From: Teichococcus aestuarii
Lineage (GTDB): Bacteria > Pseudomonadota > Alphaproteobacteria > Acetobacterales > Acetobacteraceae
Direction of reading: 5' to 3'
Assembly (NCBI RefSeq): GCF_003116135.1
Contig: NZ_PDOA01000010.1
Coordinates: forward strand, 1 to 64,000
DNA: 64,000 nt
Shown here: positions 1 to 64,000 of the stretch, piece after piece
Position numbering within the stretch: the stretch's first letter is position 1
Layout: each line of letters starts with the position of its first letter
The notes under the pieces: generated by a model
Database searches by the model: none
What the model was told of the DNA's origin: nothing
What the model saw: the letters and a program-made list of their open reading frames with translations, nothing else
Translations under genes and position numbers: made by a program

Positions 1-239
1 TGGTGGGCAGCCGCACCACGCTCGACGTGCTGAACGCCGAGCAGGAGCTGCTCAACGCCCGCGTCACCCTGGTGCAGGCGCTCTCCAGCGTCGTCACCGC
101 CAGCTACAACCTCGCCGGCGCCGTCGGGCGCCTCACCGCCCGCGACCTTGCCCTCCCCGTCGCCCAGTACGACATGGAGGCCTACTACAACACCGTCCGC
201 TCCCGCTGGTTCGGCACAGGGGATTACTCGGGCCAGTGA
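1..239 (+). CDS. TolC-family outer membrane efflux protein, C-terminal end (5' partial)
   Basis: Only the last 78 or so codons are inside the window; the gene enters from the left edge in frame with codons beginning at position 3. The stretch GSRTTLDVLNAEQELLNAR is the typical TolC/OEP motif in the final coiled-coil hairpin, followed by YNLAGAVGRLTA and a short tail ending at a TGA. TolC proteins form trimeric outer-membrane and periplasmic tunnels that serve RND or ABC efflux pumps and type I secretion. The upstream partner genes are not visible, so the transported substrate cannot be guessed. The family call is secure; the start and full length are unknown. Confidence 0.85.
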   Translation, partial: VGSRTTLDVLNAEQELLNARVTLVQALSSVVTASYNLAGAVGRLTARDLALPVAQYDMEAYYNTVRSRWFGTGDYSGQ

Positions 240-247
240 GCCGCCCG

Positions 248-274
248 GGCGGGAGGGCCACAGCCCCTCCCGCC
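248..274. terminator. GC-rich stem-loop between convergent genes
   Basis: GGCGGGAGGG pairs perfectly with CCCTCCCGCC across a 7-base loop in the 57-bp gap between the tolC-like gene and the oppositely oriented FAD enzyme. There is no T-run, but position and stem strength suggest a shared bidirectional terminator. Confidence 0.5.
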
Positions 275-296
275 GTTCATCCGGCTCCCGGCCGGG

Positions 297-1418
297 TCAG
301 GCCGGCTCCATCACCAGCATCTCGCCCACCAGGGCGCCGATGGCCAGCGAGGCGGTCAGCCCCGGGCTCTCGATGCCGAACAGGTTCACAAGGCCGGGCT
401 GGCCATGCGTCTCCGGCCCCTGGATGACGAAATCCTGCGCCGCCTGCCCGGGCGGCACGATCTTCGGGCGGATGCCGGAATAGCCCGGCTGCAGCGCGCC
501 CTCCGGCAGGCCGGGCCAGTAGCGGCGGATGGCGGCGTAGAAGCTGTCCCCGCGGCGCGGGTCCACCTCGTATTCCACCTTCTCCACCCACTCGACATCC
601 GGGCCGAAGCGGCACTGGCCGCCGAGGTCGATGGTCAGGTGGGTGCCGAGACCGCCCGGCACCGGCACCGGATAGATCAGCCGCGAGAAGGGGGAGCGCC
701 CGGCCAGGGTGAAGTAGTTGCCCTTGGCGTAGTAGGCGGTGGGCACATGGCCGGCCGGCATGCCTTCCAGCGAGCCGGCGAGGCGCGGTGCGTAGAGGCC
801 GGCGGCGTTCACCAGCAGGCGGCAGCGCAGCTCCATCGGCTCGGCGCCACCGACGCGGATCTCGGCGCCGCCCTCCGGCAGCAGCCGCCCGCCCAAAACC
901 GGGCTGTGGAAGACGAACATGGCCCCCGCATTCTCGGCATCGCCCTGCAGCGCCAGCATGTAGGCGTGGCTGTCGATGATGCCGGTCGAGGGCGAGACGA
1001 GGGCGGCGGTGCAGGAGAGGGACGGCTCCATCTCCAGCGCCTCCTCGCGGCTGACCAGCCGCAGGTCCGGCACGCCATTGGCGGCCGCGCGCTCGCGGAT
1101 GGAGGCGAGCTTGCCCGTCTCCTCCTCGTTGGTGGCGACGATCAGCTTGCCGCAGTTGCGGTGCGGCACGCCGCGCTCGGCGCAGTATTCGTAGAGCCGG
1201 TGCTTCCCCTCGACGCAGAGCCGCGCCATCAGGCTGCCCCTGGGGTAGTAGATGCCGGCGTGGATGACCTCGCTGTTGCGCGAGGAGGTCTCGGTGCCGA
1301 TGCCCTCGGCCGCCTCCAGCACCAGCACCTCGCGGCCCGCGAGAGCCAGGGCGCGCGCCACGGCCAGCCCCACCACGCCCGCGCCGACGACCACGCATTC
1401 GACCTGATCCAAGGCCAT
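297..1418 (-). CDS. FAD-dependent oxidoreductase, L-2-hydroxyglutarate dehydrogenase-like (LhgO/DAO family)
   Basis: The N-terminus carries a Rossmann FAD motif ([16 protein letters not shown]) directly followed by the LhgO-type region [17 protein letters not shown] and [13 protein letters not shown], and the C-terminus has GIRPK and [10 protein letters not shown], typical of DAO-fold enzymes that oxidise 2-hydroxyacids such as L-2-hydroxyglutarate using membrane quinone or oxygen. About 373 residues is normal for the family. I chose the ATG at 1418; a TTG at 1436 would add six residues. GGAGG lies only two bases before the ATG, which is closer than usual, so the TTG start remains possible. 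The gene stands alone, convergent with the tolC-like gene and divergent from uup. The exact substrate is inferred from family resemblance only. Confidence 0.8.
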
Positions 1419-1593
1419 TTCCTCCGGGGATGACAAGCGGGCCCTGGTTCTACCGCGCCGCCGCCCCGCCGTCGCGCGCCGGTTGAGGGAAAGGGCGCGG
1501 AAACCCGCTCAAAAATGCGATGGCGGGCTTCCGGCGGCTTCTTTGGGCGCAGGGCGCTTGACGCGCCGCCGCCGCCGCTCCACGCAGCCGGGC

Positions 1594-3402
1594 ATGGCCG
1601 CTCCCCCGCTTCTGCTCCTCCAGGATATCCGCCTCGGCTTCGGCACCACGCCGCTGCTGTCGGGCGCCACGCTGTCCGTCTCGCCAGGGGAGCGCCTGGC
1701 GCTGATCGGCCGCAACGGCTCCGGCAAGTCCACCCTGCTGAAGATCGCGGCGGGGCTGGCGCAGCCGGATGGCGGCAGCCGCTTCCTCCAGCCCGGCGCC
1801 ACGCTGCGCTACCTGGAGCAGGAGCCGGATCTCGGCACCTTCCCCTCCGTGCTGGCCTATGTCGAGGCCGGGCTGACGGCGGGGGACGACGAATACCGCG
1901 CCCGCTACCTGCTGGAGCAGCTCGGCCTCACCGGCGAGGAGAAGCCGGCCAACCTCTCGGGCGGCGAGGCGCGCCGCGTGGCGCTGGCCCGCGCGCTGGC
2001 GCCGTCCCCGGACATCCTGCTGCTGGACGAGCCGACCAACCACCTCGACCTGCCGGCCATCGAGTGGCTGGAGCAGGAGATCGGCGCCATGCGCTCGGCG
2101 CTGGTGCTGATCAGCCACGACCGCCGCTTCCTGGAGACGATGACGCGGGAGATGGTGTGGCTCGACCGCGGCACCACCCGCCGCCTCGGCCGCGGCTTCG
2201 CGCATTTCGAGGAATGGCGCGACGAGGTGCTGGAGCAGGAGGAGAAGGAGGCCCACAAGCTCGACCGCCAGATCGTCCGCGAGGAGGACTGGATGCGCTA
2301 CGGCGTGACGGCCCGCCGCAAGCGCAACGTGCGGCGCGTGGGTGAGCTGGCCGGGCTGCGCCAGCAGCGGCGGGAGCGCCGCGCCGCCCAGGGCGGCGTG
2401 AAGATGGCGGTGGCCGAGGGCGAGGCCTCCGGCACGCTCGTCATCGCTGCCGACGGCATCAGCAAGAGCTTCGGCGAGCGGGCGGTGGTGCGGGAGTTCT
2501 CGACGCGCATCATCCGTGGCGACCGGGTCGGCATCGTCGGGCCGAACGGCGCGGGCAAGACCACGCTGCTCTCCATGCTGACCGGCGTTCTGGCGCCCGA
2601 TTCGGGCGAGGTGAAGCTCGGCACCAACCTGCAGATGATCAGCCTCGACCAGCGCCGCGCAGCACTCGACCCCACCGCCACGGTGGCCGAGACGCTGACC
2701 GGCAAGCGTGGCGACCAGGTGTGGGTGAACGGCCAGCCGCGCCACGTCATCGGCTACATGAAGGACTTCCTGTTCCTGCCGGAGCAGGCGCGCACGCCGG
2801 TGGTGGCGCTCTCGGGCGGCGAGCGGGGGCGGCTGCTGCTGGCCCGCGCCTTCGCCACCCCCTCCAACCTGCTGGTGCTGGACGAGCCGACCAACGACCT
2901 CGACCTCGAGACGCTCGACCTGCTGCAGGAGCAGATCGCCGAGTATTCCGGCACCGTCATCGTGGTCAGCCACGACCGCGACTTCCTCGACCGGGTGGCG
3001 ACCAACGTCATCGCCTGGGAGGGGGAGGGGCGCTGGCAGGACTATGCCGGCGGCTATTCCGACATGGTGACGCAGCGCGGCCATGGCGTGCGCGCCCGCG
3101 CCGAGACGGTGGCGAAGCCCGCCACGGCGGCGAAGCCGGCCGCCGCCCCGCCGCCGGCCGCCCGGAAGAAGATGTCCTTCAAGGAGCAGCACGAGCTGGA
3201 GACGCTGCCCGCCCGCATGGCCAAGCTGGAGGCGGAGGCGGCCAAGCTGCGGGAGATCCTGGCCGACCCTGGCCTCTATACGCGGGACCGGGCGCGCTTC
3301 GACAAGGCCACCGAGCTGCTGGCCCGCGCCGAGGTTGGGCTGGCCGAGGCGGAGGAGCGCTGGCTGGCGCTGGAGATGCTGCGCGAGGAACTCGGCGGCT
3401 GA
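1594..3402 (+). CDS. uup: ABC-F family ATPase Uup
   Basis: This 602-residue soluble protein has two ABC ATPase cassettes and no membrane segments. The first has Walker A GRNGSGKST (39-47), signature LSGGE (121-125) and Walker B with DEPTNHLD; the second has GPNGAGKTT, LSGGERGR and DEPTNDLD. A linker rich in Glu/Lys/Arg joins them, and an Ala/Pro stretch leads to a C-terminal coiled coil beginning KKMSFKEQHELETLP, the hallmark of Uup rather than EttA. ABC-F proteins act on the ribosome; Uup is linked to DNA structure stability and ribosome function in Escherichia coli. The ATG at 1594 begins the conserved MAAPPLLLLQDI start; upstream in-frame sequence is arginine- and proline-rich and not family-like. 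It is not linked to any membrane transport gene. Confidence 0.9.
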   Translation: MAAPPLLLLQDIRLGFGTTPLLSGATLSVSPGERLALIGRNGSGKSTLLKIAAGLAQPDGGSRFLQPGATLRYLEQEPDLGTFPSVLAYVEAGLTAGDDEYRARYLLEQLGLTGEEKPANLSGGEARRVALARALAPSPDILLLDEPTNHLDLPAIEWLEQEIGAMRSALVLISHDRRFLETMTREMVWLDRGTTRRLGRGFAHFEEWRDEVLEQEEKEAHKLDRQIVREEDWMRYGVTARRKRNVRRVGELAGLRQQRRERRAAQGGVKMAVAEGEASGTLVIAADGISKSFGERAVVREFSTRIIRGDRVGIVGPNGAGKTTLLSMLTGVLAPDSGEVKLGTNLQMISLDQRRAALDPTATVAETLTGKRGDQVWVNGQPRHVIGYMKDFLFLPEQARTPVVALSGGERGRLLLARAFATPSNLLVLDEPTNDLDLETLDLLQEQIAEYSGTVIVVSHDRDFLDRVATNVIAWEGEGRWQDYAGGYSDMVTQRGHGVRARAETVAKPATAAKPAAAPPPAARKKMSFKEQHELETLPARMAKLEAEAAKLREILADPGLYTRDRARFDKATELLARAEVGLAEAEERWLALEMLREELGG

Positions 3403-3414
3403 GCCGCCGGGTGC

Positions 3415-4950
3415 TCAGGCGGCGCCCTTCTGCAGGGTGAAGGTGGAGGGCTGCACGCCGCCGGCGCGGAAGCTGACATCGTATTGCAGCCCCGCCTGCT
3501 CGAAGCGCAGCTCGGCCCGCGCGCCCTGGCCCAGATCATGCGCCAGGCCCCGCTCCAGGAAGCGGAGCCCGAAGCCGCGCTGCGCCGGCGCTTCCCGCAG
3601 CCGCAGCTTGCCATGCTCGTGCCAGGAGAAGTGGATCACGCCGTTCGGTGTCGCGCGCCAGGTCAGGGTGACGCGGCCATCATGCGCCAGCGCGCCGTGC
3701 CGGCTGGCATTGCTGGCCAGCTCGGAGATGGCGATGACCATGGCCTGCGCCTGGGCCGGGCGCACCACCACGCCGGAAGGCCCGTGCATCACGAGCTGCC
3801 CGGTGGCCAGCCACACCGCCTTCCAAGGGGCCAGCGCCGCCTCGATCGCGCCGTCGAGCGTGGCCTTGGACCAGCCGACCGAGGCGAGCAGCTCGTGCGA
3901 GCGGGAGAGCGCGCCCAGCCGCGCGCTGAAATCGGCGGCGAAGCGGTTGGGGTCCTGCCCCGCGCCGCGCATGGTCTGCGCCGCCAGGGACTGCACGGTG
4001 GACAGCGTGTTCTTCACCCGGTGGTTCAGCTCGGCCACCAGCTCCTTGCGCCAGCTCTCGATGGCCGCCTTGTCGCTGATGTCCATCACCACCAGCGAGA
4101 GGCGGGCCTCGGCCCCGCCGCCCAGCACCGGCTCCGCGGCGATGAAGTAGTGCTGGCTGCGCCCGCCCGGGGCCATCACCTGCACCTCCTGCCCCGGCAG
4201 CCCCTCGCCGCGGGCCAGGGCGCCGCGGAGCATGGGCAGCAACAGGCCGCCCAGCAGCGGCATCGCCTCCGCCAGATGGCGGCCGACCAGCCGCGCCTCC
4301 GGCTGCCCCGCCAGGGCGGCGAAGCCCGGGTTGATCTCGCGCAGGCGGCACTCGCCGTCCAGCAGCGCCAGCCCGGCCGGCGTGGCCTTGCAGATGGCGC
4401 GCAGCTCGGCCCCCTTGTGCTGTGCGCCGCGCGCCTGCTGCCGCTCCCGCCACCGCGCCGAAAACAGCCCCGCCAGCAGCAGGGAGCCACCCGCGCCCAT
4501 GCCGGCCAGGCCCAGGGAAAGGCTGACGCGCTCCTGATGGCGCTCCTCGGCGCGCAGCCGCCGCATCTCCGTGCGGATGGTCCGCTCCAGCACCAGGCCC
4601 GCCATGTCGACCATGCCCGTGTCGGGAGCCCCCTGCAGCCGCGCGACGGCCGCGGCCAGGCCGCGCTGGGCGGGCGCCAGAGGCGGCTCCGCCGCCGCCA
4701 GGCGGGCCAGGGAGGCGAGCACCGCCTCGAGCGAGCCGCCACCTTCCCGTCGTTCGTCCAGCAGGGCGAGCAGACGCTCGGTGTCCTGCAAGCCGCCCTC
4801 CAGGCTTTGCAGCCGCTGCTCGTTCTCCCCGTTGCGGTAGAGCAGCTGGTAGCTGGTGGCCGCCATGCCGGCGAACAGCAGGCCCACGGCGAGCCCTGCC
4901 GTCAGCCAGAGCCGGGAGTCCTGGCCCGCCTGCTTCAGGAAGGGAGTCAT
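3415..4950 (-). CDS. membrane-bound HWE-type sensor histidine kinase with PAS domain
   Basis: The order is: transmembrane helix (about 13-33), a roughly 110-residue helical extracytoplasmic region resembling CHASE3, a second helix (144-164), a PAS domain (about 183-295, with GLALLDGECRLREINPGF), then a kinase core. The phosphoacceptor motif is ELNHRVKNTLS with His310, and the ATPase has ELASNASRHGAL and GFGLRFLERGL. Lack of a classic F box and the HRVKNTL motif place it in the HWE/HisKA_2 class, common in alphaproteobacteria, which often signals through general-stress PhyR-type or single-domain receivers. No response regulator is adjacent, so it is an orphan kinase. I chose the ATG at 4950, where the hydrophobic segment begins; a longer start at 5007 would add 19 residues. 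It ends 12 bp from the end of convergent uup. Confidence 0.82.
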   Translation of the reverse strand: MTPFLKQAGQDSRLWLTAGLAVGLLFAGMAATSYQLLYRNGENEQRLQSLEGGLQDTERLLALLDERREGGGSLEAVLASLARLAAAEPPLAPAQRGLAAAVARLQGAPDTGMVDMAGLVLERTIRTEMRRLRAEERHQERVSLSLGLAGMGAGGSLLLAGLFSARWRERQQARGAQHKGAELRAICKATPAGLALLDGECRLREINPGFAALAGQPEARLVGRHLAEAMPLLGGLLLPMLRGALARGEGLPGQEVQVMAPGGRSQHYFIAAEPVLGGGAEARLSLVVMDISDKAAIESWRKELVAELNHRVKNTLSTVQSLAAQTMRGAGQDPNRFAADFSARLGALSRSHELLASVGWSKATLDGAIEAALAPWKAVWLATGQLVMHGPSGVVVRPAQAQAMVIAISELASNASRHGALAHDGRVTLTWRATPNGVIHFSWHEHGKLRLREAPAQRGFGLRFLERGLAHDLGQGARAELRFEQAGLQYDVSFRAGGVQPSTFTLQKGAA

Positions 4951-5189
4951 GCGGGCCGCCGGAGGGCAGGACCACCTGCGGCACGGCGGGAGACATCCAG
5001 CCCGCATCCGCGTGGAATGTGGTCTGGTGCGGGTTCACTGGCCGTCGGCACGATCATGTGCTGCATGGCAGGGAGTGAAGCGCGATTTCGCCAACAACGC
5101 GATAGGGATGCCCTGCTTGTTTTACAAAATGTTGCATGAATGCACGGCCTTGCGGTAACCCCGCCCGCCACTGTGGGAAGGAAGCCGCC

Positions 5190-5720
5190 ATGGACGAGGA
5201 CGACGACGAAGCCCCGCCCGGCCTGCCCGCCGGCACGCCGTTCTACATGACGCCCGCCGGCCACGCCGCCCTGCAGGCGGAGCTGCGCGCGCTGTGGAGC
5301 GAGGAGCGGCCGAAGGTGGTGGAGATCGTCTCCTGGGCCGCCAGCCTCGGCGACCGCAGCGAGAATGCCGACTACCAGTACGGCAAGCGCCGGCTGCGCG
5401 AGATCGACCGCCGGGTGCGCTTCCTGCGCAAGCGGCTGGAGCGGGTGCAGGTGGTGGACGCGGCGACGCAGCCGCGGCGCGACCAGGTGTTCTTCGGCGC
5501 CACCGTCACCTATGCGCGGGAGGACGATTCGGAGGTCACCGTCACCATCGTCGGCGTCGACGAGACGGATCTCGACCGCGGGCACATCTCCTGGGTCTCG
5601 CCGGTGGCGCGGGCGCTGCTGAAGGCCCGGGTGGGGGATCTGGTGAAGCTGCGCACCCCGGCGGGGCCGGAGGAGCTGGAGGTGGTGGCGATCCGCTATC
5701 CGGCGCCGGGCGCAGCCTAG
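5190..5720 (+). CDS. greB: transcription elongation factor GreB
   Basis: The 176-residue protein has the two Gre domains: an N-terminal coiled coil with the acidic tip and the diagnostic stretch GDRSENADYQYGKRRLREID, and a C-terminal FKBP-like domain (ISWVSPVARALLKARVGD, then LEVVAIRYP). Gre factors enter the RNA polymerase secondary channel and stimulate transcript cleavage in backtracked complexes. The QYGKRRLREIDRR variant is closer to GreB than to GreA. GGAAGGA about eight bases upstream supports the ATG at 5190. The 239-bp gap to the divergent sensor kinase contains the most A+T-rich DNA in the neighbourhood (around 5120-5145), where promoters for both genes probably lie. Confidence 0.9.
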   Translation: MDEDDDEAPPGLPAGTPFYMTPAGHAALQAELRALWSEERPKVVEIVSWAASLGDRSENADYQYGKRRLREIDRRVRFLRKRLERVQVVDAATQPRRDQVFFGATVTYAREDDSEVTVTIVGVDETDLDRGHISWVSPVARALLKARVGDLVKLRTPAGPEELEVVAIRYPAPGAA

Positions 5721-5844
5721 GCTCGCTTTCGCGCGAGACGGCGCAGGGGCGCGCCGTATTCCCCTGGCGGAGGCGGGCGGCCGGCGCCATGCTGCCCGGC
5801 GTGGCCTTGCCTGCCACCGATGGAAACGCCGGAACCTTCCAGCC

Positions 5845-6777
5845 ATGTCGCAGCACGCCGTCCGCCCGCCCGCCACGCCGGGACTCCGGCTGCGCCTGGG
5901 CACCGCCTGGGGCGGCCTCTCGCCCACGCTGCGGGGCATGGTGTGGATGAGCCTCTCCGGCCTGCTGTTCAGCCTGCTCAACGCCATCATGAGCGGCATG
6001 ACGCGGGAGATGCACTCCTTCCAGGCGCAGTTCCTGCGCTACGCCTTCGGCTTCGCGGTGATGCTGCCGCTGCTCTGGCGGGAGGGGCCGCGCGCCTATG
6101 CGCCGAACGGCCTCTCCGGCCAGCTCTGGCGCGGCGTGGTGCACACGGCGGGGCTGCTGCTGTGGTTCCTGGCGCTGCCGCACATCCCGCTGGCCGATGT
6201 CACGGCGCTGGGCTTCACCGGGCCCATCTTCATCATGGTCGGCGCCGTGCTGTTCCTGGGCGAGAAGGTGGTGGCGGCGCGCTGGGTGGCGGCGCTGGTG
6301 GGGCTGGTCGGGGTGGCCATCGTGCTGGCGCCCAAGCTCTCCGGCGGCGGCGGGCTGTGGAACCTGGTGATGCTCTCCGCCTCGCCGCTCTTCGCCGCCT
6401 CCTTCCTCATCACCAAGGCGCTGACGCGGCGGGACCGGCCGGATGTCATCGTCATGTGGCAGGCCATCACCATCTCGCTGTTCACGCTGCCCTTCGCGCT
6501 GGCCTCCTGGCAGGCGCCAACGCTGGTGCAGCTGGCCTGGTTCGCGGTGGCGGGGCTGCTCGGCACGCTGGGCCACTGGTGCCTGACGGAGGCGTTCCGC
6601 CTCGCGGACGTCTCCGCCACCCAGCCGATCAAGTTCCTCGACCTCGCCTGGGCGGCGATGCTGGGCTTCCTGCTGTTCGGCGACATCCCCGGCTGGACCA
6701 CGCTGGCCGGCGCCCTGGTGATCTTCGGCTCGGCGAGCTGGATGGCCCGCCAGGAAGCGCGCGCGCCGAAAGCGTGA
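5845..6777 (+). CDS. EamA/DMT-family membrane transporter
   Basis: The 310-residue protein has about ten hydrophobic helices arranged as two repeated five-helix halves, typical of drug/metabolite exporters of the EamA family (for example GFTGPIFIMVGAVLFLGEKV closing the first half and KFLDLAWAAMLGFLLFGD in the second). Such proteins export amino acids, nucleosides or other metabolites from the cytoplasm; substrate cannot be read from sequence. The pattern of aromatic and polar residues in the first helix (SGLLFSLLNAIMSGMTRE) resembles the RhaT/S-adenosylmethionine-type subgroup, but this is weak evidence. It is a single gene, convergent with the M20 peptidase. Confidence 0.85.
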   Translation: MSQHAVRPPATPGLRLRLGTAWGGLSPTLRGMVWMSLSGLLFSLLNAIMSGMTREMHSFQAQFLRYAFGFAVMLPLLWREGPRAYAPNGLSGQLWRGVVHTAGLLLWFLALPHIPLADVTALGFTGPIFIMVGAVLFLGEKVVAARWVAALVGLVGVAIVLAPKLSGGGGLWNLVMLSASPLFAASFLITKALTRRDRPDVIVMWQAITISLFTLPFALASWQAPTLVQLAWFAVAGLLGTLGHWCLTEAFRLADVSATQPIKFLDLAWAAMLGFLLFGDIPGWTTLAGALVIFGSASWMARQEARAPKA

Positions 6778-6812
6778 GGAGCGCGGGCCGCCGGCCACGC
6801 GCCCCCCGCGGC

Positions 6813-8087
6813 TCAGTTGCTGGCAACGCCCGCCAGGGTGAGGATGGTGCCGAGCGCCGTGGCGACCCCCTTCACGCTGGCCGTCTGCTCCACGTCGATC
6901 CATTCCTCCAGCGAGTGCTCCCGCCCGCCGCTGCCGCCGGTGCCCAGCGTCACGGCCGGGATGCCGAGGCTGATCGGGATGTTGCTGTCGGTCGAGGAGG
7001 CCTCGTGCTTCAGCGCGTAGCCCTGGGCGCCGATGGTGGCCGCCGCGACGCGGGCGATGCGGCTCTCGCGCGCCGTGGTGCCGGCCGGGCGGTCGCCGAT
7101 CTGCTTCACCTCGACGCGGATCTCGCCGCGCGCCGTGTCGCGCGCCGCGTTCTCGTCCGCCGCCGCCTGGGGCAGCGTCTCCAGGAAGCGCGCCTCCAGC
7201 ACCGCCAGCGCCTCGGCCGAGGCGGAGCGGAGATCGACCTCCATCCACATTGCTTCGGGGATGGCGTTGATCGAGGTGCCGCCGCCGATGCGGCCGATGG
7301 AGAAGGTGGTCTTGGGATGGCTGGGCACGCGGATGCGGCCGAGGTCGTCGGCCGCGCGGGCCAGGGCGAAGGCCGGGTTCACCAGCCCGAAGGCGCCGAA
7401 GGAATGCCCGCCGGGGCCGCGGAAGGTGATGCGGTAGCGCTTGCTGCCCACCGCCCCATGCACCAGCCGGGCGGGGTCGATGCCGTCCATGGCGATGAAG
7501 CCGGCCACCTGGTCGCGCCAGCGGTTGGCGCGGAAGAAGTGCTTCACGCCGCGCAGGTCGCCGGCGCCTTCCTCGCCCACCGAGGCCAGGAGCAGCAGCC
7601 CGGCGCGGGTGCGGATGCCCGCCGTGTCCAGCGCCCGCGCCATGGCCAGCAGCACGGCCAGGCCGCGCGTGTCGTCGCCGACGCCGGGGGCGCGCAGGAT
7701 GGTGCCCTCGCGCTTCACCGTCACGTCGGTGCCCTCGGGGAACACCGTGTCGAGATGCGAGCAGAGCACGATGACGCCGGCCGAGGGGTCGGTGCCCGGG
7801 CGCAGCGCGGTGACGTTGCCTTCCTCGTCGGTCTCCACCTGCTCCAGCCCCTGGTCGCGCAGCAGGCCGGCATAGGCGGAGGCGCGCGCCGCCTCGCCGA
7901 AGGGGGGCGAGGGAATCTGAGTGAGCGCGATGAGCTGCTGCACGAAGCGGTCGTGGTCCGCCTCCAGCGCCGCCACGATGCGGGCGAAGGCGGGGCTGGC
8001 CAGCAGATCCTGCACCTCGGCGGCCGGGTCGGCGCCGCCGGTGGCGGAGAGCAGGGCGCGCAGGGCAGGGGCGGCGTCGTCGGGCAT
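6813..8087 (-). CDS. M20-family metallopeptidase (peptidase T / carboxypeptidase-like)
   Basis: The 424-residue protein shows the M20 zinc ligands in order: CSHLDTVFPEG (His and the Asp two residues on), GVGDDTRGLAVLLAM (bridging Asp), GEEGAGD (catalytic Glu pair), DGID and, near the C-terminus, GREHSLEEW with the last His. The dimerisation domain starts at YRITFRGPGGHSFGAFG. M20 enzymes cleave short peptides or N-acyl amino acids in the cytoplasm. The sequence SSTDSNIPISLGIPAVTLG is typical of the peptidase T/ArgE branch. The ATG at 8087 was chosen because homology-like sequence begins right after it; 70 upstream in-frame residues are low complexity and overlap a DNA repeat. It follows the Bug-type binding protein gene on the same strand after a repeat-filled 167-bp gap. 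Confidence 0.85.
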   Translation of the reverse strand: MPDDAAPALRALLSATGGADPAAEVQDLLASPAFARIVAALEADHDRFVQQLIALTQIPSPPFGEAARASAYAGLLRDQGLEQVETDEEGNVTALRPGTDPSAGVIVLCSHLDTVFPEGTDVTVKREGTILRAPGVGDDTRGLAVLLAMARALDTAGIRTRAGLLLLASVGEEGAGDLRGVKHFFRANRWRDQVAGFIAMDGIDPARLVHGAVGSKRYRITFRGPGGHSFGAFGLVNPAFALARAADDLGRIRVPSHPKTTFSIGRIGGGTSINAIPEAMWMEVDLRSASAEALAVLEARFLETLPQAAADENAARDTARGEIRVEVKQIGDRPAGTTARESRIARVAAATIGAQGYALKHEASSTDSNIPISLGIPAVTLGTGGSGGREHSLEEWIDVEQTASVKGVATALGTILTLAGVASN

Positions 8088-8176
8088 GGGAGTCGGGCCT
8101 CGGCAATCAGGGGTCGGAAAAGGGCGCGGACGTTCCGCCCGGGCGCGCGCCGGGTCAAGGGGGCGGGCCGGGGATG

Positions 8177-8240
8177 CGGCCGGCCCCCATGAGCCGGCCC
8201 CCATGAGCCGGCCCCCATGAGCCGGCCCTCGTGAGCCGGC
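8177..8240. repeat. 14-bp tandem repeat, about four and a half copies
   Basis: The unit GAGCCGGCCCCCAT is present exactly at 8191-8204 and 8205-8218, with near copies at 8177-8190 and 8219-8232 and a partial fifth. It lies between the Bug-type gene and the M20 gene, just upstream of the latter. Each unit carries the GCCGGC palindrome core. Confidence 0.85.
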
Positions 8241-8254
8241 GGGCGCCGCCCCGC

Positions 8255-9244
8255 TCAGCTCGCCTTGATGCCGGCGCGGACGATCAGCGCCTCCCACTTC
8301 TCGATCTCGGCGCGGAGGAAGGCAGCGCTGCTCTGCGGCGTGCTGTCGGACACGATGTCCATGGCCTGCTTGCGCAGCGTCTGCCGCACCCCTTCCTGCG
8401 CCATCACGGCGTTGATCGCGCGGTTCAGCGTGGCCACGGTCTCCGCGGGCGTGCCGGCGGGGGCCAGCACCATATGCCAGGTGAAGGATTCATAGCCCGG
8501 CACCGTCTCGGCCACGGTGGGCAGGTCCGGATAGAGGGGCGAGCGCTCCCGCGCCGTGATGGCGAGGCCGCGCATCTCGCCGCGCTCGATGAAAGGCATG
8601 CCGCTGGAGATGACATCGACCATCATCGAGACATTGCCGCTCAGCAGGTCCGGCATGGCGGCGGTGGAGCCGCGATAGGCCACGTGGTTGACCTCCAGCC
8701 CGCCGGCCATGGCGAGCAGCAGCTCGGTGGCGAGATGGATGGAGCCGCCATTGCCGTTGCTGGCGTAGTCGTACTTGCCCGGATTGTCGCGAAACAGCTT
8801 CAGCAGTTCGGGAAGGCTCTGCGCCGGCACCGCCTTGTTCACCATCACCACGTTGTGGATGCGGCCGATATGCGCGACGGGCTGGAAATCCGCGATCGGG
8901 TCGAAGGGCAGATGCGGGAAGAGGGCGCGCGCCACCGAATGCCCGACGGTGGTGTAGAGCAGGGTGTGGCCATCCTTCGGCGCCTTGGCCACCGCGTCGC
9001 TGGCGACGATGACGCCGGAGCCGGTGCGGTTCTCCACCACCACCCGCTGGCCGAAGGATTTCGAGAGTTCATCCGCCACGAGGCGGGCGGGCAGGTCGGT
9101 GGGGCCGCCGGCCGAGAAGGGCACCAGCAGGCGGATGGGCTGGCTCGGCCACGCGGCGGCCTGGGCGCGCGCGGCGGCGGGCCACAGGGCGGGCGCCGCC
9201 AGCGGGGCGAGGGCGGGGAGGCGCAGAAGCGTACGGCGATGCAT
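8255..9244 (-). CDS. Bug-family (TctC-type) periplasmic substrate-binding protein
   Basis: The 329-residue protein begins with a signal peptide (MHRRTLLRLPALAPLAAPAL, with a likely cut after AARAQA) and the signature start of mature Bug proteins, WPSQPIRLLVPFSAGGPTD. Other family hallmarks are VVENRTGSGVIVASDAVAKA, DGHTLLYTTVG and ATELLLAMAGG. Bug proteins are the binding components of tripartite tricarboxylate transporters and capture carboxylates, amino acids such as aspartate or glutamate, or nicotinate. No TctA/TctB membrane genes are present here, so this is an orphan receptor, as is common for the family. Neighbouring aspartate dehydrogenase suggests an aspartate-like ligand; that is inference. 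Confidence 0.9.
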   Translation of the reverse strand: MHRRTLLRLPALAPLAAPALWPAAARAQAAAWPSQPIRLLVPFSAGGPTDLPARLVADELSKSFGQRVVVENRTGSGVIVASDAVAKAPKDGHTLLYTTVGHSVARALFPHLPFDPIADFQPVAHIGRIHNVVMVNKAVPAQSLPELLKLFRDNPGKYDYASNGNGGSIHLATELLLAMAGGLEVNHVAYRGSTAAMPDLLSGNVSMMVDVISSGMPFIERGEMRGLAITARERSPLYPDLPTVAETVPGYESFTWHMVLAPAGTPAETVATLNRAINAVMAQEGVRQTLRKQAMDIVSDSTPQSSAAFLRAEIEKWEALIVRAGIKAS

Positions 9245-9305
9245 TGGAAGGCCTTTGCGGTTCGGGAGTCGCGCGGGCCGTGTGGGGCGTGTTTTTTTAT
9301 GGGTG

Positions 9306-9333
9306 GGCCGCGCCCCGGAAACGGGGCGCGGCC
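9306..9333 (-). terminator. 12-bp perfect stem-loop after the aspartate dehydrogenase gene
   Basis: GGCCGCGCCCCG pairs with CGGGGCGCGGCC around a GAAA/TTTC tetraloop, eight bases beyond the dehydrogenase stop. On the minus strand it is followed by an A-run rather than a T-run, so termination efficiency is uncertain. It could also be an attenuator or RNA-stabilising hairpin within the operon. Confidence 0.55.
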
Positions 9334-9340
9334 GGGCCGT

Positions 9341-10171
9341 TCAGGTGCCGACGCGCAGCGGCGCGCCCAGCTTGCGCAGGCAGGCGATGACAGAAAGCGC
9401 GGTGATCTTCCCCGTCTTGGGATTCTCGCTCGGGATGTTCTCGATGGTCATGGAGAAGCTGGCCGAATCCGCCTCCACCTCGATGCGGTGGGTGTTGCGG
9501 GTCAGCGCCGGGTCCGCCCAGATCTCCAGGCTGGTGCGGTCCGGCCCGATGCCGGCGAGCGAGAGGGCCACCGCCACGTTGAGGTTGGCGGGGAAGCCGA
9601 TGGCGGCCTCCCGCGGCGTGCCCTGGAAGATCCGCAGCGGCTCGCGGATGTCCTCGATCCGGATGCCGTGCTCCTCCAGATAGGGGGCGCCCACCAGCCC
9701 GCGCACCGGCTTGCGGGTGATCATGCGTACCGCGTGGATCTCCCCCTCGGCGGCGGCGGAGACGGCATCCAGCCCGAGCAGCGCGCCGGTCGGCACGATG
9801 ATCTGCCCGCCATGGCGGCGCGCCGCCTCGACCAGCCCCTCATGCGAGAGCAGCGCGCCGGCGCTCAGCACCACCGCCTTCTTGCCGGCCTCGACGAAGG
9901 GGCCGACGATCTGCGGCAGCAGCGCCGCCGGCGCGCATTCCACCACCAGGTCGGCCAGCGGCGGCAGCTCGGCGATGTCGACCACCGGCACAGGGTGGCG
10001 CAGCGTAGACAGGGTCCGCGCCGCCTTGGCCTTGTCCCGCGCCGCGACGGCGGACAACTCGCAGCCGGGAATGCCGGCATCCAGCGCCTCGGCCAGGCGC
10101 TGGCCCACCGCCCCGAGTCCGGCGATGGCGACCCGCAGCGGGCGGGGCCGCGGCTGTGACATGACATTCAT
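9341..10171 (-). CDS. L-aspartate dehydrogenase (NadX-like)
   Basis: The 276-residue protein starts with a Rossmann motif (RVAIAGLGAVGQRLAEAL), has VVECAPAALLPQI and the conserved AspDH segments LSAGALLSHEGL, IIVPTGALLGLDAV, FPANLNVAVALSLAGIG and the catalytic-His region RNTHRIEVEA, ending with the TGKITALS stretch. AspDH interconverts aspartate and oxaloacetate plus ammonia through iminoaspartate with NAD(P), used in NAD biosynthesis or in aspartate catabolism. Its setting, next to a solute-binding protein and a divergent LysR regulator and away from nadA/nadC, favours catabolism. The ATG at 10171 has an AGAGG eight bases upstream; an ATG at 10162 is also possible. Confidence 0.82.
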   Translation of the reverse strand: MNVMSQPRPRPLRVAIAGLGAVGQRLAEALDAGIPGCELSAVAARDKAKAARTLSTLRHPVPVVDIAELPPLADLVVECAPAALLPQIVGPFVEAGKKAVVLSAGALLSHEGLVEAARRHGGQIIVPTGALLGLDAVSAAAEGEIHAVRMITRKPVRGLVGAPYLEEHGIRIEDIREPLRIFQGTPREAAIGFPANLNVAVALSLAGIGPDRTSLEIWADPALTRNTHRIEVEADSASFSMTIENIPSENPKTGKITALSVIACLRKLGAPLRVGT

Positions 10172-10239
10172 CCTGTATACCTCTCGGTGGTGAGCAGAGC
10201 GCCGGGGCAGGATACTGGCAAACGAATTCCCGGTCGGCG

Positions 10240-10262
10240 ATGCATGCGCTAGGCTCATGCAT
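10240..10262. promoter_or_regulatory. inverted repeat overlapping the LysR-type gene start, candidate operator
   Basis: ATGCATG and CATGCAT form perfect 7-base arms around a 9-base spacer, and contain a T-N11-A pattern typical of LysR-family boxes. It sits in the 89-bp divergent gap between the aspartate dehydrogenase and LysR genes and covers the LysR start codon, which fits autoregulation. Confidence 0.4.
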
Positions 10263-11325
10263 GGCCCGGCGAACCCTTCCCCCCCTGGCGGCGCTGCGCG
10301 GCTTCGACGCCGCGGCGCGCCACCTCTCCTTCACCGGCGCGGCGGCCGAGCTGGGGCTGACCCAGGGCGCCGTCAGCCGGCAGGTGAAGGCGCTGGAGGA
10401 GGATCTCGGCCAGCCCCTGTTCCGGCGCCTGACCCGCCGCATCGTGCTGACGCCCGAAGGCACGGCCTTCCACCGCACCGTGGAGGAGGCGCTGGCACTG
10501 CTGGCCGAGGGGGCGGGGCGGCTGCGTGGCGGGCCGCCGCGGCGGCTGACGCTCTCCGCCCTGCCGACCATCGCCTCTGCCTGGCTGATGCCGCGGCTGG
10601 ATGGCTTCGCACGCCGGCATCCGGGGCTGGAGGTGCGGCTGCTCTCCTCCATCGAGCCGGTCTCGCTGGCGGGAGGGGAGGCGGACCTGGCGATCCGCGT
10701 CGGCCGGCTGCCGGGCCAGCCGCAGCACCGGCTGGCGCCGCGCATCGAGCTGGAGATGGTGCGGGACTGGCGCGGGCTGGAGGCCATGCCCTTCCTGCCG
10801 GATGTGCTGGTGCCTGTCTGCCGCGCCGAATGGCTGCCGAACGGTCCGCTGGAGCCCGCCGCCCTGGCAGCCCTGCCGCTGATCCATGTCTCCACCCGCC
10901 GCCATGCCTGGCCGGACTGGCTGCGCGCCCAGGGTGTGCGTCTGGCCCCGCAGCGCGTGCAAGGCGGCCTATCCTTCAGCCATTTCTTCATGGCGCTGGA
11001 AGCGGCGCGGAAGGGGCAGGGGGTGGCGCTGGTGCCGGACATCCTGCTGCCCGGCAACCTTCCGCAGGAAGGACTGGCCGTGGCCGGCACGGCGCGTATC
11101 GCCAGCGCGGGAAGCTATGTGCTGCTGCGGCAGGACAGCCGCAAAGGAGAGGGGCCGCTCGATGCGCTGCATGGCTGGCTGCTGGCGGAAGCGTGGCGGA
11201 GCCTGATGGATACGCACCCGGGCGGCGGCCTGGGGCCGCCGCCCGGGGATATCCCGGGCCGCGAGGGAAGCGAAGCCCAAGGAAATTACGCCGCCAATGG
11301 GGGGGCAGGACGTAATTTTCGGTAA
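10261..11325 (+). CDS. LysR-family transcriptional regulator (GcvA-like)
   Basis: The 354-residue protein has the N-terminal winged helix-turn-helix (LAALRGFDAAARHLSFTGAA, then QGAVSRQVKALEEDLGQPL) and a periplasmic-binding-protein-like effector domain (LTLSALPTIASAWLMPRL; GEADLAIRVG). The opening PPLAALRGFDAAARHLSFT and the AWLMPRL motif resemble the GcvA subgroup. It is divergent from the aspartate dehydrogenase/Bug/M20 group, which it probably controls. The ATG at 10261 is preferred because homology starts there; an in-frame ATG at 10240 would add seven residues. The last 38 residues, from about MDTHPGGG, are Gly/Pro-rich and unlike the family, suggesting read-through into former intergenic DNA after loss of an earlier stop. 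Confidence 0.88.
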   Translation: MARRTLPPLAALRGFDAAARHLSFTGAAAELGLTQGAVSRQVKALEEDLGQPLFRRLTRRIVLTPEGTAFHRTVEEALALLAEGAGRLRGGPPRRLTLSALPTIASAWLMPRLDGFARRHPGLEVRLLSSIEPVSLAGGEADLAIRVGRLPGQPQHRLAPRIELEMVRDWRGLEAMPFLPDVLVPVCRAEWLPNGPLEPAALAALPLIHVSTRRHAWPDWLRAQGVRLAPQRVQGGLSFSHFFMALEAARKGQGVALVPDILLPGNLPQEGLAVAGTARIASAGSYVLLRQDSRKGEGPLDALHGWLLAEAWRSLMDTHPGGGLGPPPGDIPGREGSEAQGNYAANGGAGRNFR

Positions 11326-11382
11326 GCTAACGGCCTCGGAAGGATTTGCCAAGGCCAAGCAAGGCCAAGACAGCAACCCACG

Positions 11383-11423
11383 CGAAAACGGCCCGGCGGC
11401 AATGCCACCGGGCCGTTCTTTCG
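11383..11423. terminator. bidirectional rho-independent terminator between lysR and clpA
   Basis: A 14-bp stem (ACGGCCCGGCGGCA / TGCCACCGGGCCGT, one mismatch) has complementary flanks CGAAAA and TTCTTTCG, giving T-rich ends in both directions. It lies between the convergent lysR-like gene and clpA, 18 bp past the clpA stop. Confidence 0.75.
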
Positions 11424-11440
11424 CTACGCTGCGTCAGGCC

Positions 11441-13807
11441 TTAGCTGGCCGCCTCTGGCGCGTGCTCATTCTCTCCGTCGCCGTCCGGCCGGCCGTCATC
11501 GGGCTTGGGCAGGGCGGGGAGGGGCGCCTCGATGAACTCGAAGGTGAGGCTGTCATCCTTCTTGCCCACCTTGACCGCGCCACCCTTGGCCAGCTTGCCG
11601 AAGAGCAGCTCCTCGGCCAGCGGCTTCTTGATGTATTCCTGGATGACGCGGGCCAGCGGCCGCGCGCCGTACAGGCGGTCATAGCCCTTCTCGGCCAGCC
11701 ACTCCTTGGCGGCGGAGGACAGCTCGATGGTGACGTTGCGATCCGCGAGCTGGGCTTCCAGCTGCATCACGAACTTCTCCACCACGCTGCCGACGATCTC
11801 CGGCGTCAGGTTGCCGAAGGGCACCACGGCGTCCAGGCGGTTGCGGAACTCGGGGGTGAACAGGCGCTTCACCGCCTCCTCATCCTCGCCCTTCCGCTCC
11901 TCGCGGCCGAAGCCGATGCCGTTCTTGGCCATGTCGGCGGCACCGGCATTGGTCGTCATGATCAGGATGACGTTGCGGAAATCGACCGTCTTGCCGTTGT
12001 GGTCGGTCAGCTTCCCGTGGTCCATTACCTGCAGCAGGATGTTGTAGAGGTCCTGGTGGGCCTTCTCGATCTCATCCAGCAGCAGCACCGCATGCGGATG
12101 CTGGTCGATGCTGTCGGTCAGCAATCCGCCCTGGTCGAAGCCGACATAGCCCGGCGGCGCGCCGATCAGCCGGCTGACGCTGTGCCGCTCCATGTACTCG
12201 GACATGTCGAAGCGGATCAGCTCGATGCCGAGCGTCTTGGCGAGCTGCTTGGCCACCTCGGTCTTGCCGACACCGGTGGGGCCGGAGAAGAGATAGTTGC
12301 CGATCGGCTTCTCCGGGTCACGCAACCCGGCGCGGGACAGCTTGATCGCGGCGGAGAGGGCCTCGATCGCGTTGTCCTGGCCGAACACCATGGCCTTGAG
12401 GTCGCGCTCCAGGTTCCGCAGCGTCTCCTTGTCGTCGGTGGAGACGCTCTTGGGCGGGATCCGGGCGATCTTGGCGACGATGTCCTCCACATCCTTCAGG
12501 GTGACGGTCTTCTTCCGCTTCCCCTCGGGCTGGAGCATGCGCGAGGCGCCGACCTCGTCGATGACGTCGATCGCCTTGTCCGGCAGCTTGCGGTCGTGGA
12601 TGTACTTGGCCGAGAGCTCGACGGCGGCGCGGATCGCCTCCGGCGTGTACTTGACCTTGTGGTGCTTCTCGTAATTGACCTTCAGCCCCGTCAGGATCTT
12701 CACCGCGTCCTCGACCGTCGGCTCGTTGACGTCGATCTTCTGGAAGCGGCGGACCAGGGCGCGGTCCTTCTCGAAGTAGGTGCGGTATTCCTTGTAGGTG
12801 GTGGAGCCGATGCAGCGCAGCGTGCCCTGGGCCAGGGCCGGCTTCAGCAGGTTGGAAGCATCCATCGCGCCACCGGACGTCGCGCCCGCACCGATCACGG
12901 TGTGGATCTCGTCGATGAACAGGATGGAGCCGGGCTGCTGCTCCAGCTCGTTCACCACGGCCTTCAGCCGCTCCTCGAAGTCACCGCGGTAGCGGGTGCC
13001 GGCGAGCAGGCTGCCCATGTCGAGCGCGAAGATGGTGGACTTGGCCAGCACCTCCGGCACGTCGCCCTCGATGATCCGCTTGGCCAGCCCCTCGGCGATG
13101 GCGGTCTTGCCGACGCCCGGGTCGCCCACATAGAGCGGGTTGTTCTTGGTGCGGCGGCAGAGGATCTGGATGGTCCGCTCGATCTCGGAGTCGCGCCCGA
13201 TGAGCGGGTCGATCTTGCCCTGCTGCGCCTTCTTGTTGAGGTTGACGCAGTAGTTGGAGAGCGCGTCCTGGCCACGGCGGCCCTGCGGCTTCTCCTCCTT
13301 CTCCGCGCCTTCCTCGGCACCCGAGGCGGTGCTGGGCGGGTTGCCCTGCACCGGGCGGCTGGTGCTGCGGCCAGGAGCCTTGGCGATGCCATGGCTGATG
13401 AAGTTCACCGCGTCCAGCCGCGTCATGTCCTGCAGCTGCAGGAAGTAGACGGCATGGCTCTCCCGTTCGCTGAACAGGGCGACGAGCACATTGGCGCCCG
13501 TCACCTCGTCGCGGCCCGAGGATTGCACATGGATGGCGGCGCGCTGCACCACCCGCTGAAAACCAGCGGTCGGCTTCGGGTCGCCGGAGCGTTCGGTGAC
13601 GAGCCCGGCGAGATCCTTGTCCAGGAACTCGGCCAGGTCGCGCTTCAGCTTGTCCTGGTCGACCCCGCAGGCGCGCAGCACGGTGGCGGCGTCGGTGTCG
13701 TCGACGAGGGCAAGGAGCAGGTGCTCCAGCGTGGCGTATTCGTGGCGGCGTTCATTGGCCAGCGCCAGCGCACGGTGGAGCGTCTGCTCAAGGTTGCGGG
13801 ACAGCAT
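11441..13807 (-). CDS. clpA: ATP-dependent Clp protease ATP-binding subunit ClpA
   Basis: The 788-residue AAA+ unfoldase has the double Clp N domain (1-145, beginning [17 protein letters not shown]), a Glu/Lys-rich linker, D1 with Walker [10 protein letters not shown] and Walker B ILFIDEIH, and D2 with [19 protein letters not shown] and sensor-2 region GARPLARVI. It lacks the long middle coiled coil of ClpB, which identifies it as ClpA. ClpA hexamers dock on ClpP and thread ssrA-tagged and N-degron substrates for degradation. The gene lies 184 bp downstream of clpS on the same strand, the usual alphaproteobacterial pair, and ends at a strong terminator. The gap to clpS contains an A+T-richer stretch near 13925-13960 where a separate promoter could lie. 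Confidence 0.96.
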
Positions 13808-13991
13808 GCGGTGTGACGCTCCCCTTCCAGGAACGGCACCGGGTATGGAAGGGTCCGGCGCCGCAAGACAGGGTCTTTCGACCCAGGATAGCCGTAATGT
13901 GGTCTCGCTCCCCTATGACGGCGAGGGGTATTCTAAGTTTCACTAGGTTACACAGAGATGATCATGCCCCGCATCATTCCTTTTTGCCCCA

Positions 13992-14378
13992 TCATTCCTT
14001 TTCGATGGTGCACTGCAGCGGGTGCTGGTTCTGCCGGGCGAGGTCCATCACCTGGGTGACCTTGGTCTCGGCCACCTCGTAAGTATAGACGCCGCACACC
14101 CCCACGCCACGGCGGTGGACATGCAGCATGATGCGCGTCGCCTCCTCGCGGTTCTTCTGGAAGAAGCGCTCGAGCACGTGCACCACGAACTCCATGGGCG
14201 TGTAGTCGTCGTTCAGCATCAGCACCTTGTACATGGCAGGCTTGCGCGTGCGCGGGCGTGCCTTGACCACGACGCCGGTATTCGTGCCGTCCTGCGAGCC
14301 GCCCTGGCCGCCATTGCCATTGTTGCCGGGGCCGTTGTTGTCGCTGTCCTGATCCGGGCGCTTGTCCTGGTCCGTCAT
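13992..14378 (-). CDS. clpS: ATP-dependent Clp protease adaptor ClpS
   Basis: The 128-residue protein has a variable Asn/Gly-rich N-terminal tail ([14 protein letters not shown]) and a full ClpS core: [47 protein letters not shown] and a short QCTIEKE end. ClpS binds the ClpA N domain and delivers proteins with N-terminal Leu, Phe, Tyr or Trp. The Asp-Asp and Met of the NDDYTPMEF segment belong to the N-degron pocket. The ATG at 14378 gives a typical length; an upstream in-frame start would add 36 non-conserved residues. It is immediately upstream of clpA on the same strand. Confidence 0.95.
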
Positions 14379-14709
14379 GTCACTGCTGCCGGCTTGCCGG
14401 TTGTCTGCTGCACCCAATGGGCTGTCCGTCCGTAATCGGGGGGAGGGGTCTGGAATCCGCCACTGGACCCCGCTCCTCGCGCCCATGATGCCCGAGAATA
14501 TCGGACGGGCGGGGCCAAGGTGAAGGGCCGAGCATGTCGATGACGATGGAAAAGCGCCACCACGCCGTAAAAGCGCCAGGGCATGGGCCGGGCTGGCGGG
14601 CGCGGGGCGGGCGCGGCGCGCACGCCTGCGGCCACCCCCTGCGAGGCGGCGGAAGCCGGGGCAGGGGGGGCTTGGCCGGCGGTGCCCAGGGCGCCGCCGG
14701 CATGGTCGG
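14379..14709. other. 331-bp gap between clpS and the phasin gene
   Basis: No convincing gene is seen. The gap must hold the clpS promoter (near 14490-14530 is the least G+C-rich part) and the phasin 3' end signal. A 12-bp stem (14675-14686 with 14690-14701, loop CAG, one G-T pair) lies nine bases past the phasin stop and is probably its terminator, although no T-run follows. Confidence 0.5.
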
Positions 14710-15306
14710 TCAGGCGAAGGCGGCGGGGCGGGTCATCCGCTCCATCGCCAGCGTCATGCGCGCGGCGATCGGGGCGGAGGCCTGCTCGGCCAGCTTGAAG
14801 GCGGCCTCGTTCAGGCGGGTCGCCTCGGACATGGACTTCTCCAGCTGCGCCTTGGCGAAGGTGGTCTGCAGCTCGGCGGCCTCCTTCAGGCTCTTGGCGG
14901 AGGCCACGGCCTTGGCGTTCTGCATGGCGTGCTCGTTCATCGCCTGCATCACCGCGAAGGCCTGCTTGCTCAGGTCCTGCAGGCCGCTGACATAGGCCTG
15001 GGTGGCCTTGCTGAAGGCCTCCATGTTGCCACGGCCGAACTCCATGGCATCCTCGGTGGCCTTGTAGAGGCCTTCGGTCGAACGGGTCGTCTGGTCCATC
15101 GTCTTCTCCATCGCCGTGCGGGTCTGTGCCGCGCTGTCCTTGGTCATGCTCGCCAGCGCCTGCGCCGGCTCGCTCGCCGGCGCCGGAGCCGCATCCGCCG
15201 CCGTCTCGGCGATGGCGGAAACATTCTCCACCACCGCTTCGATCGCCTTGTCCTTGGGTGACGACGGCTTCGTGTTCAGCTTCGTCACCTTGGGCTCATT
15301 GGCCAT
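14710..15306 (-). CDS. phasin family protein (PHB granule-associated)
   Basis: The 198-residue protein is almost entirely helical and Ala-rich. Its central and C-terminal part matches the phasin_2 pattern: [72 protein letters not shown]. Phasins coat polyhydroxybutyrate granules and control their number and size. An excellent ribosome site (GAGGAGG eight bases before the ATG) fixes the start. Upstream lie two TGC-N3-GCA sites that resemble PhaR operators. A second, shorter phasin is encoded at 56739-57173. The first 70 residues are an Ala/Pro-rich non-conserved tail. Confidence 0.88.
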
Positions 15307-15671
15307 TCAATGTTCCTCCTCGGTCTCGCGCGCTTCCTCCGCAGGGGAAGGGAACGCTGGTTCCGGTAGGCCTCAAGACCCGCCCGAAACGAGGTCCAGG
15401 TCGGCAGCCGGGTTTTGTTGCACCGCAGCATTTGGGCGGTATGGCAACGAATTTCAGGGGAGTCCAGTAAAATTTTTGCGGTGCAGCAACCAGCGTGAAA
15501 CACTCTCGGGGAAGGCTCGGGAAGGCGCCGTTCCGTTCATGGGACCGCGCATAAACGAAAGGGGTTAAGCCCTTGTTGAAAGGGCATGTTCCTCATGAGT
15601 TCTCGATGACAGCGCCGCGAGCCCCCGCCTAGTATGTGGCACCTCACTGGGGGGTGAGGCCATTTCGGGGG
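15307..15671. promoter_or_regulatory. divergent regulatory region: phasin gene left, DD-carboxypeptidase right
   Basis: This 365-bp gap has an unusual A+T-rich core (15411-15480). TGCACCGCA (15419-15427) and its inverse TGCGGTGCA (15477-15485) are 58 bp apart and match the TGC-N3-GCA form described for PhaR binding upstream of phasin genes. On the other side, GCCCTT-GTTG-AAGGGC forms a small hairpin near 15570-15585, and CCTCAC-TGGGGG-GTGAGG (about 15641-15658) sits just before the carboxypeptidase start, where it could mask the ribosome site. Confidence 0.5.
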
Positions 15672-16928
15672 ATGGACATGTCACTTGTCCGCGCGATGCG
15701 CCGGCTCGGCTTGCTGGCCGCATCGGCTTTTTTTGCCGCCACCCTTCCGGGGGCGGCGCAGGCACAGATCGGCAGTGCCCGCTATGCGGCGGTGGTGATC
15801 GAGCCGGGCACCGGCCAGGTCCTGTTCGGCGCCAATGCCGACGCACCGCGCCATCCGGCCTCGCTGACCAAGATGATGACGCTCTACATGGTCTTCGAGG
15901 CGCTGCGCTCCGGCGAGCTGCAGCTCGACCAGCGGCTCTACATGACGGAGACCGCCGCCAGCCGGCCGCCCTCCAAGCTCGGCCTGCCGCCCGGGCGCAG
16001 CCTGACGGTGGAGAACGCCATCTACGCTCTCGTCACCAAATCCGCCAACGATGTCGCCTCGCTGCTGGGCGAGACGCTGGGCGGCGGCAGCGAGGCGCGC
16101 TTCGCGCAGATGATGACGCTGCGCGCCCGCGCCATCGGCATGACCTCCACCACCTTCCGCAACGCCTCCGGCCTGCCGGATGTGGAGCAGATCACCACCG
16201 CGCACGACATGGCCACCCTTGGCCGCCGCCTGCAGCGGGACTTCCCCGAGCGCTACCATTACTTCGGCACCCGCGTGCACCGCATGGGCACCATCGCCCT
16301 GCGCAACCACAACCGCATGCTCGACGAGTATGAGGGCGTGGACGGCATCAAGACCGGCTACATCAACGCCAGCGGCTTCAACATCGTCAGCAGCGCGCGG
16401 CGCGACAATGTGCGGCTGATCGTCGCGGTGTTCGGCGGCAGCTCCTGGGTGGAGCGCGACCGTCACGCGGCGGCGCTGCTGGAGCGCGGCTTCGCGCAGA
16501 TGGGGGTGGGTGGCGGCTACGGCGCGATGGCCTCGCAATCCGCGCCGGCGGCCTCCCTGGCCATGGCCGCGGTGGGCGGCACGGCGGCGGCCACGGCGCT
16601 GCGCCGGGTGCGCGGGACGGCCCAGGCCCGCGCCATGCCCGGCCGGGGCGTCGCCGGCAGGGTGGTGCCCAGCCGCGTGGCCCCGGCCCGTGCGGTGCCG
16701 GCACGCGCCGCCACGGCGGCCGTGGCGCGGCGTGCCACGCCTGCGCCGACGCAGAAGGCGGCGGCGCGGGTGGCGCGGCAGTCCGCGCCGGCCCGCAGCG
16801 CCGGGCGGCTTTCGGTGGCCCGCCGCGCCACGGCCACGGTGATCGAGCAGGGCGATGGCGGCAGCCGCGTGCGCGCCACGCCCGAGCGCAGGCCGGCGCG
16901 GCGCAACCCGGCCCGGCCGGCGCGCTGA
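15672..16928 (+). CDS. D-alanyl-D-alanine carboxypeptidase (serine-type, S11/PBP5-6 family) with basic tail
   Basis: The 418-residue precursor has a signal peptide (cut near AQAQ, 31) and all three penicillin-binding motifs: SLTK (64-67), SAN (124-126) and KTG (227-229). It trims the terminal D-Ala from peptidoglycan pentapeptides in the periplasm. The catalytic domain ends near residue 278 (AALLERGFAQMG). The remaining 140 residues are an Ala/Arg/Pro-rich, strongly basic low-complexity tail with almost no acidic residues. Neither a SPOR domain nor the PBP5 C-terminal amphipathic anchor is seen, so the tail may bind anionic wall or membrane polymers. The ATG at 15672 is favoured; one at 15678 is also in frame. 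Confidence 0.9.
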   Translation: MDMSLVRAMRRLGLLAASAFFAATLPGAAQAQIGSARYAAVVIEPGTGQVLFGANADAPRHPASLTKMMTLYMVFEALRSGELQLDQRLYMTETAASRPPSKLGLPPGRSLTVENAIYALVTKSANDVASLLGETLGGGSEARFAQMMTLRARAIGMTSTTFRNASGLPDVEQITTAHDMATLGRRLQRDFPERYHYFGTRVHRMGTIALRNHNRMLDEYEGVDGIKTGYINASGFNIVSSARRDNVRLIVAVFGGSSWVERDRHAAALLERGFAQMGVGGGYGAMASQSAPAASLAMAAVGGTAAATALRRVRGTAQARAMPGRGVAGRVVPSRVAPARAVPARAATAAVARRATPAPTQKAAARVARQSAPARSAGRLSVARRATATVIEQGDGGSRVRATPERRPARRNPARPAR

Positions 16929-17052
16929 GCGCCGGCTTCCGTCACACTTCATCACGGGCGTAGGGGGAGGGCGCAATGCGCCCGTAACATTCCCCTCCCA
17001 TCTCTCTCCTCATGCGGCGCTGTTCGCCGCCCATCCCGAGGGGAGAGCCACG

Positions 17053-17619
17053 ATGACTTCCAAGCTTGCCATGGGCCTGTTCGGCGCCGCGCTGGCCGCC
17101 GCCGCCCTTCCGGCCCTGGCGCAGCAGCCGGGCCAAGGCGGTCCGCGCCACGGTGGCCCGGCCCGGATGCTGCAACAGGCCGATGCCGACCGCGATGGCC
17201 GCGTCAGCGAGACGGAGGGGCTGAACTTCCTCTCCGCCCGCTTCGCCGAGGCGGATGCCAACAACGATGCCGCGCTGGAACGCAACGAAGTGCGCGACTA
17301 CCTGCAGGCGCGCCGCGCCGCCCATGCGCCGGGTGGCGAGCGCCGCCCCATGCCGGAGCGCGTCCGCAACGCCATGGAAGGCCGCATGGATGCCATCTTC
17401 CGGGCCGCCGACGCCAACCGCGACGGGCGCGTGACGATGCAGGAGGTGCAGCCGATCGCGGTGGCGATGTTCCGCGCCGCCGATGCCAATGCCGATGGCG
17501 CGCTGGAGGCGTCCGAGCTGCGTGGCCCGCGCCACCACCGTCATCAGCGCGGCTCCGGGGCGCCCGCGCCGCAGGCTCCCTCTCCCGAGGCGCAGCCCGC
17601 CCCCCAGGCGCCGCGCTGA
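17053..17619 (+). CDS. secreted EF-hand calcium-binding protein
   Basis: The 188-residue protein has a signal peptide (MTSKLAMGLFGAALAAAALPALAQ written as two parts: basic start and hydrophobic core, cut near ALAQ) and four EF-hand loops: DADRDGRVSETE, DANNDAALERNE, DANRDGRVTMQE and DANADGALEASE. The first and third have all usual oxygen ligands; the second has Ala where Gly is normal at position 6, so it may bind weakly. The C-terminus is His/Pro/Gln-rich. Such periplasmic EF-hand proteins are frequent in Acetobacteraceae, with unknown exact roles, perhaps calcium buffering. GGGGAGAG about eight bases upstream supports the ATG at 17053. It is 124 bp downstream of the carboxypeptidase on the same strand. 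Confidence 0.85.
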   Translation: MTSKLAMGLFGAALAAAALPALAQQPGQGGPRHGGPARMLQQADADRDGRVSETEGLNFLSARFAEADANNDAALERNEVRDYLQARRAAHAPGGERRPMPERVRNAMEGRMDAIFRAADANRDGRVTMQEVQPIAVAMFRAADANADGALEASELRGPRHHRHQRGSGAPAPQAPSPEAQPAPQAPR

Positions 17620-17717
17620 GGCGGCGCGGCCCGGCGGCACTTCCCCACCCCCCCGCCGCCGGGCCCGCCGCGCTTCTCCGCGGCCCTGGGCCGCTCATGC
17701 CACGCGCGAGAAACGAC

Positions 17718-17746
17718 AACGGGGCCGTGCGATGCACGGCCCCGTT
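17718..17746 (-). terminator. terminator stem-loop after tRNA-Val
   Basis: AACGGGGCCGTGC pairs perfectly (13 bp) with GCACGGCCCCGTT around a 3-base loop. Read on the minus strand it follows the tRNA by about 35 bases and is trailed by TTGTCGTTTCTC, a partial T-tract. It also serves the convergent EF-hand gene. Confidence 0.65.
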
Positions 17747-17780
17747 GGCAGCCTGACGATCAGGAAATTCGAGGACCCGA

Positions 17781-17855
17781 TGGTGGGTGCGACAGGGATT
17801 GAACCTGTGACCCCCGCCGTGTGAAGGCGATGCTCTACCGCTGAGCTACGCACCC
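17781..17855 (-). tRNA. tRNA-Val (anticodon CAC)
   Basis: The minus strand folds as a full cloverleaf: acceptor GGGTGCG/CGCACCC, D-arm with AGCTCAGCGGTAGAGC, anticodon stem TCGCC/GGCGG with loop TTCACAC giving anticodon CAC, T-arm with GGTTCAATCC, discriminator A and an encoded CCA. It reads GTG codons for valine. Confidence 0.95.
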
Positions 17856-17959
17856 ATCGGGTGTGGGCGGGGAAATAACGGGCGGCCGGAAAGGTGTCAA
17901 GCAGGGGTCACAATCATTCCTCATCTACAAACACCCGCCCGGCGCATCATCTGAACGGG

Positions 17960-18733
17960 ATGCGCCGTCTCCTCCTGCCGCTCCTCGCCGCCGCGCTTTT
18001 CCTGCCCCTGCCGGGGCGGGCGGAACCGTTGCGGGCCGTCTATGGCGTGCAGGCGGCGGGCATGCAGGTGATGCGGGTGGAGGTGATGTTCGACCTGGAT
18101 TCGCCACGCCACTACCGCATCGAATCCGCCGTGCACCTGACCGGGCTGGCGCGCTGGTTCAGCGCCGGGCGGCAGGTCAACCGTGTCGAGGGGCTGTGGC
18201 GGGAGCATCGCGCCCAGCCGGTGCGTTTCGTGGGGGATGGGGTGTGGCGTGGCAAGCCGCGCCAGGTGGTGCTGGAATACCCCGACGGTCAGGCCACGCT
18301 GCGCCACCTCGTGCCGGCCGAGGACCCGGAGCGGGAGCCGGTGCCGCCCGCCCTGTGGCGCGGCACGGTGGACGCGCTGACGCCGGTGGCGCAGATGGCG
18401 CGCAACCTGGCCCGCACCGGCCGCTGCGAAGCCGAGGCCACGGTGTTCGACGGCCGCCGCCGCGCCGAGTTCACCGCCCGCACCCTGGGGCGGGACCGCC
18501 TCGCCCCCTGGCGCGAGGCCTGGAGCGGCGAGGCGGTGCGCTGCGGCTTTACCGGCCGCCAGACCGCCGGCTTCCGCCACGATGACGAGCGGGACCTGCG
18601 CGAGCCGCAGGAGGCCATCGCCTGGATGGCCAGCCCGCGCCCGGGTGCCCCGGTGCTGCCCGTGCGGGTGGAGATGCCGGGCCGCTGGCTGGGTCCGCTG
18701 ACCGCCTATCTGCTGGAGCTGGGCCCCGCCTGA
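17960..18733 (+). CDS. DUF3108-domain periplasmic protein
   Basis: The 257-residue protein has a signal peptide (MRRLLLPLLAAALFLPLPG, cut near GRAEP) and a beta-rich body matching DUF3108: LRAVYGVQAAGMQVMRVEV, YRIESAVHLTGLARWF, VWRGKPRQVVLEYPD and VDALTPVAQMARNLARTGRC. Proteins of this family are exported, bind no known cofactor and are thought to sit in the periplasm; function is unknown. Start at the ATG 17960 is set by the signal peptide. Its last 28 bp overlap the 3' end of the convergent gph-like gene, so the two transcripts are complementary at their ends. Confidence 0.8.
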   Translation: MRRLLLPLLAAALFLPLPGRAEPLRAVYGVQAAGMQVMRVEVMFDLDSPRHYRIESAVHLTGLARWFSAGRQVNRVEGLWREHRAQPVRFVGDGVWRGKPRQVVLEYPDGQATLRHLVPAEDPEREPVPPALWRGTVDALTPVAQMARNLARTGRCEAEATVFDGRRRAEFTARTLGRDRLAPWREAWSGEAVRCGFTGRQTAGFRHDDERDLREPQEAIAWMASPRPGAPVLPVRVEMPGRWLGPLTAYLLELGPA

Positions 18734-19389
18734 GGCCTCGGCGCCGCCAGCGCCTGCCGCAGCAGCGCGGGCAGGGCGGCGGGGCCGTCCGCCACCGGCG
18801 CGCCTTCCGCCATCTCCGGCAGGCCGTAGCCCCAGCCGCAATAGACCACCGGCAGGCCGGCGGCGCGGCCTGCGGCGATGTCGTTGTGGTGGTCGCCCAC
18901 CATCACCGCCGCCCCTGGCGTGCCGCCGGCCGCGGCCAGCGTGGCCAGCACATGCGCCGGGTCCGGCTTGCGGACGGGGAAGCTGTCGCCGCCGCCCAGC
19001 GCCGCGAAGCGGCCATCCAGGCCGAGCGCCCCCAGCAGGAGGCGTGCGGCCTTCTCCGGCTTGTTGGTGCAGACGGCCATCGCCCAGCCTTCGGCCGCCA
19101 GCCCGTCCAGCACCGCCGCCATGCCGTCGAACAGCTTCGTGTGGACGGCGGCGTGGGCCTCGTAATCGGCCAGGAAGGCGGGCTGGGCGGTGGGGTCGGC
19201 CGGCAGGCCGCGCGCGGCGAAGGCGCGGGCGAGCAGCACCGGCACGCCGTCGCCGATGAAGCGCGTCACCTCCGCCAGGGTGAAGGGGGCGAGGCCGCGC
19301 GCCTGCATTAGCCGGTTGAGCGCCGCGTGGATGTCCGGCCGGCTGTCCACCAGCGTGCCGTCCAGGTCGAAGATCACGGTTCGTTGCAT
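18706..19389 (-). CDS. gph: HAD-superfamily phosphatase, phosphoglycolate phosphatase type
   Basis: The 227-residue protein opens with the HAD motif I FDLDGTLVDSRPDIHAALN, has motif II AVCTNKPEKAA, motif III Lys in RKPDPAH and motif IV MVGDHHNDIAAGRAAG. The DS-xPD sequence after motif I and the helical cap are those of Gph-type enzymes, which dephosphorylate 2-phosphoglycolate formed during DNA repair or by Rubisco oxygenation. Substrate assignment within HAD phosphatases is not certain from sequence. It is divergent from glmU (91-bp gap). Confidence 0.8.
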   Translation of the reverse strand: MQRTVIFDLDGTLVDSRPDIHAALNRLMQARGLAPFTLAEVTRFIGDGVPVLLARAFAARGLPADPTAQPAFLADYEAHAAVHTKLFDGMAAVLDGLAAEGWAMAVCTNKPEKAARLLLGALGLDGRFAALGGGDSFPVRKPDPAHVLATLAAAGGTPGAAVMVGDHHNDIAAGRAAGLPVVYCGWGYGLPEMAEGAPVADGPAALPALLRQALAAPRPQAGPSSSR

Positions 19390-19479
19390 GGCGCCGGTTC
19401 ATGCCATGTTTCGTGCGGCAATGCGAAGTGACGCCGGAAACCCTTGCCGGGCCTTGGCTTTCCCAGGCAGAAGCGGGGC

Positions 19480-20817
19480 ATGAATGCTGCCGCCATCCTG
19501 CTCGCCGCCGGCCTCGGCACCCGCATGAAGAGCCGCCTGCCCAAGGCGCTGCATCCCATTGCCGGGCGCCCGATGCTCAGCCACCTCATCGCCGCCTGCG
19601 AGGGGGTGTTCGACCGCCTGGTGGTGGTGGTGGGCCCCGACATGCCGGCGCTGGAGCGCGCCGCCGCGCCGCACGCCACCGTCGTGCAGGCCGAGCGCCT
19701 GGGCACCGGCCATGCCGCCCTGCAGGCGGCGCCGCTGCTCGACGGCTTCGCGGGCGACGTGGCGGTGCTCTATGCCGACAACCCGCTGATCAGCCCCGCC
19801 ACGCTGCGCCGCCTGCGCGCGGCGCGCGGCGCGGAAGGCGGCGAGGGGGCCGGCCTCGCGCTGCTGGCCATGCGGCCGGAGGACCCGGCGAAGTATGGCC
19901 GGGTGATGCAGGACGGGAGCGGCAACGTCACCCGCATCATCGAGTACGCCGACGCCACGGAGGCCGAGCGCGCCGTCGGGCTGTGCAATGCCGGCGTGCT
20001 CTGCGCCCCGGCGGCCGACCTGTTCCGCTGGCTGCGCGGCGTGCGCAACGAGAACCGGGCGGGCGAGTACTACCTGCCCGACGTGGTGCCGCTGGCCGTG
20101 GCCGAGGGGAAGCGCGTCGTTGCGGTGGAAGCGCCGGAGGCCGAGCTGCGCGGCATCAACAGCCGCGTCGAGCTGGCCGCCGCCGAGGCCACGGTGCAGC
20201 AGGCGCTGCGCCGCGCCGCCATGGAAGGCGGCGCCACCCTGACCTGGCCGGAGAGCGTGGTGTTCAGCCACGACACGCGGCTCGGCCAGGATGTGACAGT
20301 GGGCCCGCATGTGGTGTTCGGCCCCGGCGTGACGGTGGAGGACGGCGCCGAGATCCGGGCCTTCAGCCATCTGGAGGGCTGCGTGGTGCGCGCCGGCGCG
20401 CTGGTCGGCCCCTATGCGCGGCTGCGGCCGGGCACGGATGTGGGGCCCGCCGCGCATGTCGGCAATTTCGTCGAGCTGAAGAACGTGGCGCTGGGCCAGG
20501 GGGCCAAGGCCAACCACCTGACCTATCTGGGCGACGCCTCGGTGGGGGCGGGCACCAATGTCGGCGCCGGCACCATCACCTGCAACTATGACGGCTTCGC
20601 CAAGCACCGCACGGAGATCGGCGCCGGCGTGTTCGTGGGGTCCCACACCACGCTGATCGCGCCCATCGCGCTGGGCGACGGCGCGATGACCGCCGCCGGC
20701 TCGGTGCTGACCAGGGATGTGGCGCCGGATGCGCTGGCCTTCGCCCGCGCGCGGGCGGCTGAGAAACCCGGGGCGGCCGCGGCCTTCCGCGCCGCCCGCC
20801 GGAAGGAGAAGGGCTGA
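19480..20817 (+). CDS. glmU: bifunctional UDP-N-acetylglucosamine pyrophosphorylase / glucosamine-1-phosphate N-acetyltransferase GlmU
   Basis: The 445-residue enzyme has the pyrophosphorylase domain with LAAGLGTRMKSRLPKALHP, the GTGHAALQA and LYADNPLI motifs, and a C-terminal left-handed beta-helix acetyltransferase domain with hexapeptide repeats and the active-site segments AHVGNFVELKNV, ANHLTYLGDA and GAGTITCNYDGF. It makes UDP-GlcNAc for peptidoglycan and LPS. ATG 19480 starts at the conserved N-terminus; upstream in-frame residues are not conserved. Its TGA overlaps the ATG of glmS by one base, so the two enzymes of the same pathway are translationally coupled. Confidence 0.95.
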   Translation: MNAAAILLAAGLGTRMKSRLPKALHPIAGRPMLSHLIAACEGVFDRLVVVVGPDMPALERAAAPHATVVQAERLGTGHAALQAAPLLDGFAGDVAVLYADNPLISPATLRRLRAARGAEGGEGAGLALLAMRPEDPAKYGRVMQDGSGNVTRIIEYADATEAERAVGLCNAGVLCAPAADLFRWLRGVRNENRAGEYYLPDVVPLAVAEGKRVVAVEAPEAELRGINSRVELAAAEATVQQALRRAAMEGGATLTWPESVVFSHDTRLGQDVTVGPHVVFGPGVTVEDGAEIRAFSHLEGCVVRAGALVGPYARLRPGTDVGPAAHVGNFVELKNVALGQGAKANHLTYLGDASVGAGTNVGAGTITCNYDGFAKHRTEIGAGVFVGSHTTLIAPIALGDGAMTAAGSVLTRDVAPDALAFARARAAEKPGAAAAFRAARRKEKG

Positions 20818-22640
20818 TGTGCGGGATCGTCGGTGTGGTGGGGCGGGACGATGCCGCCCCGCGCCTGCTGGAAGGGCTGCGGCGGCTGGAATACCGGGGC
20901 TATGACAGCGCCGGCATCGCCACGCTGGTGAACGGGCACATCGAGCGCCGCCGCGCCGAGGGCAAGCTCGTCAACCTGGCGAATGTGCTGGAGGCCCAGC
21001 CGCTGGCGGGCACCATCGGCATCGGCCACACCCGCTGGGCGACGCATGGCGCGCCGACCGAGCGCAATGCCCATCCGCATGGCACCGCCCGCGTCTCCGT
21101 CGTGCACAACGGCATCATCGAGAATTTCTCCCAGCTGCGCGCCGAGCTGGAAGCCGAGGGCGTGGAATTCGAGACGGAGACCGACACCGAGACGGTCGCC
21201 AAGCTGCTCGACCACCTGCTGGCCGGCGGTGCCACGCCGGAGCAGGCCGTCTCCGCCACGCTGAAGAAGATCCATGGCGCCTTTGGGCTGGCGATGGTCT
21301 TCGCCGGCCATCCCCGCACCCTGATCGCCGCGCGGCAGGGCAGCCCGCTGGCCGTGGGCTATGGCGAGGGCGAGATGTTCGTGGGCTCCGACGCCCTGGC
21401 GCTCTCGCCCATGACGCGCCGCGTCGCCTATCTGGAGGAGGGCGACTGGGTGGTGCTCTCCGATCGCGATGCCCGCTTCTTCGACGCCGATGACCGGCCG
21501 GTGGAGCGCGCCATCAAGCTCACCGCCTATTCCGGCGCCGCGGTGGGCAAGGGCAACTACCGGCACTTCATGGAGAAGGAGCTGCACGAGCACCCCGTCG
21601 TGCTCGGCGACACGCTGCGCCAGTATATCGACCCGGCCAGCCGCGCCGTGGCCCTGCCGGCGCTGCCCTTCGACCCGGTGGCGGTGCCCAAGATCTCTTT
21701 CAGCGCCTGCGGCTCGGCCTATCTGGCGGCGCAGGTCGGGCGCTACTGGATCGAGCAGGTGGCGCGCATCCCGGTCGATGCCGATATCGCCAGCGAGCTG
21801 CGCTACCGCGACCCGCCGCTGCCCGAGGGCGGCGCCGCGCTGCTCGTCAGCCAGTCCGGCGAGACGGCGGACACGCTGGCGGCGCTGCGCCTGCTGCGCG
21901 AGCGCGGCCAGCGCATCCTCTCGGTGGTGAACGTGGCCGAGAGCAGCATGGCGCGGGAGAGCCATGGCACGGTGCTGACCGTGGCGGGGCCGGAGATCGG
22001 CGTCGCCTCCACCAAGGCGTTCACCGCGCAGCTCGCGGTGCTGGCCAGCCTGGCGCTGGGCTTCGGCCGGGCGCGCGGCACGCTGCCCGCCACCGAGGAG
22101 GCGCGCCTGACCGCCGCCCTGCTGGAGGTGCCCGCCCATGCCGCCGCCCTGCTGGAGGACAGCGCCGAGATCCTGGAGCTGGCGCGCGAGGTGGCGCAGG
22201 CGCGGGACGTGCTGTTCCTCGGCCGCGGCAGCCTCTACCCGATCGCGCTCGAGGGCGCGCTGAAGCTGAAGGAGCTGAGCTACATCCACGCCGAGGGCTA
22301 TGCCGCCGGCGAGATGAAGCACGGACCCATCGCGCTGATCGACCCGACGGTGCCGGTGATCGCCCTCTGCCCCTCCGGCCCGCTCTTCGAGAAGACCGCA
22401 TCCAATTTGCAGGAGGCGGCGGCACGCGGCGGCCGCATCATGGCCTTCACCGACGCGGTGGGGGCCCCGGCGCTGCGCCGCTTCGCCGAGCGGGTGGTGG
22501 TGCTGCCCACGGTCGATCCCTTCGTGGCGCCCATCCTGCACGCGATACCGGTGCAGCTGCTGGCCTACCACGTGGCGGTGCTGAAGGGCACCGATGTGGA
22601 CCAGCCGCGCAACCTGGCCAAGGCGGTGACGGTGGAGTGA
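20817..22640 (+). CDS. glmS: glutamine-fructose-6-phosphate aminotransferase (isomerizing) GlmS
   Basis: The 607-residue enzyme begins MCGIVGVVG, so the N-terminal Cys nucleophile of the class II glutaminase is exposed after Met removal. HTRWATHG and HNGIIENF complete the glutaminase site. Two SIS domains follow (ISFSACGSAYLAAQVGRYW; FLGRGSLYPIALEGALKLKE), ending DVDQPRNLAKAVTVE, the expected catalytic tail. It converts fructose-6-phosphate and glutamine to glucosamine-6-phosphate, the first step toward UDP-GlcNAc, feeding GlmU encoded just upstream. No ribozyme-like leader is possible here because the gene overlaps glmU by one base. A GC stem (22679-22695) lies about 40 bp after the stop. 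Confidence 0.96.
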   Translation: MCGIVGVVGRDDAAPRLLEGLRRLEYRGYDSAGIATLVNGHIERRRAEGKLVNLANVLEAQPLAGTIGIGHTRWATHGAPTERNAHPHGTARVSVVHNGIIENFSQLRAELEAEGVEFETETDTETVAKLLDHLLAGGATPEQAVSATLKKIHGAFGLAMVFAGHPRTLIAARQGSPLAVGYGEGEMFVGSDALALSPMTRRVAYLEEGDWVVLSDRDARFFDADDRPVERAIKLTAYSGAAVGKGNYRHFMEKELHEHPVVLGDTLRQYIDPASRAVALPALPFDPVAVPKISFSACGSAYLAAQVGRYWIEQVARIPVDADIASELRYRDPPLPEGGAALLVSQSGETADTLAALRLLRERGQRILSVVNVAESSMARESHGTVLTVAGPEIGVASTKAFTAQLAVLASLALGFGRARGTLPATEEARLTAALLEVPAHAAALLEDSAEILELAREVAQARDVLFLGRGSLYPIALEGALKLKELSYIHAEGYAAGEMKHGPIALIDPTVPVIALCPSGPLFEKTASNLQEAAARGGRIMAFTDAVGAPALRRFAERVVVLPTVDPFVAPILHAIPVQLLAYHVAVLKGTDVDQPRNLAKAVTVE

Positions 22641-22951
22641 AGGTCGCCCGTCCCTGGCCGGGGCGCAGTCCGGTGGTGGCGGCCGCTCCGGCCGCGGCCC
22701 GGCCCGATATCCTAGGGCCTGCCGGGCCGGGTGCGGCGTGATGATGCGGCTTGTTCCGCCGGTTATTCCACCGGGCGACGGAACTGCGCCATGCCATGCG
22801 GAGTTCCCAGTGGCAGGGCGCGCCGCTCCGGCGGAGAGGGCGGCCGGCCCCTTCCTCCACCACCGGATCCGAGGCGCTTTCCATTGCTTGGCGGTCACGG
22901 CAACCTGAGACTATGCTGCGTCGCAGCACAACCTTCCGGAGCCGTCATGCC
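22641..22951. other. 311-bp gap after glmS
   Basis: Contains a GCGGCC/GGCCGC stem-loop (22679-22695, loop GCTCC) that probably ends the glmUS transcript, and presumably the promoter of the next small gene. An open frame runs through the second half in phase with that gene, but its residues are Arg/Ser-rich and look non-coding. No RNA gene was recognised. Confidence 0.4.
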
Positions 22952-23380
22952 ATGAGTCGGACCCGCCTCGCCCGCACCGAACTGCTCGCTCGCCGCTATC
23001 TGGCCAGCCGCGGCGGTGCGCCGATGGTCGAGGACCCGCTCCGGGTGGCGCTGCCCCGGCTGCAGGCTGAGGTCGCCGCCGCCTCCCGCCTGGCACGGCT
23101 GGATCTGACGATCGCGCTCGGATTGTTCGTGGCGGCGCTGACCATGGTGCTGACAGCCTGGCTGGCCCCGCTGCATGGCGGTATCCTGGTGGCGCTCCTG
23201 CACCTGCATCTGGCGCCGCTGGCGGGGCTCGCGGTGGCCGTGTGGGCCGCCATCGTGCTGGAGAAGTCGGGGCCGCGGCTGTTCGTGACGCGCCGCATCG
23301 CCCGCGCCCTGAAGGCGGGCGCATGGCTGGAGGCGCTGGACCTCGCGGTGCAGGGCCTGCCCGCCCCCAGCGCCGCCTGA
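22952..23380 (+). CDS. small two-helix membrane protein of unknown function
   Basis: I do not recognise a family. The 142-residue product has a basic N-terminus (MSRTRLARTELLARRYL), then two hydrophobic segments (about residues 50-71, LTIALGLFVAALTMVLTAWL, and 78-101, around LVALLHLHLAPLAGLAVAV) and a basic cytoplasmic C-terminal helix with FVTRRIARALKAGAWLEALD. Both ends are probably cytoplasmic. GGAG 11 bases before ATG 22952 gives weak start support. It is convergent with the DUF3309 gene and separated from it by a strong hairpin. Coding character is supported by the intact frame, membrane pattern and G/C in third positions. Confidence 0.6.
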   Translation: MSRTRLARTELLARRYLASRGGAPMVEDPLRVALPRLQAEVAAASRLARLDLTIALGLFVAALTMVLTAWLAPLHGGILVALLHLHLAPLAGLAVAVWAAIVLEKSGPRLFVTRRIARALKAGAWLEALDLAVQGLPAPSAA

Positions 23381-23383
23381 GCC

Positions 23384-23420
23384 GGCCATCCCCCTCTCCC
23401 GAAAGGAGAGGGGAATGGCC
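23384..23420. terminator. bidirectional stem-loop between two small membrane protein genes
   Basis: CCCCTCTCC pairs with GGAGAGGGG around loop CGAAA, extended outward by GGCCAT/ATGGCC after a one-base bulge on each side. It fills the 47-bp gap between the convergent genes; no long T-run is present. Confidence 0.6.
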
Positions 23421-23427
23421 GCCGGCG

Positions 23428-23580
23428 TCAGATCCGGCCCATCAGCAGCAGCACGATCAGGATCAGCAGGATCAGGCCAAGGCCACCCGAGGGCCCGTAG
23501 CCCCAGCCGCGGCTGTAGCCCCAGCTCGGCAGCGCGCCGATCAGCAGCAGAATGACGATGATCAGCAGGATCGTACCCAT
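23428..23580 (-). CDS. DUF3309-family small hydrophobic protein (50 residues)
   Basis: The minus strand encodes a 50-residue peptide starting MGTILLIIVILLLIGALPSW, followed by GYSRGWGYGPSGG and a second hydrophobic run LGLILLILIVLLLMGRI. The I/L-rich helix, the LPxWGYSxxWGYxPSGGLGLILLILIVLLLxGRI layout is the DUF3309 pattern of small proteins widespread in alpha- and betaproteobacteria; function is unknown, probably an inner-membrane peptide with two helices. GGAGAA a few bases before the ATG supports the start. The gene is short enough to be missed by standard length cut-offs. Confidence 0.85.
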   Translation of the reverse strand: MGTILLIIVILLLIGALPSWGYSRGWGYGPSGGLGLILLILIVLLLMGRI

Positions 23581-23776
23581 GGCGTTCTCCAGCCTTGTAG
23601 CCTGCGCCTGCGGTTGCCGGCGTGCCGGGTCAACGCCCGGGCGGCGGAAAGTGTTGCGCTCAGGTTTCAGCGATCATCGGCAGGTGGGCTGACAGCGGGG
23701 CATCGCACGCCTACCTTTCCCGGAACGCCCGGTCAGCCGCCTTCCGGCGGGCCGGAGAAAAGGGAAGGAGAGCCCG

Positions 23777-25255
23777 ATGCTCGACACCGTTGCCAAGCTG
23801 CCGCTGAAAGACCCCGACCTGTTCCGGCAGGCCAACCTGATCGACGGCGAATGGGTGCAGGCGGACAGCGCCAAGAGCCTGGAGGTTCGCAACCCGGCCA
23901 CGGGCGAGGTGGTGGGCACCGTGCCCGCCATGGGCCAGGCCGAGACCCGCCGCGCCATCGAGGCGGCCAATGCCGCCTGGCCGGCCTGGCGCGCCATGCT
24001 GGCCAGCGAGCGGGCGGCCATCCTGAAGAAGCTGGCCGCGCTGATGCTGGCCAACACCGACGACCTGGCCGCCATCATGACCGCCGAGCAGGGCAAGCCG
24101 CTGGCGGAGTCGAAGGGCGAGATCGGTTACGCCGCCAGCTTCATCGAATGGTTTGCCGAGGAGGCGCGCCGGGTGAATGGCGAGACCATTCCGCAGAACG
24201 CCAAGGGCCGCCGCATCCTGGTGACCAAGGAGCCGGTCGGCGTCTTCGCCGCCATCACGCCCTGGAACTTCCCGGCCGCCATGATCACCCGCAAGGCCGG
24301 CCCCGGCTGGGCGGCGGGCTGCACCGGCGTCATCCGCCCGGCCAGCCAGACGCCCTTCTCGGCGCTGGCCATCGGCGTGCTGGCCGAGCGCGCGGGCATG
24401 CCCAAGGGCGTGTGCAACATCATCACCGGCCCGTCCTCCGGCACCGGAAAGGAGCTGACCGGCAACCCGCTGGTGCGCAAGCTCTCCTTCACCGGCTCCA
24501 CCGAGGTCGGCCGGGTGCTGCTGGAGCAATGCGCCGCCACCATCAAGAAGACCTCGATGGAGCTGGGCGGCAACGCGCCCTTCATCGTGTTCGACGATGC
24601 CGACCTTGACGAGGCGGTGAAGGGCGCCATCGCCTCGAAGTACCGCAACACCGGGCAGACCTGCGTCTGCGCCAACCGGGTGCTGGTGCAGGAGGGCGTC
24701 TACGAGGCGTTCAGCCAGAAGCTGAAGGCGGCGGTGGAGAAGCTGAAGGTCGGCAACGGCATGGAGGACGGGGTCACCCAGGGCCCGCTGATCAATGCCG
24801 ACGCGGTCAAGAAGGTGCAGGACCACATCGCCGACGCGCTGTCGAAGGGCGCCAGCATCGTCACCGGCGGCAAGCCGCACGAGAAGGGTGGCAATTTCTT
24901 CCAGCCCACCGTGCTGGCCAACGTGCCGCATGATGCCGTGATCTTCCGCGAGGAGACCTTCGGCCCGGTGGCGCCGCTCTTCCGCTTCAAGACGGAGGAA
25001 GAGGCCATCAGGCTGGCCAACGACACCGAGTTCGGCCTCGCCGCCTATTTCTATTCGCGGGATGTGGGGCGGATCTTCCGCGTCGCCGAGGCGCTGGAAT
25101 ACGGCATCATCGGCATCAACGAGGGCATCATCTCGACGGCCGAGGCGCCGTTCGGCGGCTTCAAGCAGTCGGGCCTCGGCCGCGAGGGCAGCAGCCACGG
25201 CATCGAGGAATATCTGGAGACGAAGTATCTGGCGCTGGGCGGCATCGGCGGCTGA
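23777..25255 (+). CDS. gabD: NAD(P)-dependent succinate-semialdehyde dehydrogenase
   Basis: The 492-residue ALDH-superfamily protein has the catalytic Glu in SMELGG (Glu262), catalytic Cys in NTGQTCVCANR (Cys296), the FTGSTEVG coenzyme loop and the GabD-like C-terminus EAPFGGFKQSGLGREGS. It oxidises succinate semialdehyde to succinate in GABA or related degradation. The coenzyme-binding segment reads GVIRPASQTPFSALA, with Arg187 where nearly all ALDHs have Lys that contacts the adenine ribose; Arg could still bind but the change is unusual. AAGGAGAG seven bases upstream supports the start. No gabT or GABA permease is adjacent. A terminator follows directly. Confidence 0.88.
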   Translation: MLDTVAKLPLKDPDLFRQANLIDGEWVQADSAKSLEVRNPATGEVVGTVPAMGQAETRRAIEAANAAWPAWRAMLASERAAILKKLAALMLANTDDLAAIMTAEQGKPLAESKGEIGYAASFIEWFAEEARRVNGETIPQNAKGRRILVTKEPVGVFAAITPWNFPAAMITRKAGPGWAAGCTGVIRPASQTPFSALAIGVLAERAGMPKGVCNIITGPSSGTGKELTGNPLVRKLSFTGSTEVGRVLLEQCAATIKKTSMELGGNAPFIVFDDADLDEAVKGAIASKYRNTGQTCVCANRVLVQEGVYEAFSQKLKAAVEKLKVGNGMEDGVTQGPLINADAVKKVQDHIADALSKGASIVTGGKPHEKGGNFFQPTVLANVPHDAVIFREETFGPVAPLFRFKTEEEAIRLANDTEFGLAAYFYSRDVGRIFRVAEALEYGIIGINEGIISTAEAPFGGFKQSGLGREGSSHGIEEYLETKYLALGGIGG

Positions 25256-25262
25256 GCGACCG

Positions 25263-25293
25263 GGCCGGGGAGGGGTGCTTCCCCGGCCTTTCC
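25263..25293 (+). terminator. rho-independent terminator after gabD
   Basis: GGCCGGGGA pairs with TCCCCGGCC around an 8-base loop, followed by TTTCCT, beginning seven bases past the gabD stop. Confidence 0.7.
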
Positions 25294-25364
25294 TGCGCGC
25301 GAAATGGCCGCAGGAAGAAGGAAGGATGCCGGCTTTCCGCGGCATGAGTGCCGCAGTCGAATAC

Positions 25365-25399
25365 AAAAAAGGCCCCGCACGGAATGCCGTGCCAGAGCC
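25365..25399 (-). terminator. rho-independent terminator after tRNA-Gln
   Basis: On the minus strand a stem containing GCACGG/CCGTGC with an outer G+C-rich, G-T containing extension is followed by TTTTTT. It lies about 30 bases past the tRNA-Gln 3' end. Confidence 0.8.
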
Positions 25400-25427
25400 T
25401 GGGAATATTTCAGCATGTTGGAAAACT

Positions 25428-25501
25428 TGGCTGGGGAACCTGGATTCGAACCAAGACTGCCCGAGTCAGAGTCGGGAGTTCTACCGTTAAACTATTCCCC
25501 A
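25428..25501 (-). tRNA. tRNA-Gln (anticodon CTG)
   Basis: Cloverleaf on the minus strand: acceptor TGGGGAA/TTCCCCA, D-arm with AGTTTAACGGTAGAAC, anticodon stem CCCGA/TCGGG with loop CTCTGAC giving CTG, T-arm with GGTTCGAATCC, discriminator G and encoded CCA. It reads CAG. In alphaproteobacteria this tRNA is usually charged with Glu first and then amidated. Confidence 0.95.
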
Positions 25502-25669
25502 ACGGCGTTGGCGGCGATATAGCGCCGGCCAGATTGGCTTGCAAGGGGGGTGTTGAACCATTCCGCTTTGCGGCGCGAAATCGCTTGCCCCGGGCGCCGG
25601 CAGGCCGGATCATTGGCAAGCCCCCCTTCTGCCCCTGCCCGGGCGGAGCCGGGAAAGGCCCCGAATATC

Positions 25670-26740
25670 ATGCCAGATGCCGTGTCGAATCCTGCTGTCG
25701 CCCGCTTCCACCCGCCCTCCGCGGCCGCTGGCGGTGCATTCGCGGCCATTGATCTCGGCACCAACAACTGCCGCCTGCTCGTCGGCACCCCCACCCAGTC
25801 CGGCACCTTCCGGGTGCTGGACAGCTACAGCCGCGTCGTCCGCCTCGGCGAAGGGCTGGCGGGGGAGGGGCGCCTGTCCGAGGGCGCGATGGAGCGGGCG
25901 CTGCTGGCGCTCCAGACCTGCGCCCAGAAGCTGCTGCGGCGGCCGCTGCGGCGGCTGCTCGCCGTCACCACCGAGGCCTGCCGCCAGGCGAGCAACGGCC
26001 GCGCCTTCGTCGCCCGCGCCCAGGCCGCCACGGGCCTGCCCATCCGCATCATCACGGCGCGGGAGGAGGCGGAGCTGGCGATGGAATCCTGCGCCCCCCT
26101 GCTGCGCCCGCAGGACCGCCGTGCCCTGCTGTTCGACATCGGCGGCGGCAGCACCGAGATCGCCTGGATCCGCGCCGGCGCGGGGGGGCAGGCGGAGCTG
26201 ATCGGCTATGTCTCTCTCCCGCTCGGCGTCGTCACCCTGGCGGAGCGGGCGGGGCTGTGCTGCTACACGCCGGAGGGTTTCGGCCGGGTGGTGGACGAGG
26301 TGACCGAGCAGCTCACCGAGTTCGACCGGGTGCACAGCATTGGCCGCGAGATGCGCGCCGGCGGCGTGCGGCTGATGGGCACCAGCGGCACCGTCACCAC
26401 CCTGGCCGGCGTCGCCCTGTCGCTGCCGCGCTATTCCCGGCCGCTGGTCGATGGGCGCGTGCTGGACATCGAGGTGGCCGACCAGGCGCTGCGCGACCTG
26501 TTCCATCTCGGGCGGGAAGGGCTGCGGGCGCATCCCTGCATCGGCCCCGAACGGGCGGATTTCGTCCTGCCCGGCTGCGCCATCTATGCCGCCATCCGCC
26601 GGTTGTGGCCCTCCTCCTGCGTCACCGTCGCCGATCGCGGGCTGCGGGAGGGGATGCTGCTGCGCATGATGCGGCAGGAGCGCGCGCCGCCGCGCCGTGC
26701 CGCCCACCCGCCCCGCTGGGCCGCCCACCCGGCGCCCTGA
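25670..26740 (+). CDS. Ppx/GppA-family exopolyphosphatase or guanosine pentaphosphate phosphatase
   Basis: The 356-residue protein has the sugar-kinase/actin-like phosphate loop AAIDLGTNNCRLLVG, the TTEACRQASNG and ITAREEAELAMES segments, the second phosphate loop LFDIGGGSTEIAWI and the third MGTSGTVTTLAGVAL. These enzymes hydrolyse polyphosphate ends or pppGpp to ppGpp. The C-terminal HD domain of long Ppx proteins is absent, as in other short alphaproteobacterial forms. The last 20 residues (Arg/Pro/His-rich) look non-conserved. It lies 28 bp upstream of rlmE in the same direction, a conserved pair in this class. Confidence 0.87.
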   Translation: MPDAVSNPAVARFHPPSAAAGGAFAAIDLGTNNCRLLVGTPTQSGTFRVLDSYSRVVRLGEGLAGEGRLSEGAMERALLALQTCAQKLLRRPLRRLLAVTTEACRQASNGRAFVARAQAATGLPIRIITAREEAELAMESCAPLLRPQDRRALLFDIGGGSTEIAWIRAGAGGQAELIGYVSLPLGVVTLAERAGLCCYTPEGFGRVVDEVTEQLTEFDRVHSIGREMRAGGVRLMGTSGTVTTLAGVALSLPRYSRPLVDGRVLDIEVADQALRDLFHLGREGLRAHPCIGPERADFVLPGCAIYAAIRRLWPSSCVTVADRGLREGMLLRMMRQERAPPRRAAHPPRWAAHPAP

Positions 26741-26768
26741 GACACCGCTTCTTGAGGAATTGCCTGTC

Positions 26769-27462
26769 GTGAAGACTCCGACCGGAGCCGGGCGTGGCCT
26801 GACCACGCGCCTCCGCACCGCCAAGGGCCGCACCACCGCCAGCCAGAAATGGCTGGAGCGGCAGCTCAACGACCCCTATGTGCGCGCCGCCAAGGCGGCC
26901 GGCTGGCGGTCCCGTGCCGCCTTCAAGATCATCGAGCTGGATGAGAAGTACGGCCTGTTCCACCCCGGCCAGCGCGTGGTCGATCTGGGCGCCGCGCCCG
27001 GCGGCTGGACCCAGGTGGCGGTGCAGAAGGCGGGCGAGCGCGGCAAGGTGGTGGGGCTCGACCTGCTGCCGATGGATGTGATCGCCGGCGCCACCCTGCT
27101 GCAGGGCGACTTCCAGGACGCGGCGGTGGAGCAGGCCGTGCTGGACACGCTGGACGGGCCGGCCGACCTCGTCCTGTCCGACATGGCGCCCAACACCACC
27201 GGCCACAACGCCACCGACCACCTGCGCATCCTGGGACTCGTCGAGCTGGCGCTGGATTTCGCGGGCAAGGTGCTGGTGCCGGGCGGCGGCTTCGTCGCCA
27301 AGGTGTTCCAGGGCGGCACGGAGCGCGACCTGCTGAACCGGCTGAAGCGGGACTTCGCCAGCGTGAAGCACGCCAAGCCTCCCTCCAGCCGCAAGGACAG
27401 CGCGGAGATGTATGTGGTGGCCCAGGGCTTCCGCGGCGGGGCCGAGGCTGGCGGGGAGGCGT

Positions 27463-27464
<2 letters not shown>
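26769..27464 (+). CDS. rlmE: 23S rRNA 2'-O-ribose U2552 methyltransferase RlmE (FtsJ)
   Basis: The 231-residue SAM-dependent enzyme has the KDKE catalytic tetrad: Lys in WRSRAAFKIIELDEKY, Asp in LSDMAPNTTGHNATDH, Lys in FVAKVFQGG and Glu in SAEMYVVAQGF. The SAM motif is VVDLGAAPGGWTQVA. RlmE methylates U2552 in the A loop of the large ribosomal subunit and aids late assembly. I chose the GTG at 26769, 11 bases after GAGG; a TTG at 26760 is too close to that GAGG. An Arg/Lys-rich N-terminal tail precedes the fold. A tandem repeat begins right at its stop codon. Confidence 0.93.
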
Positions 27465-29159
<1,695 letters not shown>

Positions 29160-29168
29160 GCGCGACAC

Positions 29169-29211
29169 AAGGCCGGGGGAAGGAATTCCCCCGGACCCCC
29201 ATCTTTTTTCT
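29169..29211 (+). terminator. rho-independent terminator cassette after guaB (repeat copy 1)
   Basis: CCGGGGGAA pairs with TTCCCCCGG around GGAA, followed by ACCCCCATC and TTTTTTCT. The whole 43-bp block recurs on the minus strand at 47688-47731 with one extra C, again right after a stop codon (pyk). Confidence 0.85.
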
Positions 29212-29252
29212 TCGAGTCTGGGCGTCTGCGCCTGGGGTGAGTACATTCCGAC

Positions 29253-30572
29253 ATGACACCTTCCGCGCGGATCGCCGCCACGGTGGCGCTGCTGGCCGAG
29301 GTGGCCGCCGCGCCGCGCCGCCCGGCCGACGCCACGGCCAACAGCTTCTTCCGCGAGCGCCGCTACATTGGCAGCGGCGACCGCCGCGCGGTGGCCGAGC
29401 GCGCCTGGGGCGTGCTGCGCCAGCGCATCCGGCTGGAGTGGCACCTGGCGGCGGGCGGCGTGCCGGTCACGCCGCGCCTGCTGGTGATGGCCCACCTGCT
29501 GCTGGTGGAGCGCTGGACGCGCGACGGCGTGCTGCAGGCCTTCTGCGGCGGCCGCTTCAACCCCGCGCCGCCCGACCCGGGCGAGATGAGCGTGATCGAG
29601 GCGCTCGCCGGCGCACCCCTGCTCGATGAGGACATGCCCGAGGCGGTGCGCCACAACCTGCCGGGCTGGGCGCTGCCCGGCTTCCAGGCCCGCTTCGGCG
29701 CCGAGCTGCCGGCGGCGATGGCGGCGATGGAGCTGGCGGCGCCGCTCGACCTCCGCGCCAACCTGCTGCGCACGACGCGTGAGGCCGCCGCCGCCGCCCT
29801 CGCCGCCGAGGGCGTGCCCACCGAGCCGATGCCGTTCTCGCCCTGGGGGCTGCGCATCGCCGACCGCCGGCCGATCCTGGCCAGCAAGGCCTATACCGAG
29901 GGGCTGATCGAGATCCAGGACGAGGGCAGCCAGCTCATCGCCCTGCTGACCGGCGCGCGGCCGGGCATGCGCGTGGTCGATTACTGCGCCGGCGCCGCCG
30001 GCAAGACGCTGGCGGTGGCCGCCACCATGGGCAACCGCGGCCGCATCGTCGCCTGCGACGTCTCGGCCATGCGGCTGGAAGGTGCGGTGAAGCGCCTGCG
30101 CCGCGCCGGCGTGGACAATGCCGAGCGCCACCTGCTGCAGGCCGGCGACCGCTGGGTGAAGCGCCGCGCCGGGCAGTTCGACCGCGTGCTGGTCGATGCG
30201 CCCTGCACCGGCACCGGCACCTGGCGCCGCAACCCCGATGCCCGCACCCGCACGCAGCCGCGCGATCTCGAGGAGCTGGTCACCAAACAGCGAGATATCC
30301 TCGAAACCGTCGCGGAACTGGTGCGCCCGGGCGGGCGGCTGGTCTACGCTACCTGCTCGGTGCTGCCCGAGGAGAACGGATTGCAGGTCGAGGCCTTTCT
30401 GGCGCGTCACGGCGAGTATGAGGCTGTCCCGGTCGCTGAGGCCTGGAGCGATGCCTTCGCGCCGGCCACGCCGCCTGGCCCGCCGCCTTGCGATGGCCGC
30501 TGGATGGAACTCGCGCCACACAGCCATGGCACGGACGGCTTCTTCGCCGCCGTGCTGCGCCGCAAGGAATAG
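29253..30572 (+). CDS. rsmB: RsmB/NOP-family 16S rRNA (cytosine-5) methyltransferase
   Basis: The 439-residue protein has an N-terminal helical RNA-binding part (SFFRERRYIGSGDRRAVAERAWGVL in pieces: FFRERRYIG, DRRAVAERAWG) and a C-terminal Rossmann methyltransferase with IEIQDEGSQLIALL, VVDYCAGAAGKTLA (SAM motif), VLVDAPCTGTGTWRRNPD (motif IV Cys) and VYATCSVLPEENG (motif VI catalytic Cys). It makes m5C in rRNA, most likely C967 of 16S. The family also includes RsmF-like paralogues, so the exact site is inferred. The gene is separated from guaB by a terminator, so it has its own promoter in the 40 bp after it or is weakly read through. Confidence 0.87.
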   Translation: MTPSARIAATVALLAEVAAAPRRPADATANSFFRERRYIGSGDRRAVAERAWGVLRQRIRLEWHLAAGGVPVTPRLLVMAHLLLVERWTRDGVLQAFCGGRFNPAPPDPGEMSVIEALAGAPLLDEDMPEAVRHNLPGWALPGFQARFGAELPAAMAAMELAAPLDLRANLLRTTREAAAAALAAEGVPTEPMPFSPWGLRIADRRPILASKAYTEGLIEIQDEGSQLIALLTGARPGMRVVDYCAGAAGKTLAVAATMGNRGRIVACDVSAMRLEGAVKRLRRAGVDNAERHLLQAGDRWVKRRAGQFDRVLVDAPCTGTGTWRRNPDARTRTQPRDLEELVTKQRDILETVAELVRPGGRLVYATCSVLPEENGLQVEAFLARHGEYEAVPVAEAWSDAFAPATPPGPPPCDGRWMELAPHSHGTDGFFAAVLRRKE

Positions 30573-30613
30573 CCCGGCTGGGCGGCGGAACGGGAAGGGA
30601 TGGGGGCACGCCG

Positions 30614-31177
30614 ATGATCCGCATCCGCAAGGCCCGCCCGGCCGATGCCGCCGCCATCGCCGCCGTCCATATCGAGACCTGGCGCAGCACCTATCCCGGT
30701 ATCCTGCCCGAGGCCTATCTCGCTGGCCTGTCTCTGCCGCGCGTCGCCGCCTTCTATCAGCGTGGCCTGCTGGAGCGGCGGGAAGGCTCCGCCATGTTCG
30801 TCGCCATCGCGGAGCCGGAGGCCGGCTGCGGCCCGTCGCAGGTGGTGGGCTTCGCTTCCGGTGCCCGCGCGCGCCGGCCGACCCTGGCGCAGGGCGAGAT
30901 CGAAACCCTCTACCTGCTGGAGGATTGGCGCGAGCGCGGCGTGGGCCGGCGCCTGATGCGCGCCACGGCGGCGCATCTGGCTGCCATCGGCTGCCGCTCC
31001 GCCATGCTCTGGGTGCTGAGCGAGAATCCCGCCCGCTGGTTCTACCAGCATCTCGGCGGGCGCCTGGTCGGCACGGATATGGTGCGAGTCGGCGGCGTGT
31101 CCGTGCCGCAGACCGCCCTGCTCTGGGACCCCATCCAGACCCTTCTCCTCTCCACCGCGCGCGCGGATGGTGCCTGA
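30614..31177 (+). CDS. GNAT-family N-acetyltransferase
   Basis: The 187-residue protein has the GNAT fold: [19 protein letters not shown] start, LSL and beta4 segment [20 protein letters not shown] containing the acetyl-CoA pyrophosphate loop (ERGVGRRL), then [19 protein letters not shown], a common end motif. The [14 protein letters not shown] region resembles acyltransferases that act on small amines or protein N-termini. Substrate cannot be inferred. It lies 41 bp after the methyltransferase gene, probably co-transcribed. Confidence 0.82.
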
Positions 31178-31349
31178 GCCCATGCCCCCGGTCTGCCCGT
31201 TTGGGAGAGGGGGTGTTGCAAAAATGTCTCGCCCGATTGAAGCTTCTGCGCCACACCCCGCCGCATGGTTGACGCCAGCGACCCATCCCGGTTCTCTTTT
31301 AACCAGAAGGGGTTGCGAGGAGTTAGACAGCCATGGGCCGCGCTCGGTC

Positions 31350-31658
31350 ATGAACACCATCACCCGCGCGCAACTGGCCGAGGCGATCTATGCCCAGGTC
31401 GGCCTGTCGCGAAACGAAAGTGCTGCGCTGCTGGAGGATGTGCTGGAGCGCATCTCGGCTGCGCTGGAATCCGGCCGCCCCGTGAAGATTTCCGCCTTCG
31501 GCACCTTCTCGGTGCGGCAGAAGGGGATGCGAGTCGGTCGCAACCCGAAAACGGGAGTCGAGGTGCCGATCATGCCCCGGCGCGTCCTGTCCTTCCGCCC
31601 CAGCCAGGTGCTCAAGGCCCGGCTCAACGGCGAGGCGGTGCGCGCGGGTGATGAGTGA
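31350..31658 (+). CDS. ihfA: integration host factor subunit alpha
   Basis: The 102-residue DNA-bending protein has the IHF-alpha features [49 protein letters not shown], the DNA-intercalating arm [12 protein letters not shown] and [17 protein letters not shown]. Pro in the arm inserts into the minor groove and bends DNA by about 160 degrees with IHF-beta. The gene order ihfA-merR-tRNA-Pro is conserved in alphaproteobacteria. I chose the ATG at 31350, where conservation begins; the upstream 172 bp contain the A+T-richer patch around 31295-31310 as a possible promoter. Confidence 0.94.
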
Positions 31659-31694
31659 TGCCGGCCATGCCGGCCGCAATGTGGAATTGACCGC

Positions 31695-32135
31695 ATGAAT
31701 GACGGGGTGCATCCGATGCCAGAGGATCCGGAGGCCACCGGCCGACCGCGCAAGGCCCCGACGGCATTCCGCACCATCAGCGAGGTGGCGGAGGATCTGC
31801 AGATTCCGCAGCACGTGCTGCGTTTCTGGGAGACCAAGTTCCCGCAGCTCAAGCCGCTGAAGCGCGGAGGCGGGCGGCGCTACTACCGGCCCGAGGATAT
31901 CGCCCTGCTGCGGCGCATCGGCGACCTGCTCTACACCCAGGGATACACCATCAAGGGCGTGCAGCGCCTGCTGCGCGACAATGGCGGCGAAGGGGGCGGG
32001 GAGGCGGAGGCCGACCTGCCCGAGGCGGAGGGCGCGCCGCACGAGCCCGCAGCGACGGCGCTGCGCGATGCGGTGGCGGAGCTGGAGGCGCTCGCGGCCG
32101 AGCTGCGCATCCTCGCCGCCCGCATGGGCCGCTAG
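31695..32135 (+). CDS. MerR-family transcriptional regulator
   Basis: The 146-residue protein has a MerR winged helix ([40 protein letters not shown]) and a C-terminal Ala/Glu-rich coiled coil used for dimerisation, with no Cys-containing ligand loop. The [15 protein letters not shown] motif is specific for the regulator paired with ihfA in alphaproteobacteria, whose target is unknown. It lies 36 bp after ihfA and is followed by tRNA-Pro. Confidence 0.9.
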
Positions 32136-32319
32136 CCGCCCCGGGCCAGGGCGGCGGACGGCCGGTGCCCCGTGGCGGTTTCGCGGGCAGAATAACCCCA
32201 TCTTCTTCGGGGCGGGGGGTTGAGGCGGGGCGGCACGGGTGCTATGCCCCCGGTCGTCGGAGCCGATACGCTCCAGCCGCCCCGGCTGGTGCTGAAGGCC
32301 AGCCGGCATCCTGGCACAG

Positions 32320-32393
32320 CGGGCAGTAGCGCAGCCTGGTAGCGCATCAGTCTGGGGGACTGGGGGTCGTGGGTTCGAATCCCGCCTGCCCGA
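32320..32393 (+). tRNA. tRNA-Pro (anticodon GGG)
   Basis: Cloverleaf: acceptor CGGGCAG/CTGCCCG, D-arm AGCGCAGCCTGGTAGCGC, anticodon stem TCAGT/ACTGG with loop CTGGGGG giving GGG, T-arm with GGGTTCGAATCCC, discriminator A. CCA is not encoded. It reads CCC and CCT. Confidence 0.95.
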
Positions 32394-32453
32394 TACGCCA
32401 AGCCAAGGATCGCCGGCCGGTATGCCCTTTCGGGCATCTCCGGCTTCCTGAAT

Positions 32454-32486
32454 GCCCGGCCGCCCTCGCAGGTGGCCGGGCTTTTT
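32454..32486 (+). terminator. rho-independent terminator after tRNA-Pro
   Basis: GCCCGGCC pairs with GGCCGGGC and is followed by TTTTT. A smaller hairpin ATGCCC-TTTC-GGGCAT lies at about 32422-32437, between the tRNA and this stem. Confidence 0.85.
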
Positions 32487-32616
32487 CATGTCGCTTTTTC
32501 ACCTCCGGGGCGCGGCCGGGGGCGGCGTGCCGGCAGGCGCCGCGCCGCGTCGCTCCGCCTTCTCAGCCCTCGCGCAAGCGTGTCATGCTGCGGTGCTTCC
32601 AAGACTAGCCACAGAA

Positions 32617-32645
32617 TTGCCGCAAAGTCGGGAATCGTCTAAAAT
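32617..32645 (+). promoter_or_regulatory. candidate sigma-70 type promoter
   Basis: TTGCCG (32617-32622) and TAAAAT (32640-32645) are separated by exactly 17 bases in an A+T-rich patch just upstream of the small orphan gene at 32684. Predicted transcription would start near 32652. Confidence 0.55.
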
Positions 32646-32683
32646 CATTGTCGGTGCACAATGAAGTGCCAGGGATGGTTGCA

Positions 32684-32968
32684 ATGATTCGCGGAGGCAT
32701 GGTGTTCGATCAGATCGGCCACGAGATCCATGCACGTATTTCCGAGGATACCGCCCCGGCGCGGGCACGCGACCTGGGGCGGGTGGCGGCGGAGCGGGCC
32801 ATCCAGCAGGTTCTGGCGGGGCAGGAATCGCCGCAGCGGCGGCGGTGGATCGACATCCTGAAGACCGACTTCCGCAACTACGGCTACGACCTGGTGCACG
32901 AGTTCGGCCACCATCATGCGGCGCGGGACGCATGGGAGGCGGTGCACAGCTATCTCCGCCGCCTGTGA
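32684..32968 (+). CDS. hypothetical protein, 94 residues
   Basis: I do not recognise a family. The product is soluble and mixed charged, with a helical N-terminal part (VFDQIGHEIHARI, ARDLGRVAAERAIQQVLAG) and a C-terminal segment DFRNYGYDLVHEFGHHHAARDAWEAVHSYL that is rich in His and aromatic residues. The HEFGHHH cluster resembles a metal site (HExxH is not formed: the order is H-E-F-G-H). AGGGA eight bases before ATG 32684 supports this start; a TTG 36 bases upstream is also in frame. A good promoter sits directly ahead. It is convergent with cysK. Confidence 0.62.
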   Translation: MIRGGMVFDQIGHEIHARISEDTAPARARDLGRVAAERAIQQVLAGQESPQRRRWIDILKTDFRNYGYDLVHEFGHHHAARDAWEAVHSYLRRL

Positions 32969-33046
32969 GCGGCGCACCGGCCGGCGGCCCCCGCATTCCC
33001 CGCCCGCAGATCCTCCCGCGGCGGGCGGGCGCCGCCTGAGGCGGCG

Positions 33047-34045
33047 CTACAGGCCGGCGAAGAGGTCGGTGGAGAGGTAGCGCTCGGCGAAGGAGGCGGC
33101 GATCCCGACGATCAGCTGCCCCTCCATGGCCGGCTCCGCGCCCAGTTCCAGCATGGCATGCAGCACCGCGCCGGAGGAGATGCCGATGGGCAGCCCCTCG
33201 GTGCGTGCACAGAGCCGGGCGGCCGCGAAGCTCTCCCGCTCCGTCACCCGCCGCACCGCGTCCAGACGGTGCAGCTCCAGCACCGTGGGGCGGAAGCCCG
33301 CGCCGATGCCCTGGATCTCGTGCGGGCCCGGGTCGTCGCCCGAGAGGACGGCGGATTCGGCCGGCTCCACCCCGATCACGCGCATCCCCGCGCGGCGCGG
33401 CTTCAGCGCGCGGGCGATGCCGGTGAGGGTGCCACCGGTGCCGACGCCCCCCACCACCACATCCACCAGCCCCGCGCTGTCGGCCCAGATCTCCTCGGCG
33501 GTGGTCGCGGCATGCACCGCCGGGTTGGCGGGGTTGTCGAACTGCCGCGGCATCCAGGCGCCCGGCGTCGCCGCGACGATCGCCTCGGCCCGGGCGATGG
33601 CGCCCGACATGCCCTGGCCGGCGGGCGTCAGCTCCACCTCGGCACCCAGCAGGCGCAGCATCTTGCGCCGCTCCACGCTGGCGCCGTCCGGCATGGTGAC
33701 GATCAGCCGGTAGCCCTTGGCGGCGGCGACGAAGCCCAGCGCGATGCCGGTGTTGCCCGAGGTCGGCTCCACCAGCACCGACTCGCCCGGGTGGATCAGC
33801 CCCTCCCGCTCCGCCGCCTCGATCATGGCGAGGCCGATCCGGTCCTTCACCGAGCCGAGCGGGTTGAAGAATTCCAGCTTCAGCGCCAGCCGCGCCTTCA
33901 GGCCACGCGCTGCCTCCAGCCGGGGCAGCCGGACCAGGGGGGTGTTGCCGATGGTGCTGAGGATGCTCTCGTGCATCCCGCCGGGCCGGGTGGCGCCGGG
34001 CCGGGTGGCGCCGGGAATGGCGCGGGGGGTGTTTCCTTCGGGCAT
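33047..34045 (-). CDS. cysK: O-acetylserine sulfhydrylase (cysteine synthase A type)
   Basis: The 332-residue PLP enzyme has the PLP-binding Lys in NPLGSVKDRIGLAMI (Lys67), the substrate loop TSGNTGIALGFVAA, the phosphate cradle GGVGTGGTLTG and the C-terminal Ser motif GISSGAVLHA. It makes cysteine from O-acetylserine and sulfide. The N-terminal 23 residues (PEGNTPRAIPGATRPGATRP) are a repeated non-conserved extension, so translation may really begin at the internal ATG at 33976, just before HESILSTIGNTPLVRL. It is divergent from an Rrf2 regulator, an arrangement that recalls the CysK/CymR partnership in Firmicutes. Confidence 0.92.
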   Translation of the reverse strand: MPEGNTPRAIPGATRPGATRPGGMHESILSTIGNTPLVRLPRLEAARGLKARLALKLEFFNPLGSVKDRIGLAMIEAAEREGLIHPGESVLVEPTSGNTGIALGFVAAAKGYRLIVTMPDGASVERRKMLRLLGAEVELTPAGQGMSGAIARAEAIVAATPGAWMPRQFDNPANPAVHAATTAEEIWADSAGLVDVVVGGVGTGGTLTGIARALKPRRAGMRVIGVEPAESAVLSGDDPGPHEIQGIGAGFRPTVLELHRLDAVRRVTERESFAAARLCARTEGLPIGISSGAVLHAMLELGAEPAMEGQLIVGIAASFAERYLSTDLFAGL

Positions 34046-34056
34046 GGGGAGGCTAT

Positions 34057-34077
34057 ACCACGTATCGGATGCGTGGT
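34057..34077. promoter_or_regulatory. inverted repeat in the cysK-rrf2 divergent gap, candidate operator
   Basis: ACCACG and CGTGGT form perfect 6-base arms around a 9-base spacer. The repeat fills most of the short gap between the cysK and Rrf2 genes, so a bound protein would block both. Confidence 0.45.
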
Positions 34078-34092
34078 TCAGGGGTGAATGCG

Positions 34093-34548
34093 ATGTTGTT
34101 GCGGCGGGATCGGGCGATGACGGCGGTGTCGATCGTGCTGGACGTGGCTTTCCACGCGGGGCGCGGCAGCACCGTGCCGGCGGGCGATATCGCCGACCGC
34201 CTGGGCGAGGCGCGCCGGGGTATCGAGCCGGTGCTGCAGGCCCTCTCGCGCGCCGGCATCCTGGGCAGCACGCGCGGGCCGAAGGGCGGCTACCGGCTGG
34301 GCCGCGCGGCGCGCGACATCACCCTGGCGGAGGTGGTGGCGGCCGCCACCGGCGGAGACACCGCCGCCGAGCCGGCGCCGCCGCCGCCCTCGCCCCTGCA
34401 GGTGCGGGTGATGATGCCGCTGTGGGAGGAGCTGGAGGCGGGGCTGCTGGAGGCGCTTTCGGGCCGCACCGTGGCCGAGCTGCTGCGCCGCGCCGCCCTG
34501 GCCGGCCTGCAGCGCCCGACGCCGGAGGCGCTGAACTTCGCCATCTGA
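34093..34548 (+). CDS. Rrf2-family transcriptional regulator without Fe-S cysteines
   Basis: The 151-residue protein has the Rrf2 winged helix (VLDVAFHAGRGSTVPAGDIA, RRGIEPVLQALSRAGIL, STRGPKGGYRLGRAARDITLAEVV). The three Cys that bind an iron-sulfur cluster in IscR and NsrR are absent, placing it with the CymR-like group that senses sulfur metabolites or partner enzymes. Its divergence from cysK and the palindrome in between support control of cysteine synthesis. AGGGG eight bases upstream favours the ATG at 34093 over that at 34069. Confidence 0.85.
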   Translation: MLLRRDRAMTAVSIVLDVAFHAGRGSTVPAGDIADRLGEARRGIEPVLQALSRAGILGSTRGPKGGYRLGRAARDITLAEVVAAATGGDTAAEPAPPPPSPLQVRVMMPLWEELEAGLLEALSGRTVAELLRRAALAGLQRPTPEALNFAI

Positions 34549-34611
34549 GGCGGCCGCGAGGCCGCGCGGCAGACCCTGAAAGCTTTGCTTGCAGAGGGCT
34601 TTGCGCCTCGT

Positions 34612-34630
34612 CCATTGTGCGTCGCAATGG
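34612..34630. promoter_or_regulatory. palindrome upstream of the liv-type operon
   Basis: CCATTG and CAATGG are separated by seven bases, with internal partial symmetry, in the 128-bp gap before livG. It may be an operator for the amino acid transport operon. Confidence 0.35.
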
Positions 34631-34676
34631 TCCCGGAACGGGATCTCGGGGAGCGTGCAATGAAAGGGAGCACAGG

Positions 34677-35445
34677 GTGACGGACACCATCCTGGAGACG
34701 CGCGGCATGACCAAGGAGTTCCTTGGCTTCGTGGCCGTGGGCGACGTGTCGCTCCAGATCCGGCGGGGAAGCATCCATGGGCTGATCGGGCCCAACGGCG
34801 CCGGCAAGACGACCTGCTTCAACCTGCTGACCAAGTTCCTGCCGCCGACGCGCGGCGAGATCCGCTTCGACGGGCGCGACATCACCCGCATGAAGCCCGC
34901 CGAGGTGGCGCGGCTCGGCCTGGTGCGCAGCTTCCAGATCTCGGCCGTGTTCCCGCACCTGACGGTGCTGGAGAATGTGCGCGTGGCGCTGCAGCGGCAG
35001 CGCGGCGGCAGCTTCGATTTCTGGCGTTCCGACCGCGTGCTGCGGCAGTACGATTCGCGGGCGCGGGAGCTGCTCGAGGATGTCGGCCTCTCCTCCTACG
35101 CCGCGCTGACGGCGGGGCAGCTGCCCTATGGCCGTAAGCGCGCGCTGGAGATCGCCACCACCCTGGCGCTCGACCCGGTGATGATGCTGCTCGACGAGCC
35201 CACCGCCGGCATGACGGCCGAGGATGTGGACCGCATCGTGGCGCTGGTGAAGCGCGTGGCGCAGGGCCGCACCGTGCTGATGGTGGAGCACAACCTGAAG
35301 GTGGTCGAAGGTCTGTGCGACACCATCACGGTGCTGACGCGCGGCCGCGTGCTGGCGGAGGGGGACTACGCCACCGTCTCCCGCAACCCCGAGGTCGTCG
35401 CCGCCTATCTCGGCACCGATCCCTCCATCGCCGGAGCCGCCGCCC

Positions 35446-35453
<8 letters not shown>
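34677..35453 (+). CDS. livG: branched-chain amino acid type ABC transporter ATPase LivG
   Basis: The 258-residue ATPase has Walker A GPNGAGKTT, the LivG insert TKFLPPTRGEIRFDGRDIT, RSFQISAVFPHLTVLENV, Walker B MMLLDEPTAGM and H-loop MVEHNLKVV. The signature motif is degenerate: LPYGRKRALEIA replaces LSGGxQ, normal for LivG proteins. It powers import of hydrophobic amino acids or related compounds with LivF. GTG 34677 was chosen because AGGGAG lies six bases upstream and homology starts immediately after. It is the first gene of a five-gene operon. Confidence 0.93.
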
Positions 35454-36150
<697 letters not shown>

Positions 36151-36289
36151 CTTCTCGGCGTCCGGCCGGCGCCCCGGCCCGGACCGCCACAGGCTTGCAC
36201 GCCTCCGCCCGGCCGGCGGCGCACTGCGCCGGCGGAGGCACCAGACCCGGCCCCGGGGGACGACAGGGGCATTGGGAGAGAACCGAGAC

Positions 36290-37546
36290 ATGGCACAAGA
36301 TCGCCGCAGCCTGCTGAAGACCGCCGCCGCCGCGGCCATCGCCCCCGCCCTGGGGGCGGGGCTCGCCGGCCTGCCCGGCCGCGCCCGCGCCCAGGGCGCC
36401 AACACGCTGAAGATCGGCGTGCTGAACGACCAGTCCGGCGTCTACCGCGAGATCTCGGGGCCCGGTTCCGTGGCCTGCGTGCGGCAGGCGATCCAGGATT
36501 CCGGCATCGCCCAGCGCGGGGTGAATGTCGAGGTCGTCTTCGCCGACCACCAGAACAAGGCGGATGTCGGCTCCACCATCGCCCGCCAGTGGATCGACCG
36601 CGACGGTGTCGATGTCATCGTCGACGTGCCGAACTCGGCGGTGGCGCTGGCGGTGAACGCCGTCGTCCGCGAGAAGAACAAGGCCTACTTCAACTCGACC
36701 GGCGCCACGACAGACCTCACCGGCGCGCAGTGCAGCCCGAACACGGTGCACTGGACCTACGACACCTACATGCTCGCCAAGTCCACTGGCGGCGCCATGG
36801 TGAAGACGGGTGGCGACAGCTGGTTCTTCATCACCGCCGACTACGCCTTCGGCCATGCGCTGGAGCGCGACACCACCCGCTTCGTGCAGGCGGCCGGCGG
36901 CAAGGTGCTGGGCAATGTGCGCCACCCGCTGCAGTCGACCGACTTCTCCTCCTACCTGCTGCAGGCGCAGCAGAGCCGCGCCAAGGTGATCGGCCTGGCC
37001 AATGCCGGCACGGACACCATCAACAGCGTGAAGCAGGCGGCGGAGTTCGGCGTCACGCGGCGCGGCACCAAGATCGCCGTGCTGCTGATGTTCATCAACG
37101 ACGTGCACAGCCTCGGGCTGAAGGCGGCGCAGGGCCTCGTCTGCACCGAGAGCTTCTACTGGGACCTGAACGACCGCACCCGCGCCTTCACCGGCCGGGT
37201 GAAAGGCGCCATGGGCGGCAACTACCCCGCCATGTCGCATGCCGGCTGCTACGCCTCCGTGCTGCACTACCTGAAGGCGGTGGGCGACATGGGCGTGGCG
37301 GCGGCCAAGGCCAGCGGCGCCGAGGCGGTGGCGCGCATGAAGGCGATGCCGACCGACGATGACTGCTTCGGGCAGGGCCGCATCCGCGAGGATGGCCGCA
37401 AGCTGCACCCCGTCTACCTCTTCGAGGTCAAGAGCCCCGAGGAATCGAAGGGCGCCTGGGACTACTACAAGGTGCTGCAGACCACCCCGGCCGACGAGGC
37501 CTGGCGCCCCCTCTCCGAGGGCGGCTGCAGCCTGGTGAAGAGCTGA
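36290..37546 (+). CDS. periplasmic amino acid-type (LivJ/Peripla_BP_6) substrate-binding protein
   Basis: The 418-residue protein has a signal peptide with a twin-arginine-like motif (AQDRRSLLKTAAAAAIAPAL) cut near RARAQG, then the type I periplasmic fold: NTLKIGVLNDQSGVYREISG, DHQNKADVGSTIARQWID, WFFITADYAFGHALERDT and a C-terminal PVYLFEVKSPEESKGAWDYY. The FNSTGATTDLTGAQCSP and DFSSYLLQAQQSRAKVIGLANAG stretches are those of a subgroup found with aromatic or amide compounds rather than Leu/Ile/Val, so the true ligand is uncertain. It lies between livF and livH, where its own ribosome site (GGGAGAG) supports high expression. Confidence 0.9.
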   Translation: MAQDRRSLLKTAAAAAIAPALGAGLAGLPGRARAQGANTLKIGVLNDQSGVYREISGPGSVACVRQAIQDSGIAQRGVNVEVVFADHQNKADVGSTIARQWIDRDGVDVIVDVPNSAVALAVNAVVREKNKAYFNSTGATTDLTGAQCSPNTVHWTYDTYMLAKSTGGAMVKTGGDSWFFITADYAFGHALERDTTRFVQAAGGKVLGNVRHPLQSTDFSSYLLQAQQSRAKVIGLANAGTDTINSVKQAAEFGVTRRGTKIAVLLMFINDVHSLGLKAAQGLVCTESFYWDLNDRTRAFTGRVKGAMGGNYPAMSHAGCYASVLHYLKAVGDMGVAAAKASGAEAVARMKAMPTDDDCFGQGRIREDGRKLHPVYLFEVKSPEESKGAWDYYKVLQTTPADEAWRPLSEGGCSLVKS

Positions 37547-37633
37547 TCCAGCCTCTCCGCCGCCACTCCGGCCGGGCACGCCACGGTGCGCCCGGCCGGA
37601 CCCTGAAGCCGCTCGCCACGGGAAGTCTCGCCG

Positions 37634-38521
37634 GTGCTTGAGGAATTGCTCTTCCAGATTGAGCTCGGCCTGCCGCAGATCGTGCTCGGCCTGGTGAACG
37701 GCGCCTTCTACGCGCTGCTCTCGCTCGGCCTCGCCGTCATCTTCGGCATGCTGAACGTCATCAACTTCGCCCACGGCGCCCAGTTCATGATGGGCGCCTT
37801 CGTCGCCTGGATGCTGCTGAACTGGGTGGGCATCGGCTACTGGCCGGCGCTGGTGCTCTCGCCGCTGATCGTCGGCGCCTTCGGCGTGCTGATCGAGAAG
37901 ACGATGATCAGCCGCCTCTACAAGCTCGACCACCTCTACGGCCTGCTGCTCACCTTCGGGCTGGCGCTGATCATCGAGGGCATCTTCCGCAACCAGTTCG
38001 GCTCCTCCGGCCTGCCCTACGCGCCGCCCGAGGCGCTGGGCGGCCCGCCGGTCGATCTCGGCTTCATGTTCCTGCCGAAGTACCGCCTCTGGGTGGTGGT
38101 GGCGGCGCTGGGGATGAGCCTCGCCACCTGGCTCGTCATCGAGAAGACGCGGCTCGGCGCCTATCTGCGCGCGGCCACCGAGAACGCGGCGCTGGTGCAG
38201 GCCTTCGGCGTCAACGTGCCGCGCATGGTCACGCTCACCTACGCGGCGGGGGTGGGGCTCGCCGCCTTCGCCGGGGTGCTGGCGGCGCCGATCTACTCGG
38301 TGAACCCGCAGATGGGGTCGAGCCTCATCATCGTCGTCTTCGCCGTGGTGGTCATCGGCGGCATGGGCTCCATCCTGGGCTCGGTGGTCACCGGCTTCGG
38401 CCTCGGCCTGGTCGAGGGGCTGACCAAGGTGTTCTACCCCGAGGCCAGCTCCACCGTCATCTTCGTCATCATGGCCATCGTGCTGCTGGCGCGGCCGGCC
38501 GGCCTGTTCGGGAGGGCCTGA
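37634..38521 (+). CDS. livH: branched-chain amino acid type ABC permease LivH
   Basis: The 295-residue inner-membrane protein has eight hydrophobic helices and LivH hallmarks: LVNGAFYALLSLGLAVIFGMLNVINFAHG near the N-terminus (in parts), TENAALVQAFGVNVPRM (the EAA-like cytoplasmic loop), and VVVIGGMGSILGSVVTGFGLGLVEG. It forms half of the channel of the importer. The start is GTG 37634 after GGGAAG. It lies four bases from livM and in the same operon as livG, livF and the binding protein. Confidence 0.92.
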   Translation: MLEELLFQIELGLPQIVLGLVNGAFYALLSLGLAVIFGMLNVINFAHGAQFMMGAFVAWMLLNWVGIGYWPALVLSPLIVGAFGVLIEKTMISRLYKLDHLYGLLLTFGLALIIEGIFRNQFGSSGLPYAPPEALGGPPVDLGFMFLPKYRLWVVVAALGMSLATWLVIEKTRLGAYLRAATENAALVQAFGVNVPRMVTLTYAAGVGLAAFAGVLAAPIYSVNPQMGSSLIIVVFAVVVIGGMGSILGSVVTGFGLGLVEGLTKVFYPEASSTVIFVIMAIVLLARPAGLFGRA

Positions 38522-38524
38522 GCC

Positions 38525-39529
38525 ATGGCCGGTGGTCACGCATCCACGGCGCCGGCGATGCTGGCGCCCGAAGCCCCCGGGCTGCTCGGCCTCTCGGGCT
38601 TGGGCTTCAACCGGGCGCAGAGCATCGCCTTCCTGGTGATGCTGGCGGCGCTGCTGGTGGGGCCGTTCCTGCTCTACCCCGTCTTCCTGATGAAGCTGCT
38701 CTGCTTCGCCCTCTTCGCCTGCGCCTTCAACCTGCTGATCGGCTATGTCGGGCTGCTCTCCTTCGGGCACGCCATGTTCTTCGGCATGGGCGGCTATGTC
38801 GCGGCCCATGCCGCCAAGGTGTGGGGCCTCACGCCGGAGCTGGCCATCCTGGCCGGCGGCGTGGTGGGGGCGGGGCTCGGCGTGGTGGCGGGCTGGATCG
38901 CCATTCGCCGCCAGGGCATCTACTTCGCCATGATCACCCTGGCGCTGGCGCAGATGGTCTATTTCTTCTGCCTCCAGGCGCCCTTCACCGGCGGCGAGGA
39001 CGGCATCCAGCGCGTGCCGCGCGGCGCGCTGCTCGGCGTGGTGGACCTCAGCCGCGACATGTCGCTCTACTGGGTGGTGGCGGCGGTCTTCCTGGCCGGC
39101 TTCCTGCTCATCAACCGCATCGTCCACTCGCCCTTCGGCCAGGTGCTGACGGCGATCCGCGAGAACGAGCCGCGCGCCACCTCGCTCGGCTACCGGACGG
39201 ACGACTACAAGCTGGTGGCCTTCACCCTCTCCGCCACGCTGGCCGGCATCGCCGGCGGCACCAAGGCGCTGCTCTTCGGCATCGCCACCCTCACCGATGT
39301 CTACTGGGCGATGTCCGGCGAGGTGGTGCTGATGACGCTGGTGGGCGGGCTCGGCACGGTGTTCGGCCCGGTGGTGGGGGCGGCCGTCATCGTCACCATG
39401 CAGAACTACCTGGCCGAGTTCGGCGCCTGGGTGACGGTGATCCAGGGCGTCATCTTCGTCGCCTGCGTGCTGGCCTTCCGCGCCGGGGTGGTGGGCGAGC
39501 TGGGCCGGGTGCTGAAGGTGCGCCTGTAG
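38525..39529 (+). CDS. livM: branched-chain amino acid type ABC permease LivM
   Basis: The 334-residue permease has eight or nine hydrophobic helices, GYVGLLSFGHAMFFGMGGYVAAH, IAIRRQGIYFAMITLALAQM, the EAA-like loop AIRENEPRATSLGYRTDDYK and GGLGTVFGPVVGAAV, all LivM features. It pairs with LivH. The N-terminal 35 residues before the first helix are non-conserved. It is the last gene of the operon and is followed by a 10-bp stem-loop. Confidence 0.92.
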   Translation: MAGGHASTAPAMLAPEAPGLLGLSGLGFNRAQSIAFLVMLAALLVGPFLLYPVFLMKLLCFALFACAFNLLIGYVGLLSFGHAMFFGMGGYVAAHAAKVWGLTPELAILAGGVVGAGLGVVAGWIAIRRQGIYFAMITLALAQMVYFFCLQAPFTGGEDGIQRVPRGALLGVVDLSRDMSLYWVVAAVFLAGFLLINRIVHSPFGQVLTAIRENEPRATSLGYRTDDYKLVAFTLSATLAGIAGGTKALLFGIATLTDVYWAMSGEVVLMTLVGGLGTVFGPVVGAAVIVTMQNYLAEFGAWVTVIQGVIFVACVLAFRAGVVGELGRVLKVRL

Positions 39530-39534
39530 GCGGC

Positions 39535-39557
39535 GGGCGGGGCGGCGCGCCCCGCCC
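39535..39557. terminator. bidirectional GC stem-loop between livM and the chemoreceptor gene
   Basis: GGGCGGGGCG pairs perfectly with CGCCCCGCCC around a 3-base loop, filling the 29-bp gap between convergent genes. Confidence 0.6.
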
Positions 39558-39558
39558 C

Positions 39559-41053
39559 TCAGGAGATCAGCGCCTGCGACAGGTCGGCGGCGTTGCGGAT
39601 GTTGCTCTGCATCTGCTGCGCCGCCTCGTTGATGCCCTGCAGGCTCTGGCTGATGGCCCCCACCGCCCCGGCGGCCTGCGTCATGTTCTCGGCCATCTGC
39701 CGCGTGGTCATGCTCTGCTCGTCCACCGAGCTGGAGATGGCGGTGGCGATGTCCGAGATCGCCTCGATCCGCTGCGCCACGGAGCGGATCGCCCCCACCG
39801 TCTGCTCCACCGCGCTGCGCATCTGGCCCACCTGGCTGCTGATCTCGCCGGTGGCCTTGGCGGTCTGGCTGGCGAGGTTCTTCACCTCGGAGGCCACCAC
39901 GGCGAAGCCCTTGCCGGCCTCGCCGGCGCGGGCCGCCTCGATGGTGGCGTTCAGCGCCAGCAGGTTGGTCTGCCCGGCGATGGCGGCGATCAGCCCCAGC
40001 ACCTCGCCGATGCGGTCGGCCGCCTGCACCAGATCGGCCACCGTCACCGAGGCGCGCTCCGCCTCCGCCTGGCCGGCGAGAGACACCTCCGAGGCGCTGC
40101 GCACCTGCCGGTTGATCTCGGAGACGGAGTTCGCCATCTCGTCCGCCGATTGGGCGATGGTCTGCACCTTGCCCAGGGTCTCGCCGGTGGAGCGGGCCGC
40201 GGCCTCCGCGCGGTGCAGCGTCGTCTCGGCCGCCCTGGAGATGCCGGACAGCTCCCCGGCCACCTCCTGCCCCATCTGCAGGCGGCGCTGCCGGGCCTGT
40301 ACCGTGGCGGTGATGTCGGTGGCGTATTTCACGATCTTCATCAGCCGGCCGCAGGGCGCGAAGATCGGGTTGTAGATGGCCTGGATCCAGATCTCGCGGC
40401 CGCCCTTGGGCCCGGCGCCGGAACTCGGCCGCCTGGTACTGGCCGTTGCGCAGCGCCTGCCAGAAGGCCTCGTAGGCGGGCAGGCGCTGCTCCTCCGGGT
40501 GCATGAACATGGAGTGGTGCTGGCCCACGATCTCGTCCAGCCGGTAGCCCGTGGCGGCGAGGAAATTTTCGTTCGCGGTGAGCACCTTGCCCGACAGGTC
40601 GAACTCGATGACGGCGCGGGAGCGGTGGATGGCGGCGATCTGCCCCGCATGGTCCGCCGCGAGCATCTTGCTGGCCGTGATGTCGGTGGCGAACTTCATG
40701 ATGCGCGCCGGCCTGCCGCAGCGGTTGAGCACCGGGCAGTAGGAAGCCTGGATCCAGACCTCGCGCCCGCCCTTGGCGATCCGCCGGAACTCGGCGCTCT
40801 GGAAGCGGCCCGCCCGCAACTCCCGCCAGAACAGCTGGTAGGCGGGGTCCGACTGCGCGCCCGGCTCCATGAACATGCTGTGCGGCCGGCCGCGAATCTC
40901 CTCGATCGTGTAGCCCATGGCCCGCAGGAACAGGTCGTTGGCCCCGAGGATGGTGCCGTCGAGCTGGAATTCGATCACCGCCTGGCTGGCCTGGACGGCG
41001 GCCATGCGGGCCGCCGCGCTGGGGGGGAGGGCGGCGCAGATCGTATCGAGCAT
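39559..41053 (-). pseudogene. PAS-PAS methyl-accepting chemotaxis protein broken by a one-base frameshift
   Basis: From ATG 41053 the protein reads MLDTICAALPPSAAARM, PAS 1 (VIEFQLDGTILGANDLFL to [11 protein letters not shown]) and PAS 2 ([18 protein letters not shown] to [10 protein letters not shown]). Reading then needs a shift of one base near 40406-40414: PAS 1 has ...CGGATCGCCAAGGGC while PAS 2 has one extra base in the GGGCCC run before the AAGGGCGG codons. In the new frame it continues [32 protein letters not shown], and a complete MCP signalling domain with [28 protein letters not shown]. No transmembrane helix is present, so the receptor would be cytoplasmic, like aerotaxis or energy sensors. 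Whether the shift is real or a sequence error cannot be decided here; corrected, the protein has about 497 residues. Confidence 0.8.
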
Positions 41054-41190
41054 GGCTACCTCGGGGGAGAGAAAGTGGCGCGAGGCTATGCCCGGGGACG
41101 GTAAAGGATTCTGAACGTGTGGCGCTTGAGCCTCCGGCAGGTGTGGCGCATGGGCCTCCGGCCCGGCAGTCCTGGTGCTGCCCGCCGCGC

Positions 41191-41913
41191 CTATCCCGTG
41201 CTCCGCGCCAGCACCAGCCGCAGCGCCCGGTCCGCCAGCAGCGCCAGCCAGGCGGTGAACACGGCGCCCTGCGCCACCCAGGCCATGTTGCCATTGGCTA
41301 GCCCGGTGACGATGGGCGTGCCCAGGCACTGCGCCCCGGCCACGGCCCCCACCGCCGTGGTGGCGATCGAGAGCACGACGGCGACGCGCAGCCCCGCCTG
41401 GATCACCGGCAGCGCCAGCGGCAGCTCCACCCGCGCCAGGATGCCCGCACGCCCCATGCCGGTGCCGCGCGCGGCATCCAGCACGCCGGGCGGCACGGCG
41501 TCGAGCCCGGCCACGGCGCCGCGCATCACCGGCAGGCTGGCATAGAGCACCAGCGCCAGCAGGGTGGGCGCCGCGCCGAAGCCCAGCAGCGGCAGGGCGA
41601 GCGCGATGACCGCCACGGGCGGGATGGCCTGGGCCAGGGAGAACACCGCGTCCAGCAGCGGCCGCAGCCGCTGCCCGCCCGGCCGCGTGGCCAGGATGCC
41701 GGCGCCGAGGCCGATGGCGCCGGCGATGGCCGCGGCGCCGAGCGAGAGCATCAGGTGCTCGCCCAGCAGGGTGAACCAGCCCTGGCTCTCCCACACGGGC
41801 CGGGCGATGCCGGGGAACAGCCAGCGCCATAGCCCCTCCGCGCGCGGCGCCGCCCACAGCGCCAGCAGGAAGGCGGCGGCCTGCGCCAGCAGCCAGAGGA
41901 GCGGCCGGCTCAC
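41191..41913 (-). CDS. quaternary-amine ABC transporter permease (OpuBB/OsmY-type, short)
   Basis: The 240-residue protein has six hydrophobic helices and the binding-protein-dependent permease signature: HLMLSLGAAAIAGAIGLGAGI, AVFSLAQAIPPVAVIALALPLLG and the EAA loop DAARGTGMGRAGILARVELPLALP. It belongs with glycine betaine, choline or carnitine transporters of the OpuB/YehW group. It is the last of four genes: binding protein, long permease, ATPase, short permease, and overlaps the ATPase by four bases (ATGA). Confidence 0.88.
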   Translation of the reverse strand: MSRPLLWLLAQAAAFLLALWAAPRAEGLWRWLFPGIARPVWESQGWFTLLGEHLMLSLGAAAIAGAIGLGAGILATRPGGQRLRPLLDAVFSLAQAIPPVAVIALALPLLGFGAAPTLLALVLYASLPVMRGAVAGLDAVPPGVLDAARGTGMGRAGILARVELPLALPVIQAGLRVAVVLSIATTAVGAVAGAQCLGTPIVTGLANGNMAWVAQGAVFTAWLALLADRALRLVLARSTG

Positions 41914-42842
41914 GCCGCGCGCACCAGGTCGGCCCAGTGCAGCGTGCCGCCGGGGAAGCCGGCCTCGGCCGGCACGGCGAGGCGGTCGGCGCCCTGTTCC
42001 AGCATCAGCATCAGCGCCTGCTTCAGCGAGGCGGCGGCGGGCAGCACGGGCAGGCCGTCCTCCGCATCCTCGTCGCGGGCGAGGCGGGCGGCGGGCAGGG
42101 TGCCGAGGCGGTGGAAGGCCAGGCTCTCCTCGCCGAACAGGCGGCGCACGCTGCGGTCCGAGCCATCCTCCAGCACCCGCGCCGGGCGGCCATGCGCGGC
42201 GAGCCGGCCCTCCTCCAGCACCGCCAGATGATCGGCCAGCGCCAGCGCCTCCTCCACGTCATGGGTGACGAAGAGGATGGTCTTGCCGGTGCTGGCATGG
42301 ATGCGGCGCAGCTCCGCCTGCAGGTCGCGCCGCGTGCCGGGGTCGAGGGCGGAGAAGGGCTCGTCCATCAGCAGCAGCGGCGGGTCGGCGGCCAGCGCCC
42401 GCGCCAGCCCCACGCGCTGCGCCTGCCCGCCCGAGAGCTCGTGCGGGAAGCGGGCGCGGAAGCGCTCCGGCTCCAGCCCCACCAGCGCCAGCAGCTCGTC
42501 CACCCGCGCGGCGGCGCGCTCCGGCGCCCAGCCCAGCAGGCGCGGCACGGTGGCGATGTTCTCCGCCACCCGCCAGTGCGGGAACAGCCCGACCGACTGG
42601 ATGACATAGCCGATGCCGCGCCGCAGCGCCTCCGGCTCGGCCTGCGCCACGTCCCGCCCCGAGACCAGCACGCGGCCGGCGCTGGGCTCGACGAGGCGGT
42701 TGACCATGCGCATCAGCGTGGACTTGCCGGAGCCGCTCTCGCCGAGCAGCACGCAGATGCTGCCTGTGGGCACCTCCAGCGTCACCCGGTCCACCACGGC
42801 GCGGTCGCCATAGCGGCGGGAGACTCCCTCGAAGCGGATCAT
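41910..42842 (-). CDS. quaternary-amine ABC transporter ATPase (OpuCA/ProV type)
   Basis: The 310-residue ATPase has Walker A GESGSGKST, RRGIGYVIQSVGLFPHWRVAENI (the QAT-specific Q-loop), signature ELSGGQAQRVGLARALA, Walker B LLLMDEPFSALDP and H-loop FVTHDVEEALALADH. The 70-residue tail after LFGEESLAFHRLG contains one CBS-like segment (ASLKQALMLMLEQGADRLAV); ProV/OpuCA normally have two CBS domains that sense ionic strength, so osmotic gating may be reduced. It overlaps neighbours on both sides by four bases (ATGA), showing tight coupling. Confidence 0.92.
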   Translation of the reverse strand: MIRFEGVSRRYGDRAVVDRVTLEVPTGSICVLLGESGSGKSTLMRMVNRLVEPSAGRVLVSGRDVAQAEPEALRRGIGYVIQSVGLFPHWRVAENIATVPRLLGWAPERAAARVDELLALVGLEPERFRARFPHELSGGQAQRVGLARALAADPPLLLMDEPFSALDPGTRRDLQAELRRIHASTGKTILFVTHDVEEALALADHLAVLEEGRLAAHGRPARVLEDGSDRSVRRLFGEESLAFHRLGTLPAARLARDEDAEDGLPVLPAAASLKQALMLMLEQGADRLAVPAEAGFPGGTLHWADLVRAA

Positions 42843-44032
42843 CGCGGCACCTCCAGCGCCGATTGCAGCGCGGCCAGCAGGGCGTCCACCAGCAGCGAGA
42901 GCGCCACCACCGGCAGCACGCCGAGCAGGATGAGGTCGGTGGCGAGCTGGCCGATGCCCTGGAACACCAGCGCGCCGAGGCCGCCGCCGCCGATCAGCGC
43001 CGCCAGCGTGGCCAGCCCCACCGCCTGCACCGCCGCCACCCGCAGCCCGCCCAGGATGACGCCGCGCCCGAGCGGCAGGCGCAGGCGCAGCAGGGTCTGG
43101 CGCGCGGTCAGCCCCTGGCCGCGCGCGGCATCCAGCAGCGCGGGCCCCGCGACGCGCAGCCCGGCCAGCAGGGCGCTGGCCAGCGGCAGCAGCAGGTAGG
43201 CCGAGATGGCCAGCATCGCCGGCGCCGGCCCGATGCCGCCCACCCCCCAGGCGCGCAGCCCGGGGAAGGCCGCCGCCAGCGCCGCCAGCGGCCCCATCAG
43301 CAGGCCGAACAGGGCGATGGAGGGGATCACCTGGAAGCCGTTGGCCACCGCCATCAGCACCGCCTCCAGCCGCGGGCGGGAGAGCGCCAGCAGGCCGAGC
43401 GGCACCGCCAGCGCCAGGGCGAGCGCCAGCGCGCCGCCGGCCAGCAGCAGGTGCTGGCCGAGGGCGGCACGGATCTCGGCCCCACGCGCCGCCGCCTCCC
43501 GCACCACGGAGAGGCCGTCGAGCAGCCCGGCCGCCAGCAGCCCGGCGGCCCCCAGCGCGGAGAGCAGCAGGAAGCGCGCCGGCGTGCCGCCGCGCCCGGC
43601 GGCGCAGCTTCCCGCCGCCAGCGCCAGCAGCAGCACCGCCAGCCACGGCCCGGCTGCCGGCATGGCGCGCGCCAGCGGCGAGACGCCCTCCAGCGCCATG
43701 CCGGCGCCGAGGCCGAGGGTCGCCAGCAGCGCCGTCAGCGCCAGGGCGGCGGCGGCCTCGGCCCAGGGCAGCAGCCGCTCCCGCCGCGCCAGCAGCAGCA
43801 CGGCCAGGCAAGCGAACAGGAAGGCTCCCAGCCCCAGCGTCACGCCCGGCGTCATCGGCAGGGCGGCGGGGCGGGGGCTGAGCAGCCGGTTCGGCGCCAG
43901 CGAGAGCCAGCCGAGCAGGAAAGGGCACAGCGCCGCCCCCGCCGCCAGCAGCGCCACGGCGGTGGCCTCGCGCGGCGGGGCGGCGGGCTCGGGCGCGGCG
44001 CGGGCGGCGAGGGCGGCCGGTCGCGGCGGCAT
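42839..44032 (-). CDS. quaternary-amine ABC transporter permease with long N-terminal membrane extension
   Basis: The 397-residue protein consists of an N-terminal half with about five extra hydrophobic helices (residues 25-185; GAALCPFLLGWLSLAPNRLL to AAGLLAAGLLDGLSVVRE) and a C-terminal permease domain with QHLLLAGGALALALALAVPLG, ANGFQVIPSIALFGLLMG and the EAA loop DAARGQGLTARQTLLRLRLPLG. Extended permeases of this kind occur in some YehY/OsmW systems. The start at 44032 lies two bases after the binding protein stop and is in keeping with operon packing. It overlaps the ATPase gene by four bases. Confidence 0.88.
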   Translation of the reverse strand: MPPRPAALAARAAPEPAAPPREATAVALLAAGAALCPFLLGWLSLAPNRLLSPRPAALPMTPGVTLGLGAFLFACLAVLLLARRERLLPWAEAAAALALTALLATLGLGAGMALEGVSPLARAMPAAGPWLAVLLLALAAGSCAAGRGGTPARFLLLSALGAAGLLAAGLLDGLSVVREAAARGAEIRAALGQHLLLAGGALALALALAVPLGLLALSRPRLEAVLMAVANGFQVIPSIALFGLLMGPLAALAAAFPGLRAWGVGGIGPAPAMLAISAYLLLPLASALLAGLRVAGPALLDAARGQGLTARQTLLRLRLPLGRGVILGGLRVAAVQAVGLATLAALIGGGGLGALVFQGIGQLATDLILLGVLPVVALSLLVDALLAALQSALEVPR

Positions 44033-44034
44033 GG

Positions 44035-44991
44035 TCAGCGCGCGAGGCCGAGGCCGCGCAGATGCGCCGCGGCCACCTGCCGCGCCGGCTGCCCCTCCAC
44101 CACGATGCGGGCGTTCAGCGTCTGCAGCGTCTCCAGCGAGAGCGAGGCGAAGAGCGGGTCGAGCCATTCGCCGAGCTTCGGCAGCCGCTCGGCCACCGCC
44201 TGCCGCACCACGGGGGCGGGCTGGTAGACGATCTGCGCGCCCTTCGGGTCCTCCAGCACCACCAGCTCCAGCGCCTGGATGGCGCCGTCCGTGCCATAGA
44301 CCATGGCGGCGTTGACGCCGTTGAGCTTCTCGGCCGCGGCGCGCATCGTCACCGCCGTGTCGCCGCCCGAGAGCACCAGCAGCCGCTCGGGCGGCAGGGT
44401 GAAGCCATAGGCCTTCTGGAAGGAAGGCAGCGCCGCCGGGCTCTCGACGAACTCGGCCGAGGCGGCGAGCTTGAAGGCGCCGTCGGCCTTCAGGTGTCGC
44501 GCCAGATCGTCCAGGCTCTTCAGGCCGGCCTGCTTCGCCAGGTCCTGCCGCACGGCGATGGCCCAGGTGTTGTTGGCCGCCGCAGGCTTCAGCCAGACCA
44601 GCTTGTTCCGCTCGGCGTCCAGCCGGCGCACCGTCTCGGCCGCCTGGGCGGCGTTGTGCCAGGCCGGGTCGTCCTCCCTCTGGAAGAAGAAGGCGCCATT
44701 GCCGGTGTATTCGGGGTAGAGGTCGATCTCGCCAGCGATCAGCGCCTCGCGGACGATGCGCGTCGGGCCGAGTTGCAGGCGGCGCTGCACCGGCACCTTC
44801 TGCGCCTCCAGCACCTGGGCGATCATCTCGCCGAGCAGCGCGCCCTCCGTGTCCAGCTTGGAGCCGATGGTGACGGGGCGGTCCTGCGCGCGCGGCGCGC
44901 GGGGCAGGGCGAGCGCGAGGCCGGCGGCGGCCAGCCCCAGCGCGGCGCGGCGCTTGAGGGGGGCGGAGGGCAGGGCGGGCGGCAGGGTCAT
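44035..44991 (-). CDS. glycine betaine/choline-type substrate-binding protein (OsmF/ProX family)
   Basis: The 318-residue precursor has a signal peptide ([20 protein letters not shown], cut near RAQD) and an OpuAC-type body: [20 protein letters not shown], the ELQ-like [27 protein letters not shown] (in parts), [34 protein letters not shown]. It captures quaternary amines or other small osmolytes in the periplasm and is the first gene of the four-gene operon. GGAG nine bases before ATG 44991 supports the start. The substrate in OsmF/YehZ-like systems is often of low affinity, so osmoprotection is a suggestion only. Confidence 0.9.
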
Positions 44992-45308
44992 CGGGTCGTC
45001 TCCGGAAGCGGTGGGGGCGGTGCCGCTGCGGCAACGCGGCGGCGGCGCGGGAGTGTCAGGCCGCGTCGGCGGAGGCGGCTTCCCGCGAAGTGGTGGCGAA
45101 ACGGCGGCAGGGAAGCCTCCTCGTCCTGCCCCCTGCCTGCCATGCTGGTGCTGGCTATGCCGGCCGGGGGCGGATGCATCCTGCCATGCTGCCGGGCGCC
45201 CCCCCGCCTTGCCAAGCCGGAGCGCGGCCCGGCCGTGGCCCGGATTGTGCAAGTTTCCGGCACCATGCCCCTGCCTCTCCCCCTTCCAGCCGGCGCCGGT
45301 GCCGGCCC
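44992..45308. other. 317-bp gap between the quaternary-amine operon and the decayed peptide transporter
   Basis: Very G+C-rich with no recognisable gene. The slightly A+T-richer patch at 45240-45260 (ATTGTGCAAGTTT) could be a relic promoter for the rightward pseudogenes. The operon promoter on the left should lie within the first 150 bp. Confidence 0.4.
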
Positions 45309-45489
45309 ATGAACTCGCCGGCGCCCGAGGTCATCGACCTCTCCATTACCTTCCGCCTCGCCGGGAGGGAGATCGGCGAACTGCCGGCCGAGGCGCGGCG
45401 CCGCCATCGCCGCGCCCGAGCAGGTGCGCATCCCCGAGGCGGCGCGGCGCGCGGCGGAATATCCGCGCCAGCTCTCGGGCGGCATGCGG
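45309..45489 (+). pseudogene. remnant of a peptide ABC transporter ATPase (DppD/OppD type)
   Basis: The start [22 protein letters not shown] has the look of DppD N-termini (...L-VxDLSVTF). After about 26 residues the frame changes and [20 protein letters not shown] appears, the region just before and including the ABC signature of DppD/OppD. Walker A, the whole Q-loop region, Walker B and the C-terminus are missing. Only about 60 of roughly 330 residues remain, in two frames, so this is a relic created by internal deletion. Confidence 0.72.
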
Positions 45490-45903
45490 CCGGCCGCCTG
45501 GCCATGGCCGGGCTTGCTGGCGGGGCTGGTGTTCATCGCCGTGGCGCTGCCGGCCATCGCCATCTCGGCCACGCCGATCTTCATGCGCCTGGCGCGCGGC
45601 ATGGCGTTGGCGGCCAAGGCGATGGACCGGGGGGAGGCCGTCCGCGCCATGGGCAACCCGCCGCTGCTGGTGCGGGGCACGCTGGCCATCGCGGAGGCGA
45701 TCATCGCCGAGGCCTCGTTCTCCTTCCTCGGCCAGCAGCCGCCCGTGCCTCCTGGGGCTCGATGCTGAACGCGGCGCAGCGCATCCTCACCCAGGCGCCG
45801 TGGATGTCGGTCTATCCCGGCCTCGCCATCTTCCTGGTGGTGCTGGCCTTCAACCTTGTGGGCGACGGGCCACGCGCCGCGCTGGACCCGCGCGGCGGCC
45901 GGG
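45490..45903 (+). pseudogene. remnant of a peptide ABC transporter permease (DppC type)
   Basis: Directly fused to the ATPase relic, the sequence reads [59 protein letters not shown] and [13 protein letters not shown] before a stop at 45768. Family members have a longer stretch between the AMG and PPLL segments and read SFLGLGxQPP; part of each is deleted. Shifting frame near 45750 restores [40 protein letters not shown] and ALDPRGGR, the C-terminus of DppC. The order ATPase then permease differs from common dpp operons, showing that DNA between was lost. Confidence 0.78.
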
Positions 45904-45949
45904 CGGATTTTGCTTGCGGAGCACCGCCCGGCCACCGGACCATGGCGCC

Positions 45950-46525
45950 ATGCGCGCCGCATTGCTGCCCCTGCTCCTGCTGGCCCTGCCGCTGCTGCCC
46001 CCCGGGGTGGCGGAGGCGCAGCGCCCCGCCACCGCCGAAGCCCGCAAGGCGGAGGTCGAGCGCCTGCTGGACGCACTGCCCGCGGCGCCGGACGAGGTGG
46101 CGGGCGCCGCCCTGGCCGCGCGCATCCGCACCCTCTGGGCGCAGGGTGCCTCGCCCGCCGTGACGCTGCTGCTCCAACGCGGCCGGCGCAACCTGGAGGC
46201 CGAGGCCCCGGCCGACGCGGTGGAGGATTTCGACGCCGCCATCACCCTGCAACCCGGCCATGCCGATGCCTGGCTGATGCGCGCCCAGGCGCTGGCCGCC
46301 CTGGGCGACATGCAGGCCGCCATGAGCGACCTGCAGCAGGTGCTGGTGCTGCAGCCGCGGCACTTCGTGGCGCTGGCGCTGCTCTCCTCGCTGCGCGAGC
46401 AGGTGGGGGACAGGCAGGGCGCGCTGCGCGCGATGGAGGAGGCGGTGAGCCTGCACCCGACCCTGCCGGGCGCGGCGGAGCGGCTGCGCGCCCTGCACGA
46501 CAAGGTGCACGGCACCGGCACCTGA
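45950..46525 (+). CDS. exported tetratricopeptide-repeat protein
   Basis: The 191-residue precursor has a signal peptide ([20 protein letters not shown], cut near AEAQR) and three TPR-like helical pairs: [57 protein letters not shown] with [20 protein letters not shown], and [20 protein letters not shown]. Single TPR proteins of this size are usual in Rhodospirillales, and serve as periplasmic scaffolds; partners are unknown. It begins about 50 bp after the transporter relics and is followed 63 bp later by ada. Confidence 0.8.
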
Positions 46526-46588
46526 AGCGCCGTGCCGCGGCAACGGCCGGATGGCCGCTCCCGCCCGGCCCGTGCGACACAGCCTGCC

Positions 46589-47686
46589 ATGAGCCCCGAC
46601 ACCGGAACCTCCACGGACATCGCCATGGACAGCGTCACGGACCTCCCGGCGGCTTTGCAGGCCGACCGGCTCTGGTCCGCCCTGCAAGGCCGCCAGCCCA
46701 ATCCCGGCATGCTCTATGCCGTGACCACGCAGGGCGTCTATTGCCGGTTCGGCTGCCCCTCCCGCCTGCCGCTGCGGCGGAACGTGCGCTTCTTCGCCGA
46801 TTGCGCGGGCGCCGAGGCGGCGGGCTTCCGCGCCTGCCGCCGCTGCGACCCGCGCGGCGAGCGCGCCGCCCTGCAGGCCGAGGCGGTGCGCGCCGCCTGC
46901 GCGCTGATCGAGGAAGCGGAGACCCTGCCGCCCCTGGCGGTGCTGGCCGCCCGCGCCGGCTACGCGAAGCACCACTTCCTGCGCCTGTTCCGCGCGGTGA
47001 CCGGCCTCACCCCCGGCGCCTATGCCGACGCGGTGAAGGCACGCCGCCTGCAAGCCGCCCTGGCCGGGGGCACCCGCGTGGCCGATGCGGTGGCGGAGGC
47101 CGGCTTCGGCAGCGAGAGCCGTGTCTATGAGCGACCCGGCCGGCTGCTCGGCATGACGCCCGGCGCCGCCCGGCGTGGCGGGGCGGGGGAGGAGATCCGC
47201 TACGCCTTCACGGAATCGCCGCTCGGCCTGCTGCTGGTGGCGCGCACGGAGAAGGGCCTCTGCCGCATCGCCTTCGGCCCGGATGAGCCGACGCTGGAGG
47301 GGGAGCTGGCCGCCCGCTTCCCACAGGCGCGATTGCTTCCGGGCGACGGAGCCATGGCGGCGGAACTGCGCGCCGTGGTCGCGCTGATCGAGGAGCCGCA
47401 CGCGGCCCACGCCCTGCCGCTGGATCTGCGCGGCACCGCCTTCCAGCACCGCGTCTGGCAGGCGCTGACGGACATCCCGCCCGGCCACACCACCACCTAT
47501 TCCGATCTGGCGGCGCGCATCGGCCAGCCGCGCGCCGTGCGGGCGGTGGCGGCGGCCTGCGGCGCCAACCCGGTGGCGCTGGCGGTGCCCTGCCACCGCG
47601 TGATTGGCCGGGACGGCAGCCTCACCGGCTACCGCTGGGGCCTGCCGCGCAAGCGCGCCCTGCTCGACCGCGAAGCGGCAAGCTGA
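46589..47686 (+). CDS. ada: bifunctional alkylation-response regulator / O6-methylguanine-DNA methyltransferase Ada
   Basis: The 365-residue protein has the Ada zinc-binding module with Cys52, Cys56, Cys83 and Cys86 (VYCRFGCPSR; ACRRCDP), an AraC-type helix-turn-helix (LAARAGYAKHHFLRLFRAVT), and a C-terminal methyltransferase with FQHRVWQALTDIPPGHTTTY, RAVRAVAAACGANPVAL and the acceptor Cys335 in PCHRVIG. The zinc-module Cys takes methyl groups from phosphotriesters, converting Ada to an activator of its own regulon; Cys335 repairs O6-methylguanine. ATG 46589 gives the usual N-terminus; a GTG 57 bases upstream would add a non-conserved basic peptide. No alkB or alkA is adjacent. Confidence 0.93.
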   Translation: MSPDTGTSTDIAMDSVTDLPAALQADRLWSALQGRQPNPGMLYAVTTQGVYCRFGCPSRLPLRRNVRFFADCAGAEAAGFRACRRCDPRGERAALQAEAVRAACALIEEAETLPPLAVLAARAGYAKHHFLRLFRAVTGLTPGAYADAVKARRLQAALAGGTRVADAVAEAGFGSESRVYERPGRLLGMTPGAARRGGAGEEIRYAFTESPLGLLLVARTEKGLCRIAFGPDEPTLEGELAARFPQARLLPGDGAMAAELRAVVALIEEPHAAHALPLDLRGTAFQHRVWQALTDIPPGHTTTYSDLAARIGQPRAVRAVAAACGANPVALAVPCHRVIGRDGSLTGYRWGLPRKRALLDREAAS

Positions 47687-47687
47687 C

Positions 47688-47731
47688 AGAAAAAAGATGG
47701 GGGTCCGGGGGGAATTCCTTCCCCCGGCCTT
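47688..47731 (-). terminator. rho-independent terminator cassette after pyk (repeat copy 2)
   Basis: Reading the minus strand, the same block as at 29169-29211 (stem CCGGGGGAA/TTCCCCCCGG region, then ACCCCCATCTTTTTTCT) lies seven bases past the pyk stop and abuts the ada stop. The two copies differ by a single C. Confidence 0.85.
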
Positions 47732-47738
47732 GCCTTTT

Positions 47739-49172
47739 CTACTTCACCACGGCCACGCGCAGCGCGTTGGTCGTCCCCGGCGTCCCGAAGGGCACGCCGG
47801 CGGTGACCACCACCTCATCCCCCGTGCTGGCGAAGCCTTCCGCCTGGGCCGCGCGCACTGCCTTGTGCACCATGTCCGTCATCGAGTGCGGCTCGGCCGA
47901 GAGCAGGGGGTGGACGCCCCACACCACCGCCATGCGGCGCGAGGTGGCCTCGCTGGAAGTCAGGCCCAGGATCGGGCTGCCGGGCCGCTCCCGCGCCACG
48001 CGCAGCGTGGTGGAGCCGGTGGCGGTAAAGGTGGCGATCACCTCCGCCTCGATCGTCTCGGCCACCTGGCGGGCGGCTGCGGCGATGGCGCCGGCCGAGT
48101 TCTTCTCCGGCGCTGGGCGGGCGGCATCGGTGATCTGGCGCCAGCCATCATCCTGCTCCACGCGGGTCAGGATGCGGTCCATCATGTTCACCGCCTCGAA
48201 GGGGAACTGACCGGCGGCGCTCTCGGCCGAGAGCATCACCGCGTCCGCCCCGTCGAACACGGCGGTGGCGACGTCCGATGCCTCGGCGCGGGTGGGGGCG
48301 GGGGCGGTGATCATGCTCTCCAGCATCTGCGTCGCCACCACCACCGGTTTGCCGAGGGCGCGGGCGGCGCGGACGATGCGCTTCTGGATCAGCGGCACCT
48401 CCTCGGGCGGGCATTCCACGCCGAGGTCGCCGCGCGCCACCATGACGCAGTCGGTGAGCGCCAGGATGCCCTCGAGATTCTCGACCGCCTGGGGCTTCTC
48501 CATCTTCACCATCACCCAGGCGCGGCCATCGGCGATGGCCTTGGCCTCGGCCACGTCCTCGGGACGCTGCACGAAGGAGAGGCCGACATACTCGATGCCG
48601 AGCGGCAGCACGAAGTCGAGGTCGGCGCGGTCCTTCTCGGTCAGCGCCGGGATGGGCAGCGCCACGTCCGGCACGTTCACGCCCTTGCGGTCGGAAAGCG
48701 GGCCGCCGACCAGGATCTCGGTCTCCAGGTGGTCGTCCCGCTTGTGCACCACGCGCAGGCGCAGCTTGCCGTCATCGAGCAGCAGGGTGGTGCCGATGCG
48801 GGCCGCGTCCATGATCTCGGCATGCGGCAGCTGCACGCGGCGCACGTCGCCCGGCGTGGCGCTCATGTCGAGGCGGAAGCGCTGGCCGGTCTGCAGCTGC
48901 ACCCGCCCGCCCTGGAAGCGCCCGACGCGCAGCTTCGGCCCCTGCACGTCAGCCAGGATGCCGATGGGCCGGCCCACCTTCTTCTCCAGCGCGCGGATCA
49001 TCTCGATGCGCGCCGCGTGGTCCTCGTGGCTGCCATGGCTGAAGTTGAGCCGGAACACGTCGGCGCCGCCGCGGTAGAGGCGCTCCAGCACCTCCGGCGT
49101 GGAGCTGGCCGGGCCCAGCGTGGCGACGATCTTGGTGCGGCGGTGGCGGCGGAGCGGGATGCGCGGCGGCAA
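47739..49172 (-). CDS. pyk: pyruvate kinase
   Basis: The 477-residue enzyme has the N-terminal RTKIVATLGPASSTPEVLE, FRLNFSHGSHEDH, the B domain (QTGQRFRLDM to LTEKDRADLDF), catalytic VMVKMEKPQAVENLEGIL, metal-site ARGDLGVECPPEEVP, the pyruvate kinase signature ATQMLESMITAPAPTRAEAS, and a C-terminal allosteric domain. It converts phosphoenolpyruvate and ADP to pyruvate and ATP. No ATG or GTG precedes the conserved RRTKIVATLGP, so the TTG at 49172 is the likely start. It lies 87 bp downstream of the glycerate kinase gene on the same strand. Confidence 0.93.
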   Translation of the reverse strand: MPPRIPLRRHRRTKIVATLGPASSTPEVLERLYRGGADVFRLNFSHGSHEDHAARIEMIRALEKKVGRPIGILADVQGPKLRVGRFQGGRVQLQTGQRFRLDMSATPGDVRRVQLPHAEIMDAARIGTTLLLDDGKLRLRVVHKRDDHLETEILVGGPLSDRKGVNVPDVALPIPALTEKDRADLDFVLPLGIEYVGLSFVQRPEDVAEAKAIADGRAWVMVKMEKPQAVENLEGILALTDCVMVARGDLGVECPPEEVPLIQKRIVRAARALGKPVVVATQMLESMITAPAPTRAEASDVATAVFDGADAVMLSAESAAGQFPFEAVNMMDRILTRVEQDDGWRQITDAARPAPEKNSAGAIAAAARQVAETIEAEVIATFTATGSTTLRVARERPGSPILGLTSSEATSRRMAVVWGVHPLLSAEPHSMTDMVHKAVRAAQAEGFASTGDEVVVTAGVPFGTPGTTNALRVAVVK

Positions 49173-49218
49173 GGGAGTATCCTTCTGTCTCGGGCTTCAG
49201 CCCGGCATGAGAGGAAAG

Positions 49219-49239
49219 GCCGGGCAGTTTGAGCCCGGC
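49219..49239 (-). terminator. stem-loop between the glycerate kinase and pyk genes
   Basis: GCCGGGC and GCCCGGC pair around a 7-base loop about 20 bp after the glycerate kinase stop; a related GGGCTTCAGCCC hairpin lies just beyond at about 49190-49205. These may act as weak terminator or processing site between the two genes. Confidence 0.4.
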
Positions 49240-49259
49240 ACATGGCGGCAGAGGCGCCG

Positions 49260-50558
49260 TCAGGCAATCAGGATGGCACGGAAGTCGTTAACATTCGTCA
49301 GTGTCGGCCCGGTGACGATGGTATCGCCCAATCCGTGAAAAAGGCCGAAGCTGTCATGCGCCGCCAGCAGCGCGCGCGCGTCGAGCCCGGCCGCCGTGGC
49401 GCGGGCCAGCGTGTCGGGCGCGGCGATGGCGCCGGCATTCTCCTCCGAGCCGTCGATGCCGTCCGTGTCGCCCATGAGCGCCCAGGTGCCGGGCTGGCCG
49501 GCGGCGGCGAGGGCGAAGCCCAGCAGGCATTCCCCGTTGCGCCCGCCGCGCCCGCCACCGGGGCGCCCCTGGGGCGTGCCGGGGCGGATGGTCACCGTGG
49601 TCTCGCCGCCCGAGAGCAGCAGGGCGGGCGCCGCCACCGGGTGGCCATGGGCGCGCACGCTGCGGGCGATGCCGGCCAGCGCCGTGCCCAGCACCGCCGC
49701 CTCGCCCTCCAGCGCATCGCCCAGCAGCAGGGGGGTGAGGCCCAGGGCGCGCGCCTCGGCGGCGGCGGCTTCCAGCGCCATCTGCGGCGTCGCGATCATG
49801 CGGAATTCGGCGCCGGCCAGGCGCGGGTCGCCGGGCTTGGGCGTCTCGTCGGCGGCGGCCGCGAGATGCGCGGCCACGGCGGGCGGCAGGCCGATGCCGT
49901 AATGCGCCACGATGCCACGCGCCTCGGCGAAGCTCGACGGGTCCGGCACGGTGGGGCCGGAGGCGATGACGGTGGGATCGTCCCCCGGCACGTCGGAGAT
50001 GGCCAGCGTCAGCACCCGCGCGGGATGCGCCGCCGCCGCCAGCCGCCCGCCCTTGATGGCGGAGAGGTGCCGGCGGACGCAGTTCATCTCGTGGATGGTG
50101 GCGCCGGAGGCGAGCAGGGCGCGGTTGACCGCCTGCTTGTCCTCCAGCGTCAGCCCCTCGGCGGGCAGCGCCATCAGCGAGGAGCCGCCACCCGAGATCA
50201 GCGCCAGCACCAGGTCGTCCGCCGTCAGGCCCTGCACGGCGCGCAGCACCTCGGCGGCGGCGGCGGCGCCGGCGGCGTCCGGCACCGGGTGGCTGGCCTC
50301 GACCACGCGGATGCGCGCCGTGGGCACCGCATGCCCGTAGCGGGTGATGACGAGGCCGGAGAGATCGGCCCCCGGCCAGGCGGCCTCCACCGCCGCCGCC
50401 ATCACCGCGGCCGACTTGCCGGCGCCCACCACCACCACGCGGCCCCGGGGCTGCGGCGGCAGGTGGCCGGCCAGGATGGCGCGCGGGTCGGCGGCGCGGA
50501 TGGCGGCGTCGAACACGCGCCGCAGCGCGGCTCGGGCGGTGGCGTCGGTCCAGTTCAT
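49260..50558 (-). CDS. glycerate 2-kinase, type II (MOFRL/DUF4147 family)
   Basis: The 432-residue protein has the GckA-type N-terminal domain with VVVVGAGKSAAVMAAAVE, RYGHAVPTARIRVVEASHPVPD, LALISGGGSSLMALPAEGLTL, VRRHLSAIKGGRLA and SDVPGDDPTVIASGPTVPDP, and the C-terminal MOFRL domain with LLLSGGETTVTI, NGECLLGFALA, DTDGIDGSEENAGA and a TGPTLTNVNDFRAIL end. Family members phosphorylate D-glycerate to 2-phosphoglycerate in serine, glyoxylate or tartrate use; older annotations call them hydroxypyruvate reductase (TtuD). Placement beside pyruvate kinase, as in tartrate and glycerate clusters, fits a route through PEP to pyruvate. ATG 50558 begins the conserved start. Confidence 0.88.
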   Translation of the reverse strand: MNWTDATARAALRRVFDAAIRAADPRAILAGHLPPQPRGRVVVVGAGKSAAVMAAAVEAAWPGADLSGLVITRYGHAVPTARIRVVEASHPVPDAAGAAAAAEVLRAVQGLTADDLVLALISGGGSSLMALPAEGLTLEDKQAVNRALLASGATIHEMNCVRRHLSAIKGGRLAAAAHPARVLTLAISDVPGDDPTVIASGPTVPDPSSFAEARGIVAHYGIGLPPAVAAHLAAAADETPKPGDPRLAGAEFRMIATPQMALEAAAAEARALGLTPLLLGDALEGEAAVLGTALAGIARSVRAHGHPVAAPALLLSGGETTVTIRPGTPQGRPGGGRGGRNGECLLGFALAAAGQPGTWALMGDTDGIDGSEENAGAIAAPDTLARATAAGLDARALLAAHDSFGLFHGLGDTIVTGPTLTNVNDFRAILIA

Positions 50559-50736
50559 CGGTGGTGGGTGCTCCCTGGCGTGGCGGCGCATTCTGGCCCC
50601 TGGGCTCCGCGAGCGGAAGCCGTGCCGGCCATGGCGGGCAGGGCGGGGCGGAAAAGGCCGGGGGCTTTTCCGGGAACCGGAGCGCGGGAGGGCCGGTTCA
50701 TCGTCGGCGACTGTTCACAACGGAAGGGACAACCCC

Positions 50737-51045
50737 GTGACCAACCAGAACAGTTCGAACCGTGGCTTCGCGTCGATGGATTCGGACAGGCAGCACGAAA
50801 TCGCCTCCAGGGGCGGGCAGAGCGTGCCGCCCGGGCAGCGCAGCTTCTCCCGGGACCCTGCGCTGGCCGTCGAGGCGGGCCGCAAGGGCGGCCAGAAGAG
50901 CGGGGGCAACTTCGCCAACAACCCGCAGCGGGCTTCTGAGGCGGGGCAGAAGGGCGGGCAGGCCAGCGGCGGCAATTTCGCGCAGGACCGGGAACGGGCT
51001 TCGGAAGCCGGCCGCAAGGGCGGGCAGAACAGCGGCGGCCGCTGA
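50737..51045 (+). CDS. KGG-motif general stress protein (con-10-like)
   Basis: The 102-residue hydrophilic protein starts with RGFASMDSDRQHEIASRGGQ and VPPGQRSFSRDPALAVEAGR, then carries three KGG-type repeats: RKGGQKSGGNFANNPQRASEA, QKGGQASGGNFAQDRERASEA in slightly changed form, and RKGGQNSGGR. The family is Gly/Lys/Asn-rich, intrinsically disordered and induced by desiccation, stationary phase or general stress (con-10, YciG). GGAAGGGA six bases upstream supports GTG 50737; an ATG at 50776 would shorten it by 13. It ends at a clear terminator. Confidence 0.9.
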   Translation: MTNQNSSNRGFASMDSDRQHEIASRGGQSVPPGQRSFSRDPALAVEAGRKGGQKSGGNFANNPQRASEAGQKGGQASGGNFAQDRERASEAGRKGGQNSGGR

Positions 51046-51080
51046 CGGCGGCCTGCCTGCGGCGGAAAGCGGAAAACGGC

Positions 51081-51104
51081 AAAGGGGGCACGACGCCCCC
51101 TTTT
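51081..51104 (+). terminator. rho-independent terminator after the KGG gene
   Basis: AAAGGGGGC pairs with GCCCCCTTT around a 5-base loop and ends in TTTT. It lies 36 bp past the KGG gene stop and 19 bp before the next start. Confidence 0.85.
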
Positions 51105-51122
51105 CGCATGGAGAACAGGGCG

Positions 51123-51452
51123 ATGCGCGAGAAAGAGGCACCGGTGCAGACCGACCGCCTGCGGCACGAGATCGACAGCGGCCGCACCGGAGACAAGGTG
51201 GCGTTCCACGACCCCGCCGCCGCGCCGCTCGGCGCCGATGACGAGGCGGCCGGCGTTTCGCCCACCCTCGAGCAGGTGGCGCAGGCCCGGAGGCTGGAGA
51301 CGCAGCAGCCCGGCAATGCCGTCGGGCTGGCGCGGGGCGGCAGCATCGAGCAGACCGTCGGCCCGGGCAGCCGCTCCCGGCTGGGCCTCGCCCTGATCGG
51401 GGGCGGAGGCGCGATCCTGATCCTGGTGGCCCTGGCCCTGATCATCGGCTGA
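51123..51452 (+). CDS. hypothetical protein with one C-terminal membrane helix
   Basis: I recognise no family. The 109-residue product is hydrophilic through residue 85 (REKEAPVQTDRLRHEIDSGR, TGDKVAFHDPAAAPLG, SPTLEQVAQARRLE) and ends in a single hydrophobic helix (LGLALIGGGGAILILVALALIIG in parts) with no positive residues after it, so it is probably tail-anchored or has its bulk in the cytoplasm. The beginning resembles short alphaproteobacterial proteins found with stress genes. GGAGA about eight bases before ATG 51123 supports this start over ATG 51108. It sits just past the KGG gene terminator. Confidence 0.65.
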   Translation: MREKEAPVQTDRLRHEIDSGRTGDKVAFHDPAAAPLGADDEAAGVSPTLEQVAQARRLETQQPGNAVGLARGGSIEQTVGPGSRSRLGLALIGGGGAILILVALALIIG

Positions 51453-51494
51453 CGGCCCGCCGCACGGGCGGGCCGCCGGCCGTCGCCGGCCCGG

Positions 51495-52394
51495 TCAGGC
51501 GGCGCGGCGCGCCACCTCCTCCGGGCTCAGGCGCACCAGCGCCTCGTAGTCGCGCAGCAGCGTCTCGGTGATGGCGCCGGGCGTGTAGCTGTGCTCGCCG
51601 ATCACCCGCACCGGAGTCACCTCGGCCGCCGTGCCGGCCAGGAACACCTCGCTGGCCTGCCCGATCTCCTCCAGCCGGATGGTGCGCTCCACCACCTTGA
51701 TCTGCTTCTGCCGCGCCAGCCCCATCACCGTGCGGCGGGTGATGCCGTCGAGGAAGCAGATGGGCGTCGGCGTGTGCAGCTCGCCGTCGAAGACGAAGAA
51801 GGCGTTGGCGCCGGTCGCCTCCGCCACATCCCCCTTGTAGTCCAGCATCAGCGCGTCGTCGTAGCCCTGCGCCTCGGCGGCGTGCTTCGACAGCGTGCCG
51901 ATCATGTAGAGGCCGGCGGCCTTGGAGGCGGTCGGCGCCGTGTCGGGCGCCGGGCGGCGCCAGGGCGCCATGCCGAGGCGCACGCCCTTCATGCGGTTGT
52001 CGCCGAACAGGTTCGGCCAGGCCCAGGTGGCGATCGCCAGATGGATTTTCGTCTGCTGCGCCGAGACCGCCAGCATCTCCGAGCCGCGCCAGGCGAGGGG
52101 GCGGACATAGGCGTCGGTCAGGCCGTTCTTCTGCATCACGGCGATGCAGGCGGCGTCGATCTCCTCGGCGGTGTAGGGGATCTCGAAGCCGAGGATGCGG
52201 CCGGAGGCGATCAGCCGCTCCGTGTGCTCGCGCAGCTTGAAGATATTTCCGCCATAGGCCCGTTCGCCCTCGAACACACCGCTGGCATAATGCAGGCCGT
52301 GGGTCAGGACGTGCAGCTTGGCATCCCGCCAGGGGACCATCTGGCCGTCCATCCAGATCCAGCCGTCACGGTCGTCAAAGGGAACCAGCGCCAT
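51495..52394 (-). CDS. ilvE: branched-chain amino acid aminotransferase
   Basis: The 299-residue class IV aminotransferase has THGLHYASGVFEGERAYGG, the ArgxR region YVRPLAWRGSEML, PLP Lys158 in TASKAAGLYMIGTLSK, EATGANAFFVFDGELHTP, FLDGITRRTV and VFLAGTAAEVTPV. It exchanges amino groups between Glu and Leu/Ile/Val. Start: GGAGG is nine bases before the ATG at 52394 (MALVPFDDRDG), whereas the upstream ATG at 52403 would abut it, so 52394 is chosen. It is divergent from the MarR-type petP gene, the arrangement seen in other alphaproteobacteria. A GGCCCGCC-GGCGGGCC hairpin (about 51457-51477) lies in the gap after its stop. Confidence 0.94.
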   Translation of the reverse strand: MALVPFDDRDGWIWMDGQMVPWRDAKLHVLTHGLHYASGVFEGERAYGGNIFKLREHTERLIASGRILGFEIPYTAEEIDAACIAVMQKNGLTDAYVRPLAWRGSEMLAVSAQQTKIHLAIATWAWPNLFGDNRMKGVRLGMAPWRRPAPDTAPTASKAAGLYMIGTLSKHAAEAQGYDDALMLDYKGDVAEATGANAFFVFDGELHTPTPICFLDGITRRTVMGLARQKQIKVVERTIRLEEIGQASEVFLAGTAAEVTPVRVIGEHSYTPGAITETLLRDYEALVRLSPEEVARRAA

Positions 52395-52419
52395 GTGTGC
52401 CATCCTCCGGCTCTTGTCT

Positions 52420-52436
52420 GCGCAACATAATTGCGC
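52420..52436. promoter_or_regulatory. 17-bp palindrome in the ilvE-petP gap, candidate MarR operator
   Basis: GCGCAA and TTGCGC form perfect arms around CATAA, in the A+T-richest part of the 105-bp divergent gap. MarR dimers bind such 16-20 bp palindromes. The petP start lies about 65 bp further on; ilvE starts 26 bp to the left. Confidence 0.5.
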
Positions 52437-52499
52437 TGAATAAGGCGACGGTAAAATTACCCGTTCGATGTGTCAATGACGCTGACCCAACAGGGAAGC

Positions 52500-53057
52500 A
52501 TGACTGCAATGCCTGAAGCACCGGACGCGAAGCCCGTGGGCGCTGGACGCCAGCTCCTGTTCCTGCGCGAGGAGGAGCTCCGGCTCGCCCAGGACCTGCT
52601 GTTCTTCGGCTATCGCGACTTCACCGCCGGCCCCGACGCCATCCTGGCCGAGCTCGGCATGGGCCGGGCGCATCACCGCGTGCTGCACTTCGTCGGCCGC
52701 CGCCCCGGCATCACGGTGGGCGAGTTGCTGGCGATCCTTGGCATCACCAAGCAGTCGCTGGGCCGGGTGCTGAACCCGCTGGTGGAGGAGGGCTATGTGG
52801 TGCAGGCACCCGGGCGCAACGACCGCCGCCAGCGCCTGCTTTCGCTGACCGAGAAGGGCGAGGCGCTGGAGAAGCGCCTGTTCGAGCGGCAGCGGGAATG
52901 GGTGATGCGCGCCTACCGCGAGGCCGGGCCGGTGGCGGTGGAGGGGTTCCGCCGCGTCATGCGCGGGCTGATGGGCCCCGAGGCCCGCGCCCAGCTCGAC
53001 CGGGCCCTGCCCGAGGCGGCGCGCCCGATCGGCACCAAGCCCCGGAGCGCGGCATGA
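52500..53057 (+). CDS. petP: MarR-family transcriptional regulator PetP-like
   Basis: The 185-residue winged-helix protein has FLREEELRLAQDLLFFGYRD, MGRAHHRVLHFVGRRPG, the recognition helix ILGITKQSLGRVLNPLVEEGY and the wing DRRQRLLSLTEKGE. In Rhodobacter capsulatus, PetP is the small MarR-like protein encoded with the response regulator PetR. Its stop overlaps the start of the response regulator gene by four bases (ATGA). Several in-frame starts exist (GTG 52470, ATG 52476, 52500, 52509); AGGGA close to 52500 favours the third. The name rests on context and resemblance. Confidence 0.8.
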   Translation: MTAMPEAPDAKPVGAGRQLLFLREEELRLAQDLLFFGYRDFTAGPDAILAELGMGRAHHRVLHFVGRRPGITVGELLAILGITKQSLGRVLNPLVEEGYVVQAPGRNDRRQRLLSLTEKGEALEKRLFERQREWVMRAYREAGPVAVEGFRRVMRGLMGPEARAQLDRALPEAARPIGTKPRSAA

Positions 53058-53773
53058 GCGGGGCAGGGCCGGGCGGCGGCGCCGAGCCGCACCTGCTGGT
53101 GGTGGATGACGATGCGCGGCTGCGCAACCTGCTGCAGCGCTTCCTCTCGGAGCAGGGCTTCCGCGTCAGCGCGGCGGCCGATGCCGCGGCGGCGCGCCAG
53201 GCGTTGCAGGCCATGGCCTTCGACCTGCTGGTGGTGGATGTGATGATGCCCGGCGAATCCGGCCTCGACCTCACCGAGGGGCTGCGGCGGGAGGGGCACG
53301 AGGTGCCGATCCTGATGCTCACCGCCGCCGGCGCGCCGGACGACCGCATCGCCGGCTTCGAGCGCGGCGCGGACGACTACCTGGCCAAGCCCTTCGAGCC
53401 GCGCGAGCTGGCGCTGCGCATCCGCACCATCCTGCGGCGGGTGGCGCCGGCGCTGCCGGCCAGCCTGCCGCTGGCGCCGGTGCAGCTCGGCCCCCACTGG
53501 TTCGACCCCGAGCGCGGCGAGCTGCGCGGCCCCGATGGCAGCCAGCGCCTGACCGGCGGCGAGGCGGCGCTGCTCTCGGCGTTGGCCCGCCGCGCCGGCG
53601 AGGTGCTGACGCGCGAGGAGATCGCCGCCGCCCTCGGCACGCCAGAGGCGGGGGAGCGCGCCATCGACGTGCAGGTGACCCGCCTGCGCCGCAAGATCGA
53701 GCCCGACCCGCGTGAGCCGCGCTTCCTGCAGACGGTGCGGCACCGCGGCTATGTGTTGAAGCCCGGCATATGA
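53054..53773 (+). CDS. petR: OmpR-family response regulator PetR-like
   Basis: The 239-residue protein has a receiver domain with the acidic pocket DDD (18-20), phosphoacceptor Asp62 in VVDVMMPGESG, Thr90 and Lys112 (YLAKPF), and a C-terminal OmpR winged helix (LTGGEAALLSALARRAGEV, RAIDVQVTRLRRKIEPDP, VRHRGYVLKPG). It is flanked by a MarR-like gene and a sensor kinase, both with ATGA overlaps, forming one operon. In R. capsulatus, PetR is required for cytochrome bc1 and photosynthetic growth; here the target is unknown. Confidence 0.9.
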   Translation: MSGAGPGGGAEPHLLVVDDDARLRNLLQRFLSEQGFRVSAAADAAAARQALQAMAFDLLVVDVMMPGESGLDLTEGLRREGHEVPILMLTAAGAPDDRIAGFERGADDYLAKPFEPRELALRIRTILRRVAPALPASLPLAPVQLGPHWFDPERGELRGPDGSQRLTGGEAALLSALARRAGEVLTREEIAAALGTPEAGERAIDVQVTRLRRKIEPDPREPRFLQTVRHRGYVLKPGI

Positions 53774-55152
53774 AGCCCGCCCCGCCCCTGATGCGCCGCG
53801 CGCTGCGGAAGCTCGGCACGCCGCTGCGCGGGCTGCTGCCCCGCGGCCTGCTGGGGCGCGCCCTGCTCATCATCCTGCTGCCGCTGCTGATCCTGCAGGG
53901 CGTGGCGCTGCAGCTTTTCTATGGCGGGCATCTCGACGTCATCTCGCGCCGGCTGGCGGGAGGTGTGGCGGGGGATGTCGGCATGGTGGTGGAGCTGCTC
54001 AGCCGCCACCCGCGCGAGGTGGAGCGGGGCTGGATCTTCCGCGAGGCGGCCTGGCGGATGGACCTCTCCCTGGCCTTCGAGCCGGACGCCACCATCGCCA
54101 TTCCCGGCCAGCGGCAGAGCTGGCTGCCGATCCTGCCGCTGGAGGGGGACCTGGCACAGGCGCTGCGCGAGCGCGTCGGCCTGCCCTTCGACACCGACTG
54201 GCAGTCCGACCCGCGCAGCGTCATCATCCGCGTGCAGATGCCGGATGGGGTGCTGCATGTGGAGGCGCCGCGCAAGCGGCTGTTCTTCGGCACGCTCTAC
54301 CTGTTCGTCATCTGGCTGGTCGGCACCTCGCTGCTGCTGTTCTTCGTCGCCGCCCTGTTCATGAAGAACCAGGTGCGCGCCATCCGGCGGCTGGCCAGCG
54401 CCGCCGAGGCCTTCGGGCTGGGCCGCGAGGTGGGGCCGATCAAGCCCGAGGGGGCCTCCGAGGTGCGGCAGGCGGCGGCGGCCTTCAACCAGATGCAGGC
54501 GCGCATCCGCCGCTTCATCGGCCAGCGGACGGAGATGCTGGCCGGCATCAGCCACGATCTGCGCACGCCGCTGACGCGGCTGCGCCTCAGCCTGGCCATG
54601 CTGCCCGCCGGCGCCGAGGAGGATGCCGCCGCCATGACCGAGGATGTGGCGGAGATGGAGCGGATGATCGCCACCTACCTCGCCTTCGCGCGCGGGGAGG
54701 GGACGGAGCAGTCGCAGCCCGCCGACCTCACCGAGCTGGTGCGCGACCTCGCCGCGCGGACGCAGCGGGACGGCGCCATCGTCTCGGTGGAGGCGCCGGA
54801 GGCGCTGGTGCTGCCGCTGCGGGTGGATGCGCTGCGCCGCTGCCTCGGCAACCTGCTGGACAATGCCCGCCGCCATGCCCGCCGCATCGCTGTGGCCGTT
54901 ACCGAGGCGCCGCGCGAGGAAAGCGGCCGCTCCACCGGCCGGTGGGTGATGATCTCGGTGGACGATGACGGCCCCGGCATCCCCGAGCAGGCGCGGGAGG
55001 AGGCGTTCCGGCCCTTCACCAGCTTCTCCGCCGGCGGCACCGGGCTGGGCCTGGCGATCGCCCGCGATATCGCCCGCGCCCATGGCGGGGATATCGTGTT
55101 GCAGGGCAGCCCGCTGGGCGGGTTGCGCGCCCTGGTCCGCCTGCCGGCCTGA
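53770..55152 (+). CDS. EnvZ/RstB-like sensor histidine kinase
   Basis: The 460-residue kinase has a first transmembrane helix (about 29-49), a periplasmic domain of about 120 residues, a second helix (173-198), a HAMP domain (199-250), the HisKA motif AGISHDLRTPLTRLRL with His262, and the ATPase boxes CLGNLLDNARRHA, VDDDGPGIP and GTGLGLAIARDIARAHGG. It is coupled to the response regulator gene by an ATGA overlap and is its likely phosphodonor. The C-terminus (GGLRALVRLPA) is standard. No ligand can be proposed. Confidence 0.91.
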   Translation: MKPAPPLMRRALRKLGTPLRGLLPRGLLGRALLIILLPLLILQGVALQLFYGGHLDVISRRLAGGVAGDVGMVVELLSRHPREVERGWIFREAAWRMDLSLAFEPDATIAIPGQRQSWLPILPLEGDLAQALRERVGLPFDTDWQSDPRSVIIRVQMPDGVLHVEAPRKRLFFGTLYLFVIWLVGTSLLLFFVAALFMKNQVRAIRRLASAAEAFGLGREVGPIKPEGASEVRQAAAAFNQMQARIRRFIGQRTEMLAGISHDLRTPLTRLRLSLAMLPAGAEEDAAAMTEDVAEMERMIATYLAFARGEGTEQSQPADLTELVRDLAARTQRDGAIVSVEAPEALVLPLRVDALRRCLGNLLDNARRHARRIAVAVTEAPREESGRSTGRWVMISVDDDGPGIPEQAREEAFRPFTSFSAGGTGLGLAIARDIARAHGGDIVLQGSPLGGLRALVRLPA

Positions 55153-55264
55153 GACATGCGCCGGGAGCAACATGGACAAAAGTCCATGAAAACCTCCCGG
55201 CGGCGGCGCTTTTCAGCCGAAGCTGGGCCGCTGCCCCTGGTACCCCCTCCCGAGGAGACCGCCT

Positions 55265-56716
55265 GTGCCGAACGACGCCGCCACGCCCCTGCTGGTTCCC
55301 GGCGAGACCTGCTGGCGGGTGGCGCGGGCTGACAAACTGGCCGTGCTGGTGGATGCGTCGGACTATTTCCGGACGGCCAAGCAGGCCATGCTGCGGGCCC
55401 GGCACAGCGTCATCCTGGTCGGCTGGGATTTCGACGCCCGCATCACCCTGGAGCCACAGGGCCAGACGCTGGAGGGCCCGAACCGCGTCGGCGCCTTCCT
55501 CAATTGGCTCGCCAAGCGCCGGAACTCGCTGCGCATCGGCATCCTGAAATGGGATCTCGGCCTGCTGCAATCGCTGGGCCGGGGTGAGACGCCGGCCTAT
55601 TTCCTGCGCTGGCTGTTCGGACACCGGGTGCGGATGAAGCTGGACGGCGCCCACCCGCCCACCGCCGCGCACCACCAGAAGCTGCTGGTGGTGGATGACG
55701 CGCTGGCCTTCTGCGGCGGCATCGACATGACGGTGGGCCGGTGGGACACGCCGGAACATGCCGAGGATGCCCCGGCCCGGCACACGCCCGGCGGCAAGCC
55801 CCTCCCCCCCTGGCACGACGCCACCACCTGCGCCGACGGCCCGCTGGCCCGAGCGCTGGGCGAGCTGGCCCGCGAGCGCTGGAAGCGCGCCACGGGCGAG
55901 GACTGGCCCGCCGCGCCGGGCGAGGGGCCGAGCTGGCCGGAGGAGCTGGAGCCGCTGCTGCAGCAGGTGGAGGTCGGCATCGCCCGCACCATGGCGGCCT
56001 ACCAGGAGGAGCCGCAGGTGAGCGAGATCGAGGCGCTGACGCTGCGGCTGATCGCCACGGCGCGGCAGAGCCTCTACATCGAGAGCCAGTACTTCGCCTC
56101 CCGCCGTGTGGCCGAGGCCATGGCGGCGCGGCTGCGGGAGCCGGACGGGCCGGAGATCCTGCTGATCAACCCGGAATCCGCCGATGGCTGGCTGGAGCAG
56201 GCAACGATGGACGCGGCGCGGGTGCGGCTGGTGCACATGGTGCGCAAGGCGGACCGGTACGGGCGCTTCCGCATCCTGCACCCGGTGAACGAGGCGGGCA
56301 CGCCGATCTATGTGCACGCCAAGATCATGATCATGGACGACCGGGTGCTGAAGATCGGCTCCGCCAACCTCAACAACCGCTCGATGGGGCACGACACCGA
56401 GTGCGACCTGGCGGTGGATGCCACCATGGCCGCCGATCCGGAGGCGACGCGGCAGGCCATCCTGGCGCTGCGGCACCGGCTGCTGGCGGAGCATCTCGAC
56501 CATGATCCGGAAGCCGTCGTGGCGGCGGTCGGGAAGCACGGCTCGCTGATCGGCGCGGTGGAGGCGCTGGCCTCGGGTGGGCGCCGGCTGCAGCCCCTGC
56601 CGCTGCGGGAGCTGAGCGCCGCCGAGGAGACCCTGGCGGAGAGCGACCTGGTCGATCCCGAGCGGCCGCCCAGCCTGAAGCGGCAGATGCGCTCCCTGTT
56701 CCGGCGGCGCCGCTAG
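55265..56716 (+). CDS. phospholipase D-like protein (two HKD motifs)
   Basis: The 483-residue protein has the two catalytic HxKxxxxD motifs of the PLD superfamily: [20 protein letters not shown] in the N-terminal half and IYVHAKIMIMDDRVLKIGSA in the C-terminal half, with ANLNNRSMGHDTEC after it. The LRARHSVILVGWDFDARITL start and RSLYIESQYFAS-type segment (QSLYIESQYFASR) match cardiolipin-synthase-like and secreted PLD proteins. No transmembrane helix or signal peptide is visible, which separates it from classical Cls. It may be a cytosolic phosphatidyltransferase or phospholipase. GAGGAG six bases upstream supports GTG 55265. Confidence 0.85.
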   Translation: MPNDAATPLLVPGETCWRVARADKLAVLVDASDYFRTAKQAMLRARHSVILVGWDFDARITLEPQGQTLEGPNRVGAFLNWLAKRRNSLRIGILKWDLGLLQSLGRGETPAYFLRWLFGHRVRMKLDGAHPPTAAHHQKLLVVDDALAFCGGIDMTVGRWDTPEHAEDAPARHTPGGKPLPPWHDATTCADGPLARALGELARERWKRATGEDWPAAPGEGPSWPEELEPLLQQVEVGIARTMAAYQEEPQVSEIEALTLRLIATARQSLYIESQYFASRRVAEAMAARLREPDGPEILLINPESADGWLEQATMDAARVRLVHMVRKADRYGRFRILHPVNEAGTPIYVHAKIMIMDDRVLKIGSANLNNRSMGHDTECDLAVDATMAADPEATRQAILALRHRLLAEHLDHDPEAVVAAVGKHGSLIGAVEALASGGRRLQPLPLRELSAAEETLAESDLVDPERPPSLKRQMRSLFRRRR

Positions 56717-56738
56717 GCGCCGCCGGCTTTGCTCCGGC

Positions 56739-57173
56739 TCAGCCGGAGGATTTCGCCATCAGCGACTTCACCTCGTCCATCGCCTCGGCGAAGCGGCGGT
56801 TCAGCAGCGACAGCGCCTCGGCGTTGGATTTCTGGATGAGATCGGCGATCTCCTGCATGTTGGAGACGGCGCGGCCATAGGTGGCCTTGACCATCTCGGC
56901 CTGGCGCGCCGCCTTGGCCTGCGGGTCCGCCTCGCCGCTCAGGCCCTGCATGGCCTGGGTCATCTCCGCCATGGAGCTCTGCAGGATCTCCATGTGCCGG
57001 CGGGCGACCGCCTGGGCGCCTTCCAGCGCCACCTTGTTGGCGGCCGAGAGCGCCTCGAAATTGCGGCGCTGGGCGGCGGCGAGCGCCTCGACATCCGGCA
57101 TCACCGGCAGTCGGAAGTCGGAAAGCATCCGCATGATGTCCATCTCTGGCGGGGGGGTGGGCCTGTCTGACAT
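56739..57173 (-). CDS. phasin family protein (short)
   Basis: The 144-residue helical protein has the phasin pattern MPDVEALAAAQRRNFEALSAANKVALEG (in parts), AQAVARRHMEILQSSMAEM and TYGRAVSNMQEIADLIQKSNAEALSLLNRRFAEAMDEV. It is expected to coat PHB granules, like the larger phasin at 14710-15306, but lacks the upstream TGC-N3-GCA pair seen there. AAGGAA eight bases before the ATG supports the start. It ends 22 bp from the convergent PLD-like gene. Confidence 0.85.
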   Translation of the reverse strand: MSDRPTPPPEMDIMRMLSDFRLPVMPDVEALAAAQRRNFEALSAANKVALEGAQAVARRHMEILQSSMAEMTQAMQGLSGEADPQAKAARQAEMVKATYGRAVSNMQEIADLIQKSNAEALSLLNRRFAEAMDEVKSLMAKSSG

Positions 57174-57245
57174 GGACGTTCCTTATCGTTGCTTCGGTGG
57201 CACTCTAGCGCGGCGCGGAACGGGCCGGAAGCGCAACCCGGATCG

Positions 57246-57905
57246 TCAGGTCACGATCTCGGGGGCGGGCGCCGAAGGGGCAGGCGGGGGAGGGGCAGGC
57301 GGGGGAGAGGCGGGCGGCGGCTCCGCGGCATCCAGGCGCAGCATCCGCGCCACGCGCTCCGCCTTGTCCAGCGCGCGGTCCAGCGCGGCCATGGTGGGGC
57401 CGAGATCCTGGCTGTCATCCTGTTCCCAGGCCCGCAGCGTGGCGATCCACACCGCCGAGAGGCCCTTGACCCGCAGCAGGCCCTGCAGCCCGCCCGCCTC
57501 GATGCGCGCCGCCTCCAGCATCCACTGCATCGATCCGGCCAGCACCGGCGCCAGCGCTAGGCTCAGCGCCGGGTCGCGCCGCATGTCGCGGCCGAAGCGG
57601 AGCAGGCCCTCGCGGTGGGGCTGCAGCGCGTCGATCCGCCGCATCAGCGTGTCGAACAGCCGGTCGCGCGGGGCGCCGCCGGTGCTCAGCGCGGAATCGG
57701 CCAGCACCGCCCGGTCCACGGCGCGCGCATGGCGGCAGAGCAGGGCGAACTTGGTGGGCACCATCTCGCGCAGCGCCTCGAGCGTCGTGCCGGCGCGCTC
57801 CGCCAGCTCGGCCATGGCGAAGCCATGCCAGCCCTGCTCGGCCACCAGGGACCAGAGGGCGTCGTTCAGGCGGGTCTCGTCGGGGGGAGAGCTTGCTTCG
57901 GTCAT
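57246..57905 (-). CDS. TetR/COQ9-like regulatory protein
   Basis: The 219-residue protein begins with a TetR-like helix-turn-helix (RLNDALWSLVAEQGWHGFAM, ELAERAGTTLEALREMVP, KFALLCRHARAVDRAV) and has a C-terminal helical domain (LRVKGLSAVWIATLRAWEQDDSQDLGPTMAALDRALDKAERVARM) whose AWxxDDSxDLxxTMAALD sequence resembles COQ9-type and related TetR proteins. The tail is a Pro-rich repeat (PPPASPPPAPPPPAP). It may be a regulator or a lipid-binding COQ9-like factor; the helix-turn-helix leans to the former. It lies downstream of proC on the same strand. Confidence 0.72.
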   Translation of the reverse strand: MTEASSPPDETRLNDALWSLVAEQGWHGFAMAELAERAGTTLEALREMVPTKFALLCRHARAVDRAVLADSALSTGGAPRDRLFDTLMRRIDALQPHREGLLRFGRDMRRDPALSLALAPVLAGSMQWMLEAARIEAGGLQGLLRVKGLSAVWIATLRAWEQDDSQDLGPTMAALDRALDKAERVARMLRLDAAEPPPASPPPAPPPPAPSAPAPEIVT

Positions 57906-57966
57906 GGGAGGAGTCTGGGGTCCGCGCCGGGTTTCACCAGGGGGAGAGGCTGGCCAGGGGCACCGC

Positions 57967-57993
57967 GCCCCGCCGGGGAACAGCCGGCGGGGC
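57967..57993 (-). terminator. 10-bp perfect stem-loop after proC
   Basis: GCCCCGCCGG pairs with CCGGCGGGGC around a 7-base loop, about 35 bases past the proC stop. No T-run follows on the minus strand. Confidence 0.5.
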
Positions 57994-57999
57994 AGGGGG

Positions 58000-58036
58000 T
58001 TTCAGCCGGGGGTTTCAGCCGGGGGGGTTCAGCCGG
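58000..58036. repeat. 13-15 bp tandem repeat covering the proC stop codon
   Basis: TTTCAGCCGGGGG occurs at 58000-58012, with G-lengthened copies at 58013-58027 and the last at 58028-58036, which contains the proC stop (TCA on this strand). Each copy would provide the same stop context. Confidence 0.8.
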
Positions 58037-58865
58037 CCAGCTCGCGCGAGCGGGCGGTGGCGGCGGCGATGGCCTCGGACATCAGCTTCGGCCAGGCCTC
58101 GGGCGCCATCAGTACGTTCAGCGCGCGCTCGGTGGTGCCCTTGGGGCTGGTGACGTTGACGCGGAGCTGCGCGGCATCCAGCGGGCTGGCGGCCAGCAGC
58201 GCGCCGGAGCCCGAGACGGTGCGCCGCGCCATGCGCCGCGCCAGTTCGGGCGGCAGCCCCTGCTCGATGGCGGCCTTCTCCAGCACCTCGGCCAGCAGGA
58301 ACACATAGGCCGGCCCGCCGCCGGAGACGGCGGTGACGGGGTCGATCAGCGCCTCCTCCTCCAGCCAGGCCACCTCGCCGATGGCGGCGAGCAGCGTGTC
58401 GGCCAGGGCGCGCTGCTCCTCCGTCACGCCGGGGCCGGCGAAGGCGGCGGTGAAGCCCTGGCGCACGGCGGCGGGGGTGTTGGGCATGGCGCGCACCACC
58501 CGAGCCTCGCCGCCCAGCAGCGCCGTCATGCCCGCCACCGTCTTGCCGGCCATGATGGAGACGAACAGCGCGCCGGCCCGCGCGAAGGCGGCGCAGGCGG
58601 GCAGCGCGGCCTCGGCCTGCTGCGGCTTGGTGGCCAGCACCACCACGGCGGGGGCGAAGCCGGCCGGGATGGACTCGACCCCGGCGCAGACCGTCACGCG
58701 GTCGGAGAAGGGGGCGACGGAGGCGGGCTGCGGCTCGACCACCACGGCCTGCCGCACGCCCCGCTCCAGCCAGCCCTCGAGCATGGCGCCGCCCATCTTG
58801 CCGCAGCCGACCAGCAGGATCGGCGGCAGGGGAGAGGCGGCGGGGGTGGGAGCCGGCACGGTCAT
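58029..58865 (-). CDS. proC: pyrroline-5-carboxylate reductase
   Basis: The 278-residue enzyme has the NAD(P)-binding motif ILLVGCGKMGGAMLEGWL, VVVLATKPQQAE, VVRAMPNTPAAVRQG, the family signature DPVTAVSGGGPAYVFLLAEVLEKAA, and AQLRVNVTSPKGTTERAL. It reduces pyrroline-5-carboxylate to proline, the last step of proline synthesis. Its start overlaps the stop of the YbjN gene by four bases (ATGA), so the two are coupled. The N-terminal 14 residues (TVPAPTPAASPLPP) are a Pro/Ala extension. Confidence 0.94.
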   Translation of the reverse strand: MTVPAPTPAASPLPPILLVGCGKMGGAMLEGWLERGVRQAVVVEPQPASVAPFSDRVTVCAGVESIPAGFAPAVVVLATKPQQAEAALPACAAFARAGALFVSIMAGKTVAGMTALLGGEARVVRAMPNTPAAVRQGFTAAFAGPGVTEEQRALADTLLAAIGEVAWLEEEALIDPVTAVSGGGPAYVFLLAEVLEKAAIEQGLPPELARRMARRTVSGSGALLAASPLDAAQLRVNVTSPKGTTERALNVLMAPEAWPKLMSEAIAAATARSRELAG

Positions 58866-59365
58866 GCCTCGCCCACGCAGTCCAGCATGGCGGCGGCCAG
58901 CGCCTCGGCCGGCGGCTTGCCGCCCCAGAGGACGAACTGGAAGGCGGGGAAGAAGCGCTCGCACTCGGTGATGGCGATGTCCACCATGTCCTCCAGGCTC
59001 TCGGCGCTGGCGCCGGGCGCGCCGCGCAGCAGCACGGCATGGCGGTAGACCGGCGCGCCATCCTCGCTGTCAATGCCGAAATGGCCGATCCAGAGCTTCT
59101 CGTTGGCGAGCGCCAGCAGCTCGTAGAGCGGGCCGCGCCGGTTGGATGGAACCTTCAGGTCGAAGGCGCAGGTGAAATGCATGGCGCTGATCTCCTGCGA
59201 CCAGGAGAAGAACAGGCCATAGTCGCACCACTTCCCCGGTGCCTCGACGGCCATCTCGCCATCGGAGCGGCGCTCGAACACCCACTCATTGGCGGCGACG
59301 ATCTGTTCCAGCACGTCGAGCGGATTGGCGGAACGGTCGCGGTCGGCGGTTTGCAAGCCGGACAT
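58862..59365 (-). CDS. YbjN domain-containing protein
   Basis: The 167-residue protein has the YbjN/type III secretion chaperone-like fold: NPLDVLEQIVAANEWVFERR, GKWCDYGLFFSWSQEISAM, HFTCAFDLKVPSNRRGPLYEL, ANEKLWIGHFGIDSEDG and VDIAITECERFFPAFQFVLW. Such proteins are linked to sensory and motility functions in enterobacteria and are regularly encoded before proC in alphaproteobacteria. AAGGAGG seven bases before ATG 59365 is one of the best ribosome sites in the window. A candidate promoter is marked just upstream. Confidence 0.88.
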   Translation of the reverse strand: MSGLQTADRDRSANPLDVLEQIVAANEWVFERRSDGEMAVEAPGKWCDYGLFFSWSQEISAMHFTCAFDLKVPSNRRGPLYELLALANEKLWIGHFGIDSEDGAPVYRHAVLLRGAPGASAESLEDMVDIAITECERFFPAFQFVLWGGKPPAEALAAAMLDCVGEA

Positions 59366-59442
59366 CGCGGCACCTCCTTCCCTATCGGGGGACAGGGCCA
59401 CCCAGGTCTTGGGTGAAGCCAGATGCCCACACCACAAAGGCT

Positions 59443-59472
59443 TGCATATCGCGGGCTCAAATGCCGTCGCAA
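59443..59472 (-). promoter_or_regulatory. candidate promoter for the ybjN-proC operon
   Basis: On the minus strand TTGCGA and TATGCA are spaced by 18 bases, about 80 bp before the YbjN start codon, in the least G+C-rich part of the 234-bp divergent gap. Confidence 0.4.
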
Positions 59473-59599
59473 GGGGCTTGGCCCGAGTCTGGCGGGGTGC
59501 CGGCGGATTTTCATCGCGCCGCAGCATGGGCGCCCCGGGCGGGGCTTCATCCGCCCGCCACCATGGGCAGCGCCGCGGCGCGGGGCTAGGGTCGCGCGC

Positions 59600-60514
59600 A
59601 TGTCCGCCGATTCCGCCCTGGGCCCCGCCGCCGCCCCCCGCCCCGCCAGCCGGGAGCGGGCGATCGGCCTGCTCTGCGCCTTCGCCGTCGTGCTGGTCTG
59701 GAGCGGCTTCGCCCTCTCCGGCCGGCTCTCCGCCCGCCAGGCCTTCACGCCCTGGGATGTCGGCGCGCTGCGCTACGCCGGCTCGCTGCTGGCGGGGCTG
59801 GCGCTGGTGGCGCGCTTCGGCTGGCCGCGGCTGCCCTGGCGGCGCGCGCTCGGGCTGATGGCGGGCGCCGCCTTCGGCTTCCCGCTCGCCGCCTACTGGG
59901 GCTTCAGCTTCGCCCCCGCCGCGCATGGCGGCGTCATCATGACCGGGCTGCTGCCCTTCGCCACGGCGCTGCTGGCGGCGCTGTTCCTGGGCGAGCGCTT
60001 CTCGCGCGGCCGCGCTCTCTCGCTCGGCGTGGTGGCGCTGGGCATCGGGCTGCTGGCCTCGGACACCTTCGGCACCTATCCCGGCGCCTGGCGGGGCGAC
60101 CTGATCTTCCTGCTCGGCTGTTTCTCCTGGGCGAGCTTCACCGTGCTGATCCGCCGCTGGGGCGTCTCGGCCATCACCGCCACCACGGTGCTCGCGCTCT
60201 ACCCGCCGCTGCTCTACCTGCCGGTGTGGTGGCTGGTGCTGCCCTCCAGCCTCGGCACGGCGTCGCCGGGGGCGATCGGCTTCCAGTTCTTCTACCAGGG
60301 CTTCATCGCCGTGGTGGTGGCGGGCTTCCTGTTCACCCGCGCCGTGGTGGCGCTGGGCGGCGGGCTGACCACCACCATCACCGCGCTTACCCCCGCGCTC
60401 GCCGCCCTGGCCGCCTGGCCGCTGCTGGGCGAGCCGCTGGGCCTGGCCGGGCTGGCCGGCGTCGCCATGGTCTCGGCGGGCATGGCGCTCGGCGTGCTCG
60501 GCGGGGGGCGCTGA
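59600..60514 (+). CDS. EamA/DMT-family membrane transporter
   Basis: The 304-residue protein has ten hydrophobic helices in two EamA repeats (LLCAFAVVLVWSGFALSGR; ... FATALLAALFLGERFSRGR; second half FYQGFIAVVVAGFLFTRAVVALGG to PLLGEPLGLAGLAGVAM). It belongs to the drug/metabolite exporter group. It shares the superfamily but little closer similarity with the transporter at 5845-6777. It is followed within three bases by the NadE-like gene, suggesting co-transcription, and may export a metabolite related to that protein. Confidence 0.85.
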   Translation: MSADSALGPAAAPRPASRERAIGLLCAFAVVLVWSGFALSGRLSARQAFTPWDVGALRYAGSLLAGLALVARFGWPRLPWRRALGLMAGAAFGFPLAAYWGFSFAPAAHGGVIMTGLLPFATALLAALFLGERFSRGRALSLGVVALGIGLLASDTFGTYPGAWRGDLIFLLGCFSWASFTVLIRRWGVSAITATTVLALYPPLLYLPVWWLVLPSSLGTASPGAIGFQFFYQGFIAVVVAGFLFTRAVVALGGGLTTTITALTPALAALAAWPLLGEPLGLAGLAGVAMVSAGMALGVLGGGR

Positions 60515-60517
60515 GCC

Positions 60518-61882
60518 GTGGCGGAGGCAATGCGCATCGCCCTGGCCGCGCCGCACCCGCGCCTGGGCGCGGTCGCGGCGAACGCCGCCGCCCTGCTGGA
60601 AGCCCGCGCCGGGGCCGCCCGCCAGGGCGCCGCGCTGCTGCTCGCGCCGCTGGCCTCGCTGAGCGGCGCGCCCGCCGCCGCCCTGGCCTGCTTCCCCGAT
60701 TTCCGCGCCGCCTGCGAGGTGGCGCTGGCGCGCCTCGCCGCCGCCACGGCGGATGGCGGGCCGGGGCTGGTGGTCGGCCTGCCCTGGGCGGAGGGCGCGG
60801 TGCTGCATGAGGGGCTGGCGCTGCTGGAGGGGGGGCGCGTCGTCGCCCGCCGCGCCTGCCACCGGCTTTTGGCGGCGCAGGAGGGCGTCTTCGCCCCGGG
60901 CCCGTCGCCCGGCCCGGTGGCCTTCCGCGGCCTGCGCCTCGGCCTGATGGCCGGCGCCGACCTCGACGACCCCGCCGTGCCCGAGACGCTGGCCGAGACG
61001 GGGGCGGAGCTGCTGGTCTCGCTCTCCGCCACCCCCTTCCGCCGCAAGCCGGCCGACCGTGCCATCGACCGCGCCGTGCCGCGCGTGGTGGAGACCGGCC
61101 TGCCGCTGCTGGCGCTGAACCTGCACGCCGCCCAGGGCGAGGCGATCTGGCCCGGCGGCGGCTTCGCCCTGAACGCCGATTGCGCCCTGGCCGCGCGCTG
61201 GCCGGAGGCGGCGGACGGGCTCTGGCTGACCGAATGGCGCGCCGGCCCGCAGGGCTGGGCCTGCGCCCCGCAGCCCCTGCCGCCGCTGGAGGCGGAGCCG
61301 GCACGGCTGTGGCGCGCTTTGGCCTTTGCCCTGGCCGAGGCGGTGGCGCGGGGCGGATTCTCCGGCGTGCTGGTCGATCCGGCGCAGGGCGAGGCGGCCG
61401 CGCTGTGCGCCGCCCTGGCCGCGCCGCTGCCGGTGTGGCCAGCGGAGGCCGCGGGCGCTGAGGCGGGCCATGCCCGCGAGGCCGCGCTCTGGGCCGAGGC
61501 GGAGGCGCGCCGCGCCCTGCTGGTGAACGCCGCCGACAAGACGGCGCTCGCCCTGGGCGAGGGCCAGCGCGCCGGCCACTTCGCCCCGCTGCGCGACCTG
61601 TTCCGCACCGAGCTGGCGGCCCTGGCGGTCGCCCACGGGCTGCCCGCCCCGCCGGGCGATGCCGGCACCGACGGGCTGCTGCGCGGCCTGCTGGAAGAGC
61701 ACAAGGGTGTGGACGCGCTGGCCGCCGGGGGATACGACCCCGGAGAGGTGCCGGAACTCTGGCGCCGCATGGCCGGGGCGGCCGGCTCCCGCCGCCGCGC
61801 GCCGGAGGGGCCCCGCCTCAGCCGCCACGGCTTCGGCCGCGACCCCATCGGCCATGGCTTCACCCACGCGACCACGGAATGA
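60518..61882 (+). CDS. NAD synthetase (NadE)-like pseudoenzyme with degenerate active sites
   Basis: The 454-residue protein aligns by eye along glutamine-dependent NAD synthetases. The nitrilase-like N-terminal half matches (RIALAAPHPRLGAVAANAAA, ETGAELLVSLSATPF, PRVVETGLPLLALNLHAAQG), and so does the C-terminal half (GFSGVLVD, AADKTALALGEG, HFAPLRDLFRTELA, GLLRGLLEEHKGVDALAAGGY, GPRLSRHGFGRDP). Every key site seems lost: the nitrilase Glu (PE) is Pro44-Leu45, Lys is Cys114, Cys is Gly146, and the P-loop SGGxDS is AQGEAA (289-294). About 65 residues after the P-loop and part of the KPPSAEL/DEDxLPPY region are absent; normal length is about 550. It cannot act as NAD synthetase as known. The intact frame and codon use suggest a maintained non-catalytic protein. 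GTG or ATG near 60518 is the start; 28 bp separate it from the next gene. Confidence 0.78.
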   Translation: MAEAMRIALAAPHPRLGAVAANAAALLEARAGAARQGAALLLAPLASLSGAPAAALACFPDFRAACEVALARLAAATADGGPGLVVGLPWAEGAVLHEGLALLEGGRVVARRACHRLLAAQEGVFAPGPSPGPVAFRGLRLGLMAGADLDDPAVPETLAETGAELLVSLSATPFRRKPADRAIDRAVPRVVETGLPLLALNLHAAQGEAIWPGGGFALNADCALAARWPEAADGLWLTEWRAGPQGWACAPQPLPPLEAEPARLWRALAFALAEAVARGGFSGVLVDPAQGEAAALCAALAAPLPVWPAEAAGAEAGHAREAALWAEAEARRALLVNAADKTALALGEGQRAGHFAPLRDLFRTELAALAVAHGLPAPPGDAGTDGLLRGLLEEHKGVDALAAGGYDPGEVPELWRRMAGAAGSRRRAPEGPRLSRHGFGRDPIGHGFTHATTE

Positions 61883-61910
61883 CGAGCCCTATCTGCATGA
61901 GCGGCAACCG

Positions 61911-62312
61911 ATGAGCGGCGATTTCGACGACACCATCTTCGCCCCCAAGGGCGGCTTCAGCGTGGTGATCCGCGACCTTTCGGGCGGCAACGGCGCCGAG
62001 CCGGTGGAGATCGTCCGCAACTTCCCGACCCTGCTGCAGGCCAACGGCTTCGCCCGCCGCTATGTGCGCGACAGCATCGAGCGCTGCCGCGCCCCCGGCC
62101 TGACGCCGGACGAGGTGCTGGCCGCCTGGTTCGCCTTCGGCGAGGATGCCGAGGTGACGGGCGCCGAGGCGCAGGGCTGGACCAGCGGCGCCGAGATCCG
62201 CGACTTCGCCGCCACGCCGAGCCGCGACCCGGAGGAGCGCAACTGGCGCATCCTCGACCCCCGCCGGCTCGAGGATGACGCGGATGCGGGCGAGGAGGGG
62301 GAAGAGGGATGA
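61911..62312 (+). CDS. hypothetical protein, 133 residues, coupled to gltX
   Basis: I recognise no family. The soluble acidic product has an N-terminal beta-type stretch (DDTIFAPKGGFSVVIRDL, EPVEIVRNFPTLLQANGFAR), a helical section (RYVRDSIERCRAPGLTPDEVL, AWFAFGEDAEV), SGAEIRDFAA and a Glu/Asp-rich tail (EDDADAGEEGEEG). It starts 28 bp after the NadE-like gene and overlaps gltX by four bases (ATGA), so it is expressed with both. The closest motif thought is a small regulatory or stress adaptor, but nothing supports a specific role. Confidence 0.72.
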   Translation: MSGDFDDTIFAPKGGFSVVIRDLSGGNGAEPVEIVRNFPTLLQANGFARRYVRDSIERCRAPGLTPDEVLAAWFAFGEDAEVTGAEAQGWTSGAEIRDFAATPSRDPEERNWRILDPRRLEDDADAGEEGEEG

Positions 62313-63658
62313 AGCTCCGCTTCGCGCCCAGCCCCACCGGCTACCTGCATGTCGGCAATGCCCGCGTGGCGGTGGCCAACTGGCTGCTGGCCCGCCGCCA
62401 TGGCGGCCGCTTCGTGCTGCGCTTCGACGACACCGACACCGAGCGCAGCAAGCCGGAATATGCCGCCGGCATCGAGGAGGACCTGCGCTGGCTGGGCCTC
62501 GACTGGGACGAGAGCTTCCGCCAGTCCGACCGGCTCGACCGCTATGAGTTGGCGGCGGAGAAGCTGAAGAAGAGCGGCCACCTCTACCCCTGCCTGGAGA
62601 GCGAGGAGGAGCTGCGCTTCAAGCGCGACCAGCGCCAGAAGCAGGGCCGCCCGCCGGTCTATGACCGCGCCGCACTGAAGATGACGGCCGAGCAGCTGCA
62701 ACGCGCGCTGGACAACGGCAAGAAGCCCTACTGGCGCTTCAAGCTGGCCACCCGCACGGTGGAGTGGCAGGACGGCGTGCTGGGCCGCCGCCAGGTGAAG
62801 CTGCCGCCCATCTCCGACCCCGTGCTGATCCGCGCCGACGGCTCCTTCCTCTACACCTTCACCTCGGTGGTGGACGACCTGGAGACGGGCGTCACCGACA
62901 TCGTGCGCGGCGAGGACCACGTCACCAACACCGGCGTGCAGATCGACATCCTCGAGGCGCTGGGCGGCCGCCCGCAGGGCAGGCCGGGCGCCATCCGCTT
63001 CGCGCACCTGCCGCTGCTGACCGATGCCGATGGAGGGCCGCTCTCCAAGCGGCTGAACTCCATGGGACTGCGGCAATTGCGGCGGGACGGCATCGAGCCG
63101 GTGGCGCTGGTCGGCTATCTCGCGGCGCTCGGCTCCTCGCAGGACCCGGTGGCGGCGCCGCCGGCGGCGCTGGCGCCGGGCTTCGCGCTCGCCAACATGT
63201 CGCGCAGCACGGCGCGCTTCGACCCGACGCAACTGCTGGCGCTGAACCGCCGCCACCTGCACGGGCTGGACTTCGCCACGGTGCGGGACCGCCTGCCTGA
63301 AGGCGCCGACGAGACCTTCTGGCTGGCCATCCGCGGCAATCTCGACCTGCTGGGCGAGGCGCGGGACTGGTGGGAGGTGGCGCGCGGCGAGATCGCGCCG
63401 GCGCCGCAGCCGGAGGAGGCGGAGTTCCTCGGCGCCGCGCTGGAGACGCTGCCGCCCGAGCCCTGGAACGAGGAAAGCTGGAGCGCCTGGACCCGCGCCC
63501 TCGGCGCCGCCACGGGGCGCAAGGGCAAGGCCCTGTTCCTGCCGCTGCGCCGGGCGCTGACGGGTGCCGAGCACGGGCCGGAGCTGAAGCTCTTCCTGCC
63601 GGTGATCGGGCGGGAGCGGGCGGTGGCCCGGCTGCGGGCGGCGCGGGGCGGCGCCTAG
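62309..63658 (+). CDS. gltX: glutamate-tRNA ligase
   Basis: The 449-residue class I synthetase has the HIGH-like motif in FAPSPTGYLHVGNAR (HVGN 14-17), FVLRFDDTDTERSKPEYA, DIVRGEDHVTNTGVQ, FAHLPLLTDADGGPLSKRLNS (KMSKS-like LSKR) and a C-terminal anticodon-binding helical domain. It charges tRNA-Glu, and probably tRNA-Gln in organisms lacking GlnRS, for later amidation. Alphaproteobacteria often have two GltX copies; which one this is cannot be told here. The ATG overlaps the preceding gene by four bases. The GYLHVGNARVAVANWL start is typical of alphaproteobacterial enzymes. Confidence 0.95.
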   Translation: MKLRFAPSPTGYLHVGNARVAVANWLLARRHGGRFVLRFDDTDTERSKPEYAAGIEEDLRWLGLDWDESFRQSDRLDRYELAAEKLKKSGHLYPCLESEEELRFKRDQRQKQGRPPVYDRAALKMTAEQLQRALDNGKKPYWRFKLATRTVEWQDGVLGRRQVKLPPISDPVLIRADGSFLYTFTSVVDDLETGVTDIVRGEDHVTNTGVQIDILEALGGRPQGRPGAIRFAHLPLLTDADGGPLSKRLNSMGLRQLRRDGIEPVALVGYLAALGSSQDPVAAPPAALAPGFALANMSRSTARFDPTQLLALNRRHLHGLDFATVRDRLPEGADETFWLAIRGNLDLLGEARDWWEVARGEIAPAPQPEEAEFLGAALETLPPEPWNEESWSAWTRALGAATGRKGKALFLPLRRALTGAEHGPELKLFLPVIGRERAVARLRAARGGA

Positions 63659-63697
63659 GGCGGAACCCCCGCGGGGGCGCGCGGCGCCCCCCGCCGC

Positions 63698-64000
63698 CTA
63701 CAGCGAGAAGCTCAGGCGCAGGCCGATGGCCTGGAAGCGGCGGTTCTCCTCATCCAGCCGCAGGATGCCGTTCTGGTAGTTCAGCATCACCGCCAGGGTC
63801 TCGGTGGGGTACCAGTTGAGGCCGGCCGTCCAGATGCGCTGGGCGCCGCCGCGCAGCACCGGGCCATTCCGCAGCTCGGCGGCGCTGTAGCGGCCGGCCA
63901 GCTCCCAGGCGCCCCAGGCGCTGTCCGCCTCCGGGGTCGGGCGCTTCCAGGTGCCGTCCTCGGCATCGTGCCGGCGTGGCCGGCCAAGCAGGGTGTAGGC
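63698..64000 (-). CDS. OprO/OprP-type porin, C-terminal part (5' end outside window)
   Basis: The last 100 residues of a gene that enters from the right edge on the minus strand are visible. They read SAWGAWELAGRYSAAELRNG, GGAQRIWTAGLNWYPTETLA, VMLNYQNGILRLDEENRRFQ and end AIGLRLSFSL at a TAG. The GAWEL-ARYS, GLNWYP and MLNYQ elements are the closing beta-strands of phosphate-selective-type porins, and the strand ending in aromatic/hydrophobic residues fits an outer-membrane beta-barrel. Substrate and full length are unknown. Confidence 0.78.
   Translation of the reverse strand, partial: AYTLLGRPRRHDAEDGTWKRPTPEADSAWGAWELAGRYSAAELRNGPVLRGGAQRIWTAGLNWYPTETLAVMLNYQNGILRLDEENRRFQAIGLRLSFSL

Follow-up and report, generated by a model that had tools for sequence, protein, structure and literature searches.

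NAD synthetases carry a second Glu within the loop between the Lys and the Cys of their glutaminase site, and pseudoenzymes retained after gene displacement are a known general kind of protein. In PMC6946656 the second Glu of the Lys-Cys loop is described as supporting the triad, and in PMC7196632 the glutamine-dependent NadE proteins are divided into type 1, which are octamers, and type 2, which are dimers. PMC7196632 also reports that PII binds active dimeric NadE2Gln in other bacteria and relieves the NAD+ inhibition of type 2 NadE in three distant bacteria. No NadE-derived or nitrilase-fold retained pseudoenzyme was found in searches of the open-licence literature, and these yielded nothing on NAD synthetase in Roseomonas.

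The window analysed here, a stretch of 64,000 nucleotides of Teichococcus aestuarii, holds on its plus strand a degenerate short (type 2) NadE gene (60518-61882) that encodes 454 amino acids from a GTG start and whose frame, as had been predicted, stays open across all 454 codons. From family matches, we take the short gene of this family to be type 2 and the long gene to be type 1. The original prediction had also described a NadE-like protein with a two-domain layout, and this was borne out: the protein matches the NCBIfam model of two-domain NAD+ synthase NF010588 (2e-51, 175 bits), although under the family cut-off of 479, and a profile built from 15 degenerate sequences could be aligned, in the same domain order, with both domains of NadE2Gln (PRK13981; PDB 4f4h, residues 6-563, E 2.6e-84), so that homology to a two-domain NAD synthetase is beyond doubt. 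With Pfam, CN_hydrolase alone was matched (3.8e-5, barely above the cut-off), covering part of the nitrilase half, and NAD_synthase gave no match in the window protein. Structure prediction from two input sequences reached a mean pLDDT of 34.8.

What sets the window copy apart from NadE2Gln is that C-E-K and the P-loop have all been lost. Alignment with intact relatives confirmed the four losses at the residues first proposed: the codon of the catalytic Glu now encodes Leu45 (60650-60652), that of the Lys Cys114 (60857-60859) and that of the nucleophilic Cys Gly146 (GGC, 60953-60955), and the former P-loop SGGxDS, which is SGGIDS in intact relatives, reads AQGEAA (residues 289-294, 61382-61399), all on the plus strand. 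The Lys-to-Cys loop, in which NAD synthetases have the second Glu, is mostly absent, and inspection of the same alignment by eye found no catalytic residues relocated elsewhere in the protein. The nitrilase-fold half (60518-61294, plus strand, with an approximate border) is the more constrained one, both by dN/dS (w) and by kept sites. In the remnant of the synthetase half (61295-61879, plus strand) the predicted loss of residues after the P-loop was found by alignment and profile, but not with the proposed size of about 65: about 56 residues are gone there, and another 38 or so are missing ahead of the C-terminal segment, as counted against intact relatives, which leaves the protein about 100 residues shorter (454 versus about 554 aa). 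A 1001-aa antisense frame (58862-61867, minus strand) spans nearly all of nadE and the DMT gene upstream and runs into a minus-strand gene that is presumably YbjN-like. As a real gene this frame was rejected, since the plus frame has the NAD synthetase match, codon periodicity and the lowest dN/dS; its antisense part is apparently a side effect of the high GC content.

The distribution of both NadE forms was surveyed in 299 genomes of the same family. A short-like NadE was present in 148 of them (E 1e-25), a long NadE in 167 (E 1e-150) and both in 24. Catalytic columns were read in 150 short sequences, from 142 of the 148 genomes plus 8 others; six of the 148 (G178, G199, G235, G260, G275 and G303) were left out of the motif table, and one of the two short copies of G142 was read. 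Where no long NadE was found, the 118 short genes are all intact in whatever columns they contain (113 are complete and have SGGIDS, 2 have SGGVDS and 3 are partial). Genomes with a long NadE contributed 32 short sequences: 6 are intact as read, although that of G114 stops short of the P-loop, 24 carry Gly in place of the Cys and 2 are cut before this column; Gly is thus found in 24/30 copies with the column and an intact state in 6/30. Among the genomes examined, catalytic loss occurs only in those having a long NadE. Displacement of the short NadE by the long one is most likely, and genomes with both NadE intact are the expected intermediate of such a displacement. Of the 167 genomes with a long NadE, 143 gave no short-like gene at E 1e-25, although G023, which is counted among these, does contain one. 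This indicates that the short gene is dispensable in many genomes.

A PF02540 search of the T. aestuarii genome identified two places, one being a long NadE of 678 aa and the other, judging from its sequence, presumably GuaA. The long NadE, the normal nadE looked for elsewhere in the genome and the only intact one found there, is a separate gene on another contig, scores 1085 bits against PRK02628, the type 1 family that we take to be the M. tuberculosis type, and has E, K, C and SGGLDS all intact. Long NadE was found in 17/17 genomes of the genus, and in the 24 long sequences examined Glu, Lys and Cys were present in 24/24, as was SGGLDS. Two further frames, of 423 and 326 aa (G019:C13:7274-8152 and G014:C351:74730-75596), correspond to the nitrilase half of long NadE only, with 62-63% identity, and are possibly a freed glutaminase domain.

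Within the genus, 15 of the 17 genomes hold a short-NadE-like gene, whole or partial, and it precedes the acidic gene and gltX in 14 of these 15; in G012 a contig end falls inside the gene. All 15 frames are open to the extent of the assembly, four copies being cut by contig ends (G006, G011, G012 and G014), and the former Cys column is readable in 13. None of the 13 of 17 genus genomes readable at this column has an intact homologue, which would have pointed to recent decay, although sister species keep some single residues (G001, G003 and G013 have the Glu, and G002 has most of the P-loop). In G016 a frame resembling an IS transposase follows the DMT gene near a contig end (L274, 3955-4459), where nadE would begin, and loss of the short gene within the genus is possible in this case. 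Plain gene loss does not follow for G010, where the start of the gene is present and a run of N comes after it. Assemblies often break within degenerate nadE, as shown by the four contig ends and the run of N. The GC content of the window gene, taken in 150-base steps, is 0.78-0.85 over most of its length, higher than in its neighbours, and because of high GC and assembly breaks degenerate nadE may be under-represented in short-read genomes.

The copies with Gly differ in what else they have lost. In G176 and G223 the Cys has been lost and both Glu and Lys are kept, with SGGIDS and SGGIES as the respective P-loops. The other 22 copies have lost the Lys in 22/22 cases, and the Glu is kept in five of them (G001, G003, G013, G239 and G301) and replaced or missing in the rest; the P-loop is partly retained in a few degenerate copies, such as those of G002 and G014. 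The position of the former Cys is Gly in all 24, encoded by GGC, GGG or GGT. By simple arithmetic, seven single-base routes from TGC change the amino acid, one of which leads to Gly. A tree of gltX and the acidic protein places G176/G223 and G023 apart from the main degenerate group. AU tests, done on a quick tree and with groups defined once that tree was known, rejected a clade uniting the main group and G176/G223 (p 0.0007) as well as one uniting the main group and G023 (p 1.4e-5), and a single origin within the main group gave p 0.29. Provided that the linked gltX and acidic genes follow the history of nadE, Gly would have arisen at least three times. This residue could relieve a strained turn at the nucleophile and yet leave the fold in place; no description of such a turn in nitrilases was found in the open-licence literature searched.

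Selection on the degenerate copies was evaluated with pairwise codon models (GY94 with F3x4, own script). In four pairs within the genus, w was 0.141 (G000-G005), 0.101 (G003-G013), 0.185 (G002-G014) and 0.173 (G004-G007), and w=1 was rejected with likelihood ratios of 140, 184, 87 and 149, respectively. Further pairs gave 0.239 (G002-G001), 0.208 (G015-G006, 139 codons) and 0.129 (G012-G011, 202 codons). The range is 0.10-0.24 in genus pairs with usable dS and 0.06-0.24 for degenerate copies overall. Every pair tried rejected w=1, among them seven degenerate pairs whose dS was below 1 (w 0.08-0.21). Pairs with saturated dS, where w is meaningless, were excluded (e.g. G000-G003 and G000-G009), and in other genera whole-gene w was 0.06-0.14, several of these pairs having dS above 1.5, at which w is unreliable. 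As a frame control, the true frame had the lowest w of the six in 4/4 pairs and no stops; one antisense frame also reached 0.15-0.30, but with stops. In the same order of pairs, w was 0.114, 0.059, 0.101 and 0.078 for the nitrilase half and 0.172, 0.158, 0.236 and 0.267 for the synthetase half, the former being lower in 4/4 genus pairs; G301-G239 shows the opposite, with a lower w in the synthetase half. Values for gltX (0.03-0.06) and long NadE (0.03-0.07) in the same four pairs are exceeded about 1.6 to 6 times by degenerate nadE, and the nitrilase half has a w similar to that of the DMT gene (0.07-0.10), with a dN up to about three times higher.

These data bear on the possibility that the gene is a redundant copy in slow decay, its frame being open because stops are rare in a GC-rich genome. 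The degenerate gene does evolve faster than its neighbours, large parts of its synthetase half have been lost, and its GC1 and GC2 have been raised (GC1/GC2/GC3 of 0.86/0.61/0.94 in the window gene versus 0.68-0.70/0.46-0.49/0.87-0.92 in four intact copies). Together with a w above that of gltX and long NadE, this drift indicates that constraint is clearly relaxed, yet not neutral. In addition to the rejection of w=1 in every pair, no stop or frameshift was present in the copies read, the differences between G000 and G005 at the three codon positions are 44/63/125, and the Gly at the former Cys has been preserved through synonymous changes. Since the degenerate copies are under purifying selection, simple decay is improbable. 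The degenerate copies show two marks of a pseudoenzyme, namely true homology to an enzyme whose essential catalytic residues they lack and maintenance by selection on the protein, and the original reading of the gene as a maintained pseudoenzyme agrees with the recurrence of the losses within the genus and in other genera, the low dN/dS and the normal NadE elsewhere in the genome. Probably, the cell still benefits from the dead protein or from the position that it occupies in the operon.

Part of what has been maintained can be recognized in the nitrilase half. The 124 intact copies share 97 sites in this half with a conservation of 95% or more. Among these sites, 51 persist in 80% or more of the degenerate copies, and 21 have been lost, including Lys, Cys and parts of the Lys-Cys loop. 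The stretches kept include the strand before the former Cys and two helices, ETLAETGAE and ARVVETGLP, which we take to form the A surface through which nitrilases dimerize; among Gly copies, ETL is found in 24/24 and RVVE in 23/24. This conservation suggests that the fold and the dimer surface are the selected property, and the product is probably still a dimer. The purifying selection, together with a few residues that have become fixed in the degenerate copies (Trp247 and Pro255, for example), could also be read as signs that the protein is a new enzyme, with another active site in the old fold. However, Cys, Ser and Lys are all missing from the list of newly fixed residues, none of the 22 heavily degenerate copies with the Cys column retains the former Lys and most have lost the former Glu; we regard this explanation as very improbable.

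The genes around nadE had been proposed to form an undescribed module with it. Upstream lies an EamA/DMT-family transporter gene (59600-60514, plus strand; Pfam EamA 7.5e-18), whose start is uncertain, the ORF opening at 59423. Downstream are a gene for a small acidic protein of 133 aa (61911-62312, plus strand), without a match in Pfam or NCBIfam, and the glutamyl-tRNA synthetase gene gltX (62309-63658, plus strand; TIGR00464, 3e-96, over the cut-off), whose start is overlapped by 4 nt by the stop of the acidic gene. The order DMT-nadE-acidic gene-gltX also occurs, wholly or partly, around intact short nadE in related genera of the family, and the acidic gene is near gltX in 7/7 genomes checked where short nadE was not found. 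The linkage therefore predates the catalytic loss, and the idea of a module belonging to the pseudoenzyme was rejected. The acidic protein is encoded near gltX at nearly all loci examined and represents an orphan family associated with glutamyl-tRNA synthetase. In G223 (locus L151, 3523-4131), where nadE lost its Cys first, two separate segments of the upstream DMT gene are matched and its central part is absent, as if internally deleted.

This arrangement is the basis of the main rival explanation, in which nadE would be a translational hostage with no role of its own: its frame would remain open since a stop or frameshift would cut gltX expression, and its sequence would be kept only as folding and non-toxicity require. 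Both joints (nadE to acidic gene and acidic gene to gltX) are 4-nt overlaps in 16/23 heavily degenerate loci versus 0/7 intact ones, counting only loci with both joints measured and with starts set by a nearest-start rule, and the second joint is a 4-nt overlap in 22 of the 23; the intact locus of G032, with joints of -1 and -4, comes near to the double overlap. The internal nucleotide indels among seven pairs are all multiples of 3 (7/7), and lengths vary freely, from 413 to 531 aa in copies uncut by contig ends, as would be expected under such a scenario. Yet it accounts for open frames and not for the amino acid constraint, which is strong and uneven, with w of 0.06-0.11 in the nitrilase half, and the near-universal ETL and RVVE in Gly copies also speak against it. 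In the window itself a gap of 28 nt separates nadE from the acidic gene, and in G134 and both genomes in which Cys was lost first (G176 and G223) the chain to gltX is broken. The main degenerate group may represent one origin, in which case the overlap counts are not independent, and a second, distant gltX-like gene is present in the T. aestuarii genome, so the gltX at the locus may not be essential. We give this explanation a low, though not negligible, probability.

We lean towards the view that the long NadE displaced the ancestral NadE2Gln, and that the short copy survives under purifying selection as a non-catalytic nitrilase-fold protein that acts by binding. The catalytic job of the ancestral, glutamine-dependent and dimeric NadE2Gln would have passed to the long, type 1 NadE; once released from catalysis, the short protein would have had its nucleophilic Cys replaced by Gly first, and Lys and Glu would have gone later, as would the P-loop and loops in the synthetase half, to an extent differing by species. 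The retained product would be a non-catalytic binder with a nitrilase fold, under purifying selection. As in other retained pseudoenzymes, there is a homologue without catalytic residues, purifying selection on it and an intact replacement in the genome; the locus differs from them in that the same change of Cys to Gly recurs in separate lineages. It also remains, like intact NadE2Gln copies, at the same site beside the acidic gene and gltX. As for a binding partner, PII is a speculative suggestion made by analogy, and the most concrete candidate, since it relieves the inhibition of NadE2 elsewhere and two PII genes are present in the T. aestuarii genome. It is conceivable, but rather unlikely, that the dead copy, reached each time through the same replacement of Cys by Gly, would be a stable dimer that keeps contacts with PII and NAD+ and tunes NAD synthesis by the long NadE. 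If this were true, a regulatory subunit would have been made repeatedly from the enzyme it once was.

Homology-based annotation could register a second NAD synthetase that does not exist. The genomes offer a natural series of steps from enzyme to pseudoenzyme in which the replacing enzyme is identified, going from both NadE intact (6 genomes) through loss of the nucleophile first (2) to the loss of further sites, to a varying extent, in the 22 other copies with the column. The recurrent change from Cys to Gly makes it testable whether the first step towards a pseudoenzyme is selected for fold stability.
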